IMG/VR virus record: IMGVR_UViG_3300025154_000361 | Coordinates: 1-25,425 of that record | Source: a virus | DNA length: 25,425 nucleotides | Reading direction: 5' to 3' (one strand) | Part shown: piece by piece, positions 1-25,425 of the stretch | Layout of the letters: every line of letters starts with the position of its first letter | How positions within the stretch are numbered: the first letter of the stretch is position 1 | The notes under the pieces: generated by a model | The model's input: only the letters and a program-made list of their open reading frames with translations | Databases searched by the model: none | Told to the model about the DNA's origin: nothing | Position numbers and translations under genes: made by a program

Positions 1-423
1 GTTTGCGGCAGATCGGAAGGCATCATCAAGAACCCTATCCTTATAGGTATTCGCCTTTGATTCTGCTGCTGCAATCTTGTCGCCTAATTCCTTCTTTTGC
101 CGCTCTTCTTCCATGCGCCATTTCTCTGTGCGCTTCTGGAATACTTCATCAATCTTACCGTTGGCAATCAGTTGAGCTTCTTCGTCATTCTCAAACTTTG
201 CCATAAATTCTTTAGTTTTCAACGGGTCAATCCCATCAAACTTCCTCAACGCTTCACGCGCTTCTTTTGCTGCTGCACGTTCTTTCTCAAGCGCAGATTT
301 CAATCCTTTGGTATCTTCAATCCCGTTTACATCAAGTTTGAATTTACCCTCACTTGCAATATACATATCCTTCAATGCTTCCGGTACTGCGTCCAACGTG
401 TCAACAATAAGTTCAAGAGCCAT
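1..423 (-). CDS. Scaffold-like capsid assembly protein, N-terminal part (runs off the left edge)
   Basis: An open frame starts at an ATG whose first base is 423 and runs to the window edge without a stop (141 codons seen). It begins MALELIVDTLDAVPEALKDM and continues into a charged, Ala/Lys/Glu-rich helical stretch likely to form a coiled coil (about residues 40-135). This pattern, a short conserved head followed by long helices rich in KERAAAKEARE-type sequence, is typical of phage scaffolding or capsid-assembly proteins encoded between portal and major capsid genes. Its place, downstream of portal in the same leftward operon, fits. An AGGATGG ribosome-binding site lies upstream. The family call rests on composition, start motif and position; the C-terminus is not visible. 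Confidence 0.6.
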   Translation of the reverse strand, partial: MALELIVDTLDAVPEALKDMYIASEGKFKLDVNGIEDTKGLKSALEKERAAAKEAREALRKFDGIDPLKTKEFMAKFENDEEAQLIANGKIDEVFQKRTEKWRMEEERQKKELGDKIAAAESKANTYKDRVLDDAFRSAAN

Positions 424-495
424 TTTATTTAACCATCCTAGTTAAGTGCACCTGCACAACATAAGATTATGTAATTAAAGAAAGAATGTCAAGCG

Positions 496-636
496 TTATT
501 TTTTCTTCTTCGCTTTTGCTTTCCTTGCAACACTCAATGCAATGGCGATTGATTGAACGGTACTTTTCCCGTGAGCCTTTTCAGTGCGTATATTGGCTGA
601 CACAGATCGTTTTGAGTAACTTTTGATAAGCGGCAT
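496..636 (-). CDS. Small basic phage protein, DUF6496-like
   Basis: This frame encodes 46 residues, starting MPLIKSYSKRSVSANIRTEK and ending in a run of lysines. The pattern (MPL..SYSKRS...NI.TE...GK..QSIAIALSVARKAK) is that of the short conserved phage protein called DUF6496, of unknown function, often found near structural genes. The start is well placed: GGAGG precedes the ATG, and the stop of the upstream gene is only three bases away, so translation is probably coupled. The very basic tail suggests nucleic-acid contact, but that is inference. Confidence 0.7.
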   Translation of the reverse strand: MPLIKSYSKRSVSANIRTEKAHGKSTVQSIAIALSVARKAKAKKKK

Positions 637-639
637 AAT

Positions 640-840
640 TCATTCCTCCATTTCGTTAAACAACAATAACGTCATCAACATTTCCTCATCGTCATCCGAT
701 ACTTCGCATTCCCCGACTTGCAATTGACTGATTGTCTGATATTGATGGCAAGTAACATCAATAATGCTATTAACATCGCCTATGTTATTAACCGTTATTT
801 GCGATACTGACTGCGGCTTCATTGCGTAATCGCTAATCAT
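640..840 (-). CDS. Hypothetical 66-residue acidic protein
   Basis: The frame encodes 66 residues and ends in an acidic tail (EVSDDDEEMLMTLLLFNEME). It lies between the GIY-YIG endonuclease gene and the DUF6496-like gene, and its end carries the ribosome-binding site of the latter. The first ATG at 840 has no clear Shine-Dalgarno; a second ATG seven codons in (MKPQSVSQ) is possible but no better supported. No family is recognised. The strongly acidic C-terminus next to a strongly basic small protein may be coincidence. Coding status rests on operon position and tight spacing. Confidence 0.5.
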   Translation of the reverse strand: MISDYAMKPQSVSQITVNNIGDVNSIIDVTCHQYQTISQLQVGECEVSDDDEEMLMTLLLFNEMEE

Positions 841-851
841 TAGGTTTAATA

Positions 852-1673
852 TTATGCAGCTCCTTCGGCAGCTAGTTTCTCGGCTTTTTTTCTGGCCTTA
901 GTTGCTTTTGTTGACGCAACTCGTTTAGCAATCATTTCTGGTGGTTGTTTTGTACCTATATTTCTTTTCGCTAAATCTCTTAACATTTCTGTATTTTTTT
1001 GGTCGTTCTTATATTTCTCAGATAAGTTAGCACGATGTTCATTTGTGTGTTTTCTGCCTTTATTACTAAAACCTAATTCTCTTATACGCTCAATTCTATC
1101 CTTATCATTTTTAATTGCTTCAGATAAATTCTTACGATGTTCATCAGTAAATGGTGGTCTCTTCAATCCCTTACCGCCTAAACTAATTTTCATTTTAGTT
1201 TCTTCTGATAATTTCTTTCCAGTATTTATCTTTGATAAATATTCTCTCATTTCAACTGGAATTATCTTATCCTTATGTGCATCCCCTATCTTTTTTCTTG
1301 TCTCATCAGATGGAGATGGTCTTAATTTTTGTGATGCACTCATTTTATTTAATGATTCTTGAGTGTGTTTTCTGCCAAGGCTAGTTCCAGCTATCGGCGC
1401 AATGTTATATCCGCAATCTGATGCAGAATAATAATCAATAATTGCTTGTTCATACATAATCAAATCTTTTTCTTCACAAACAATTAACTTATTAAACTCA
1501 AATGAATCCTCACCATATTTATTCCATGCGCGTTGCAATTTAACACTATGATGCTTTTCTTTTCTTAATGATGTTTTATGCCTTGCAAATCTATGTGCAA
1601 AAGTTTTAGCACTACCAATATATCGTTTCCCATCAATGATATTTACAATTTCATATATGCCAGTATTCATCAT
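852..1673 (-). CDS. GIY-YIG homing endonuclease with NUMOD3 repeats
   Basis: This 273-residue protein has the GIY-YIG nuclease core at the N-terminus: GIY at 5-7, YIG at 18-20, the usual arginine at 28 and the catalytic glutamate at 75 (YEQAIIDYY). From about residue 98 onward come several NUMOD3-type DNA-binding repeats (GRKHTQESLNKMS, GKKLSEETKMKIS, PPFTDEHRKNLSEA, GRKHTNEHRANLSE), the module that gives phage GIY-YIG enzymes of the SegA/I-BmoI kind their sequence specificity. The start ATG overlaps the stop of the portal gene in an ATGA junction, so it is translated with portal although it is a mobile intruder. No intron boundary was seen, so it is read as a free-standing enzyme that spreads by homing. 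Confidence 0.88.
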   Translation of the reverse strand: MMNTGIYEIVNIIDGKRYIGSAKTFAHRFARHKTSLRKEKHHSVKLQRAWNKYGEDSFEFNKLIVCEEKDLIMYEQAIIDYYSASDCGYNIAPIAGTSLGRKHTQESLNKMSASQKLRPSPSDETRKKIGDAHKDKIIPVEMREYLSKINTGKKLSEETKMKISLGGKGLKRPPFTDEHRKNLSEAIKNDKDRIERIRELGFSNKGRKHTNEHRANLSEKYKNDQKNTEMLRDLAKRNIGTKQPPEMIAKRVASTKATKARKKAEKLAAEGAA

Positions 1674-3142
1674 GCCACCTTTGTAGCTTGCATTGAACCG
1701 TCAGGCATCCGCTGAATTTTCGTAACCGCTGGCTGTTGTTTTGGAATCTTTGCTTTATCTTCTTCAAGACTTCCTTGCTCGCTTTCAAACGTGATATGCG
1801 GGTCGTAAAATTCTGATTTTTTAAGATACGAGAAAATTGCTTCACGAGATACCATTCCACCTTGCATTGATGATACAAGTGCAGTAATCATATCGCTTGT
1901 TACTGGCTCTCTAAAGAATTCCTTATTCAATGTAAATCTTACATCTTCAGGAGAATCGCCAGCCCATTCTGCAAATACTTTCAGCGCAACAGTAAGGCAA
2001 GTTGATAATGAAATGCTGATTGCGCTTAATACGGAATTTTCACCGGAACGATAAATGCCAGCAGTTTGAGCACTTTCGGCCTGAAATTTCTGCCCCTCAA
2101 GCATACGCGAACCAATAGATACCATCTGTTGCTCAAGGCGATTAAGTTGATTTTCCAATGAAGAGAATCCGCCTGTACCTACTTCAGCAATTCCAACTTT
2201 AGCGGCAGGATTTGGAAATATAAGTGCTTTCCCACCTCCGATATGTACACTTTCCCCTTGCTGTAATTCGTGTCCTGTTATGTAAAGTACAGGGAGTGCA
2301 GACCAATGATTTCCTGTTGCCAAGTCATTGTACGCTTGATAGTGTGAGACACATAAATCTGCCAAGTCTATTAGCATAGGCGTATCAATATCAGGAGTAA
2401 TATCATCTGGCCCGATGATATACAGCGGTATGTAATTCATCATCGCGCCATTCATTGTCGGATAGAACCGTTCAAGTTCTACATCGGTTGATTGGCGATT
2501 CTTTTCCTGAACTTCAAATATGCGTACACGATAAACGTCATTTTCGTCTAAATCTAAAACGCGATAACGGGTTACTTCTTTATCCTCAAACTCATCAATA
2601 GGAACAGAATGTTCTTCCTGAATAGTTACCATCGAAAGTTGATATTTATTATTTACGCGACGTTGCCGCCAGTTAATCATTTGTTCGGCTTTGATAACTG
2701 ACATATACGGACGCACATTCAACGCCTGAGCATCTGCAATGGTCATGGAATCGCTTGTTACTGGATAATTAACCAATACACCAGCACGTCCTACAACTAA
2801 ACATTCTTCTGCCAATCCTTGAGCAAATACAGTAAGCGGAATTACATCATCTGTCATTGATTCTGTATTTGGGGGGGCATTTAATACTGGAGAAATTCTG
2901 AACAACATGCCTATGAATCCGCTTACAGTGCGAAACAAGGCATTGTACAGTACGCCACGCCCGATTCGAGCCATGTACGCTGTCTCAGGTTCATCGGTTA
3001 AACGCGGAAGGTATTTAGTGGTATGTTCGCGCAACTCTTCCGTTCCAGCGAACACGTCTCGACACTTTTCCCATTGACCAAGCATCTCAACATAACTTGG
3101 ATGCTGCGTCCGAACGCCCTTATTCTTCTGTGATTGTGCCAT
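1670..3142 (-). CDS. Phage portal protein, DUF4055 family
   Basis: This 490-residue protein matches the DUF4055 family of phage portal-type proteins. It begins with a head rich in HPSYVEMLGQWEKCRDVFAG, followed by the segment LYNALFRTVSGFIGMLFR, and has a mostly helical C-terminal half (QNRLEQQM-type helices near 330-345). A portal forms the dodecameric ring at one capsid vertex through which DNA is pumped by the terminase. Length is normal for the family. It lies downstream of terL with only the HNH gene between them, the usual terminase-portal order. The start ATG has GAGGG upstream, held in a small hairpin (3149-3180). Confidence 0.78.
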   Translation of the reverse strand: MAQSQKNKGVRTQHPSYVEMLGQWEKCRDVFAGTEELREHTTKYLPRLTDEPETAYMARIGRGVLYNALFRTVSGFIGMLFRISPVLNAPPNTESMTDDVIPLTVFAQGLAEECLVVGRAGVLVNYPVTSDSMTIADAQALNVRPYMSVIKAEQMINWRQRRVNNKYQLSMVTIQEEHSVPIDEFEDKEVTRYRVLDLDENDVYRVRIFEVQEKNRQSTDVELERFYPTMNGAMMNYIPLYIIGPDDITPDIDTPMLIDLADLCVSHYQAYNDLATGNHWSALPVLYITGHELQQGESVHIGGGKALIFPNPAAKVGIAEVGTGGFSSLENQLNRLEQQMVSIGSRMLEGQKFQAESAQTAGIYRSGENSVLSAISISLSTCLTVALKVFAEWAGDSPEDVRFTLNKEFFREPVTSDMITALVSSMQGGMVSREAIFSYLKKSEFYDPHITFESEQGSLEEDKAKIPKQQPAVTKIQRMPDGSMQATKVA

Positions 3143-3148
3143 GCGATA

Positions 3149-3180
3149 ACCCTCGCTAAACGAGTAATTTTCGCAAGGGT
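3149..3180 (-). promoter_or_regulatory. Hairpin over the portal ribosome-binding site
   Basis: On the minus-strand RNA, ACCCUUGC (3180 to 3173) can pair with GCGAGGGU (3156 to 3149): eight pairs including one G-U, with a 16-base loop. The 3' arm contains the GAGGG that serves the portal start at 3142. Pairing would hide the site, so portal translation may be limited or coupled to upstream translation. The structure is seen in the sequence; the regulatory role is inference. Confidence 0.4.
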
Positions 3181-3217
3181 ATCAGTGTTCTATGGAATAA
3201 GCAAGTGGGTGCCTTAC

Positions 3218-3817
3218 TTACAGTAGTTTTCCTAGCGATTGCATGTAGGTTATCGGGTCTTTTGCGCTCTTTTTGCTATTACAAGTCTGGCAAAGTAACT
3301 GAATGTTGTAATCTTCGTTAGCTCCACCCAATGCGAGAGGCATGATATGGTCAAGGTGAACTTTACGCTTTTCTAGTTTATTAAGGTCTTTGTGGCATAT
3401 CGCACATCTACCTTTTTGTAAAACCATTAGCTTTTGGAATATGTCTTTTGATAAAGTTCCACCACTATACAATTTGCGTGCGCGACGATTTTGCTTACTT
3501 ATTGCACTTTGTGATTTAATTTTTTCTTTATTTTTAGCATAAAAGTTTCTAGCTAAAAGACAATATGCTTCTGGTTTTTTAGCACGTTGTTTTCTAGATG
3601 ATTCTCTTGTTGATTCTGGATTTTTATGTCTAGATTTCTTTTTTATTTCACGTCTTTTATCTGGGTCTTTATCTCTATTAATTTTACTTTGCTCACATAC
3701 GCATTCTTTACAATAAGAATTTAATGCAACCCCATGCCTAATAAAATTCCTTTTATTGACACCATATTCAGATAGCTTCTTTTCTTTTTTACATCTTATA
3801 CATATTTTATATTCCAT
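3218..3817 (-). CDS. HNH homing endonuclease
   Basis: The protein is 199 residues from the ATG at 3817; a GTG three codons upstream is an alternative, and neither has a clear ribosome-binding site. The N-terminus has a zinc ribbon (CIRC at 6-9 and CKEC), followed by a long, very basic helical linker (KINRDKDPDKRREIKKKSR), probably DNA-binding. The C-terminus is a complete HNH nuclease: CAIC, then HLDHIMPLALGGANEDYN, then CQTCNSKK. Such genes are free-standing homing endonucleases in phages. It sits between terL and portal, genes normally adjacent, and is more AT-rich than either, which supports insertion as a mobile gene. Confidence 0.87.
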   Translation of the reverse strand: MEYKICIRCKKEKKLSEYGVNKRNFIRHGVALNSYCKECVCEQSKINRDKDPDKRREIKKKSRHKNPESTRESSRKQRAKKPEAYCLLARNFYAKNKEKIKSQSAISKQNRRARKLYSGGTLSKDIFQKLMVLQKGRCAICHKDLNKLEKRKVHLDHIMPLALGGANEDYNIQLLCQTCNSKKSAKDPITYMQSLGKLL

Positions 3818-3833
3818 AAAAATCACAATAAAA

Positions 3834-3910
3834 AATGCTTCACCTGCCCTCTCATCCTTTCGGAAGTTGAACTAACTGTACTGATACAGCCAGAGAGCAT
3901 GTGAAGCATT
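3834..3910 (-). repeat. Ten-base inverted repeat with inner hairpins between terL and the HNH gene
   Basis: AATGCTTCAC (3834-3843) and GTGAAGCATT (3901-3910) are perfect reverse complements. Inside are further pairings: TCTC near 3850 with GAGA near 3893, and CTGTA-ctga-TACAG. On the minus strand the outer stem is followed by a T run (GCATTTTTTATTG), so it could act as an intrinsic terminator after terL, with an unusually large folded head. It could also be a boundary structure of the inserted HNH cassette. Confidence 0.5.
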
Positions 3911-3956
3911 ATCAGTTAAATCGGAGTTCAAGCCGATTAGTAATTATACCATACAA

Positions 3957-5303
3957 TTAAAGTCCAGTTATTGTTGCGAATTGCATAACGTGATTCTTTT
4001 GAAGTTCCATAAAGCACCTAGACAATGAGTCACACTGATCGTCGTGAGAGCAATTTGGGAATCCTTCAAGTTCCTTAATTAGCTCTTCATTCCATTTTGC
4101 GCGTAACATTTTTACATTGCCAGAATTTAATTGGCTAGCGAATGGCTCAGCCCTTGTTACCTTATCGCCTGATTCTGGGCTTGACGATATTCTGAATCCT
4201 GATAGCTTTCGTGTAAGATGTTGCGCCATGAATTTTCCGGCAGCTCCGGGATCGACGGGCAGTGATTGCAGCACACCCAATCCATCTCTTGTAGCAGTTG
4301 CTAATAAAGTATTTTCAACCTCTTCCGGCATACCACGAAAGCGCACAATATCGCATATCGTATATCTACCTTCGTAATCGACATGCAATAGTGCACCCAC
4401 GCTGAAGTCTGGGTCATTCCCTTTCTTCTCGTCGTAGGCCGTACTTGCGAAATCCCACGCACGGACAAAACGACCGCCAATTGGCATCACATCAACATAA
4501 GACACATTTTTAGTAGTGAACACTCCACCCTCTTTAGCGATGCGAGGCTGCCCCATCCAAATATTTAGATACTTGTCATAGTCCATTTCCTTCATCTTCT
4601 CAGCAAGCATGATTGATGATTCGTCGGCTAGATTATTGTCAACATAATTGACGTGGATAAGCGTTACGTCTGGGTCTGGTGTTAGAACGAATCTACGGTA
4701 CACATAATCGTCAACATTACCTGTATTGAAGCCAATCCATATCTCTGCATCCTTGACACGGATAGTGGGGTCTAACTCATCGAACGTTTCTTCGGCGAGG
4801 TCAACAGCTTCCTCAATCCAGCATATCTTAGTACCTTCCAGTGATTTAATTTCTTTCATGTTGTGCTTCAATCCGCGAAACACAAAGTCAGTACCAGATT
4901 TCCTATGGCGGATTGCATTCACAAGCACATTGAACTCGCCATCAAGGTGCAAGTCTTTTATTCTATTCTCAAGAACAGATAATACGGAGTCTGCAATAGT
5001 TGATTGAATCTGTCGGCAGCAAAGTACGGTTTGTTTTTCTTCCATTGCGCGTAGAATTGCGGCTAGTGCAAATGTCCAGGACTTCGCAGCCGCGCGTCCG
5101 CCATATGCAACATAATACCTCGTCCGCTTATGCCCTCTATCGACGATACGATGCTCTGGAATAAGGTATCCATTTTCGGGATTGATTATCCTGCGCTTGC
5201 TATCGAATGCGCCTTCTACCTCTTTGCCGTTGACTAGGATAATCGGTGCGCGATTTTTGGCAAATAGCGGTAACCAGAGCTTACTCGGCAGTTCTAATTC
5301 CAT
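3957..5303 (-). CDS. terL: Terminase large subunit (packaging ATPase and nuclease)
   Basis: This 448-residue protein is the DNA-packaging motor. The ATPase domain has a Walker A of the GGRAAAKS form at 68-75 and a Walker B with the acidic pair in KICWIEEA near 159-166. The C-terminal RNase H-like nuclease shows RAWDFAST (Asp 284) and the last acidic cluster in HDDQCDSLSR near 420. This layout fits the PBSX-like Terminase_3 group. Length is normal and no frame break is seen, so the nearby HNH gene has not interrupted it. The start ATG overlaps the previous stop (TAATG). Product acts at the portal with TerS. Confidence 0.93.
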   Translation of the reverse strand: MELELPSKLWLPLFAKNRAPIILVNGKEVEGAFDSKRRIINPENGYLIPEHRIVDRGHKRTRYYVAYGGRAAAKSWTFALAAILRAMEEKQTVLCCRQIQSTIADSVLSVLENRIKDLHLDGEFNVLVNAIRHRKSGTDFVFRGLKHNMKEIKSLEGTKICWIEEAVDLAEETFDELDPTIRVKDAEIWIGFNTGNVDDYVYRRFVLTPDPDVTLIHVNYVDNNLADESSIMLAEKMKEMDYDKYLNIWMGQPRIAKEGGVFTTKNVSYVDVMPIGGRFVRAWDFASTAYDEKKGNDPDFSVGALLHVDYEGRYTICDIVRFRGMPEEVENTLLATATRDGLGVLQSLPVDPGAAGKFMAQHLTRKLSGFRISSSPESGDKVTRAEPFASQLNSGNVKMLRAKWNEELIKELEGFPNCSHDDQCDSLSRCFMELQKNHVMQFATITGL

Positions 5304-5497
5304 TAGTTACTCATCATAATTTCAGTGTCAAATATAAAATCATATCTTATGCGAACTATAGTTCTGTCATCGAATTCTATAACAAGAATTGCATCACCAG
5401 CAAAATCATCTTCTGATATTTTAGAGATTGTTTTTCCGGCAAGAATACTATTTAATTCATCAGCCGGAGCGCCACTAAATTCAACGTCACTCATCAT
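5303..5497 (-). CDS. Hypothetical 64-residue protein upstream of terL
   Basis: A short acidic protein (MMSDVEFSGAPADELNSILA...) with alternating hydrophobic residues in its second half (AILVIEFDDRTIVRIRYDFIF), which looks like a beta-hairpin or small beta-sheet. Its start overlaps the upstream stop by ATGA and its stop overlaps the terL start by TAATG, so it is a tightly coupled link in the operon. No family is recognised. Similar small acidic beta proteins are common among phage accessory genes, but no function can be assigned. Confidence 0.7.
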   Translation of the reverse strand: MMSDVEFSGAPADELNSILAGKTISKISEDDFAGDAILVIEFDDRTIVRIRYDFIFDTEIMMSN

Positions 5498-5736
5498 TCT
5501 ATTCTTCCCTCAAGGTCAATCCCGTAAGTCGTCTTAATCTCAAATCTTTCAGGATAGCCTCCCCTGAAATTCTTTTCCTCTGGCGCGTAAATCAATCCAA
5601 GTGGCAGCAAATCGCCTGTATCAGGATCATCAGAATATATCGGCAAGTCACCATGCTCATTTATTAGCTCTTGCAATACCTCAATAAACCTTGATGCTTT
5701 GCAAGTTTTGTCTAATTCAAATTCGTAATAAGACAT
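5494..5736 (-). CDS. Hypothetical 80-residue protein
   Basis: From the ATG at 5736 it reads MSYYEFELDKTCKASRFIEV and continues with LQELINEHGDLPIYSDDPDT. The pattern of an amphipathic helix followed by GDLPIY and an acidic loop is seen in several small phage proteins of unknown role. The start lies just after the dcd stop; a TTG at 5742 overlapping that stop is a less likely start. It overlaps the next gene by ATGA. No enzyme motif or membrane segment is visible. Confidence 0.7.
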   Translation of the reverse strand: MSYYEFELDKTCKASRFIEVLQELINEHGDLPIYSDDPDTGDLLPLGLIYAPEEKNFRGGYPERFEIKTTYGIDLEGRIE

Positions 5737-5738
5737 AA

Positions 5739-6305
5739 TCAAATCTTCGGCAAAGTAACGCCAGTTTGTCCTTGATACTTTCCGCCACGGTCTTTATACG
5801 AAGTCTCGCATACTTCATTCGCCCAGAAAAATAAGAATTGTGCGATACCTTCATTAGCGTATATCTTTGCTGGCAATGGCGTTGTGTTTGAAAGTTCAAG
5901 TGTTACTTGTCCTTCCCACTCCGGTTCTAGTGGCGTTACGTTTACAACCAATCCTATTCTGGCATACGTCGATTTACCCAAGCAAATAGTCAGCACATTA
6001 CGCGGTATCTTGAAATACTCAACTGTCCGTGTAAGCGCAAACGAGTTTGGCGGAATAATACAATAATCGCCTTTCACGTCAACGAAGCATTTTTCGTCAA
6101 AGTTCTTCGGGTCAACTATCGTGCTATTGATATTCGTGAATATCTTGAATTCATCTGAGCAACGAGCATCATATCCATAGCTTGATGTACCATAAGATAC
6201 GATTCGCTTACCATCAACTTCTTTTACTTGGTTTGAACTGAATGGCGAAATCATGTCGTGCTTTTCGACCATCCTACGAATCCAGCTATCAGATTTTATG
6301 CTCAT
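5739..6305 (-). CDS. dcd: dCTP deaminase
   Basis: A 188-residue enzyme of the dCTP deaminase/dUTPase superfamily that converts dCTP to dUTP, feeding dTMP synthesis. Family motifs are clear and in order: SSYGYDARC near 41-49, [11 protein letters not shown] near 109-119, [20 protein letters not shown] near 122-141 with the catalytic glutamate in the VTLEL segment, and [11 protein letters not shown] near the C-terminus. Length matches bacterial Dcd. Whether it also has dUTPase activity cannot be told by eye. It overlaps the DUF3310 gene by 17 bases, and it lies between terS and terL, an unusual place for a nucleotide-metabolism gene. Confidence 0.93.
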
Positions 6306-6531
6306 TTTCTCTCTTTTCTATCTCGCAATTTATATAAAATACTGCTTTTTTCAAATCTTCAATAGCGTTTCCTTTTAGGTCTGCGCGCCATAGATATTTT
6401 TGTGCGCTACCTATGCAAAAGTTCATATGTTTTGCAATCTGTATACATTCTATTGACGCACCGCATGAGCATTTTGCCGGTGAAGATGTATAGTGTTTCG
6501 GATGATTAACATTGTCACTCGTTGGTATCAT
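6289..6531 (-). CDS. DUF3310 phage protein
   Basis: An 80-residue protein with the DUF3310 signature: NHPKHYT near the start, [20 protein letters not shown] in the middle, then [20 protein letters not shown]. The family is widespread in phages, is sometimes annotated as nucleotide-kinase-like, and has no settled function. An extra CSCG pair before the core could bind metal. It overlaps terS by 17 bases at its start and dcd by 17 bases at its end, so it is translationally linked to both. Confidence 0.85.
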
Positions 6532-7093
6532 AAATATCCACGTCAGTTACATTCTCAATCACTTTTTCTTGCACTTTACGCTCCGATAAAAAGTTCAGCT
6601 GGAATACAGGCCTGCTATCTTGGCTCAGCGTAACCTCTTGCGGAATAGACTTCTCGTTGAACTTTACCCTATCTCTCAATCCCGCAATCTTCATGGCATG
6701 TTCAGCCCTAGCCTTTGCGATACCAGCTTGTGCAGCAGTCAATTCTTCGCCCTTTGCAGCCGCTTGTTCGAGGTACATGGCAGCATCATCAGCAAGTGCC
6801 ATCGCGGACGCTTGCATGGCAGGTTCTAGCGCGTCTCTGTGGAAGGCCATCCACTTGATTAGTTGCTCACGCGATAGTCCTAGCTTCTTGGATGTATCGT
6901 CAAGCGTTAATCCGTTCACCAGATAATTCAGTATCGCACCAGCACCTCCGACAGCTTCAATGCGCCTTGCTGAATCTTCACTTGGCGCAATAAGGTTCTT
7001 GATATTCTCGACGCGCAATACCTTCATCGTCTCGTCATCAAGAGCGACTATTTTATTATCGTCAACGATGGCGATTCCTTTTGAATGGTTCAT
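6515..7093 (-). CDS. Probable terminase small subunit
   Basis: The 192-residue protein has a helix-turn-helix-like segment (AILNYLVNGLTLDDTSKKLG followed by LSREQLIKWM, about 52-82), a long alanine-rich helical region (about 90-150, containing AAQAGIAKARAEHAMKIAGL), and a C-terminal tail. This HTH-plus-oligomerisation-helices-plus-tail plan is that of terminase small subunits, which recognise the packaging site and load TerL. The position upstream of terL supports it, though four genes, including dcd, lie between. The start ATG overlaps the stop of the small membrane-protein gene by ATGA. The call is from architecture and context rather than a unique motif. Confidence 0.65.
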   Translation of the reverse strand: MNHSKGIAIVDDNKIVALDDETMKVLRVENIKNLIAPSEDSARRIEAVGGAGAILNYLVNGLTLDDTSKKLGLSREQLIKWMAFHRDALEPAMQASAMALADDAAMYLEQAAAKGEELTAAQAGIAKARAEHAMKIAGLRDRVKFNEKSIPQEVTLSQDSRPVFQLNFLSERKVQEKVIENVTDVDIYDTNE

Positions 7094-7236
7094 GGTTTTT
7101 TAGGATAGGTGTATATTTGAGTAAGCGCTGCAAGAATAAGGAATACAGCAGCCCATACTCTATGGTCTGAATGACCACTTGCCATCCATACATTTGCCAT
7201 TATCAAATTGGCATAAAATGCTATTTCATTTTTCAT
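7090..7236 (-). CDS. Small membrane protein, 48 residues
   Basis: A short frame between the zinc-finger gene and terS. It reads MKNEIAFYANLIMANVWMAS, then GHSDHR, then VWAAVFLILAALTQIYTYPK. Two hydrophobic segments (about 5-19 and 27-43) joined by a polar loop suggest a helical hairpin in the inner membrane. Its start overlaps the upstream stop by TAATG and its stop overlaps the terS start by ATGA, strong evidence that it is translated. The function is unknown; a role in lysis or superinfection would be speculation. Confidence 0.75.
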   Translation of the reverse strand: MKNEIAFYANLIMANVWMASGHSDHRVWAAVFLILAALTQIYTYPKKP

Positions 7237-7460
7237 TATGCAATACCGTCAATTCTATTGCGAAAATCTATCATAGATTGTTTGTTGGCACGACCTTCAA
7301 CACTACCCACAAAATCGGATTCGCAAGCATCACAGTGCAAAAATTGAGATTCAATCATGCCATTTTGTTCAGCGTATTCAACTTCGATATTTTCATATTG
7401 CAGTGTTGCGTTACCTTCTTCGCATAGATGGCATCTATATTCATTGCAGCTTCTGCACAT
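7236..7460 (-). CDS. MqsA/YgiT-type zinc-finger protein without toxin partner
   Basis: From the ATG at 7460 the protein is 74 residues. CHLCEEG (Cys 10 and 13) and HCDAC further on form a C-x2-C...C-x2-C zinc site like the N-terminal domain of MqsA-family antitoxins; the tail ANKQSMIDFRNRIDGIA resembles phage proteins of that group. The usual MqsA helix-turn-helix domain is absent and no MqsR-like toxin lies nearby. The frame could be extended upstream to 7577, but that would overlap almost all of the next gene; the shorter start overlaps it by only 20 bases. An orphan antitoxin or simply a zinc-ribbon adaptor are both possible. Confidence 0.6.
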   Translation of the reverse strand: MCRSCNEYRCHLCEEGNATLQYENIEVEYAEQNGMIESQFLHCDACESDFVGSVEGRANKQSMIDFRNRIDGIA

Positions 7461-7665
7461 CTTTAGGTTCAACTTCGCAGCAGCCACAATCGCATTCATT
7501 ATCATCCTCTGCCATTTCGTTGCAGATAGATTGCCACTGTGCTTTATACATTGTCTTGAGTGTATCCAATGTACCAATTACTTCGCTGTAAGTTGTCTCT
7601 TCTGCATCAAACTTATCGCCAATGAAATCCATCAATTCGTCAAACAAATCTTGTTTTTCACTCAT
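7441..7665 (-). CDS. Hypothetical acidic protein with Cys-rich end
   Basis: A 74-residue protein (MSEKQDLFDELMDFIGDKFD...) that is mostly acidic helix and ends with a cysteine cluster (ECDCGCCEVEPK) that could bind a metal. The start at 7665 is chosen for its GAGGAG ribosome-binding site, which lies in the end of the upstream gene. No known family. It is one of five consecutive small genes here, several of them cysteine-rich. Confidence 0.65.
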   Translation of the reverse strand: MSEKQDLFDELMDFIGDKFDAEETTYSEVIGTLDTLKTMYKAQWQSICNEMAEDDNECDCGCCEVEPKDVQKLQ

Positions 7666-7669
7666 ATCA

Positions 7670-7894
7670 CTACTCCTCAAAATTCTTCACTTCGTGCATT
7701 TCGCACATACCATGAAAGTTGTCCATAAAAATAATTGCATTCCCACCTTCACACGCGCATCCAAATCCAGCAACATCACTTACGCTTCCTTGATTGATAC
7801 CGCTATTCCACGGATGTTTAAATATCACGCGCTGATGCTTACAATTACAGCAACAGCTATCGTACCATCTAGGCTTCATACAAGTATCAGACAT
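7670..7894 (-). CDS. Small Cys-rich protein, possible zinc binder
   Basis: From the ATG at 7894, 74 residues starting MSDTCMKPRWYDSCCCNCKH. Eight cysteines (CCCNC, then CACEGG, then MCEMHEV) suggest metal binding. The start is supported by AAGGAA upstream and by overlap with the end of the ribbon-helix-helix gene. Small phage proteins with a CCNC.H..................C....H pattern are common in late operons and are not characterised. No nuclease or HTH motif is visible. Confidence 0.68.
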   Translation of the reverse strand: MSDTCMKPRWYDSCCCNCKHQRVIFKHPWNSGINQGSVSDVAGFGCACEGGNAIIFMDNFHGMCEMHEVKNFEE

Positions 7895-8024
7895 GATTAT
7901 TCCTTTCCAACCAATCGGTAACAGCCCTGCGAATAATCTCGCTGACAGGCATTCCAGTCGCAAGTTTCGCAGACTTTAATCTTGACAGCAATTCAAGCGG
8001 GAAATAAAGGTTGATACGTTTCAC
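7887..8024 (-). CDS. Ribbon-helix-helix DNA-binding protein (CopG/Arc type)
   Basis: A 45-residue protein: MKRINLYFPLELLSRLKSAK, then LATGMPVSEIIRRAVTDWLE. The first strand (KRINLYFP) and two helices separated by a short turn (TGMPVSEII) are a complete ribbon-helix-helix fold, which binds DNA as a dimer through the strand. The start is GTG and overlaps the stop of the metallophosphoesterase gene (GTGA), so it is coupled. Its position inside the packaging operon makes it a candidate late regulator and one possible reader of the palindromes described here, though RHH operators are usually shorter half-sites. Confidence 0.8.
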   Translation of the reverse strand: MKRINLYFPLELLSRLKSAKLATGMPVSEIIRRAVTDWLERNNHV

Positions 8025-9238
8025 TTTATACTCACCCACGATTCTGTGTGTTCTGTTCGCTCAATAGCATCTGACACGTTCACCGGCATTGTGAATGTGA
8101 TTCCGTGGTCGCGGTGCGTTATCCACATTGCTTGACGGGGTTGTTCATACGGGAAGTTATTAGCGTATGCGTATTCATTGTAACCGCATAATGAGCTATT
8201 TACGATAAGTCGCTGCAACTGTATGAGTTGATGGAAGTGCCCGAGTAGCAATGTGTCATATCCCATATCAATCTGATTGTTACGGCTTCTTTTTTTATGG
8301 TCTCCCCTTGTTATAGGCCCGAGGCAACCAATCATAGAATCGCCCCCTCTGAACTGATCTCCATGAGTAAGCAAGTACCTATGCCCATAAATCCGGTAGT
8401 AAGCATCCGGCCCGCTTGGGATAAAAAATGTCACGCGCTTATCAGTCTTAAAATGCTTTTCCAGTAGCACATAAGTTAACCAGTCAAGCGATGTGTATGC
8501 CCTATCCTTTGCGCGTATCTTGATGGTTGTTCGCCCATGGTTGCCCGTAACACAAGGCACGAACACTTTGCCAAACTTATCAGCAAGCGTTTCTATGCAC
8601 CATATAAGCGTTCCGAACAAGTCAACGACTGCTGGTATCAACGGGATATCATTAGTCTCTTTAAGCTCATCGTGGATGTCGCCAGATACCATGTCGCCGC
8701 CGAGTGCTACGACAATTCCGGGATATTTCGGATTGACCATGTGATTATTCAGCAAATCGATTGCGCGATTTACAAGTTGCTTTGCGCGGTCTTGCGCTAT
8801 TTCGATATTGTACTTATTCACACCACCGATTTGCGTAGGATCAATCGTTTCGCCCCAATGCCAGTCTGAGCATAACAATGTCGGAACACCGGGCGATGAC
8901 TTTGGAGGCTTGGAATCAATCAACCAATTTGGCGGAACTGCCGATGTTTCAGACAATCCAAATATCTTCGACCTGATATATTTGTCTGTCAGTTCTTCAC
9001 GTTTATATGATGATAACTGCGCTTCAAGTGTAGCGATTCGATGTTTTGTTGTATCTTCATTATTCTTTACTACAACACCGCTTGGCTTAAAGTTGCGTTC
9101 CGATGCACATTTCAACCTGTTATTAAATGTCCCCCTAGGAATGTTTAATGATGCAGCAGCTTCAGTTTTATTACTACATACAGCAAGTGCGTCAATTGCT
9201 TCCTGCAATTGATCATCAGTATTTAATGGCTGGCTCAT
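8021..9238 (-). CDS. HTH-metallophosphoesterase fusion protein
   Basis: A 405-residue protein. The first 45 residues hold a helix-turn-helix (SNKTEAAASLNIPRGTFNNR), then a helical linker, then a calcineurin-like phosphoesterase domain with all metal-site motifs in order: SDWHWG, GGDMVSGD, GNHGR, THGDQF and LGHFHQ. The enzyme probably cleaves phosphodiester or phosphomonoester bonds with two metal ions; the N-terminal HTH suggests DNA as substrate or target. SbcD/Mre11-like DNA repair nucleases are related, but no Rad50/SbcC partner is present. The start at 9238 is chosen for GAGGTG upstream and an ATGA overlap with the preceding gene. Confidence 0.85.
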   Translation of the reverse strand: MSQPLNTDDQLQEAIDALAVCSNKTEAAASLNIPRGTFNNRLKCASERNFKPSGVVVKNNEDTTKHRIATLEAQLSSYKREELTDKYIRSKIFGLSETSAVPPNWLIDSKPPKSSPGVPTLLCSDWHWGETIDPTQIGGVNKYNIEIAQDRAKQLVNRAIDLLNNHMVNPKYPGIVVALGGDMVSGDIHDELKETNDIPLIPAVVDLFGTLIWCIETLADKFGKVFVPCVTGNHGRTTIKIRAKDRAYTSLDWLTYVLLEKHFKTDKRVTFFIPSGPDAYYRIYGHRYLLTHGDQFRGGDSMIGCLGPITRGDHKKRSRNNQIDMGYDTLLLGHFHQLIQLQRLIVNSSLCGYNEYAYANNFPYEQPRQAMWITHRDHGITFTMPVNVSDAIERTEHTESWVSIK

Positions 9239-9450
9239 GCGTGACACCTCGGCTTGAAAAATTGGCAGGCAACGTCTTCCATATCAACAGGAAGACCTCG
9301 TTTGAAATCGGGAACACCATCTTCCCATACAGGAATTGGCGGCGATACCCAACAATGGTATTCTTTTGCGCCCTTAACCTTTCCATAGGAGCATACACCG
9401 CAACACTCACCGGGAAATTTTTGTTTAGGTAGTGCTGTAATCTTCGCCAT
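9235..9450 (-). CDS. Small Cys-rich phage protein
   Basis: From the ATG at 9450 the product is 71 residues, MAKITALPKQKFPGECCGVC... A likely zinc site is formed by ECCGVC, HCWV and a late cysteine (VACQFFKPRC). A conserved-looking WVSPPIPVWEDG segment precedes the C-terminus. An ATG at 9462 is an alternative. It begins two bases after the stop of the upstream gene and overlaps the next by ATGA. No assigned function; the pattern resembles small structural or host-interaction proteins in phage operons. Confidence 0.62.
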   Translation of the reverse strand: MAKITALPKQKFPGECCGVCSYGKVKGAKEYHCWVSPPIPVWEDGVPDFKRGLPVDMEDVACQFFKPRCHA

Positions 9451-9451
9451 A

Positions 9452-9661
9452 TCAAGGCTCATCACAACAAATTGTATTTGATACATTCGATGGATATACG
9501 TCAATCGGCTTTCCGATTGCTTTGACATATCTCAAATCACTCTCACGTTTCCGTGATTCAATGAGCATTGCGCTCAATTGTTTTGGCGTATATTCTATGA
9601 ATTGCCCGTTCTCTACTAACTTAAAACTCAATACGCCATCAATAACGTTTTCTTCAAACAT
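9452..9661 (-). CDS. Hypothetical 69-residue protein
   Basis: The start at 9661 has a very strong ribosome-binding site (GGAGGTGAT just before the ATG), so this is almost certainly a translated gene. The protein (MFEENVIDGVLSFKLVENGQ...) has a beta-rich first half, the segment FIEYTPKQLSAMLIESRKRE which looks like a helix, and ends in CCDEP. No family recognised. It begins just after the stop of the leaderless zinc-ribbon gene. Confidence 0.75.
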   Translation of the reverse strand: MFEENVIDGVLSFKLVENGQFIEYTPKQLSAMLIESRKRESDLRYVKAIGKPIDVYPSNVSNTICCDEP

Positions 9662-9662
9662 A

Positions 9663-9863
9663 TCACCTCCCTCCGAAAATATCTTTCAAAAAATCCGGCA
9701 TTTCACTTGAATGAGATTTATTACGATTACGATTCTGATTAAGCATTGATTTGATTATGTCGTTACACGGCTTGCAATATACCGCCATACCAGCACGTAC
9801 CCTTGCATCACGCAATGTCGCCATGTATTTTCCGCAGTGATCGCAATGAAGTTCGGTGGTCAT
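9663..9863 (-). CDS. Small zinc-ribbon protein, first gene of the leftward packaging operon
   Basis: Starting at 9863 the product is 66 residues (MTTELHCDHCGKYMATLRDA...). CDHC and CKPC form a four-cysteine zinc ribbon in the first 35 residues; the rest is basic and polar. No Shine-Dalgarno precedes the ATG; instead a sigma70-type promoter ends six bases upstream, so the transcript probably starts at or next to the ATG (leaderless). This is why the short start was chosen over upstream ATGs. A truncated relative of the ribbon is found at 11562-11651. Being first in the late operon it may be a regulator or a transcription adaptor; this is inference. Confidence 0.75.
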   Translation of the reverse strand: MTTELHCDHCGKYMATLRDARVRAGMAVYCKPCNDIIKSMLNQNRNRNKSHSSEMPDFLKDIFGGR

Positions 9864-9869
9864 GGGTGC

Positions 9870-9898
9870 AATATACATACATATACACATTCTGTCAA
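9870..9898 (-). promoter_or_regulatory. Leftward promoter PL1 of the packaging operon
   Basis: On the minus strand TTGACA (9898-9893), a 17-base spacer and TATATT (9875-9870) form a near-consensus sigma70 promoter. Only six bases separate the -10 box from the ATG at 9863. The palindrome at 9914-9928 lies just upstream of the -35, an activator-like place. A twin promoter with identical spacing occurs at 11854-11882. Confidence 0.8.
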
Positions 9899-9913
9899 TT
9901 ACTTTGTATATGC

Positions 9914-9928
9914 TGTAATCGGATTACA
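9914..9928. promoter_or_regulatory. Palindromic operator copy 1
   Basis: Perfect TGTAATCGGATTACA, a 7-1-7 inverted repeat, extended by C/G to 17 bases. Its centre is 58 bases upstream of the ATG of the zinc-ribbon gene and its edge 15 bases upstream of the -35 of PL1, so a bound protein could contact RNA polymerase. Confidence 0.85.
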
Positions 9929-9944
9929 GATTTTGTCAATAACC

Positions 9945-9983
9945 TTGTTCACGCAACCTACTTTGTTCACTTTGCATGAACAA
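9945..9983. repeat. TTGTTCA direct and inverted repeats
   Basis: TTGTTCAC occurs at 9945-9952 and 9963-9970, 18 bases apart, and the second pairs with TGAACAA at 9977-9983 (perfect 7-base inverted repeat, 7-base gap). It looks like a second type of operator, distinct from the 15-bp palindrome, in the control region. Confidence 0.5.
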
Positions 9984-9997
9984 TCAAAAATAAAGAA

Positions 9998-10032
9998 AGT
10001 TATACTACCTTTTTCAGATAAATAGTATAACT
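9998..10032. repeat. Ten-base inverted repeat, hairpin candidate
   Basis: AGTTATACTA (9998-10007) and TAGTATAACT (10023-10032) are perfect reverse complements around a 15-base loop. The stem is AT-rich with no T run directly behind it, so it is a poor intrinsic terminator; it may be a binding site or an RNA structure at the end of the 10365-11847 operon transcript. Confidence 0.5.
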
Positions 10033-10054
10033 CTATTTAAGATTAGGAACTCGC

Positions 10055-10069
10055 TGTAATCGGATTACA
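10055..10069. promoter_or_regulatory. Palindromic operator copy 2
   Basis: Perfect TGTAATCGGATTACA followed by CTTAG, the same flank as the copy at 17022-17036. It lies in the non-coding region between the two leftward operons; no promoter is obvious beside it. Confidence 0.82.
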
Positions 10070-10127
10070 CTTAGTCACTTGGGACGGGACTATGTAAACA
10101 TATTCCATATTCAAGAATATAGAATGC

Positions 10128-10142
10128 TGCAATCTGATTACA
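10128..10142. promoter_or_regulatory. Degenerate operator copy
   Basis: TGCAATCTGATTACA differs from the perfect site at the third base and at the centre. A 14-base palindrome, ATATTC-AA-GAATAT (10107-10120), lies just upstream. It may be a weak site. Confidence 0.5.
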
Positions 10143-10271
10143 TTACCCATAATGGATATGTTCGTTCCCAATTTGGGTATATCAGCCAATTTTGCGCATG
10201 ATAGTTCGCATATAATTTAACCAATGTTCCAAATCACCAGCAGATTTTAATAAGTGACGGTAAATTGTAAC

Positions 10272-10286
10272 TGTAATCGGATTACA
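10272..10286. promoter_or_regulatory. Palindromic operator copy 3 (pair A, first)
   Basis: Perfect TGTAATCGGATTACA with flanks C and GAGTT. It is paired with the copy 38 bases further on; the same pair, flanks and spacing recur at 11898 and 11936. Confidence 0.85.
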
Positions 10287-10309
10287 GAGTTGAGACTTTA
10301 CTTTAAGAG

Positions 10310-10324
10310 TGTAATCGGATTACA
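10310..10324. promoter_or_regulatory. Palindromic operator copy 4 (pair A, second)
   Basis: Perfect TGTAATCGGATTACA with flanks AAGAG and CTTTTC, identical to the flanks of the copy at 11936-11950. It lies 40 bases beyond the stop of the 10365-10760 gene, so it could block or end leftward transcription like a stoperator. Confidence 0.85.
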
Positions 10325-10364
10325 CTTTTCCTTTCATTGTTTAAAAATCCGCCAAACCATGTGA

Positions 10365-10760
10365 TCAAGAAGAATCACCAAAAGCATAGTGTATGCACCC
10401 GAACATGAATGCCGTATTCCATCCCCAACTCTCATCAAACTCTATAACTGCTCCATCGTCTGGAATTTCGTTATCATCTATGCTATATCCATATTTGAAT
10501 TTTTTAGAGGAGCAATTACCAATGCGCGGCGAAGACTCAAGCTGTTCCCAGTATTTGCACGTAGAGCATCTCCCTAACACGAAGTTAGCACATTCATCTT
10601 GCACAGGCTGTTCATCAGTTTGGTAAAGGTTAGTGGTATCTGCTATGCACTTTTTGCACACATCAATCGGCTCCACCTTCATTTCAAGGCAATTAGCGCA
10701 TTGTGCATCGCCAGCGCCAAGTGGTTTCAGTTCATCAATCCGCTTCTCTATACCTTTCAT
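10365..10760 (-). CDS. Hypothetical Cys-rich phage protein, 131 residues
   Basis: The chosen start (MKGIEKRIDELKPLGAGDAQ) at 10760 follows AAGGCG. Cysteine pairs CANC, CKKC and CSTCKYW suggest two small zinc sites; the CSTCKYWE...GNCSS segment is a recurring signature of uncharacterised phage and prophage proteins. The C-terminal half is acidic with aromatic residues (DESWGWNTAFMFGCIHYAFG). Its start lies inside the end of the decayed gene upstream. No function known. Confidence 0.7.
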   Translation of the reverse strand: MKGIEKRIDELKPLGAGDAQCANCLEMKVEPIDVCKKCIADTTNLYQTDEQPVQDECANFVLGRCSTCKYWEQLESSPRIGNCSSKKFKYGYSIDDNEIPDDGAVIEFDESWGWNTAFMFGCIHYAFGDSS

Positions 10761-10920
10761 TTTTCGCCTTCGCATATCCTAACCATGCATTCGCACAGTC
10801 GTGAATCTCGTGATGATCTGATAGTCCAGCGCCACTTCGCGCCATTGGTACTGTAAACTCAATTCGCCCGCCTCTTTTCGCGGGAACTCAGTAGTTGTGC
10901 CGTATGTATTCCATTCTCAT
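10735..10920 (-). pseudogene. Small gene interrupted by an in-frame TGA
   Basis: Translation from the ATG at 10920 (overlapping the upstream stop by ATGA) gives MRMEYIRHNY, then TGA, then the same frame continues VPAKRGGRIEFTVPMARSGA and on for 52 residues in all to a TGA at 10735-10737. The junction Y-stop-VPAKRGGRI resembles the start of a small phage family with EY...YxVPAKRG.R, so the TGA probably replaced a sense codon. A separate 36-residue product from the ATG at 10845 is possible but has no ribosome-binding site. Either the gene has decayed, the stop is read through, or the sequence has an error. Confidence 0.45.
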
Positions 10921-11369
10921 ACCATCAAACCCAAAAAAATCTTGCGGATGCAATTCACAGCCGCGTCCGCACCAGTACTTCCCATATCGCTCCATTCAGG
11001 TGCAACTTCATTTAGAGTTCCTACTACACGCCTCCATGACCTCGCCTGTTGAGCTTCCGGGGATGCGTCATCACATTCCAAACTCTCATGTCGTACTCGC
11101 TCATATTCATTTTGCAATACCTTGATAAAATCCATGTATTTTAATAAAGTTGAGTGCATAGATTCGTTTCCGTTTTTTAATTCTAAAATCTCCGCGTTCA
11201 GTAGCGTAACTTGCGTATTAAGGCTCATTTTGTCCGACTCAGAAACCTCGAAAGCTGCTCTCCATTCAACATCCTGAGTAAAAATGGCTTGCCGCGCAGC
11301 AAATAAATCTGCATTCAATTCTTCCACGCGCTGCCGATATTCAGCAATTGTTTGGTCTGGGTAGCTCAT
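10917..11369 (-). CDS. Coiled-coil protein, 150 residues
   Basis: The chosen start MSYPDQTIAEYRQRVEELNA at 11369 overlaps the upstream stop by ATGA. Residues about 5-105 are a long heptad-like coiled coil (VEELNADLFAARQ, TQVTLLNAEILELK, YMDFIKVLQNEYERVR). The C-terminal 45 residues include a tryptophan-arginine stretch (ARSWRRVVGTLNEVAPEW). The C-terminal part resembles small phage proteins of unknown role. The coil suggests oligomerisation or a chaperone/tether function; nothing more can be said. Confidence 0.7.
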   Translation of the reverse strand: MSYPDQTIAEYRQRVEELNADLFAARQAIFTQDVEWRAAFEVSESDKMSLNTQVTLLNAEILELKNGNESMHSTLLKYMDFIKVLQNEYERVRHESLECDDASPEAQQARSWRRVVGTLNEVAPEWSDMGSTGADAAVNCIRKIFLGLMV

Positions 11370-11512
11370 ACATTCATCCATGCGTTATTTGCCAGCTTCT
11401 TTTGTAGGCAAGAAACCCAACCAGCGCCAACCCACACCGATTTTGTTCTCCACTCGCAGCCATCTTGACCAATCCATGATTCTGTAACTCTGCTTTCATT
11501 GTGGATCTTCAT
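11366..11512 (-). CDS. Hypothetical 48-residue Trp-rich protein
   Basis: The protein reads MKIHNESRVTESWIGQDGCE, then WRTKSVWVGAGWVSCLQKKL. It has five tryptophans and two cysteines in 48 residues. The start has GGAG upstream and the stop overlaps the next start by ATGA, so it is very likely translated. No family is recognised. The Trp- and Val-rich middle looks like a small beta fold. Confidence 0.65.
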   Translation of the reverse strand: MKIHNESRVTESWIGQDGCEWRTKSVWVGAGWVSCLQKKLANNAWMNV

Positions 11513-11528
11513 GATATTTACTCCGTTG

Positions 11529-11546
11529 TTAAAAAGATTTCAGCAT
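11529..11546 (-). CDS. Possible five-residue leader peptide (MLKSF)
   Basis: An AAGGAG site nine bases before an ATG leads into ATG-CTG-AAA-TCT-TTT-TAA. Such a good ribosome-binding site on a six-codon frame is odd; it may be a leader, or what is left of the truncated zinc-ribbon gene's downstream neighbour. Its stop lies 17 bases before the next real start. Confidence 0.25.
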   Translation of the reverse strand: MLKSF

Positions 11547-11561
11547 GTAATCACACTCCTT

Positions 11562-11651
11562 TCAGCACACCACCACCCAATCACGAATTCGGGCATCATG
11601 CAAGATAGCCATGTGTTTTCCGCAGTAATTACAGTTTAGTTCTATTCCCAT
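11562..11651 (-). CDS. Truncated zinc-ribbon paralogue, 29 residues
   Basis: The frame reads MGIELNCNYCGKHMAILHDA, then RIRDWVVVC and stop. It aligns with the operon-leading zinc ribbon at 9663-9863 (ELHCDHCGKYMATLRDAR) at both protein and DNA level, but the second CxxC pair and the tail are lost. It overlaps the end of the preceding gene out of frame and has no clear ribosome-binding site of its own. It is either a decayed duplicate or a minimal half-ribbon that could dimerise around zinc. Together with the twin promoters it shows that the two leftward operons share a duplicated head. Confidence 0.5.
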   Translation of the reverse strand: MGIELNCNYCGKHMAILHDARIRDWVVVC

Positions 11652-11847
11652 ATAACTCATCTTCAGTAATCTCAAACGAATCCATCAACGCTTTGATATA
11701 CCCATACTCAAAGCCAAGTGTGAATACGCCATCATTCCACTTGTATTGAGCTATCGTTCCACGCATATCCACAGGATAGCCAGAACGGTCAAGTCCATCA
11801 CCTCCAGTTATTCCGCGAATCTTTTTAATTGCTGATTTTTTATTCAT
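11629..11847 (-). CDS. First gene of the second leftward operon, 72 residues
   Basis: MNKKSAIKKIRGITGGDGLD begins a small protein whose middle (SGYPVDMRGTIAQYKWNDGV) looks beta-rich and whose end is helical and acidic (YIKALMDSFEITEDELYG). No family recognised. There is no strong Shine-Dalgarno; the -10 box of promoter PL2 ends six bases before the ATG, so the message is probably leaderless, as for the zinc-ribbon gene at 9863. As the first gene under an operator-controlled promoter it may be regulatory, but this is not shown by the sequence. Confidence 0.7.
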   Translation of the reverse strand: MNKKSAIKKIRGITGGDGLDRSGYPVDMRGTIAQYKWNDGVFTLGFEYGYIKALMDSFEITEDELYGNRTKL

Positions 11848-11853
11848 GCCGCC

Positions 11854-11882
11854 ACTATACAGCCTATATACACACTTGTCAA
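11854..11882 (-). promoter_or_regulatory. Leftward promoter PL2, twin of PL1
   Basis: On the minus strand TTGACA (11882-11877), a 17-base spacer and TATAGT (11859-11854), with AAAGTAA before the -35 exactly as in PL1. The -10 box ends six bases before the ATG at 11847. The operator copy at 11898-11912 is at the same distance as in PL1. Confidence 0.8.
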
Positions 11883-11897
11883 TTACTTTTAGCTTAC

Positions 11898-11912
11898 TGT
11901 AATCGGATTACA
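11898..11912. promoter_or_regulatory. Palindromic operator copy 5 (pair B, first)
   Basis: Perfect TGTAATCGGATTACA, 16 bases upstream of the -35 of PL2 and centred 58 bases from the ATG at 11847. Flanks (C and GAGTT) match pair A at 10272. Confidence 0.87.
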
Positions 11913-11935
11913 GAGTTAATGTAGTTTATGAAGAG

Positions 11936-11950
11936 TGTAATCGGATTACA
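11936..11950. promoter_or_regulatory. Palindromic operator copy 6 (pair B, second)
   Basis: Perfect TGTAATCGGATTACA, 38 bases from copy 5 and 37 bases upstream of the -35 of the rightward promoter. It lies between divergent promoters PL2 and PR, like an operator of a phage switch. Confidence 0.87.
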
Positions 11951-11986
11951 CTTTTCTCACTGTTTAGCGCGAATGTGAAATAGTTG

Positions 11987-12014
11987 TTGACTTGGTGGCG
12001 GGAATGTGGATAAT
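11987..12014 (+). promoter_or_regulatory. Rightward promoter PR
   Basis: TTGACT (11987-11992), 16-base spacer, GATAAT (12009-12014). Transcription would begin near 12021 and run through the attenuator-like hairpin and structured RNA into the HNH and methyltransferase genes. Confidence 0.6.
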
Positions 12015-12054
12015 GACTACCTATCAGCGGTTGCGCGCTAGTTTGATTCGATTG

Positions 12055-12133
12055 AAGCCTTAATCTCATCATGTTTTGAATCCTTCGGGAAGGTGCGCAA
12101 CCACCTAAAGACATGAGCAGATTAAGGCTTTTT
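12055..12133 (+). terminator. Attenuator-like terminator in the PR leader
   Basis: AAGCCTTAATCT (12055-12066) pairs perfectly with AGATTAAGGCTT (12119-12130), followed by TTT (five Ts in all from 12129). The 52-base loop contains CCTT-CGGG-AAGG (12082-12093). A crossing helix, GGTTGCGC (12029-12036) with GCGCAACC (12095-12102), could compete or form a pseudoknot. It would end most PR transcripts after about 110 bases unless antagonised. Confidence 0.6.
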
Positions 12134-12244
12134 GCTTTCCGCTGGTCGCAAGTGACGCGATAGACAGTGACCTGCATGGGTCGGATGCACCGGATACACC
12201 GATACTTAAATGGCAACTCAACGGATTGCCAAATTAACGATAAG

Positions 12245-12446
12245 GTCAGCCCTATATTCTTGCGCCGGGGTTCTTACAGATAGCGTGGATAGCGTCAGTA
12301 AGCGAAACAGGTAAAGCACAAAGTGAAGCGTTTGGTCGGACGTTACCCGACACCTGATAAGTGAGAGATAATCCGCTGGTTTGCAAATAGCCCCAGCAGT
12401 AACCCTGACAAGGTAGGAAGTTCACGGGACGGCGCAAGCTATGGGA
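12245..12446 (+). ncRNA. Structured RNA candidate ahead of the HNH gene
   Basis: A nested set of helices can be drawn. H1 CTTGCGCCG (12259-12267) with CGGCGCAAG (12430-12438), extended by CCC-ATA (12250-12256) with TAT-GGG (12440-12445). H2 GGGTT (12268-12272) with AACCC (12401-12405). Inside H2 are three arms: H3 CTTAC (12273-12277)/GTAAG (12298-12302); H4 CAGGT (12308-12312)/ACCTG (12352-12356) stacked on H5 GTCGG (12335-12339)/CCGAC (12347-12351); and H6 GCTGG (12375-12379)/CCAGC (12393-12397). GTCAG (12245-12249) could pair with CTGAC (12405-12409) as a pseudoknot. No open frame explains the region, which is more GC-rich than the adjacent gene. It does not show group I core or IscB guide-RNA sequences I know. 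It ends just before the HNH ribosome-binding site, which itself lies in the loop of ATATT/AATAT. Confidence 0.55.
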
Positions 12447-12462
12447 TATTACGAAAGGCAAT

Positions 12463-13107
12463 ATGGAATACACTGAATCATCCTACAAAGAACATTGCAA
12501 CGAATTAACCACAGTTTGGTTTAGGCTTCTTTCTTCCAGAGAAAAAGGATTATATTTCTCAATGAAACTTGCTTATTGGGCTTGTTCTGGATGTTTACCG
12601 GCGAACATAAAGGATTTATCAAGTATATTGAATGTAAATTGTAATGAAATAATTGAATCATTGGATGCAATTATGGAAACAAATATCTTTTATGAAAAAG
12701 ATGGATTTTTAATCCACCAAGAATTGGAACAGTGTCTAAATAATAAAAAAGCATCTACGGATAAAAGACTTGAATCTCGTGGACTAATTAGAAAACAAGA
12801 CAGAAAAAGACTGAATAGTGATGATTGGCTAATTATTAAAAAGAGAATTTTTGAACGTGATAATTACACTTGTTTGTATTGTAGTGTTCGTGGAGTAAGG
12901 CTTGAATGTGACCATATAATACCAATAGCAAAAGGTGGGTCGAATGAAGAATTAAATTTAGCAACAGCATGTGTGCTGTGTAATAGGGAAAAGCGTGATT
13001 CGTTAATTGAAGATTGGCTTAAGAAAAACAAAAGATTAAAGGTTATGCCGATATTCAAATTTAACAACAAATACACTTGCCCAGACGATACGCCGTTTGA
13101 GCTGTAA
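12463..13107 (+). CDS. HNH endonuclease with DUF1376-like N-terminal domain
   Basis: A 214-residue protein. Residues about 18-90 resemble a DUF1376-like phage domain with winged-helix character (REKGLYFSMKLAYWACSGCL, then LSSILNVNCNEIIESL). Residues about 125-180 are an HNH nuclease: CLYC (137-140), ECDHIIPIAKGGSNEELN with the catalytic Asp150-His151, and CVLCNREK (170-176). The zinc cysteines are intact, so it should be active. It is the first coding gene after PR and follows a long structured leader. The ribosome-binding site GAAAGG lies in a small hairpin. The stop codon TAA is part of an operator-like palindrome (13103-13117). AT-rich codon use unlike the GC-balanced leader suggests recent arrival. 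Confidence 0.85.
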   Translation: MEYTESSYKEHCNELTTVWFRLLSSREKGLYFSMKLAYWACSGCLPANIKDLSSILNVNCNEIIESLDAIMETNIFYEKDGFLIHQELEQCLNNKKASTDKRLESRGLIRKQDRKRLNSDDWLIIKKRIFERDNYTCLYCSVRGVRLECDHIIPIAKGGSNEELNLATACVLCNREKRDSLIEDWLKKNKRLKVMPIFKFNNKYTCPDDTPFEL

Positions 13108-13117
13108 TTGGATTACA
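13103..13117. promoter_or_regulatory. Operator variant at the HNH stop codon
   Basis: TGTAATTGGATTACA differs by one base from the perfect site. The HNH stop codon TAA is bases 3-5 of it. It lies 15 bases before the methyltransferase start and would let the regulator separate the two genes. Confidence 0.6.
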
Positions 13118-13131
13118 GATAGGGAACCAAA

Positions 13132-13797
13132 ATGACAATCACTTTGCTCAATACCGATTGCATGGCATTTATGGCGACATTGCCGGATAAGGCGTTTGAT
13201 TTGGCGATTGTTGATCCGCCATATGGGATATTAAATAAGACGAAACGAGGCTCTCAACGAAGTCCGCATCTTTACAGTGTGCGCGGTGAAGATTGGGATT
13301 ATGTCCCAGATAAAGAATATTTCGATGAATTGATGCGGGTTAGCAATAACCAGATAATCTGTGGTGGTAATTACTTCAGTTTGCCGTTAAGCAACGCATG
13401 GATTTTTTGGCACAAGCACCAGCCAATAAGCAATTATTCAGTTGGGGAAATGTTGTGGACATCATTTGAAATGAATACGAAGATTTTTGATTTTCCATGC
13501 TACGGGAATATTGGGCAAGATGTGGTTAGATTTCACCCAACCCAAAAGCCCGTAAAGCTCTACGAATGGCTCTTGACCAACTACGCCAAGCCCGGCCAGC
13601 GCATCCTTGACACACATGGTGGGTCAATGTCAATCGCCATAGCCTGCCACAACCTCGGATATGACCTGACGCTATGCGAACTGGACGAAGATTATTACAA
13701 TGCAGGTGTGGCTAGATTCGAGCAGCACAAGGCGCAAGGATCGCTGTTCGAGCCGGAGCCGGTCAGGACAACCAGTGTTCAATCTTCCTGTATTTAA
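13132..13797 (+). CDS. DNA methyltransferase, N6-adenine or N4-cytosine type
   Basis: A 221-residue enzyme with DPPYG at 28-32 (motif IV) ahead of the cofactor site, then HPTQKPVKLYEWLLTNY at 135-151 and ILDTHGGSMSIAIA (motif I) near 158-171, the beta-class order. It transfers methyl from SAM to an exocyclic amine in DNA; the short target-recognition part lies between about 33 and 120. No partner endonuclease is present, so it is an orphan phage enzyme likely protecting against host restriction or regulating phage genes. The start is preceded by AGGGAACCAAAATGAC, nearly the same string as before the next gene. Confidence 0.9.
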   Translation: MTITLLNTDCMAFMATLPDKAFDLAIVDPPYGILNKTKRGSQRSPHLYSVRGEDWDYVPDKEYFDELMRVSNNQIICGGNYFSLPLSNAWIFWHKHQPISNYSVGEMLWTSFEMNTKIFDFPCYGNIGQDVVRFHPTQKPVKLYEWLLTNYAKPGQRILDTHGGSMSIAIACHNLGYDLTLCELDEDYYNAGVARFEQHKAQGSLFEPEPVRTTSVQSSCI

Positions 13798-13806
13798 GGA
13801 ACCAAA

Positions 13807-13986
13807 ATGACCTACCACCAATGGCGGCATAGCACCAAGTCAAAGCCAATCAAGTGGATTGAGTTGGAATTTGATTATGGATGGATACATGTTGATGCAT
13901 CGAAAGCCATCGAATCTGCCCTAGAAGCCGCCTACCGAGCAGGATTGAAGCATGGTAGGAAAGATGCAGTAAATACTACGAAATAA
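13807..13986 (+). CDS. Hypothetical 59-residue protein between methyltransferases
   Basis: MTYHQWRHSTKSKPIKWIEL begins a small protein with a short beta-like part and a helical C-terminus (ASKAIESALEAAYRAGLKHG). AAGGAACC precedes the ATG, closely matching the site of the methyltransferase gene upstream, so they look co-regulated. The WIELEFDYGWIHVDASKAIE segment may be a nucleic-acid contact, but no family is recognised. Confidence 0.7.
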   Translation: MTYHQWRHSTKSKPIKWIELEFDYGWIHVDASKAIESALEAAYRAGLKHGRKDAVNTTK

Positions 13987-13999
13987 CTGACAAGAATAT

Positions 14000-15529
14000 A
14001 TGCGATACCTTAGTCTTTTTTCTGGAATTGAAGCGGCGAGTCAGGCGTTTATTCCGCTAGGTTGGGAATGCGTTGGGGTGGCTGAAATTGAGCCGTTTCC
14101 ATGTAAAGTATTGGCGCATCATTATCCAGACGTACCGAATCTAGGTAGTGTCACTGAAATAACAAAAGAACAGATAGAATCACTTGGGCATATTGACTTG
14201 GTAGTAGGCGGATTCCCTTGCCAAGATTTATCTATAGCTGGTAAAAGAAAGGGATTACAAAATGAAGATGGAAGCGCAACAAGGTCTGGACTTTTCTTCA
14301 CCGCAATGCGAATCATCGAATGGGCAAAGCCACGATGGGTCGTCGTTGAGAATGTGCCCGGATTATATAGCAGCCAAAAAGGGCGAGACTTTGCTTCCGT
14401 GGTTGGAGAAATGGCTGGGTGCGAATTTGACGTACCGAGAGATGGATGGAAAAATGCCGGTTGTGCAGTCGGCGAAAACGGACTTGTCGAGTGGATCACT
14501 CTGGATGCGCAATACTGCCGAACACCTGAGTACCCTAGAGCCGTCCCACAAAGACGAAGGCGTGTCTTCGTTGTCCGAGATTCTGGAGACTGGCAAAGTA
14601 GAAAACCGCTATTTCTTGAGCCGGAAGGCTTGTGCGGGAATCCTCCGCCGAGCAGAAAAACGAGGGAAGAAGTTGCCGGAACAGTTGCGGGTAGCCTTGA
14701 TAGCGAATGCGGAGGCGGTAAACTAACGCATCAATCAATAATGAATGGTCATATCATAAAAACATCATCTGAAATATCCCCACCACTCGAAACGCAAGTT
14801 GGTGGATTAAGGCAACCATGTACGCAAGCATACGTTACAACTATGCCCGCTATTCCAGCGTCATTACACAAAGGGTTGGGGCATAATAAAGATGAATTTC
14901 TGACAATCGCACTAACAGGTAACATGGATGCAATTCCAGATGTAGCACGTACTTTGAGCTTCCGTTATGATTCCAGTTATTGTGCAGATAGAGGAATGGA
15001 TGTGATAGCACTAGCAGGTAACACCATAGGTCGCGAACCAGAAAACGGCGGTAACGGAACTGGCTTCGATGAATCAGGAGCTAGTTATACGCTTACTAAG
15101 ACTGATGTTCATGCGGTGGCGTATCCAATTAACACTCAAATTGCTATGCGCCATGAAAAAACTGGAGAAGGGACTGGAATGGGCATTGGTATTGATGGAG
15201 ACCCAGCATATACGTTACAAGCTGCACATAGCCATGCGGTGGCGTTTCATGTTGATGCACAACCGGATGAAATGAATTTCAGCACCGTAACAACATCAAC
15301 TTTAACAAAATCACAACATGCTGGAGTAATGCAACCAAATATGCAAGTCCGCAGATTAACTCCAATAGAATGCGCCAGACTTCAGGCGTTTCCTGACAAC
15401 TTCCTATCACAAGTAAAAGGATACTCAGACAGCGCGGCTTACAAGAGTTTAGGTAATTCGATGGCCTGCAATGTAATGGCTGTCATTGGACAGAAAATAC
15501 AGCAAGCAAGCCAATTATCCGAAAAATAG
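14000..15529 (+). CDS. DNA (cytosine-5) methyltransferase, phage type
   Basis: A 509-residue m5C methyltransferase. Motif I FSGIEAAS is at 7-14, the catalytic PCQ in GGFPCQDLS with Cys74, ENV at 117-119, QRRRRVF at 184-190, and the late motifs VRRLTPIECARLQAFPDNF and YKSLGNSMACNV near the C-terminus. The middle (about 225-455) is a long, variable target-recognition region with repeated AVAYPINTQ/HAVAFHVDAQ segments. It methylates C5 of cytosine in a short site. It follows two small genes and has no strong Shine-Dalgarno. A second frame nested in it (14262-14726) encodes a protein-like sequence, a notable overprint. Confidence 0.92.
   Translation: MRYLSLFSGIEAASQAFIPLGWECVGVAEIEPFPCKVLAHHYPDVPNLGSVTEITKEQIESLGHIDLVVGGFPCQDLSIAGKRKGLQNEDGSATRSGLFFTAMRIIEWAKPRWVVVENVPGLYSSQKGRDFASVVGEMAGCEFDVPRDGWKNAGCAVGENGLVEWITLDAQYCRTPEYPRAVPQRRRRVFVVRDSGDWQSRKPLFLEPEGLCGNPPPSRKTREEVAGTVAGSLDSECGGGKLTHQSIMNGHIIKTSSEISPPLETQVGGLRQPCTQAYVTTMPAIPASLHKGLGHNKDEFLTIALTGNMDAIPDVARTLSFRYDSSYCADRGMDVIALAGNTIGREPENGGNGTGFDESGASYTLTKTDVHAVAYPINTQIAMRHEKTGEGTGMGIGIDGDPAYTLQAAHSHAVAFHVDAQPDEMNFSTVTTSTLTKSQHAGVMQPNMQVRRLTPIECARLQAFPDNFLSQVKGYSDSAAYKSLGNSMACNVMAVIGQKIQQASQLSEK
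14262..14726 (+). CDS. Overprinted gene nested inside the m5C methyltransferase
   Basis: In the +1 frame relative to the methyltransferase, 154 codons are open from the ATG at 14262, with GAAAGGG nine bases upstream. The C-terminal half reads SLSEILETGKVENRYFLSRK, then ACAGILRRAEKRGKKLPEQL. As I recall, this SLS.ILETG....YFLS.KAC.GILRRAEKRGK.LP pattern recurs in other phages as a small protein overlapping or adjacent to m5C methyltransferase genes; a search should confirm it. The methyltransferase frame in the same bases reads QRRRRVFVVRDSGDW... Both frames appear constrained. The function is unknown; a partner of the methyltransferase is one possibility. Confidence 0.6.
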   Translation: MKMEAQQGLDFSSPQCESSNGQSHDGSSLRMCPDYIAAKKGETLLPWLEKWLGANLTYREMDGKMPVVQSAKTDLSSGSLWMRNTAEHLSTLEPSHKDEGVSSLSEILETGKVENRYFLSRKACAGILRRAEKRGKKLPEQLRVALIANAEAVN

Positions 15530-15550
15530 CTTTTTTACAAATTTACAATT
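15505..15550 (+). repeat. Imperfect direct repeat flanking the TnpB element, left copy
   Basis: A segment starting AGCAAGCCAATTATCC at the end of the methyltransferase gene resembles the one starting AGCAAGTCCGATTATCC at 16954-17000 beyond the element; roughly three quarters of about 46 bases match by eye with a few gaps. It may be an ancestral duplication at the insertion site or chance in AT-rich DNA. Confidence 0.35.
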
Positions 15551-15569
15551 TGGGCGAAAATCCCCGTCA

Positions 15570-15725
15570 TTAATGGTGGGTATGGATAGCGCGAGCAGAG
15601 AAGCTGCTCATGTATTGTAGCAAAGCAAGCTCAACAATTTTCTTTTTGTGAATGCCGTTTTCTTTTGCGAAGGAATCAAGGTCTTCTTTGAGCTTTTCGG
15701 GTATAGGCACATTCAATGCTTTCAT
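15570..15725 (-). CDS. Ribbon-helix-helix protein carried by the TnpB element
   Basis: A 51-residue protein: MKALNVPIPEKLKEDLDSFA, then KENGIHKKKIVELALLQYMS. The first strand (KALNVPIPE) and two helices fit the ribbon-helix-helix fold of CopG/antitoxin-type regulators. AAGGA precedes the start. It is divergent from tnpB with 46 bases between the starts, and the tnpB promoter overlaps its ribosome-binding site, so it may repress tnpB. Its end lies within the left-end hairpin, so it appears to be part of the element rather than of the phage. Confidence 0.75.
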   Translation of the reverse strand: MKALNVPIPEKLKEDLDSFAKENGIHKKKIVELALLQYMSSFSARAIHTHH

Positions 15726-15735
15726 TTAATTATCC

Positions 15736-15764
15736 TTGCATTTATATTTAAGTATGCGTATAGT
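15736..15764 (+). promoter_or_regulatory. Promoter of tnpB
   Basis: TTGCAT (15736-15741), 17-base spacer, TATAGT (15759-15764). The -10 box ends seven bases before the chosen tnpB ATG, so this message may also be leaderless or nearly so. Confidence 0.55.
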
Positions 15765-15771
15765 GTACCAC

Positions 15772-16869
15772 ATGAAATCCAAAACGCAAATTAAAACTTT
15801 GAAAGTTAGAATTAAGGACAAACACGCTGCTATTCTTAATCAATGGGCTTTTGAAGTAAACCAAGTATGGAATGCAGCAAACGAGTTGAGCGCAGATTAT
15901 TCATGGGTTCCTATTCCTGAGGTTGGATATATAAATTGCGGAACATCAGAATATGATTTGCAGAAAGAGCTTAAAACTATTCGAGCAGAACGTAATTTTT
16001 CAATTAGTGCTGTAACTATACAAAGCGTTATTTCTCAACATGCAAAATCTCGCCGTCAATTCAAGAAAAACAAACTTCAATGGAGATGTTCAAGCGGTTC
16101 AAAGCGTTCATTAGGGTGGGTTCCATTTAAGTCTGCTGGCGTTAAATTTATCAATGGTCAAGTACGATTTTGTGGGAAATTATTCAGTATTTGGGATAGT
16201 TATGATTTATCAAAATATGAATTAGGTACTGGTTCATTCTCGCAAGATTCTCGTGGTCGTTGGTATTTTAATACGACAATTAAGGTTGAAATAAAATCGT
16301 CAGAAGGTAAAACATCTGTTGGAATTGATTTAGGTCTTAAAACAATAGCAACTTGTTCTGACGGAACTGTATTTGAACGCAGGCGTATAACAGATGAATT
16401 CGCAAAAGAATTAGCAACAGCACAAGGCGCAAAAAAGAAAAATCGTGTTAGGGCGATACATGCAAAGATTAAAAATACCCGTAGCGATGCCATACATAAA
16501 TTCACTACTACAATGGCTGAAAACTATGGTGCTATTTTTATAGGTGATGTTAGTAGTAAAAAATTGACTAAAACCAAAATGGCAAAGTCAGTATTAGATG
16601 CTGGATGGGGTATGTTAAAGACACAACTGAAATATAAAGCGATAGCGCGGTCAGTTATGTTTGAAGAAATAAATGAAAAGTACACCACCCAGATTTGTTC
16701 GTGTTGCGGAGTAATATCCGGCAATAGTCCGAAAGGTAGAGCAGGTCTTGGAATAAGAGAATGGATTTGTTGTGAATGTGGTGCAATTCACGACCGCGAT
16801 ATAAATGCGGCAAAAAACATTCTCGCGCTCGGGCATGAGCGTCTAGCTGTAGGAATCTCCGTCCTTTAG
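15772..16869 (+). CDS. tnpB: TnpB-family RNA-guided nuclease (IS605 OrfB)
   Basis: From the ATG at 15772 the protein is 365 residues, a normal TnpB length. It has the N-terminal helical/OrfB_IS605 part, the first RuvC motif VGIDLGLKTIATCSDG (Asp186), a middle motif IFIGDVSSKKLTKTKMAKS, a zinc finger CSCCG...CCECG (near 309-336) and the third motif HDRDINAAKNI. TnpB uses an RNA made from the element's right end to cut target DNA. At the place of the usual middle glutamate (E-D-L type motif) there is Asp259 in GDVSS. A large TnpB subgroup shows Asn or Asp here (VSS-type) and may use a different glutamate, so activity is not certain. No ribosome-binding site is seen. Confidence 0.88.
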   Translation: MKSKTQIKTLKVRIKDKHAAILNQWAFEVNQVWNAANELSADYSWVPIPEVGYINCGTSEYDLQKELKTIRAERNFSISAVTIQSVISQHAKSRRQFKKNKLQWRCSSGSKRSLGWVPFKSAGVKFINGQVRFCGKLFSIWDSYDLSKYELGTGSFSQDSRGRWYFNTTIKVEIKSSEGKTSVGIDLGLKTIATCSDGTVFERRRITDEFAKELATAQGAKKKNRVRAIHAKIKNTRSDAIHKFTTTMAENYGAIFIGDVSSKKLTKTKMAKSVLDAGWGMLKTQLKYKAIARSVMFEEINEKYTTQICSCCGVISGNSPKGRAGLGIREWICCECGAIHDRDINAAKNILALGHERLAVGISVL

Positions 16870-16886
16870 GGCAGGAGATGATGTCA
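16730..16886 (+). ncRNA. Likely omega (reRNA) guide-RNA scaffold of the TnpB element
   Basis: By analogy with other TnpB systems, the guide scaffold overlaps the tnpB 3' end and ends at the right-end hairpin. Here CTCC-GTCCTTTAGGGCA-GGAG (about 16858-16877) followed by ATGATGTCAAC fits. The guide would be the sequence directly after about 16887 (beginning ATCGCACC). The 5' limit is a guess; the hairpin is directly visible. Confidence 0.5.
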
Positions 16887-16996
16887 ACATCGCACCACTA
16901 TCACCAAACAAACCCGCTAATCAGCTTCCTGACGCTGATACGGGCTATCTGATAGCAAGTCCGATTATCCAGAAAATTTACATTTTTCAAATCTGA
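16874..16996 (+). other. Open fragment beside the TnpB right end, possible disrupted gene end
   Basis: Read from GGA at 16874 the frame gives GDDVNIAPLSPNKPANQLPD, then ADTGYLIASPIIQKIYIFQI and stop at 16996. It has no start codon; the upstream part would lie inside the element. The protein-like composition hints that the element cut off the front of a phage gene. Evidence is weak: one short open frame. Confidence 0.25.
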
Positions 16997-17021
16997 AATT
17001 CACTCACACCAATTCTCAGTC

Positions 17022-17036
17022 TGTAATCGGATTACA
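17022..17036. promoter_or_regulatory. Palindromic operator copy 7
   Basis: Perfect TGTAATCGGATTACA followed by CTTAG, as at 10055. It lies in the region upstream of the GC-rich small-gene cluster. Confidence 0.82.
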
Positions 17037-17156
17037 CTTAGGGCGATATTCACTTCGCATAATTCGCAAGCATTCAGGCAGGTTACTTCTCACGCAAATT
17101 AAATCGCATACAGGGATAATGACAGGATGATAATATATTAAGCGGGATGTTGGGGA

Positions 17157-17231
17157 GTGGATTTACTGTACGAGTTGGCTTGGGATAACGGGCTGGATCG
17201 ACTGGAGGGGGCAAAAGGTGAACACAATTAA
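17157..17231 (+). CDS. Possible 24-residue micro-protein
   Basis: A GTG start (after GGGATGTTGGGGA) gives MDLLYELAWDNGLDRLEGAK and ends GEHN. It looks like a compact acidic helix. The ribosome-binding site is G-rich but not clean, and there is no coupling to a neighbour, so it is uncertain. Confidence 0.28.
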   Translation: MDLLYELAWDNGLDRLEGAKGEHN

Positions 17232-17455
17232 CAGCTTGCGAGGGGCGCGCCAATAGCATCGAGGGGCGTATAGGTTAGTGCCTGCTAACGTGACGCAATT
17301 TGCGGCACTATTGTGACGAATTTTGTCACTTATCTGCGTTATGTCAAACGTATCGAGCTGCCTATATTTTAGGCAATCGCGCTGTAAGTCAATAGGCGCG
17401 ACATTCTAGCAAATAGTTATGCACAATGGCATGATGTGGCATGGTTACTGCATAC

Positions 17456-17461
17456 TATAAT
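17456..17461 (+). promoter_or_regulatory. Consensus -10 box ahead of the small-gene cluster
   Basis: TATAAT, 44 bases upstream of the start at 17506. No convincing -35 lies 16-18 bases upstream, so an activator may be needed, or it may not be a promoter. Confidence 0.3.
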
Positions 17462-17505
17462 AGCGTAACAGCCACGGCGGCTTGCCGGATTTTAAGGGGA
17501 ATATG

Positions 17506-17685
17506 ATGAGTAAGAACGAATTTTATAGGGTATGCAATATGCACGGCGTAGAGCTGGCGCAATCGCTGGCGCTTGCTGCATCGCGCATCACGCTGGCGCA
17601 GGTGCAATTGTGGGCTGCCTCTTACAAGTGCCCTAGTCACTGGACTGGTGGCGAGTCAACCCATCGCGGCGAGGTGTCAGTATGA
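17506..17685 (+). CDS. Small protein, possible Cro-like HTH, 59 residues
   Basis: From the second ATG of a tandem pair (AAGGGG seven bases upstream) the product is MSKNEFYRVCNMHGVELAQS followed by LALAASRITLAQVQLWAASY and KCPSHWTGG. The central part could be a helix-turn-helix (HGVELAQSLALAASRITLAQVQLW), giving a small DNA-binding protein that could read the palindromes; this is only a structural guess. It overlaps the next start by ATGA and begins a GC-rich cluster. Confidence 0.6.
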   Translation: MSKNEFYRVCNMHGVELAQSLALAASRITLAQVQLWAASYKCPSHWTGGESTHRGEVSV

Positions 17686-17834
17686 GCGCCCGGGCATCGT
17701 TAGCACTGCGCGCCCTGTCACTACGGGCAACGTGCGGCAACCATGCGGCGCGGCGCTTTGCTGAATCTCGCGGCGTGATGGGATTGTATCGCTTGGCTTG
17801 TCAACTTCATGCGGCGCGCGGGGTGACATCATGA
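17682..17834 (+). CDS. Arg/Ala-rich 50-residue protein
   Basis: Starts at an ATGA overlap (GAGGTG upstream) and reads MSARASLALRALSLRATCGN, then HAARRFAESRGVMGLYRLAC. It is strongly basic and helical with two cysteines. The 3' end carries the 19-base string GCGCGGGGTGACATCATGA, which is repeated at the end of the next gene. High GC, unlike the rest of the window. No family recognised. Confidence 0.5.
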   Translation: MSARASLALRALSLRATCGNHAARRFAESRGVMGLYRLACQLHAARGVTS

Positions 17835-18001
17835 GCACGGCTACGACATATTGTATATATTACGATGATACGCGCCGCCGCCCGTGGAGTTTTAACCTTT
17901 TTGACGACGACGGCAAGGTGCTTTTTGAGTCTAAAAATTACAAAACAAAAGCGGCGGCGGCGAGCGTTGCGGCGCGTGCGGTGCGCGGGGTGACATCATG
18001 A
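17816..18001 (+). repeat. 19-base direct repeat at two successive gene junctions
   Basis: GCGCGGGGTGACATCATGA occurs at 17816-17834 and 17983-18001. In each case it spells the last codons (RGVTS), the stop and the overlapping ATG of the next gene. This looks like duplication or exchange of a whole gene cassette at the junctions. Confidence 0.75.
17831..18001 (+). CDS. Small DUF1508-like protein, 56 residues
   Basis: MSTATTYCIYYDDTRRRPWS then FNLFDDDGKVLFESKNYKTK and an Ala-rich helix ending RAVRGVTS. The pattern of a beta-hairpin, D/N-G-K-VL-ES-Y-K-K-A, resembles DUF1508/YegP-like domains. The start overlaps the preceding stop by ATGA. Its last five residues and start of the next gene are in the 19-base repeat shared with the upstream gene. 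Confidence 0.58.
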   Translation: MSTATTYCIYYDDTRRRPWSFNLFDDDGKVLFESKNYKTKAAAASVAARAVRGVTS

Positions 18002-18153
18002 TCTACACTACCCGCACGCACAGCACGCTTGCACATCTTCGCGCATTGCACATAGCAGCACGTCGCGCGGCTTGGCAGATGGTACGCCCTGCATCCAGCA
18101 TAGTAGAGCGGCATCAAGCATTCACGCGGCATCACAGCAAAGGAGGTTATTAA
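17998..18153 (+). CDS. Basic 51-residue protein
   Basis: MIYTTRTHSTLAHLRALHIA then ARRAAWQMVRPASSIVERHQ and a His-rich end (AFTRHHSKGGY). Basic, helical and GC-rich in codon use. The start overlaps the upstream stop by ATGA and the end contains AGGAGG, the ribosome-binding site for the next gene. No family recognised; coding status rests on the coupling pattern. Confidence 0.5.
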   Translation: MIYTTRTHSTLAHLRALHIAARRAAWQMVRPASSIVERHQAFTRHHSKGGY

Positions 18154-18154
18154 C

Positions 18155-18334
18155 ATGACTATCAATTTGTTACAGGGATCATTGCAGCCCACTGTCGGAC
18201 TAGATGGGTGGAGGATTACTAGCGTCTACGCTATCGCAGATGGCGCGGAGGATGTGCAGCTGCAATGCGGGGATTATATCTCCATATGTGGCAATGTGTA
18301 CCGCGACGGCATCTGTATAGCTAATATCGCATAG
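18155..18334 (+). CDS. Hypothetical 59-residue protein
   Basis: A very strong AGGAGG site precedes the ATG. The protein (MTINLLQGSLQPTVGLDGWR...) is beta-rich, acidic and has cysteines in LQCGDYISICGNVYRDGICI. It has no recognised family. The excellent ribosome-binding site makes it one of the better supported small genes of the cluster. Confidence 0.65.
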   Translation: MTINLLQGSLQPTVGLDGWRITSVYAIADGAEDVQLQCGDYISICGNVYRDGICIANIA

Positions 18335-18400
18335 AGCTATCCTCCCGCGCATTCTCACCAGTGCGCGGCGGGCCTAACTTTGGGCGGATATTGTGGGATA

Positions 18401-18547
18401 ATGATGATGTTTAATTTTCTGTTTGAAGAGTTACCAGTGCGAGGGAAAGTCTATGTTGTCAGGGAATGGCGCTTGCGTTGGTACGCGGTGCCACTTTGCC
18501 AACAAAATAGGTTCGCAGAATACGGCGGGTGCTTTTCTGCACTGTAA
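18401..18547 (+). CDS. Hypothetical protein of 46-48 residues
   Basis: Three ATGs in a row (18401, 18404, 18407) make the start uncertain. The product contains FNFLFEELPVRGKVYVVREW and RLRWYAVPLCQQNRFAEYGG. It is beta-rich with aromatic residues and looks like a compact fold. The stop overlaps the next small frame by TAATG. GGGAT upstream is a weak ribosome-binding site. Confidence 0.5.
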   Translation: MMMFNFLFEELPVRGKVYVVREWRLRWYAVPLCQQNRFAEYGGCFSAL

Positions 18548-18618
18548 TGCCGCTTAAACGCGCCACAAAGCGCAACAAGGCGTTTACCTGCTATCGGGCG
18601 GGGGATGGTATCAATTAA
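18547..18618 (+). CDS. Possible 23-residue basic micro-protein
   Basis: Begins at a TAATG overlap with the upstream stop and reads MPLKRATKRNKAFTCYRAGD, ending GIN. The coupling suggests translation by re-initiation. The same DNA could form an RNA stem AAACGC...GCGTTT, so it might instead be a structural element. Confidence 0.38.
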   Translation: MPLKRATKRNKAFTCYRAGDGIN

Positions 18619-18636
18619 CGTAATGAAAGGCTTAAA

Positions 18637-18861
18637 ATGACTAGAATTTATGAAGGCTATACAGGCAACGGCGAAAATGAGGGCGCGAACGTTACCCGAT
18701 TTTTTAGCAGCTCAGAACAGGCGATAAAATGGGCGCAAAATCAGGTAATCAGCGACCAGGCAACAGTCCTGCAATATGACTATGTCGGGGACATTCTCGA
18801 TGCTCTGGGGAATACAGGCAAAAAGGCAAACTACGGGATCATATACCGGCAAGGATTCTAG
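18637..18861 (+). CDS. Hypothetical 74-residue protein
   Basis: GAAAGG precedes the ATG. The protein starts MTRIYEGYTGNGENEGANVT and has a helix (SSEQAIKWAQNQVISD) followed by a beta segment (ATVLQYDYVGDI). The layout, one helix against a small sheet, is common in small phage proteins such as Gam-like or immunity-type inhibitors, but no match is claimed. An intrinsic terminator follows directly, so this is the last gene of the unit. Confidence 0.65.
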   Translation: MTRIYEGYTGNGENEGANVTRFFSSSEQAIKWAQNQVISDQATVLQYDYVGDILDALGNTGKKANYGIIYRQGF

Positions 18862-18865
18862 CAAT

Positions 18866-18892
18866 AGCCCGTTAGCAGCGGGCTTTTTGTTT
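18866..18892 (+). terminator. Intrinsic terminator after the 18637 gene
   Basis: AGCCCG (18866-18871) pairs with CGGGCT (18879-18884), followed by TTTTTGTTTG. The GC stem and T run are classical. It ends the rightward cluster of small genes that begins at 17506. Confidence 0.85.
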
Positions 18893-19028
18893 GTCCGATA
18901 GGGGCTGATAGCCTAGCAGGCACAATAACGCCTTAAAACGCATCCTGCGGGCAATGGCGGGTAATTAACTGGACTAGCAAGCGGACGGTTTAGCGGATAA
19001 TCACGGCAACAATTCTAAGGGCGGAAAC

Positions 19029-19217
19029 ATGGCAAAGACAATTACCGAAGAAATTACCGGCCAAAAGTACATTCCGGCAGAATTGATTATCGTGGACACC
19101 TTCGCTAAAATTAAAGTTATCGGACAATTCAAAATTAGGGATAAGCTGTATTCTGCCAACCTGAAAAGAGGAAGGTGGACACTGAACGGTAACTATCAAA
19201 TAGTCTACGGAAAGTAA
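19029..19217 (+). CDS. Hypothetical 62-residue basic protein
   Basis: Starts MAKTITEEITGQKYIPAELI after AAGGGCGG. The protein is beta-rich (IIVDTFAKIKVIGQFKIRDK, then SANLKRGRWTLNGNYQIVYG) and basic, with alternating hydrophobic residues as in a small beta-barrel. The start lies in GAAACATGG, close to the AAAACATG motif that becomes frequent from here on. A GATAAT upstream near 18996 may be its -10 box. No family recognised. Confidence 0.62.
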   Translation: MAKTITEEITGQKYIPAELIIVDTFAKIKVIGQFKIRDKLYSANLKRGRWTLNGNYQIVYGK

Positions 19218-19466
19218 ATCAGCAACTATTCAGCATGTACACCGCAACCCGGCAAAACATGGATTCTTCACATCCCAATAGTTAGTACTCACTAACTCAC
19301 CCAAAACATCGAAATCACACCATCCAGCAAAACATCGGATCATCAGGACTCATTGCGGACATAATTGGTTATTATATCTTTAGCCAATGGTAAGGCGTGT
19401 CTACGGCAATCACTTACGCTAAAACATGGAATCAGTGAGCCAAAATACCCGACCAATTTAGTCAAG

Positions 19467-19480
19467 TGTAATTAATTACA
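19467..19480. promoter_or_regulatory. Operator-like palindrome variant
   Basis: TGTAATTAATTACA is a perfect 14-base palindrome with the same outer half-sites as the operator but shorter by one base. It sits 42 bases before operator copy 8. Confidence 0.5.
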
Positions 19481-19508
19481 GTCAGAACAGCTTAAAACAT
19501 GGAAATAC

Positions 19509-19523
19509 TGTAATCGGATTACA
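19509..19523. promoter_or_regulatory. Palindromic operator copy 8
   Basis: Perfect TGTAATCGGATTACA flanked by C and G. It sits among the AAAACATGG repeats, just before the AT-rich inverted repeats. Confidence 0.85.
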
Positions 19524-19549
19524 GATAGTCAACAAAACATGGTAAAACA

Positions 19550-19670
19550 TTGAACAACTGCTTATTATTTAAGCAACACTTAAAGTAATACATTAACTAT
19601 TGCCTAAAAATTAAGCAACTGTTCAATATATTTTAGAGGAAAGTTGAACAACTGCTTAAAAAATAGGCAA
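19550..19670. repeat. Direct and inverted repeats with 27-base arms
   Basis: TTGAACAACTGCTTA occurs at 19550-19564 and 19644-19658. The arm at 19600-19626 (TTGCCTA...CTGTTCAA) and the arm at 19644-19670 (TTGAACAACTG...TAGGCAA) are reverse complements at 21 of 27 positions around a 17-base loop. An inner stem TGCTTA/TAAGCA follows the first direct repeat. Such imperfect cruciforms in AT-rich DNA are typical of origins or regulator sites. Confidence 0.7.
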
Positions 19671-20047
19671 ACAGTATATACCTAAAATATACACTAAAAA
19701 AATAGTTAATAGAATCAAGCACTTAAAAATTCATAATCAATTAGAGAGTTGATTGCATTGGGAAAATTGGCAAAAAATAGAGGATATACTCGTAAAATTC
19801 CACAGCTAACCATTTGATTATCTAGCAAATACTATCTTCTTATACCTTATAGGAAAATAATAATAATAATAAGATAATATATTATGGCTGGTGTGCCGTG
19901 ACTACGGATTTAAAGAGCATAGTGTTAAAAATGCACTTTATGTAATATATTCAAGTGTTTAACTGCGGTTTTGCTTAGGAATTGCCTAGGAATGAATAGG
20001 GGTAAGGCTTTGCGACTAGGTATTATGCAAAATAGTTTATTATTATC

Positions 20048-20075
20048 TTGTATTCTTCGTAGATTATGCTATTAT
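20048..20075 (+). promoter_or_regulatory. Rightward promoter of the small-gene operon
   Basis: TTGTAT (20048-20053), 16-base spacer ending in TGC, TATTAT (20070-20075). The TGn just before the -10 makes it an extended -10 promoter. Start would be near 20082, giving a leader of about 35 bases before the ATG at 20118. Confidence 0.7.
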
Positions 20076-20117
20076 GACTACCTGTTCGGTTGATTAACTT
20101 TTGAAAGGGTAAATAAA

Positions 20118-20399
20118 ATGAGAATTACACAAAAAGACTTGGAAGCTGTTGTTTCACGGATCAATCGTATTTGTGGAACTCCTGCTACTCCGTATTCCAA
20201 AGATGCGGAAGGTAATATTTCGCCAAATGCTAATTGTTATCATTTGGATTATGCCTATAGCTTGGATTATGCCTATAGCGGAGTTCAGACCATTGGCTGT
20301 TCTGGAGTTGGCAATGTTCTAGGAACTGGTCATATTCCGAAGTCTGACTTATACAATCGGATGCAAGCGTTTATCGCTGGTTTGGAGGTGACAAAATGA
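20118..20399 (+). CDS. Conserved-looking phage hypothetical with an internal duplication
   Basis: A 93-residue protein (MRITQKDLEAVVSRINRICG...) with the features of a common phage hypothetical family: an N-terminal helix DLEAVVSRINR, a TPATPYSKD turn, NCYHLDYAYSG, and a C-terminal GHIPKSDLYNRMQAFIAGL. GAAAGGG precedes the start. It contains LDYAYS twice in tandem because of an exact 18-base duplication at 20244-20279. It is the first gene of the rightward operon and overlaps the next by four bases (ATGA). Confidence 0.75.
   Translation: MRITQKDLEAVVSRINRICGTPATPYSKDAEGNISPNANCYHLDYAYSLDYAYSGVQTIGCSGVGNVLGTGHIPKSDLYNRMQAFIAGLEVTK
20244..20279 (+). repeat. Exact 18-base tandem duplication
   Basis: TTGGATTATGCCTATAGC is present twice, head to tail, adding six residues (LDYAYS) in frame. 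Perfect identity implies a recent slippage event. Confidence 0.95.
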
Positions 20400-20650
20400 C
20401 CTTTACTACATATTCAGAAGCCGAAACTGAAGCTGTGAAACTTGGTGCTGTCGATGTTGGCGTATATTCACCTAACTGGGCTTTGCATGGTGCATTCTGC
20501 GCCCACTTCTTCGATGCTGCTGGTCTGGAAGTCGGCTTTTACCATTACGATCTGAACAATCCGCTTCTCGTTCTTGAACCTCGCCGTTCATGGAGTAAAT
20601 CATTCAAGGATGGTTTACAGTTCAGTAAAATTGGAAAGGTGCAAAAATGA
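20396..20650 (+). CDS. Hypothetical 84-residue protein
   Basis: MTFTTYSEAETEAVKLGAVD then VGVYSPNWALHGAFCAHFFD. Acidic N-terminal helix and an aromatic beta-rich middle (LEVGFYHYDLNNPLLVLEPR), ending with a basic tail (SWSKSFKDGLQFSKIGKVQK). Its start overlaps the upstream stop by ATGA, with GGAGG close by (TTTGGAGGTGACAAAATG). No family recognised. Confidence 0.72.
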   Translation: MTFTTYSEAETEAVKLGAVDVGVYSPNWALHGAFCAHFFDAAGLEVGFYHYDLNNPLLVLEPRRSWSKSFKDGLQFSKIGKVQK

Positions 20651-20715
20651 AACGATGTATTCCCTGCACTATCGCCGTTTGGCATGGTTCCCGTTTTATC
20701 TATCGGAAAGGCTGA
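20647..20715 (+). CDS. Micro-protein of 22 residues
   Basis: ATG overlaps the preceding stop, with AAAGG seven bases upstream, and reads MKRCIPCTIAVWHGSRFIYR, ending KG. It has a CxxC pair and is basic. The next gene's ribosome-binding site (GGAAAGG) overlaps its last codons. The coupling argues for translation; the function is unknown. Confidence 0.5.
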   Translation: MKRCIPCTIAVWHGSRFIYRKG

Positions 20716-20718
20716 AAA

Positions 20719-20913
20719 ATGACTCCAGAATATAGAAAACAGATTGCGGAATGCGAGAAGCTATACGCCGAAAATGGCCGCAAAGCATTAAACAATCCCC
20801 ACGGCATGATCAGCAAAACATGCGGGTGCCGTGATTGTTTCTGCTGTGCAGCTTATCACGTGCTGGAAGCCGCTGCAATGCGTGAATATCAAATAAGGAG
20901 CTTGAGAAAATGA
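20719..20913 (+). CDS. Small Cys-rich protein, 64 residues
   Basis: MTPEYRKQIAECEKLYAENG begins a helical protein with a cysteine knot-like patch (SKTCGCRDCFCCAAYHVLEA). The cysteines (five within nine residues) probably bind zinc. GGAAAGG precedes the ATG and the stop overlaps the next start. AAAACATGC (20815-20823) lies within it. Confidence 0.68.
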   Translation: MTPEYRKQIAECEKLYAENGRKALNNPHGMISKTCGCRDCFCCAAYHVLEAAAMREYQIRSLRK

Positions 20914-21518
20914 AAACTAGAAATAAAATCAAGTTTACCGCTGGAATACATGGCTCTAATGGCGTTCCTGATACTTTCGCCATGATCGAAGGCTATCAGC
21001 TAAAACATGGCCTCGCCGTATCTTCCCCGATTGTTGCCGATGAATTCGGACAATGTACCTATAAGCCCGGCTGGATCGTTTACCACGTTGCAACTGGTAG
21101 AACGGTCAAGACTAACTACGGCAAAGGCTACAAGACCCCTTTTGATGCCCTTCTTGCGGCAAAGAATGTAAACGGCTTGTATGCCAAGATTGCCGCCCGT
21201 GATTTTACCGCTGAAATCGAAGCGTTGCCGGTTGCTGAGTGCGTTATGGCCGTAATCGGTAAACTTCGCGCCATGCCTAAGCCAAAGGCGGACAAGGTTC
21301 ATGGCCTGAATCCTGCAAAACATGGCTCACTCATAGCCTTGATCGGTGACATCGACAATGCGCGCCGGGAAGCCTATCGAACCAGCGAACAATTTATGGC
21401 TTTTACCTTTGGCAAAGCTACCTTTAAGGTTGGCGCAAGACTTGAGGCGTTAAACCTGTTCCGCGAACGTGTACTGAAAAACAAGCGCGTCTTTTCTGAT
21501 GCCGCCCTTAACGCTTAA
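20910..21518 (+). CDS. Hypothetical 202-residue protein
   Basis: The largest gene of this operon. It begins MKTRNKIKFTAGIHGSNGVP, contains a beta-rich first half (GWIVYHVATGRTVKTNYGKG), and a helical second half (ALPVAECVMAVIGKLRAMPK). No catalytic motif or zinc site is seen. The ATG overlaps the upstream stop and GGAG precedes it. Two AAAACATGG motifs (21002, 21317) are inside the coding part, encoding parts of LKHG and AKHG. The function is unknown; its length and position are like phage host-takeover proteins. Confidence 0.75.
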   Translation: MKTRNKIKFTAGIHGSNGVPDTFAMIEGYQLKHGLAVSSPIVADEFGQCTYKPGWIVYHVATGRTVKTNYGKGYKTPFDALLAAKNVNGLYAKIAARDFTAEIEALPVAECVMAVIGKLRAMPKPKADKVHGLNPAKHGSLIALIGDIDNARREAYRTSEQFMAFTFGKATFKVGARLEALNLFRERVLKNKRVFSDAALNA

Positions 21519-21537
21519 CTTTTTGGAGACTGAAAAC

Positions 21538-21729
21538 ATGAAAATTGCAGAACAGTTAGCAGAATTGCGGAATGCCCTATTTTTTGGCGCATTCGCACGG
21601 CTTTTGAAGCGCAAAACTAGGTCAACACTGAAACACCAAAAAGGCGGTGCGCTTTATGTTTTTAGCGATGGCTCAACTTATGAACTCGACGCAAAAGAAC
21701 ACGCCGCCAACCTGTCCGGGGGAACGTAA
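21538..21729 (+). CDS. Hypothetical 63-residue protein
   Basis: Begins MKIAEQLAELRNALFFGAFA with GGAGA upstream; the ATG is part of an AAAACATG motif. A helical N-terminus and a basic middle (RLLKRKTRSTLKHQKGGALY) are followed by a beta-hairpin-like VFSDGSTYELD. No family recognised. The gene ends two bases before the next start. Confidence 0.65.
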   Translation: MKIAEQLAELRNALFFGAFARLLKRKTRSTLKHQKGGALYVFSDGSTYELDAKEHAANLSGGT

Positions 21730-21731
21730 TT

Positions 21732-21926
21732 ATGGAAAACACGAAAATCCCAAAAGGCGAGCAAGTGTATTTGTGGATGACCTCGCAAACGCCACAAGCA
21801 ACACAAGCAATGGCGATGGCTCAATTCGGAATGACGCAGACAGGTATCAGCCTCGCACTGAAACGCCACTGTACAAAACATGGCTTGAGCAAGATCGACA
21901 ACCGCAAGAAGGAGATGTCAAAATGA
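21732..21926 (+). CDS. Possible small HTH protein, 64 residues
   Basis: MENTKIPKGEQVYLWMTSQT then PQATQAMAMAQFGMTQTGIS, then LALKRHCTKHGLSKIDNRK. The middle (ATQAMAMAQFGMTQTGISLALKRH) could be a helix-turn-helix in which TQTGISLAL is the recognition helix, making it a candidate regulator. GGGGGAAC precedes the ATG. The stop overlaps the next start by ATGA. Confidence 0.62.
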   Translation: MENTKIPKGEQVYLWMTSQTPQATQAMAMAQFGMTQTGISLALKRHCTKHGLSKIDNRKKEMSK

Positions 21927-22030
21927 CAAGAATTTCAAAATCAGACTATGAAAACATGGGCGGGATGCAATCCGGTAAAGTTACCAGCAAATTTATTTCA
22001 GGCCGCTGGCATTATTATCGGATTGATTGA
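21923..22030 (+). CDS. Hypothetical 35-residue protein
   Basis: Reads MTRISKSDYENMGGMQSGKV then TSKFISGRWHYYRID. The start has GAAGGAG upstream and overlaps the previous stop by ATGA, so it is likely translated. Basic and aromatic, ending with a WHYYRID strand. An AAAACATGG motif lies in codons 10-12. Confidence 0.6.
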   Translation: MTRISKSDYENMGGMQSGKVTSKFISGRWHYYRID

Positions 22031-22046
22031 AAAAGGAGATGATAAA

Positions 22047-22250
22047 ATGAACGCCACACTCGAAAACATGCAGAAAGCGCAACAAGGCGCGGCGATGCTG
22101 GTATCCGACCTGCGCGAATGCCTGAAAACATGCTCGGCGCTAGAAGCCATGCTTATTTTACCGGAAATTGAAAAATCGGCTGATATAGCCAACAAACTAT
22201 CGGCCATGCTTTCAGCAATGAATGAGGGAAGCGAAAACAAGCCCTTTTGA
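22047..22250 (+). CDS. Hypothetical helical 67-residue protein
   Basis: MNATLENMQKAQQGAAMLVS begins an all-helical protein with heptad-like hydrophobic spacing (SALEAMLILPEIEKSADIAN, KLSAMLSAMNEG). AAAAAGGAG precedes the ATG. Two AAAACATGC motifs (22063, 22125) are in its first third. No family recognised; dimerisation through the helices is likely. Confidence 0.65.
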   Translation: MNATLENMQKAQQGAAMLVSDLRECLKTCSALEAMLILPEIEKSADIANKLSAMLSAMNEGSENKPF

Positions 22251-22266
22251 GCCTTCGCAACCTATC

Positions 22267-22286
22267 GGATAGCCTTCGGGTTATCC
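22267..22286 (+). other. UUCG-capped hairpin between small genes
   Basis: GGATAGCC-TTCG-GGTTATCC: eight pairs with one G-T wobble and a C(UUCG)G tetraloop, which is unusually stable as RNA. No T run follows, so it is not a simple terminator; it may protect or process the polycistronic message in the 110-base gap before the gene at 22361. Confidence 0.6.
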
Positions 22287-22360
22287 ATAGCACTAAAACA
22301 CGCTCAAAACGCATCCTAGCGCGTTTGGGTGAATTCCAACTAACTAATGAGGGAAATAAA

Positions 22361-22636
22361 ATGGAAAAGTACATTCTAAAAACAGTAAACGAAAACGGGA
22401 TTGAGCAAATCCGCACGTTCTTGGCGGAGAATCATATTATTTGCAAGAATGGCGGCGTAGATTACTTCACGCATGACAATCTTCTAGCTTGGGCAGAAGA
22501 GGCAGAATTCAGCCTTTCGGAAGGCAATAATGCAGGAATTGAGCTTCGCGCATTCGAGTCAATACATGGCCGGACGCAGACTTTCACGATCAGCGATGCC
22601 GGGCTGGACTGCGAAGAAATCGAATTGGAGGAATGA
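22361..22636 (+). CDS. Hypothetical 91-residue protein
   Basis: MEKYILKTVNENGIEQIRTF followed by LAENHIICKNGGVDYFTHDN. Acidic, mixed alpha/beta, with a C-terminal acidic tail (GLDCEEIELEE). GAGGG precedes the ATG. It is first after a 110-base gap holding a stable hairpin. No family recognised; the pattern (LAENHIICKNG...LLAWAEEAEFSL) could be a host-inhibitor type small protein. Confidence 0.7.
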   Translation: MEKYILKTVNENGIEQIRTFLAENHIICKNGGVDYFTHDNLLAWAEEAEFSLSEGNNAGIELRAFESIHGRTQTFTISDAGLDCEEIELEE

Positions 22637-22640
22637 AAAC

Positions 22641-22934
22641 ATGCCAAACTTAATCAAACTATACACGCGACACGGCGCAATCTGGGTGGATACCGCCGAA
22701 TTATCAGCACGAGGAAACATGCCGCAAGGTCGTTGCCTGCATATTTATACTTCGCACGGCAATCGGATAGTGGATACCGAAGCATGGCATAAGGCAAGCT
22801 CTAAAACACGCCCTAGCGGGATCGTGCATCCTGCTAACCTATTCGCCACGCCGGAACTAGCCAAAGCCGATAGCGATAGAATCTACGCGGATATAGCGCA
22901 TCTGGCAATCATGGAATCTGTGCGGCCAATTTAA
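22641..22934 (+). CDS. Hypothetical 97-residue protein
   Basis: Starts MPNLIKLYTRHGAIWVDTAE; the ATG is in an AAAACATG motif with GGAGG nine bases upstream. Two similar strands with an H-G turn (YTRHGAIWVDTAELS and YTSHGNRIVDTEAWH) point to an internal duplication of about 30 residues, perhaps two copies of a small beta-unit. The C-terminus is helical. No known family. Confidence 0.7.
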   Translation: MPNLIKLYTRHGAIWVDTAELSARGNMPQGRCLHIYTSHGNRIVDTEAWHKASSKTRPSGIVHPANLFATPELAKADSDRIYADIAHLAIMESVRPI

Positions 22935-22950
22935 CTAATGAGATGAAAAC

Positions 22951-23250
22951 ATGAAAACTACACTATGCTGGAACTGCAAGACAGCTTATTCAATCGAAGC
23001 TGAAAAATGCCAAAGTTGTAGCGCGACTAATGCAAACTTCGATCTTGCACAAGCGCAAATTAAAATCAGCGAAAACGAATCGCTGGACGCTGAAAACACG
23101 AAACTTCTGTACCTTCTTCGCGGCGCGCGTGATGCCATGCGGAAAGCATTGCCATTTTGTCCGCCTGATAAGGAAGCGCATTATATCGGTGAATGGCTGG
23201 ACGAACTAAACGAAGAGTTGGCAAAACACGAAAATCTCGCAGTCAAATAA
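22951..23250 (+). CDS. Zinc-ribbon plus helical protein, 99 residues
   Basis: MKTTLCWNCKTAYSIEAEKC QSC form a CxxC...CxxC zinc ribbon in the first 25 residues. It is followed by helices (LDAENTKLLYLLRGARDAMR and GEWLDELNEELAKHEN). The start ATG is in an AAAACATG motif. The ribbon suggests contact with nucleic acid or RNA polymerase; this is inference from fold type only. Confidence 0.68.
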   Translation: MKTTLCWNCKTAYSIEAEKCQSCSATNANFDLAQAQIKISENESLDAENTKLLYLLRGARDAMRKALPFCPPDKEAHYIGEWLDELNEELAKHENLAVK

Positions 23251-23265
23251 TCGGGAGGTAAAAAC

Positions 23266-23457
23266 ATGCGAAACATAACCGACAAACCATTAGCTGATTC
23301 TGGATTGACTAGCTACCGTTGCAAGGGTGCATTCGGCTGGATAATGATAGGCGCGAAAGATAACGAGGATGCTATGCGCGAGGCTTTGCGTAGCTCAAAA
23401 CATGCCGAACGTGAGAGCTTGCAAGCGTGGAACGGTAAAGAATACGCTCCATGCTAA
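23266..23457 (+). CDS. Conserved-looking phage protein, 63 residues
   Basis: MRNITDKPLADSGLTSYRCK followed by GAFGWIMIGAKDNEDAMREA, then LRSSKHAERESLQAWNGKEY. The pattern TSYRxKGxFGWIMIGAxDxxDAxREAxRS...L..WNG.. is familiar from small phage proteins of unknown function. GGGAGG precedes the ATG, which is in an AAAACATGC motif. Another AAAACATGC is inside. Confidence 0.75.
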   Translation: MRNITDKPLADSGLTSYRCKGAFGWIMIGAKDNEDAMREALRSSKHAERESLQAWNGKEYAPC

Positions 23458-23497
23458 AACATGCGAATTGCGCCACTAAATAACGAAAGGTGAAAGC

Positions 23498-23704
23498 ATG
23501 AATAACTGGAATCCAATTTCAACAGCACCTAAAGACGGAACTATCATAAGGCTGCGTGATGAAAAGCGCATGTATAACTGCGTTATGGCTTGGGATAAGA
23601 AGCGCAAGCTATGGACTGGAATGGCATACGGAATGATGGGAGCATCGAAAACGTATTGGGACGAAGAGTTTTGTCCGATATTCGAGTGGCAGCATGTATT
23701 TTAA
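23498..23704 (+). CDS. DUF551-like protein, 68 residues
   Basis: Starts MNNWNPISTAPKDGTIIRLR; the W-x-PI-x-TAPKDG signature and later tryptophans (KLWTGMAY, TYWDEEFCPIFEW) fit DUF551-like phage and plasmid proteins of unknown function. GAAAGG precedes the ATG. Its stop TAA is directly followed by the stop of the convergent helicase gene, with no space for a terminator. Confidence 0.78.
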   Translation: MNNWNPISTAPKDGTIIRLRDEKRMYNCVMAWDKKRKLWTGMAYGMMGASKTYWDEEFCPIFEWQHVF

Positions 23705-25105
23705 TCACGCCGCCTTTTCGTCGCTCCTGATTTTTTGCAGTATCCGGTCATTGTATTTGTGATCTCCTTGCGCCCGTAGATAGTGCTGCGTTATATCGGC
23801 ATTATCTTTGAGCTGCAACGCTGGATGACCACGGCGTAGATATAATTTTGGATTGCCAAACCCTAGATAACCTTCCTCGAAGCGAACATGAACTCTGCCA
23901 TTATTGTTATACAAAAAAGGATGCTCTACATATCCAATGCTCTGTATCAGGTCAAGCCGCTTGCGGTAATTTTGCCTGATTTTGTTAGCCTTCATCCAGC
24001 GTTCGATTGCGCGGTTAGAAAGCCATCCACCACGGAATCCCCATTGGCCTTCCTCGATAGCGTCCATAATCGCTTGCTCTTCTTCAGTGCGACAAGTGAA
24101 AATGGCTTCCCTAGTTGAACTTGTAATCGGTGCGCGGACGCAATCCTTCGCCGGATTAAGCGCGTCTATCAGCGGATAAGTATGCAGATAATCATTCACA
24201 ATCGCATAGCCACCATCGCGCAGCCAGTCCCAAAGGCGCGGAAAGTAGTTGCCGGTCATGCCGTCCCGTTGAAGGTCGCCCATGTATTGTTGCGCCGTGT
24301 AGAAAATCGCATATCGTCTATCAGTCGCAGTCTTTCCGATAGCATCTTTATAGTTGGTGCAAAACATGAAATTTGCGCGATTTTCTACGGTAATCTGGTC
24401 AATTCCCTTTTTCTGGGATTCGATGATGGTGTTCGTAATCATGGGTTTCAAAACATCCAAAACACTTCTATCGCCACCCAGATAAACTTCCTCCATGCCG
24501 ATTAAAAGCCGGTTCTGAATCCACCCGCTGAACTTACCACCGCTCTTGGCGAAGTCTGAAACATTGGGAGTATGGACGTATTTTTGCCCGATGCACTGGA
24601 CTAAACATGCGATTAACATGGACTTCCCGTTACCCTCGATGCCCTGCAAAACAGGAGACCATTGAAACTTCTTTCCTTGATTCTGAACCAGTGCAGCCAT
24701 CCAATGAATCAGAATATCGCGGTCAGTCTGATCTGGAAGCATCTTCTCAATATGCTCGATAAACGGCTTAGGGTCGCCTTTAGCGCGCTTAGTCGTTATA
24801 GGCCACCATGAGTTAGCCAATAGAATACCGTTCTCGTCTATGACGCTACACGGCTCACATTCAGGACGGAAGCATAAAGAATCAGCGCGAGGGAATTTGA
24901 TAGCCTGCGACTTTGTAAAACAGTTCCAAGCGGAATCAGTTGTTTTTGTGCCGTCTTTATTCAGGTCGAATATATACCCGCCGAACGAAGCATCAAATTG
25001 ACCTTGAGCCAGCATAGTTCCGCCTTGAACAAGGATTTTGTGCGAATCTCGGACGTAAACACATCCTTTGAAAACTTCATGTTGGTCTGACGGTTTTAGG
25101 TGCAT
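23705..25105 (-). CDS. SF3 superfamily replicative helicase (DUF5906-type)
   Basis: A 466-residue protein with a superfamily 3 helicase core: Walker A GIEGNGKS (155-162), Walker B LLIGMEEV (200-207), motif C NFMFCTN (245-251) followed by DRRYAIF (262-268, arginine finger region). The C-terminal winged-helix-like part (RTEEEQAIMDAIEEGQWGF on) resembles DUF5906 phage and plasmid replication helicases, related to D5-type primase-helicases. No primase domain is visible in the N-terminal 110 residues. It unwinds DNA at the phage origin. The start at 25105 overlaps the upstream gene by ten bases. It is read leftward toward the rightward small-gene operon. Confidence 0.87.
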   Translation of the reverse strand: MHLKPSDQHEVFKGCVYVRDSHKILVQGGTMLAQGQFDASFGGYIFDLNKDGTKTTDSAWNCFTKSQAIKFPRADSLCFRPECEPCSVIDENGILLANSWWPITTKRAKGDPKPFIEHIEKMLPDQTDRDILIHWMAALVQNQGKKFQWSPVLQGIEGNGKSMLIACLVQCIGQKYVHTPNVSDFAKSGGKFSGWIQNRLLIGMEEVYLGGDRSVLDVLKPMITNTIIESQKKGIDQITVENRANFMFCTNYKDAIGKTATDRRYAIFYTAQQYMGDLQRDGMTGNYFPRLWDWLRDGGYAIVNDYLHTYPLIDALNPAKDCVRAPITSSTREAIFTCRTEEEQAIMDAIEEGQWGFRGGWLSNRAIERWMKANKIRQNYRKRLDLIQSIGYVEHPFLYNNNGRVHVRFEEGYLGFGNPKLYLRRGHPALQLKDNADITQHYLRAQGDHKYNDRILQKIRSDEKAA

Positions 25106-25296
25106 ACTTTCTCACGAATTATCGCATCAAGGCGTAGATACTCTTTTTGATTTACTTTTGCATTAAAAACCCAGCAATCCCTGTCGATTGCGATTAAAGA
25201 CACCCTGTTTTTTAATGCAGAAATATCTGAAACAGGCTCTCCACCATAAAGCCTAATCCATTCTTTATTTATTGTTTCAGCTAGTTCTTCAAACAT
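25096..25296 (-). CDS. Hypothetical 66-residue protein upstream of the helicase
   Basis: From the ATG at 25296 the protein begins MFEELAETINKEWIRLYGGE and continues with a helix-strand pattern (SLIAIDRDCWVFNAKVNQKE), ending REKVCT. A longer frame reaches 25377 but would run through the operator and overlap the upstream gene's end; CAGG before 25296 supports the shorter start. It is co-transcribed with the helicase and overlaps it. The function is unknown; a helicase loader or accessory protein is possible from position alone. Confidence 0.62.
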   Translation of the reverse strand: MFEELAETINKEWIRLYGGEPVSDISALKNRVSLIAIDRDCWVFNAKVNQKEYLRLDAIIREKVCT

Positions 25297-25320
25297 AAAT
25301 ACCTGACTAAATCGTTCAAG

Positions 25321-25425: not shown

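Follow-up and report, generated by a model that had tools for sequence, protein, structure and literature searches.

A conserved RNA domain with a predicted terminator-like helix upstream of an HNH gene in a phage genome fragment

Introduction

GOLLD and ROOL are large noncoding RNAs that are borne by phages and are independent of the neighbouring genes. In the late leader of phage lambda (pR′-tR′) and in the put RNA of HK022, a strong promoter is followed by a short leader with a terminator or an RNA element and then by exchangeable genes; to our knowledge, a kissing-loop architecture has been described for neither. Large phage RNAs, among them GOLLD and ROOL (PMC12286853), and the core of RF02932 (Betaproteobacteria-1 RNA) are already known, and among the openly accessible papers searched we found none naming RF02932 or Betaproteobacteria-1 RNA.

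Here we present an analysis of the leader of an HNH gene in the viral record IMGVR_UViG_3300025154_000361, of which positions 1–25,425 were analysed and are referred to below as the window. An earlier note on this DNA had proposed that a large structured RNA lies directly before the HNH gene and that it belongs to a class other than group I, group II, or HEARO. Both proposals agree with our data, in that a conserved domain is found at positions 12021–12148 and the Rfam models are negative. Judged from sequence comparison, the domain is part of a putative RNA class that is widespread in phages, largely undescribed, and not tied to the HNH gene.

Results

Organization of the Leader and Search for Homologues

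The main features of the region are as follows.

11936–11950, strand unassigned: 15-bp palindrome TGTAATCGGATTACA of the repeat family D1/D2, present at least eight times across the window, a probable operator beside the promoter
11987–12014, plus strand: sigma-70-like promoter TTGACT-16-GATAAT (consensus scan, 10/12; consensus match only)
12021–12148, plus strand: conserved 5′ domain of the phage RNA (covariance model R1, full length)
12149–12462, plus strand: 3′ module of the leader with a predicted structure, containing 12245–12446, identical only in G001
12463–13107, plus strand: HNH gene with a DUF1376-like N-terminus and an HNH domain (Pfam HNH, 5.8e-11; DUF1376, 8.3e-5, below its cut-off)

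The putative RNA start lies at about 12021, and the leader is predicted to belong to a longer noncoding RNA transcribed from a promoter of its own. The promoter region is 88% identical to that of the relative L118, and promoter-like sequences, likewise consensus matches only, lie 5′ of the domain in the other homologues as well. A copy of TGTAATCGGATTACA is found at the equivalent relative place in L118, L188, and L198. In total, about eight such palindromes lie between genes of the window (at 9913, 10054, 10309, 11935, 13102, 17021, 19508, and 25320), and they also occur in the relatives L114, L118, L188, and L198; the family probably represents operators of one phage regulator.

Near relatives were obtained by a scan with the exonuclease gene of the phage (8021–9247). 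In L118 and L114, similarity to the window covers the promoter region (11898–12028 and 11936–12015) and resumes at position 13065, and the sequence between differs: segment 12029–13064 is replaced by another one, in which the same promoter type is followed by approximately 450–580 nt of noncoding sequence and then by other genes. A 19-base string common to L114 and L118 was used to find further homologues in viral contigs and retrieved L188 (also encountered as L193 and L202), L198, and L194/L214, and a search of phage records with L194 led to MW202573.1 (L205). The homologous domain is therefore represented by L114, L118, L188, L198, L194/L214, and L205, which comprise near relatives and two distant phage contigs. 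In one viral-contig scan for homologues, 10 of the 17 matches were unrelated, nearly identical phage sequence and were rejected. Two other routes to the RNA were also abandoned: HNH homologues gave HNH-domain matches only, with no common leader, and methyltransferase relatives gave no RNA homologue.

Conserved Structure of the 5′ Domain

The six homologues were aligned over about 135 nt with the window excluded. One structure fits all of them: helix P1 closes the domain, P2 and P3 cross P4 and P5 as pseudoknots, and P6 is the capping helix. The structure has 48 pairs, and 99.3% of the 287 cells are standard pairs; both sides are changed in 19 of the 48 pairs, with the reservation that the six sequences are related and these changes are not all independent. 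None of 500 shuffles reached these values of pairing and change, and slid controls with partners shifted by 1–3 columns gave at most 44% pairing and at most 4 both-side-changed pairs. P2 and P4 are 100% paired, with both-side changes in 4 of 7 and 5 of 11 pairs, respectively, and P1 is 95.2% paired with one both-side change. Taken together, the pseudoknots P2 and P3 are 100% paired, and 10 of their 15 pairs are changed on both sides.

Model R1, a covariance model restricted to the nested helices, was built from the six homologues without the window. In the window it finds P1, P4, P5, and P6 at 12021–12148 over the full length, scoring 28.0 bits, compared with 10.5 bits for the second-best match among all positions on both strands of the 25 kb. 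The elements of the domain in the window are as follows.

12023–12029, plus strand: P1 5′ strand, pairing with 12140–12146 and overlapping the H1 5′ strand (R1 alignment)
12026–12039, plus strand: hairpin H1, AGCG-GUUGCG-CGCU (loop-to-P4-loop complementarity in 29 of 32 RNAs)
12029–12036, plus strand: P2 5′ strand GGUUGCGC, long-range pairing with 12095–12102
12045–12049 with 12078–12082: possible P3 of 5 bp, reduced in the window
12055–12066, plus strand: P4 5′ strand AAGCCUUAAUCU (inverted repeat I6, R1 alignment)
12069–12077, plus strand: P5 5′ strand UCAUGUUUU, pairing with 12108–12116 (R1 alignment and direct sequence reading)
12082–12093, plus strand: hairpin CCUUCGGGAAGG in the P5 loop, the P6 counterpart (sequence, MFE fold)
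12095–12102, plus strand: P2 3′ strand GCGCAACC, pairing with 12029–12036
12119–12133, plus strand: P4 3′ strand AGAUUAAGGCUU running into a U-tract, terminator-like (sequence, inverted repeat, R1 alignment)
12140–12146, plus strand: P1 3′ strand CGCUGGU (R1 alignment)

The window has the promoter upstream and the U-tract after P4b that characterize the class, as well as the complementarity between the H1 loop and the P5 loop, a feature outside model R1. The long-range pairing, also absent from R1, comprises 8 bp overall (GGUUGCGC/GCGCAACC), of which GUUGCG/CGCAAC involves H1. The window is nevertheless a divergent member, because P3 has only 5 bp and the inner (P6) hairpin is placed differently. 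In all homologues, the U-tract directly follows P4.

The complementarity between the 5′ hairpin and the long arm was evaluated in larger sets of RNAs. A 5′ segment forms at least 7 Watson–Crick pairs with the P4 loop in 24 of 27 RNAs, compared with 20% when segments were swapped between loci; these RNAs are 26 loci picked by eye plus the window, with the P4 strand fixed by eye and a selection that was not blind. Between the H1 loop and the P4 loop, 29 of 32 RNAs have at least 6 Watson–Crick pairs; swaps reach this number in 23% of cases and shuffles in 18%. An automatic pseudoknot scan in which no helix position was fixed gave a weak signal (7 of 36 at p ≤ 0.05). Overall, the comparative data show that the first ~128 nt of the putative RNA (from about 12021) fold into a conserved domain. 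No Rfam family matches the 5′ domain in the window, L114, L188, L194, L198, L200, L205, or L214, and neither R1 nor RF02932 matched in 369 gammaproteobacterial genomes, in a search that had no positive control.

Relation to Betaproteobacteria-1 RNA

On the contig of L118, RF02932 matches approximately 75 nt behind the 5′ domain (L200) with 50.6 bits, which is above the cut-off of 49.4 bits. In the window, there was no match to RF02932 at E ≤ 10 and none to R2, our own model of the RF02932-type core from 42 loci. A scan of viral contigs with a string from the RF02932 consensus returned at least 120 stretches, 80 of which were examined; about eight were coding chance matches, and redundancy reduction left 53 distinct stretches, a few false ones still among them. 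In about half of the 53, the region upstream of the core contains a promoter-like sequence, a long helix with a U-tract at its end, and a hairpin together with a loop to which it is complementary. With filters off, R1 matched where expected in front of the RF02932-type core in all eight loci tried, the scores ranging from 36.5 bits (E = 5.6e-7, L234) to 9.6 bits (E about 8, L220 and L231), with E below 0.1 in only three of them.

In other phages, Betaproteobacteria-1 RNA lies behind the same 5′ domain, so the two are modules of one class, and RF02932 often seems to form the 3′ core of a larger phage RNA that begins with the domain found here. Some RF02932-type cores occur without the 5′ domain, directly behind a gene that often encodes a Toprim primase and sometimes an HNH or other nuclease-like protein. 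Examples are L281:6776–6917 behind an HNH-like gene, L215:2523–2664 behind a nuclease-like gene, and L222:4764–4905 behind a Toprim-type gene, all within about 75–100 nt of the stop codon. A variant of the core with an inserted arm, GACTGCGACCTGGTGAAAGAAACGGGGGGGC, is present in the motif regions of L236, L257, and L272, a separate group of viral contigs.

The 3′ Module

Positions 12245–12446, on which the earlier note was centred, lie between the divergent promoter region and the HNH gene. As had been stated there, this stretch has no apparent coding potential: its reading frames are noncoding in appearance, and no plausible ORF or gene is found across it. Of the helices drawn, the 9-bp stem 12259–12267/12430–12438, which closes the proposed fold, is part of a longer, 15-pair closing helix in the MFE fold, and arms are present as well, but the named helices are not the conserved ones, the structure tested by comparison being that at 12021–12148. 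In agreement with the note, the RNA has a pseudoknot-type interaction (12029–12036/12095–12102), located in the conserved domain upstream of the stretch.

The note had also considered the arrangement hard to explain by chance and had suggested a stability comparison with shuffled sequence. The result does not support this assessment: the MFE has z = −0.94 relative to dinucleotide shuffles, 32 of 200 shuffles are equally or more stable, and the closing stem is matched by 4–5% of shuffles (p about 0.04, uncorrected for the choice of ends). For 200-nt segments starting from 12080 to 12480, z lies between −0.5 and +1.5; the thermodynamically unusual part of the leader is 12000–12240, just upstream, with z about −3 at starts 12000 and 12040.

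The sole homologue found for 12149–12462 is a 100% identical copy in IMGVR_UViG_3300025012_000354 (G001), which is therefore uninformative on the base pairs of the fold. Apart from this copy, no counterpart of the module was found with RF02932, R2, nhmmer, or R3, a covariance model of the proposed fold, whose sole match in 835 kb of sequence from relatives and class loci was the window itself. We lean slightly towards the view that the helices of 12245–12446 are a chance fold of a fast-evolving 3′ module, in agreement with the z-score, the uncorrected p-value, and the failure of nhmmer and R3 to find a diverged homologue. Against this, the closing helix is somewhat longer than expected, and in L205 and L214, which can be aligned over about 395 nt including both domains, the hairpins of the 3′ modules have paired changes (for example, GCCGU/ACGGC versus GCCAC/GUGGC), so 3′ modules can be structured, as they are in other members. 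The view concerns those helices only and is compatible with a conditional terminator in the 5′ domain.

The HNH Gene and Its Neighbourhood

The G+C content is about 0.28–0.36 in the HNH gene versus 0.47–0.49 in the leader. The last residues of the HNH protein, NNKYTCPDDTPFEL, match the end of a gene of 77–78 aa in L118 and L114 (GNKWTCPDDTPFGREV and GNNWTYPDDTPFGLK), and the HNH gene therefore seems to have replaced most of that gene; the end of its coding sequence (13065–13107), homologous to the end of the otherwise unrelated short gene, is an in-frame join to the tail of the replaced one. L114, L118, L188, and L198 carry the same RNA domain with no HNH gene at this place, the converse of the refuting case named in the earlier note (HNH homologues lacking such a leader), and L198 has the 5′ domain with neither the 3′ module nor the HNH gene. 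The genes behind the RNA vary and include those for HNH, a 149-aa ORF, a methyltransferase, a 78-aa ORF, a 2OG oxygenase, a RecE-like protein, and primase/helicase; in the window, methyltransferases follow the HNH gene. The HNH gene is thus exchangeable cargo.

Several other observations were made in the neighbourhood. Positions 9620–17507 are identical to IMGVR_UViG_3300025012_000354 over 7.9 kb, and every 250-base bin from 7920 to 9620 differs, pointing to a sharp recombination boundary at 9620. A TnpB-type gene at 15736–16869 has an OrfB_IS605 and a Cas12f1-like TNB domain, and its 3′ end has 73.5% DNA identity to Salmonella phage LPSTLL; an omega-RNA end near 16850–16890 is probable. Two homing-endonuclease-like genes on the minus strand (852–1673 and 3218–3826), of the GIY-YIG type and with a second HNH, add to a phage fragment rich in such passengers. 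A short repeat hinted at homology to the DUF551-like gene at 23500, but the resemblance was judged to be due to chance.

Discussion

The most likely reading, which we put forward tentatively, is that the RNA domain heads a cargo operon and acts there as a conditional terminator. The RNA would start at about 12021, H1 would form first, and after transcribing about 110 nt the polymerase would reach the P4/U-tract terminator. The H1 loop could bind the single strand inside the long P4–P5 arm (the P5 loop) in a kissing or pseudoknot contact. As H1 shares 3 or 4 bases with P1 (12026–12029), the two cannot both be complete, which suggests two states, terminated or read through; the H1–P5 contact or P1 could decide whether a short RNA of ~115 nt is made or transcription continues into the 3′ module and then the swappable genes. 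The HNH enzyme itself would stand outside this mechanism.

P4 with its U-tract is a predicted intrinsic terminator that is typical apart from the long structured loop, and the variability of the genes behind the RNA, as expected of a gene-independent device at the start of an operon, supports a conditional terminator. Counting against it, some RF02932-type cores lie directly behind genes without the 5′ domain, the domain of the window differs in detail (P3 of 5 bp, position of the P6 hairpin), and the promoters are consensus matches only. In addition, the U-tract is bridged by P1 and followed by the RF02932 core; therefore, selection would also act on the full-length RNA, something that termination alone does not require.

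This conservation across and beyond the U-tract, together with the own promoter, the noncoding length of 400–600 nt, the variable neighbours, and the extended alignment of L205 with L214, favours the main rival, a trans-acting phage RNA. The full-length RNA would then bind a phage or host protein or self-assemble, as GOLLD and ROOL do, and the U-tract helix would be structural or a processing mark. We regard it as possible but rather unlikely, since in every homologue P4 ends directly in a U-tract, the hallmark of termination, and a scaffold made of the whole RNA would hardly allow the 3′ module to be swapped wholesale between close relatives and lost in L198.

A link to phage DNA replication, with the RNA as an origin transcript or primer, for example, is improbable. 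RF02932-type RNAs are often located immediately after a Toprim primase gene and close to helicase genes, and the RNA of L205 follows a DnaB-like helicase; elsewhere, however, they lie near terminase, RecE-like exonuclease, or methyltransferase genes, and the primase-like gene of the window is 11 kb away. Finally, the suggestion of the earlier note that the RNA controls or works with the HNH gene, as a specific leader or an omega-RNA-like guide, is largely refuted and has very little probability: about 17 nt separate the end of the stretch from the HNH start codon, and RNA and gene share the exchanged segment 12029–13064, but relatives carry the domain without an HNH gene and therefore the RNA is not a dedicated partner of this protein, which has no visible RuvC or PLMP domain, and the HEARO model is negative.

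To return to the conditional terminator and its wider setting, we give about even chances to the general picture of a widespread phage RNA class of 350–600 nt that is represented in Rfam by a 120-nt fragment only and that combines a 5′ kissing-loop/terminator domain with an exchangeable 3′ module as a gene-independent transcription switch (or trans-acting RNA) heading cargo operons. An orphan 120-nt Rfam motif would thereby find its place as the 3′ core of a longer phage RNA that is transcribed from its own promoter and has a pseudoknotted 5′ domain supported by covariation, many aquatic phage genomes would contain a concrete, testable switch (H1 loop versus P5 loop, with P4 as the terminator), and the adjoining HNH gene would be only a passenger.

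Comparison with Known RNAs

Group I and group II introns, riboswitches, tRNA, and tmRNA were rejected, with no Rfam or ARAGORN match; no Rfam family matches the window at its gathering score, and no intron model matches 11850–12550 at E ≤ 10. HEARO, the omega RNA of IscB (RF02033), is also a structured RNA directly before an HNH gene, but it has no match in the window at E ≤ 10, its strings GUCAA...GUUGACCAG and GCUUCCUnAGU are absent from the RNA of the window, and the adjoining protein (P0001) is not IscB and consists of DUF1376-like and HNH parts only; it was ruled out both by the model and by the features of 25 real HEARO matches.

The lambda pR′-tR′ leader and HK022 put share with this locus a strong promoter and, behind it, a short leader that contains a terminator or an RNA element, followed by exchangeable genes, whereas no Q- or put-like element was identified. 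GOLLD and ROOL resemble it as large phage noncoding RNAs that are not bound to adjoining genes, but the class described here is smaller, and neither family has an Rfam match in the window or its relatives. Betaproteobacteria-1 RNA differs in that the Rfam model covers just 120 positions, all in the 3′ core, with no counterpart of the 5′ domain in Rfam, and in that the 3′ module of the window does not match it; what the two have in common is the same class of phage location and, in L200/L118 and many viral contigs, a place for Betaproteobacteria-1 RNA directly downstream of this kind of 5′ domain.

Follow-up and report, generated by a model that had tools for sequence, protein, structure and literature searches.

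The locus studied here raises the question of whether a second reading frame, lying inside a phage m5C methyltransferase gene, encodes a protein in its own right and, if so, what that protein would do. The gene is part of a 25.4 kb virus record, referred to here as the window. The outer frame matched PF00145 (E 6.4e-45), which identifies it as an m5C methyltransferase, as well as phrog_116 (E 2.6e-77). Motifs I, IV (PCQ), VI (ENV), VIII, IX, and X are all readable in it; the catalytic Cys74 lies within GGFPCQD, and motif IX (RRLTPIECARLQAFP) is found in the methyltransferase frame from about position 15350 (residues about 451-466). As stated in the original prediction, a 154-codon frame is entirely contained within this gene, and the shared bases read QRRRRVFVV (residues 184-192) in the methyltransferase frame (Table 1). 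The nested ORF is offset by +1, meaning that its second codon position coincides with the wobble position of the methyltransferase and that methyltransferase position 1 is the nested wobble position. A stop in the +1 frame lies 8 codons upstream of the nested ATG, and the nested stop falls at methyltransferase residue 242, about 58 codons past the start of motif VIII. The predicted ribosome-binding site is present, but weak in the window.

Table 1 Features of the overlapping reading frames, in window coordinates
Feature	Position	Strand	Evidence
m5C DNA methyltransferase, 509 aa, frame 0	14000..15529	+	PF00145, phrog_116
Nested +1-frame ORF, 154 aa, stop included, ATG start	14262..14726	+	ORF list, homologues, codon tests
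AAGG resembling a weak Shine-Dalgarno sequence, 9 nt ahead of the nested ATG	14249..14252	+	sequence
Conserved nested tail, nested residues 98-150, SLSEILETG..RYFLS.KACAGILRRAEKRGKKLPEQL..AL	14553..14711	+	alignment, profile comparison
Methyltransferase motif VIII QRRRRVF, residues 184-190, frame 0, overlying the start of the nested tail	14549..14569	+	sequence
Methyltransferase-frame linker VVRDSGDWQSRKPLFLEPEGLCGNPPPSRK... on the same bases as the nested tail	14570..14711	+	codon-redraw test, profile search

The surroundings of the gene were also inspected. Just upstream, window positions 13132-13797 (+) and 12463-13107 (+) encode an N6/N4 DNA methyltransferase (PF01555) and an HNH protein, which form a small modification cluster with the m5C methyltransferase. 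Downstream of the methyltransferase gene lies a TnpB-like gene (window 15736-16869, +; OrfB_IS605 E 1.5e-12, Cas12f1-like_TNB E 1.3e-21).

Selection acts on both frames of the overlap. Synonymous-codon identity was compared among 77 of the 78 methyltransferases collected with the N-terminus of the window enzyme (57 representatives, 1584 pairs), a set that replaced an earlier one (82 of 238) in which biased and unbiased loci were mixed. Over residues 2-88, before the nested ORF, the ratio of observed to expected identity was 1.05-1.14. Inside the ORF it climbed via 1.15-1.76 to 2.04-2.95 at residues 182-232 and was still 2.10 at residues 230-244, while the values directly past the nested stop were 1.15, 1.05, and 1.01. 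Further downstream the ratio was 0.99-1.23, and over motifs IX-X 0.99-1.09. The excess of synonymous constraint is confined to the inner ORF, the pattern of a same-strand overprinted pair. The most variable codon position likewise switched at residues 196-228, from methyltransferase position 3 (0.51-0.75 bits there) to position 1 (1.10-1.44 bits). Among 29 close relatives of P1, 24 of the 39 variable sites before the ORF fell on methyltransferase position 3, and those in the tail numbered 23, 13, and 15 on positions 1, 2, and 3.

A codon-redraw test over methyltransferase residues 183-236 gave the same picture in both directions (47 of 57 sequences, gap-free; the nulls ignore shared ancestry). 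When the methyltransferase protein was fixed and its codons redrawn, the observed identity of the nested frame was 0.633 against 0.222 (sd 0.003), and nested stops occurred in 1 of 47 sequences as opposed to 31.7 expected. When the nested protein was fixed instead, methyltransferase identity was 0.487 against 0.228 (sd 0.004), and stops occurred in 0/47 sequences with 39.5 expected. The ratio in control residues 2-50 was 1.09 compared with 2.86 in the overlap, two of the redraw controls having too few rows. The third frame also showed a raised ratio in the overlap (2.16), because the bases themselves are conserved, but it carried stops in 46 of 47 sequences. The inner frame is therefore almost free of stops and conserved beyond what the outer frame demands, and the redraw results in both directions, together with the control ratio, indicate that both reading frames are constrained. 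Gene by gene, the open-frame test gave p below 0.05 for 35 of 70 genes (70 distinct of 78), so half of them were not significant alone.

The original prediction had proposed two constrained proteins on the same bases, to be checked by synonymous-site constraint in both frames across homologues and abandoned if the nested frame proved broken in homologues with an intact methyltransferase. The excess, reaching 2.95, the phase flip, the redraw tests, and the open frame agree with the proposal. The breakage did not occur: beyond the near absence of nested stops in the redraw set, the frame ran open through the 60 codons preceding the tail in 85 of 89 loci, with 16.1 (sd 3.3) expected (210 of 235 loci kept, then reduced to the 89 that were non-redundant). 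Taken together, the codon patterns make it near certain that the nested ORF is coding. Constraint is uneven along its length, the first two thirds of its product being much less constrained than the tail. Weak nested-like N-terminal matches were also found in a sister methyltransferase family (10 loci, E 2e-3 to 7e-7), suggesting that the N-terminal similarity is partly a by-product of methyltransferase conservation; N-terminal similarity alone was rejected as proof of coding for this reason.

The nested frame is widely distributed. Searches with tblastn matched it in 131 phage records and in 530 plasmid records, 448 of which were Escherichia; among the plasmid rows listed, nearly all were annotated as Dam-family methyltransferases, as in P1-like phage-plasmids. 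The tail was confirmed in at least 595 IMG/VR stretches (595 of 599 among the pattern matches listed). Its predicted recurrence with other phage m5C methyltransferases is thereby borne out. To avoid preselecting the answer, we also picked methyltransferases solely by N-terminal residues upstream of the nested ORF. Three queries, namely residues 1-85 of the window enzyme, 1-86 of P1 Dmt, and 1-57 of a third methyltransferase (L158), yielded 240 loci, with some contigs in common between the sets, and the tail was present in 78/80, 80/80, and 77/80 of them, respectively. In four of the five remaining loci, the contig ended too soon (L138, L139, L383, L423). The fifth (L385) has an intact methyltransferase and a nested tail that has diverged beyond detection, and is the single natural exception seen. 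With the tail in 235 of 240 loci, and in 235 of the 236 that could be evaluated, the overlapping pair is as widespread as had been suspected.

The tail was found in 0/30 of the best PF00145 loci of 60 Pseudomonadota genomes and in 0/30 loci of R-M type m5C methyltransferases, two control sets that partly overlap and share contigs. It was present in 1 of 80 loci picked with the N-terminus of a mycobacteriophage methyltransferase, most of which belong to the sister family without QRRRR. At the level of genomes, nested matches occurred in 5/299 Pseudomonadota, in 5/199 of the phylum of our acidobacterial handle, and in 12/194 of the phylum of our verrucomicrobial handle; 3 of these 12 were weak (E 5e-7 to 8e-4), and two verrucomicrobial matches (L543 and L544) contained one stop each. 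The bearers include phages or prophages of Pseudomonadota, Acidobacteriota, Verrucomicrobiota, mycobacteria, cyanobacteria, and several Gram-positive groups.

Linkage to the methyltransferase was exclusive: among the loci examined, no nested copy free of a methyltransferase gene was found, except in one prophage remnant. This linkage may simply reflect the difficulty of moving an overprinted gene. The apparent remnant (L524) has lost the methyltransferase N-terminus, and its nested tail is still open (77 codons). In-frame fusions of methyltransferase and tail were seen in 3 of 435 tail-bearing loci and were read as artefacts or noise (L375, an assembly gap; L113, frame-shifted; L551, weak); L431 is likewise frame-shifted.

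Family searches gave a divided answer. At E<=0.01, 0/40 nested proteins matched a Pfam or NCBIfam family. The profile search that had been proposed for the nested protein was productive in PHROG, where phrog_16143 matched 26/40 members (best E 7.2e-14; window protein 4.7e-4) and phrog_1008 matched 4/40. Both families are labelled DNA methyltransferase, a label probably carried over from the overlapping gene. A PDB sequence search with the nested protein returned 0 matches, and structural comparison of the tail reached Z 3.3 at most among 48 chains. Apart from one viral entry, Thibault gp104, and a weak match (E 0.16) labelled cytosine methyltransferase, the fold search gave nothing meaningful. 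Each database record examined annotates just one of the two frames, and no report of the overlap was found in the literature searched, which was largely open-access.

The affinity of the tail became apparent from comparisons with R-M type enzymes. Across 40 aligned nested proteins, L104, L108, L119, A123, G126, I127, R130, and R134 are invariant, and a (K)YFLS or KYYLS core is kept in distant nested frames of other methyltransferase clades (L527-L531, L549). AlphaFold modelled the nested protein with a mean pLDDT of 62.9 and was confident only for the tail, for which a two-helix hairpin is predicted (helices 121-134 and 140-151); the N-terminal part of about 100 aa is predicted to be disordered. 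A profile of the tail matched R-M type m5C methyltransferases just after motif VIII (best E 1.3e-4 among 16 proteins), where a counterpart stands in frame, for example LADILENDEDVPESYFLSA in L561 and VGDILEKDVDDKYTISDRLWAGHQRRK in L554. Using 9 of the 16 canonical methyltransferases (7 were dropped as other types), hhalign aligned tail and R-M segment with P 1.9e-6, which improved to 3.8e-7 once six divergent tails were included. A profile built from the nine R-M type enzymes matched 392 of 435 nested proteins at E<=1 and 165 at E<=0.01 (Z 1000). The same profile matched 0/435 of the methyltransferase-frame proteins of the nested-bearing genes at E<=1, and in the window the profile search detected no canonical segment in the methyltransferase-frame linker, a stretch whose conservation exceeds what the nested frame imposes. 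Judged by profile search and hhalign, the small polypeptide has the canonical piece and the large one lacks it, one trait of a two-polypeptide m5C methyltransferase.

In two R-M type methyltransferases (L252, L254), the distance from the start of motif VIII to the canonical segment is 27-29 residues; in the window it is 22 nt, to the tail segment in the +1 frame. We take the canonical segment to be placed between motif VIII and the target-recognition domain. On the strength of the profile comparisons, the nested tail is homologous to this in-frame segment of R-M type methyltransferases and has no detectable counterpart in its own methyltransferase frame, a relationship that is new. We had considered the whole nested protein a new invention, an idea dropped for the tail after this match. 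A tree of 46 methyltransferases (of 53 rows) required 3 changes for the nested label and 1 for the in-frame segment; the three changes may reflect one or several origins of the nested frame. No canonical segment was noticed in the sequences inspected of the sister phage methyltransferases, which also carry no nested tail. This suggests that the inter-domain segment is probably not required by every m5C methyltransferase.

Considering that the segment is undetectable in the methyltransferase chain and is carried by a separately started frame, we propose that the nested product is a second subunit. The nested ORF would be translated from its own start inside the methyltransferase message, giving a product of about 100 weakly conserved N-terminal residues and a conserved helical tail of about 50 aa. 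This product would bind its methyltransferase, supply in trans the inter-domain piece displaced from the enzyme into the overlapping +1 frame, and be needed for activity. The phage enzyme would then be a two-polypeptide m5C methyltransferase made from one stretch of DNA. The arrangement could have arisen by a frame-shifting deletion of about 62-65 nt (3n+2), followed by a second shift that restored the frame before the target-recognition domain. On the sequence comparisons at hand, the nested product probably acts on the methyltransferase in trans, as a second subunit, and we consider the full model, a real internally started gene whose product completes the enzyme, about evenly balanced between right and wrong.

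The same tail homology and the same linkage would also fit a regulator or inhibitor, whose tail mimics the inter-domain segment and, instead of completing the enzyme, blocks it or sets its timing. A temperate phage could benefit from control over when a toxic or self-marking enzyme acts. However, the segment is undetectable in all 435 methyltransferase frames, a result easier to reconcile with supply in trans than with competition; we regard a regulator as rather unlikely. An equally doubtful alternative is that this small basic protein acts elsewhere, for instance in nucleic-acid binding or anti-defence, and that the homology of the segment reflects its origin only. The tail does carry conserved basic residues (R130 and R134 invariant, R129 and K136 near-invariant), and the nested family has no known function in the Pfam, NCBIfam, and PHROG searches. 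Against this stand the exclusive linkage to the methyltransferase, bar the one remnant, and a fold search that gave nothing usable.

The second-subunit reading also includes entry into the nested frame at its own start. The first start after the upstream stop was preceded by a Shine-Dalgarno match of at least 4 bases in 44/88 loci, compared with 614/4715 other out-of-frame starts in the same genes; for at least 6 bases, the numbers were 9/88 and 22/4715. The start codons vary (46 ATG, 24 TTG, and 18 GTG; n=88). Together, the open frame upstream of the tail and the enriched start favour internal initiation over programmed frameshifting, by which ribosomes would reach the +1 frame near motif VIII and produce a truncated methyltransferase ending in the tail. 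Frameshifting would explain why the tail is the ancestral methyltransferase reading of the segment and why conservation peaks exactly after motif VIII. Yet the +1 frame is open far upstream of motif VIII and closed by a stop shortly before the start codon, and the product would be devoid of the target-recognition domain and motifs IX-X, making frameshifting very improbable. That the open frame comes from an element in the RNA or DNA, or simply from codon bias plus methyltransferase conservation, can be set aside almost entirely: long chance +1 frames are frequent in high-GC genes, half of the single genes are not significant, and the weak matches in the sister family stem from methyltransferase conservation, but the amino-acid conservation of the nested frame, the period-three flip, and the avoidance of stops argue otherwise, and low-GC members (L158, L132) keep the tail though their methyltransferase frame differs. 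Points that do weigh against the second-subunit reading are the AlphaFold model with its confidence limited to the tail, the variable starts, the Shine-Dalgarno match of at least 4 bases in just half of the loci, the locus with a diverged tail (L385), and the sister family without the tail.

Among known systems, the nearest precedent is M.EcoHK31I, whose small subunit reportedly comes from a different frame within the gene for the large one; M.EaeI is of this type as well. Like the proposed phage pair, M.EcoHK31I has two polypeptides per m5C methyltransferase; it comes from an R-M system and the nested pair from a phage family, and the two were compared by description. In PMC3404938, the two polypeptides of M.EcoHK31I form one m5C methyltransferase, with motif IX on the small subunit, and M.AquI is given as a naturally split m5C methyltransferase. 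As motif IX stands in the methyltransferase frame of the phage family, and not on the small polypeptide, we do not claim that the nested pair belongs with M.EcoHK31I. M.AquI is split within the variable region, and its second subunit carries motifs IX-X. Among R-M type enzymes (relatives of M.HhaI), several contain an in-frame L.DILE..VDEKY.LS.K..AG..RR that resembles the nested tail; they hold the segment in cis and have no nested tail frame, whereas the phage family holds it in the overlapping frame. Lambda Rz/Rz1 is the classic case of phage genes nested in two frames, but its products are lysis proteins and unrelated to the nested methyltransferase pair.

The dmt gene of P1 carries the nested ORF (L241:1214-1702), with a likely start at ATG 1229 preceded by GGAG. 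The P1 record annotates dmt alone, as a methyltransferase that is bifunctional with an adenine methyltransferase, and notes its cytosine activity as 'perhaps at C5 cytosine'. In PMC10695390, dmt was dispensable for plaquing by CRISPRi. Any role of the nested protein would therefore be non-essential for lytic growth in that laboratory host; dispensability for plaquing says nothing about methylation.

In mycobacteriophage Thibault, gp104 (81 aa) corresponds to the nested tail and is annotated as a gene of unknown function; neither gp104 nor phrog_16143 is described as overlapping a methyltransferase. Unlike that of the window, the Thibault methyltransferase is interrupted by an HNH gene (L282:1500-3360). 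Both this gene and a different insertion, in L100, interrupt the overlap immediately past motif VIII, and the tail is readable downstream. A close relative of the window methyltransferase (L003:1725-4007; also L002, L004, L009) has an in-frame insertion of ~337 codons directly after the catalytic Cys74. A Hint_2 domain (Pfam) begins at the insertion point, and the insertion is probably an intein at the catalytic cysteine. In mycobacteriophage Dallas (L250:2050-3200), the methyltransferase frame stops at about 2905 and motifs IX-X go on in the +1 frame, where the annotation gives a second DNA methylase; the genes of Phoebus (L251) are arranged in the same way. The Dallas gene may be split or may be read by a +1 frameshift.

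If both frames are translated, the pair would in our judgement be among the most widely spread overlapping gene pairs of tailed phages. It would also be a naturally occurring case of a protein segment that moved between frames, with both readable in hundreds of genomes. Tentatively, and with somewhat less confidence than for the second-subunit model itself, we suggest that a large and ancient class of phage m5C methyltransferases, including P1 Dmt, works with two subunits, the second of them overprinted on the first. Should the nested protein prove to be a subunit, phage methyltransferases expressed from recoded synthetic genes would silently lack it, and the cytosine activity of P1 Dmt would need retesting.

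Follow-up and report, generated by a model that had tools for sequence, protein, structure and literature searches.

A one-strand, mostly intragenic word along a small-gene operon convergent with an NrS-1-type primase gene: a possible binding-site array in four related phages

The DNA analysed here, hereafter the window, is a stretch of 25,425 nucleotides of a viral record (IMGVR_UViG_3300025154_000361) in which half of the genome is missing. It was compared with a close relative, L004 (80-90% identical), and with two more distant phages, G022 (57% GC) and G018 (62% GC). The genes and elements around the array are the following.

20118..23704, + strand: operon of some 13 small ORFs, in which most of the words lie; the last ORF meets the convergent primase gene without a gap
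23705..25105, - strand: DUF5906 helicase part (466 aa) of an NrS-1-type primase-polymerase (PF19263, E 2.2e-18; 6k9c/6lrb, NrS-1 polymerase C-terminal structures, E 2.3e-7)
21732..21926, + strand: 64-aa protein with a predicted HTH-like three-helix fold (L004 homologue 80% identical; weak match in G022)
19553..19680, no strand assigned: A+T-rich non-coding block with three diverged repeats of ~32 nt, word-free, with ~3 differences from L004 over its first ~120 bp

The prim-pol/HBD half of the primase is outside the window. By appearance only, the A+T-rich block is origin- or operator-like. The 64-aa protein, perhaps related to KorA/TrfB, gave nothing useful against Pfam, NCBIfam or in a profile search of solved structures; its likeness to the G022 protein is thin (35% over 37 aa), and a search for it in G018 found none. 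No Rfam families or tRNA genes were found in the window, and scans of genome contigs returned no prophage or host relative.

Copies of the repeated word and its variants are listed below, YR denoting a pyrimidine-purine step at offset 15-16 from the start of the word.

19254..19261, +: AAAACATG, intergenic; YR at +15/16; kept in L004
19303..19310, +: variant AAAACATC, intergenic; YR at +15/16
19329..19336, +: variant AAAACATC, intergenic; AAAACATG at about the same place in L004
19421..19428, +: AAAACATG, intergenic; YR; L004 has AAAACACG
19494..19501, +: AAAACATG, intergenic; YR
19534..19541, +: AAAACATG, intergenic; without YR; lost in L004
20815..20822, +: AAAACATG, within ORF 20719-20913; YR; kept in L004
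21002..21009, +: AAAACATG, within ORF 20910-21518; YR; CAAACATG in L004
21317..21324, +: AAAACATG, within ORF 20910-21518; YR; AAAATATG in L004
21533..21540, +: AAAACATG, start codon ATG 21538; YR; window and L004 diverge directly after
21736..21743, +: AAAACACG, within ORF 21732-21926; YR; lost in L004
21875..21882, +: AAAACATG, within ORF 21732-21926; YR; kept in L004
21951..21958, +: AAAACATG, within ORF 21923-22030; YR; ORF absent from L004
22063..22070, +: AAAACATG, within ORF 22047-22250; YR; kept in L004
22125..22132, +: AAAACATG, within ORF 22047-22250; without YR; kept in L004
22295..22302, +: AAAACACG, intergenic; YR; kept in L004
22636..22643, +: AAAACATG, start codon ATG 22641; YR; kept in L004, flanks changed
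22803..22810, +: AAAACACG, within ORF 22641-22934; without YR; kept in L004
22946..22953, +: AAAACATG, start codon ATG 22951; YR; absent from L004
23093..23100, +: AAAACACG, within ORF 22951-23250; YR
23223..23230, +: AAAACACG, within ORF 22951-23250; YR
23261..23268, +: AAAACATG, start codon ATG 23266; YR
23397..23404, +: AAAACATG, within ORF 23266-23457; YR
23456..23463, +: AAAACATG, spans stop codon of ORF 23266-23457; YR
24361..24368, +: AAAACATG, antisense in primase gene; YR; kept in L004

An exact count on both strands of the whole window gave 18 copies of AAAACATG on the + strand and a single one on the - strand, at 12070, against a mean of 2.19 for both strands in shuffles of the whole window (sd 1.54; largest 7, n=100). 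The 17 positions listed in the preliminary description are all exact + strand copies, which confirms the one-strand repeat that it reported; its figure of about 18 between 19254 and 23464 becomes 17, the 18th lying outside at 24361, and its expectation of roughly 0.1 was slightly low (0.39 with an order-1 model to 0.47 with an order-2 model, for one strand of 18861-23705), though the excess is beyond doubt. The near variants it mentioned do add copies, five of AAAACACG, every one inside the word region, and two of AAAACATC within that region, all on the + strand. Taken together as AAAACAYG, AAAACATG and its C variant occur 23 times on + and never on - between 18861 and 24400, where simulation gives 0.69, and even an order-4 model with the segment as its training set, one that learns the word itself, falls short of the counts in the window and in L004. 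The word is not genome-wide: uniform density is excluded by the left 18.86 kb, with no + copy, and within the word region the copies are unevenly spread, 19542-20814 being empty.

The four start-codon copies described earlier are correct. The 19 AAAACAYG copies that remain of the 23 fall inside genes in varied frames or between genes, as had also been described, or, at 24361, antisense in the primase gene; the majority of the window copies lie within ORFs. The view that neither a ribosome-binding context alone nor a codon effect accounts for the word was borne out, since within-gene copies exceed those in synonymous-codon shuffles in two phages (12 versus 2.6 and 8 versus 1.4, counts reached by 0 of 3000 shuffles) and the ACG form, which is not a start codon, is likewise enriched in genes in such shuffles (4 versus 0.87, P 0.007). 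Conservation of copies in the close relative, proposed earlier as a check for the intragenic ones, gave a divided result: 10 of the 14 alignable copies are kept in L004 against 5.6 expected (P 0.016), but a stricter test gave 5 of 7 against 3.2 (P 0.17), and the copy at 21002 is lost in L004 by a synonymous change though the protein is kept. The YR step is found in 20 of the 23 window copies, extending the word to AAAACAYG-N7-YR. Among independent copies, YR at offset 15 occurs in 14 of 24, the top value among offsets 8-21 (others 1-8), and when control words with CAYG, of which 52 in 139 have YR, serve as the reference, this independent signal reaches P 0.03 only.

The word is present in four related phages. 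By strand, AAAACAYG is found 18/0 in L004; G022 has 13 copies on the motif strand (13/0 in the segment), a count that an order-4 model trained on the segment also reaches, and a single opposite-strand copy elsewhere; and G018 shows a weaker 4/0 in 2 kb, which alone is weak evidence, as 3 of its 4 copies are start codons and the same kind of model reaches 6. In the window and these three phages the primase gene is on one strand and the word on the other, within a convergent small-gene operon, and the word-bearing stretch comprises this operon plus an overrun of 0.1-0.7 kb into the 3' end of the primase gene, the ends of ORF and primase abutting or overlapping. Some L004 genes that have no orthologue in the window also carry words. 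Because it is repeated, one-directional and also found in distant relatives of quite different base composition, the word is probably a real signal read by some viral protein. That so short a word, polar and mostly intragenic, is kept in phages ranging from 42 to 62% in G+C suggests that some phage factor has a novel recognition sequence.

Dense AAAACAYG was also sought in other viral contigs by a triple-word scan; of 51 stretches, judged by spacing and in ten cases also by flanks, one was the already known relative (L066) and nearly all the rest were tandem repeats or weak. Other one-strand words near the same primase, at 80 loci, gave high scores that were mostly tandem repeats, and when unlike flanks were required only AAAACATG in L105 was convincing. 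The common words of Scuro, MEW1 and SppYZU01 form no comparable cluster. In the open-access literature we found no paper on AAAACATG in a phage or on one-strand intragenic motifs, and we do not claim their absence from print.

The reading that we tentatively prefer, at well short of an even chance, is a polar array of binding sites for a phage DNA-binding protein that acts on transcription of the operon in a stoperator-like manner. We infer that a protein reads the word as DNA, that this reader is phage-encoded and that transcription is its target. AAAACAYG-N7-YR would be an asymmetric recognition element, set in a single orientation along one rightward early operon (19.2-24.4 kb), and the array would extend over the part of the primase gene into which the convergent operon transcript cannot avoid running. 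The protein could read two neighbouring helix turns, the A-tract and CAYG in one and the YR, some ten base pairs further, in the next; occupying many sites, each in the orientation that RNA polymerase encounters, it may silence or pace elongation as L5-type repressors do at stoperators. In favour of this reading is the complete one-strand bias, oriented with operon transcription and limited to one operon, in each of the four phages (23/0, 18/0 and 13/0, with the weaker 4/0), as is the encoding of an HTH-like protein among the words in the window, in L004 and, weakly, in G022. That protein is only a candidate for the reader, and a lone 64-aa HTH is small for a 17-bp asymmetric site. Also against a stoperator-like role, no repressor, integrase or lysogeny is evident for the window's phage, most copies are intragenic, the operon's first two ORFs (20118-20650) are word-free, and seven copies of the word or a variant come before 20118. 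If transcription is the target, the array would represent a second, unrelated stoperator-like design.

The 13-bp L5 stoperator consensus is GGTGG-TGTCAAG, to which AAAACAYG-N7-YR has no likeness, and for this reason we do not class the array as an L5-type member. The arrangement is comparable in that, according to the sections of PMC9283540 on these sites, cluster A mycobacteriophages such as L5 have short asymmetric sites in numbers above 20 (26 sites), oriented with transcription, and the repressors bind as monomers with two DNA-binding domains, one phage-encoded reader contacting two parts of a site, as proposed for the window. In the same account, however, the L5 sites are genome-wide, are situated in promoters and in short spaces between genes and have a known repressor, whereas those of the window occupy one operon and are mostly intragenic.

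The main rival, which we consider unlikely, is that the phage's NrS-1-type primase-polymerase initiates synthesis de novo at the words. The enzyme would read the template 5'-CRTGTTTT-3' and start at the purine of YR, 9 nt past the word, making the array a one-strand initiation zone. A fixed YR is the typical look of initiation sites, and the step observed here suits them; moreover, the array flanks the A+T-rich repeat block, copies extend antisense into the primase gene, and the helicase half of an enzyme of this kind is encoded in the window, which lacks the half expected to read the word. The enzyme of G018 is full-length and has the NrS-1 HBD domain (PF22763, E 5e-18), with matches to the N-terminal structures 6k9a/7rr3/6a9w (E 1e-16). 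As reported in the portions of PMC8718748 and PMC7102993 that concern template recognition, NrS-1 polymerase also requires a T-rich, strand-specific 8-nt template sequence, TTTGGTTA, with GTG read too, and the ACG form of the word (5 of 23 copies) would give GTG on the template, as only that form does; but the enzyme starts mainly at the first base beside its site, with only a trace of starts nine bases away. The cluster is, however, missing from 78 of 80 viral loci with the primase's N-terminal domain, the other two being mutually closest relatives; the window's DUF5906 protein does not group with those of G018 and G022 in a tree (its branch is long and its placement unsure), and there are no sites in the other 18.9 kb. 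The fullest version of this idea, a polar array of about two dozen 8-nt DNA-synthesis start sites, with a YR initiator nine nucleotides on, forming a strand-specific initiation zone inside protein-coding genes and read by a divergent NrS-1-type primase-polymerase, seems to us quite unlikely. If DNA synthesis does start at the words, they would reveal the genomic starting points of AEP-type phage primases; to our knowledge such start sites are known from purified enzymes and none from a genome. The word with its YR step offers a ready test sequence for this reading and for the stoperator-like one.

Rather unlikely as well is a function in RNA, in which a phage or host RNA-binding protein, a nuclease or an antitermination factor would act on the early transcript and start-codon copies may also adjust translation. 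The orientation is always that of the operon transcript, and start codons are strongly over-represented among AAAACATG copies (4 of 18 in the window, 24361 counted, 6 of 11 in G022 and 3 of 4 in G018). Start-site copies are nevertheless the cheapest to evolve whatever the function, because a start codon already supplies ATG; no common RNA structure was found, the A-tract being no less unpaired than other AAAA runs (0.83-0.91 versus 0.74-0.87); and a YR preference 8 nt beyond the 8-nt word has no obvious meaning in RNA. The sigma70-dependent pause elements of lambdoid phages are likewise a transcribed-strand hexamer with a pause ~10 nt on, but as described in the relevant parts of PMC7876045 and PMC4604602 they resemble the -10 element (TATAAT) and lie near the promoter; AAACAT matches it at 3 of 6 bases, the ACG form at 2. 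We rejected this candidate, in which the distance fits and the sequence does not, the invariant C and G being left unexplained.

It is very improbable that the word is a start-associated translation sequence only, with intragenic and ACG copies due to chance. Start-site copies do occur in every phage closely examined, and the same context stands at gene starts of unrelated phages (Susan, B2), but 19 of 23 window copies are off starts, and the enriched ACG form and the excess over synonymous shuffles in two phages contradict it unless the shuffles missed a coding constraint. The close likeness to cluster K start-associated sequences, suggested in the preliminary description, does not hold. In the account of these sequences in PMC3203893, they too are short, non-palindromic, with few exceptions in one orientation, located in the non-structural half and common to genes of different families, but their 13-bp word GGGATAGGAGCCC differs from AAAACAYG and at nearly every site precedes the start codon by 3-7 bp, whereas the window word has the ATG within it, at 4 of 23 sites, and is elsewhere at the rest.

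Least probable of all is the recombination signal also named earlier, short shared boundary sequences seeding small-gene swapping: of the 14 points where window-L004 homology breaks, 7 are no more than 13 bp from a word (P 0.003 by rotation), but with start-codon copies excluded the count is 3 against 1.9 expected (P 0.28), so that the effect is one of genes swapping at gene starts.

Two further phages carry a few copies. HMSP1-Susan, with AAAACATG at 3/0, was rejected as a further case, at least 2 of its copies being ordinary gene starts. G021 has three + copies within 600 bp and one on the other strand.

The window, a tailed-phage fragment of 25,425 bases from an IMG/VR virus record, is organized as follows.

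Left half of the window, minus strand: portal, large terminase and dCTP deaminase genes
Middle of the window: methyltransferases and a TnpB-like gene
20118-23704, plus strand: operon of about 13 small ORFs
Directly after the operon, minus strand: DUF5906 primase, helicase part, convergent with the operon at a gap of 0

The TnpB-like gene (15736-16869) carries OrfB_IS605 and Cas12f1-like_TNB domains.

AAAACAYG is very probably a functional, polar element limited to this operon. The preliminary description had placed a repeated one-strand word at 19254-23464. Its main form, AAAACATG, occurs 18 times on the plus strand of the window and once on the minus strand, and 17 of the 18 plus-strand copies lie within 18861-23705, where 0.39 to 0.47 would be expected on one strand. 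With T or C accepted at base 7, the count at 18861-24400 is 23 on the plus strand and 0 on the minus strand, whereas 500 order-2 simulations average 0.69 and never exceed 4; the left 18.86 kb of the window has no plus-strand copy and one minus-strand copy. A gap without words, from 19542 to 20814, spans the operon's first two ORFs and an A+T-rich non-coding block that is repeat-bearing and highly conserved. This block (19553-19680) has three repeats of about 32 nt (TTGAACAACTGCTTA-like), near-identical in the close relative L004, and a comparison of 19200-20120 with GenBank phages gave no match. Upstream of the word-bearing segment there is a strong, intrinsic-terminator-like hairpin (18866-18884, plus strand).

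When codons were shuffled among synonymous positions (3000 shuffles), the 13 window ORFs, in which AAAACAYG is observed 12 times on the plus strand and 0 times on the minus strand, averaged 2.6 copies, and none of the 3000 shuffles reached 12. AAAACACG, the ACG variant, was by itself observed 4 times in these ORFs versus 0.87 in the shuffles (P 0.007). Eight ORFs of the distant relative G022 contain 8 copies versus 1.4 after shuffling, with 0 of 3000 shuffles reaching 8.

L004 (genome G001, contig IMGVR_UViG_3300025030_000403) covers the region, is 75-99% identical to the window in matching pieces, and over its whole 24.6 kb has 18 AAAACAYG words on the same strand as the window and 0 on the other. 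It keeps 10 of 14 alignable window copies versus 5.6 expected from other words at matched local identity (P 0.016); in a stricter test with long ungapped flanks, 5 of 7 judgeable copies are kept versus 3.2 expected (P 0.17). The kept forms include ATG/ACG swaps (19421), and seven L004 copies stand in contexts without homology to any window copy, several of them in genes without a window orthologue. No more than one word is present in any of the sixteen further contigs found via the terminase; where placeable by DNA matches, these fall short of the word-bearing operon. In L010, L012 and L014, also relatives, the match to the terminase does not begin until residue 69 and is preceded by an open frame that ends THN, with S following, which resembles the end of an intein.

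The distant relative G018 (51 kb, 61.7% GC; 51% identity to the window terminase and 45% to the portal) has five words on the plus strand and none on the minus strand. Four are found where a small-gene operon ends (4806-6541), in convergent arrangement with the gene of a full-length DUF5906 primase, and the last copy is antisense within that gene. Because three of these four are start codons, G018 taken alone is weak evidence for a word cluster. Its word-bearing operon also holds a 74-bp direct repeat, 97% identical (locus L093, 5342-5415 and 5958-6031). G022 (IMGVR_UViG_3300035182_000761; 34 kb; 57% GC in the part analysed) shares 74% identity with G018 in the primase N-terminal domain. The strand opposite its primase carries 13 words, all inside 3.4 kb; the only word on the other strand lies elsewhere. 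Of the 11 AAAACATG copies in G022, six are start codons, and two are antisense within the primase gene. The relation of word strand to primase gene thus recurs identically in all four phages (window, L004, G018 and G022). The G022 helicase gene (locus L105, 580-3240) has internal HINT/intein domains. Within 600 bp, AAAACAYG occurs three times on one strand and once on the opposite one in locus L185 (16768-17371) of G021, a phage whose terminase is very distant.

A pyrimidine then a purine (YR) occupy positions 15 and 16, counted from the first A, in 20 of 23 window copies; the preceding base is A in 1 of 23 and the following base T in 0 of 23. At this offset in control words of the window and L004, YR occurs in 2 of 12 AAAACAR and 2 of 21 AAAAC without a following A, and more frequently at other CATG words (27 of 72). 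As YR was first noticed in the window, it was tested on copies elsewhere. Because it recurs in 14 of these 24 (G022 7/13, G018 3/4, non-homologous L004 copies 4/7; P 0.03 against CAYG control words, 52/139), the element is best written AAAACAYG-N7-YR, its YR part being moderately supported. Offset 15 tops offsets 8 to 21 in the outside copies (14; remaining offsets 1 to 8).

The word-bearing stretch comprises the operon and, for a short distance, the primase gene; with the ends of the operon ORF and the primase gene abutting or overlapping, such an overrun is unavoidable. This extent suits a transcription-linked role, and we tentatively propose that AAAACAYG may act as a stoperator-like array of binding sites. 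If so, a DNA-binding reader would meet RNA polymerase in one orientation, and CAYG and YR, about one helical turn apart, would fit two contacts. A published account (PMC9283540) offers a precedent for such a one-orientation reader in the L5-type repressors, monomers with two domains and asymmetric sites; the 26 sites are oriented with transcription, and a reversed site fails. The words also surround the gene of a 64-aa protein for which L004 has a homologue and G022 a weak one; the protein is predicted (mean pLDDT 78.5, using three sequences) to adopt an HTH-like fold of three helices. Its Foldseek matches, mostly DNA-binding HTH or winged-helix domains, are all weak (E >0.6; VIA-align Z at most 6.3), and we regard it as a candidate reader of the word and nothing more.

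That the words are primase start sites was attractive because the polymerase of phage NrS-1 is reported to begin DNA synthesis at a template sequence of 8 nt. The window primase ORF matches NrS-1 polymerase C-terminal structures (E 2.3e-7), and the G018 primase matches the NrS-1 prim-pol (E about 1e-16) and HBD (E about 5e-18) domains. However, a word cluster is present in just 2 of 80 viral loci that have this primase domain (best 80 of 356 relatives), the DUF5906 domain of the window falls outside the G018 and G022 group (on a long branch whose placement is unsure), and the words end where the operon transcript must end, making this reading unlikely. The operon plus its overrun would also suit a signal acting at the RNA level, which we consider unlikely.

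A 15-bp palindrome, TGTAATCGGATTACA, is present in six copies in L004 and ten in the window (9914, 10055, 10272, 10310, 11898, 11936, 13103 (one-base variant), 17022, 19509 and 25321). Since the L004 copies at 10623 and 10889 bracket about 270 bp absent beside window copy 25321, the palindrome looks like a putative operator or cassette boundary.
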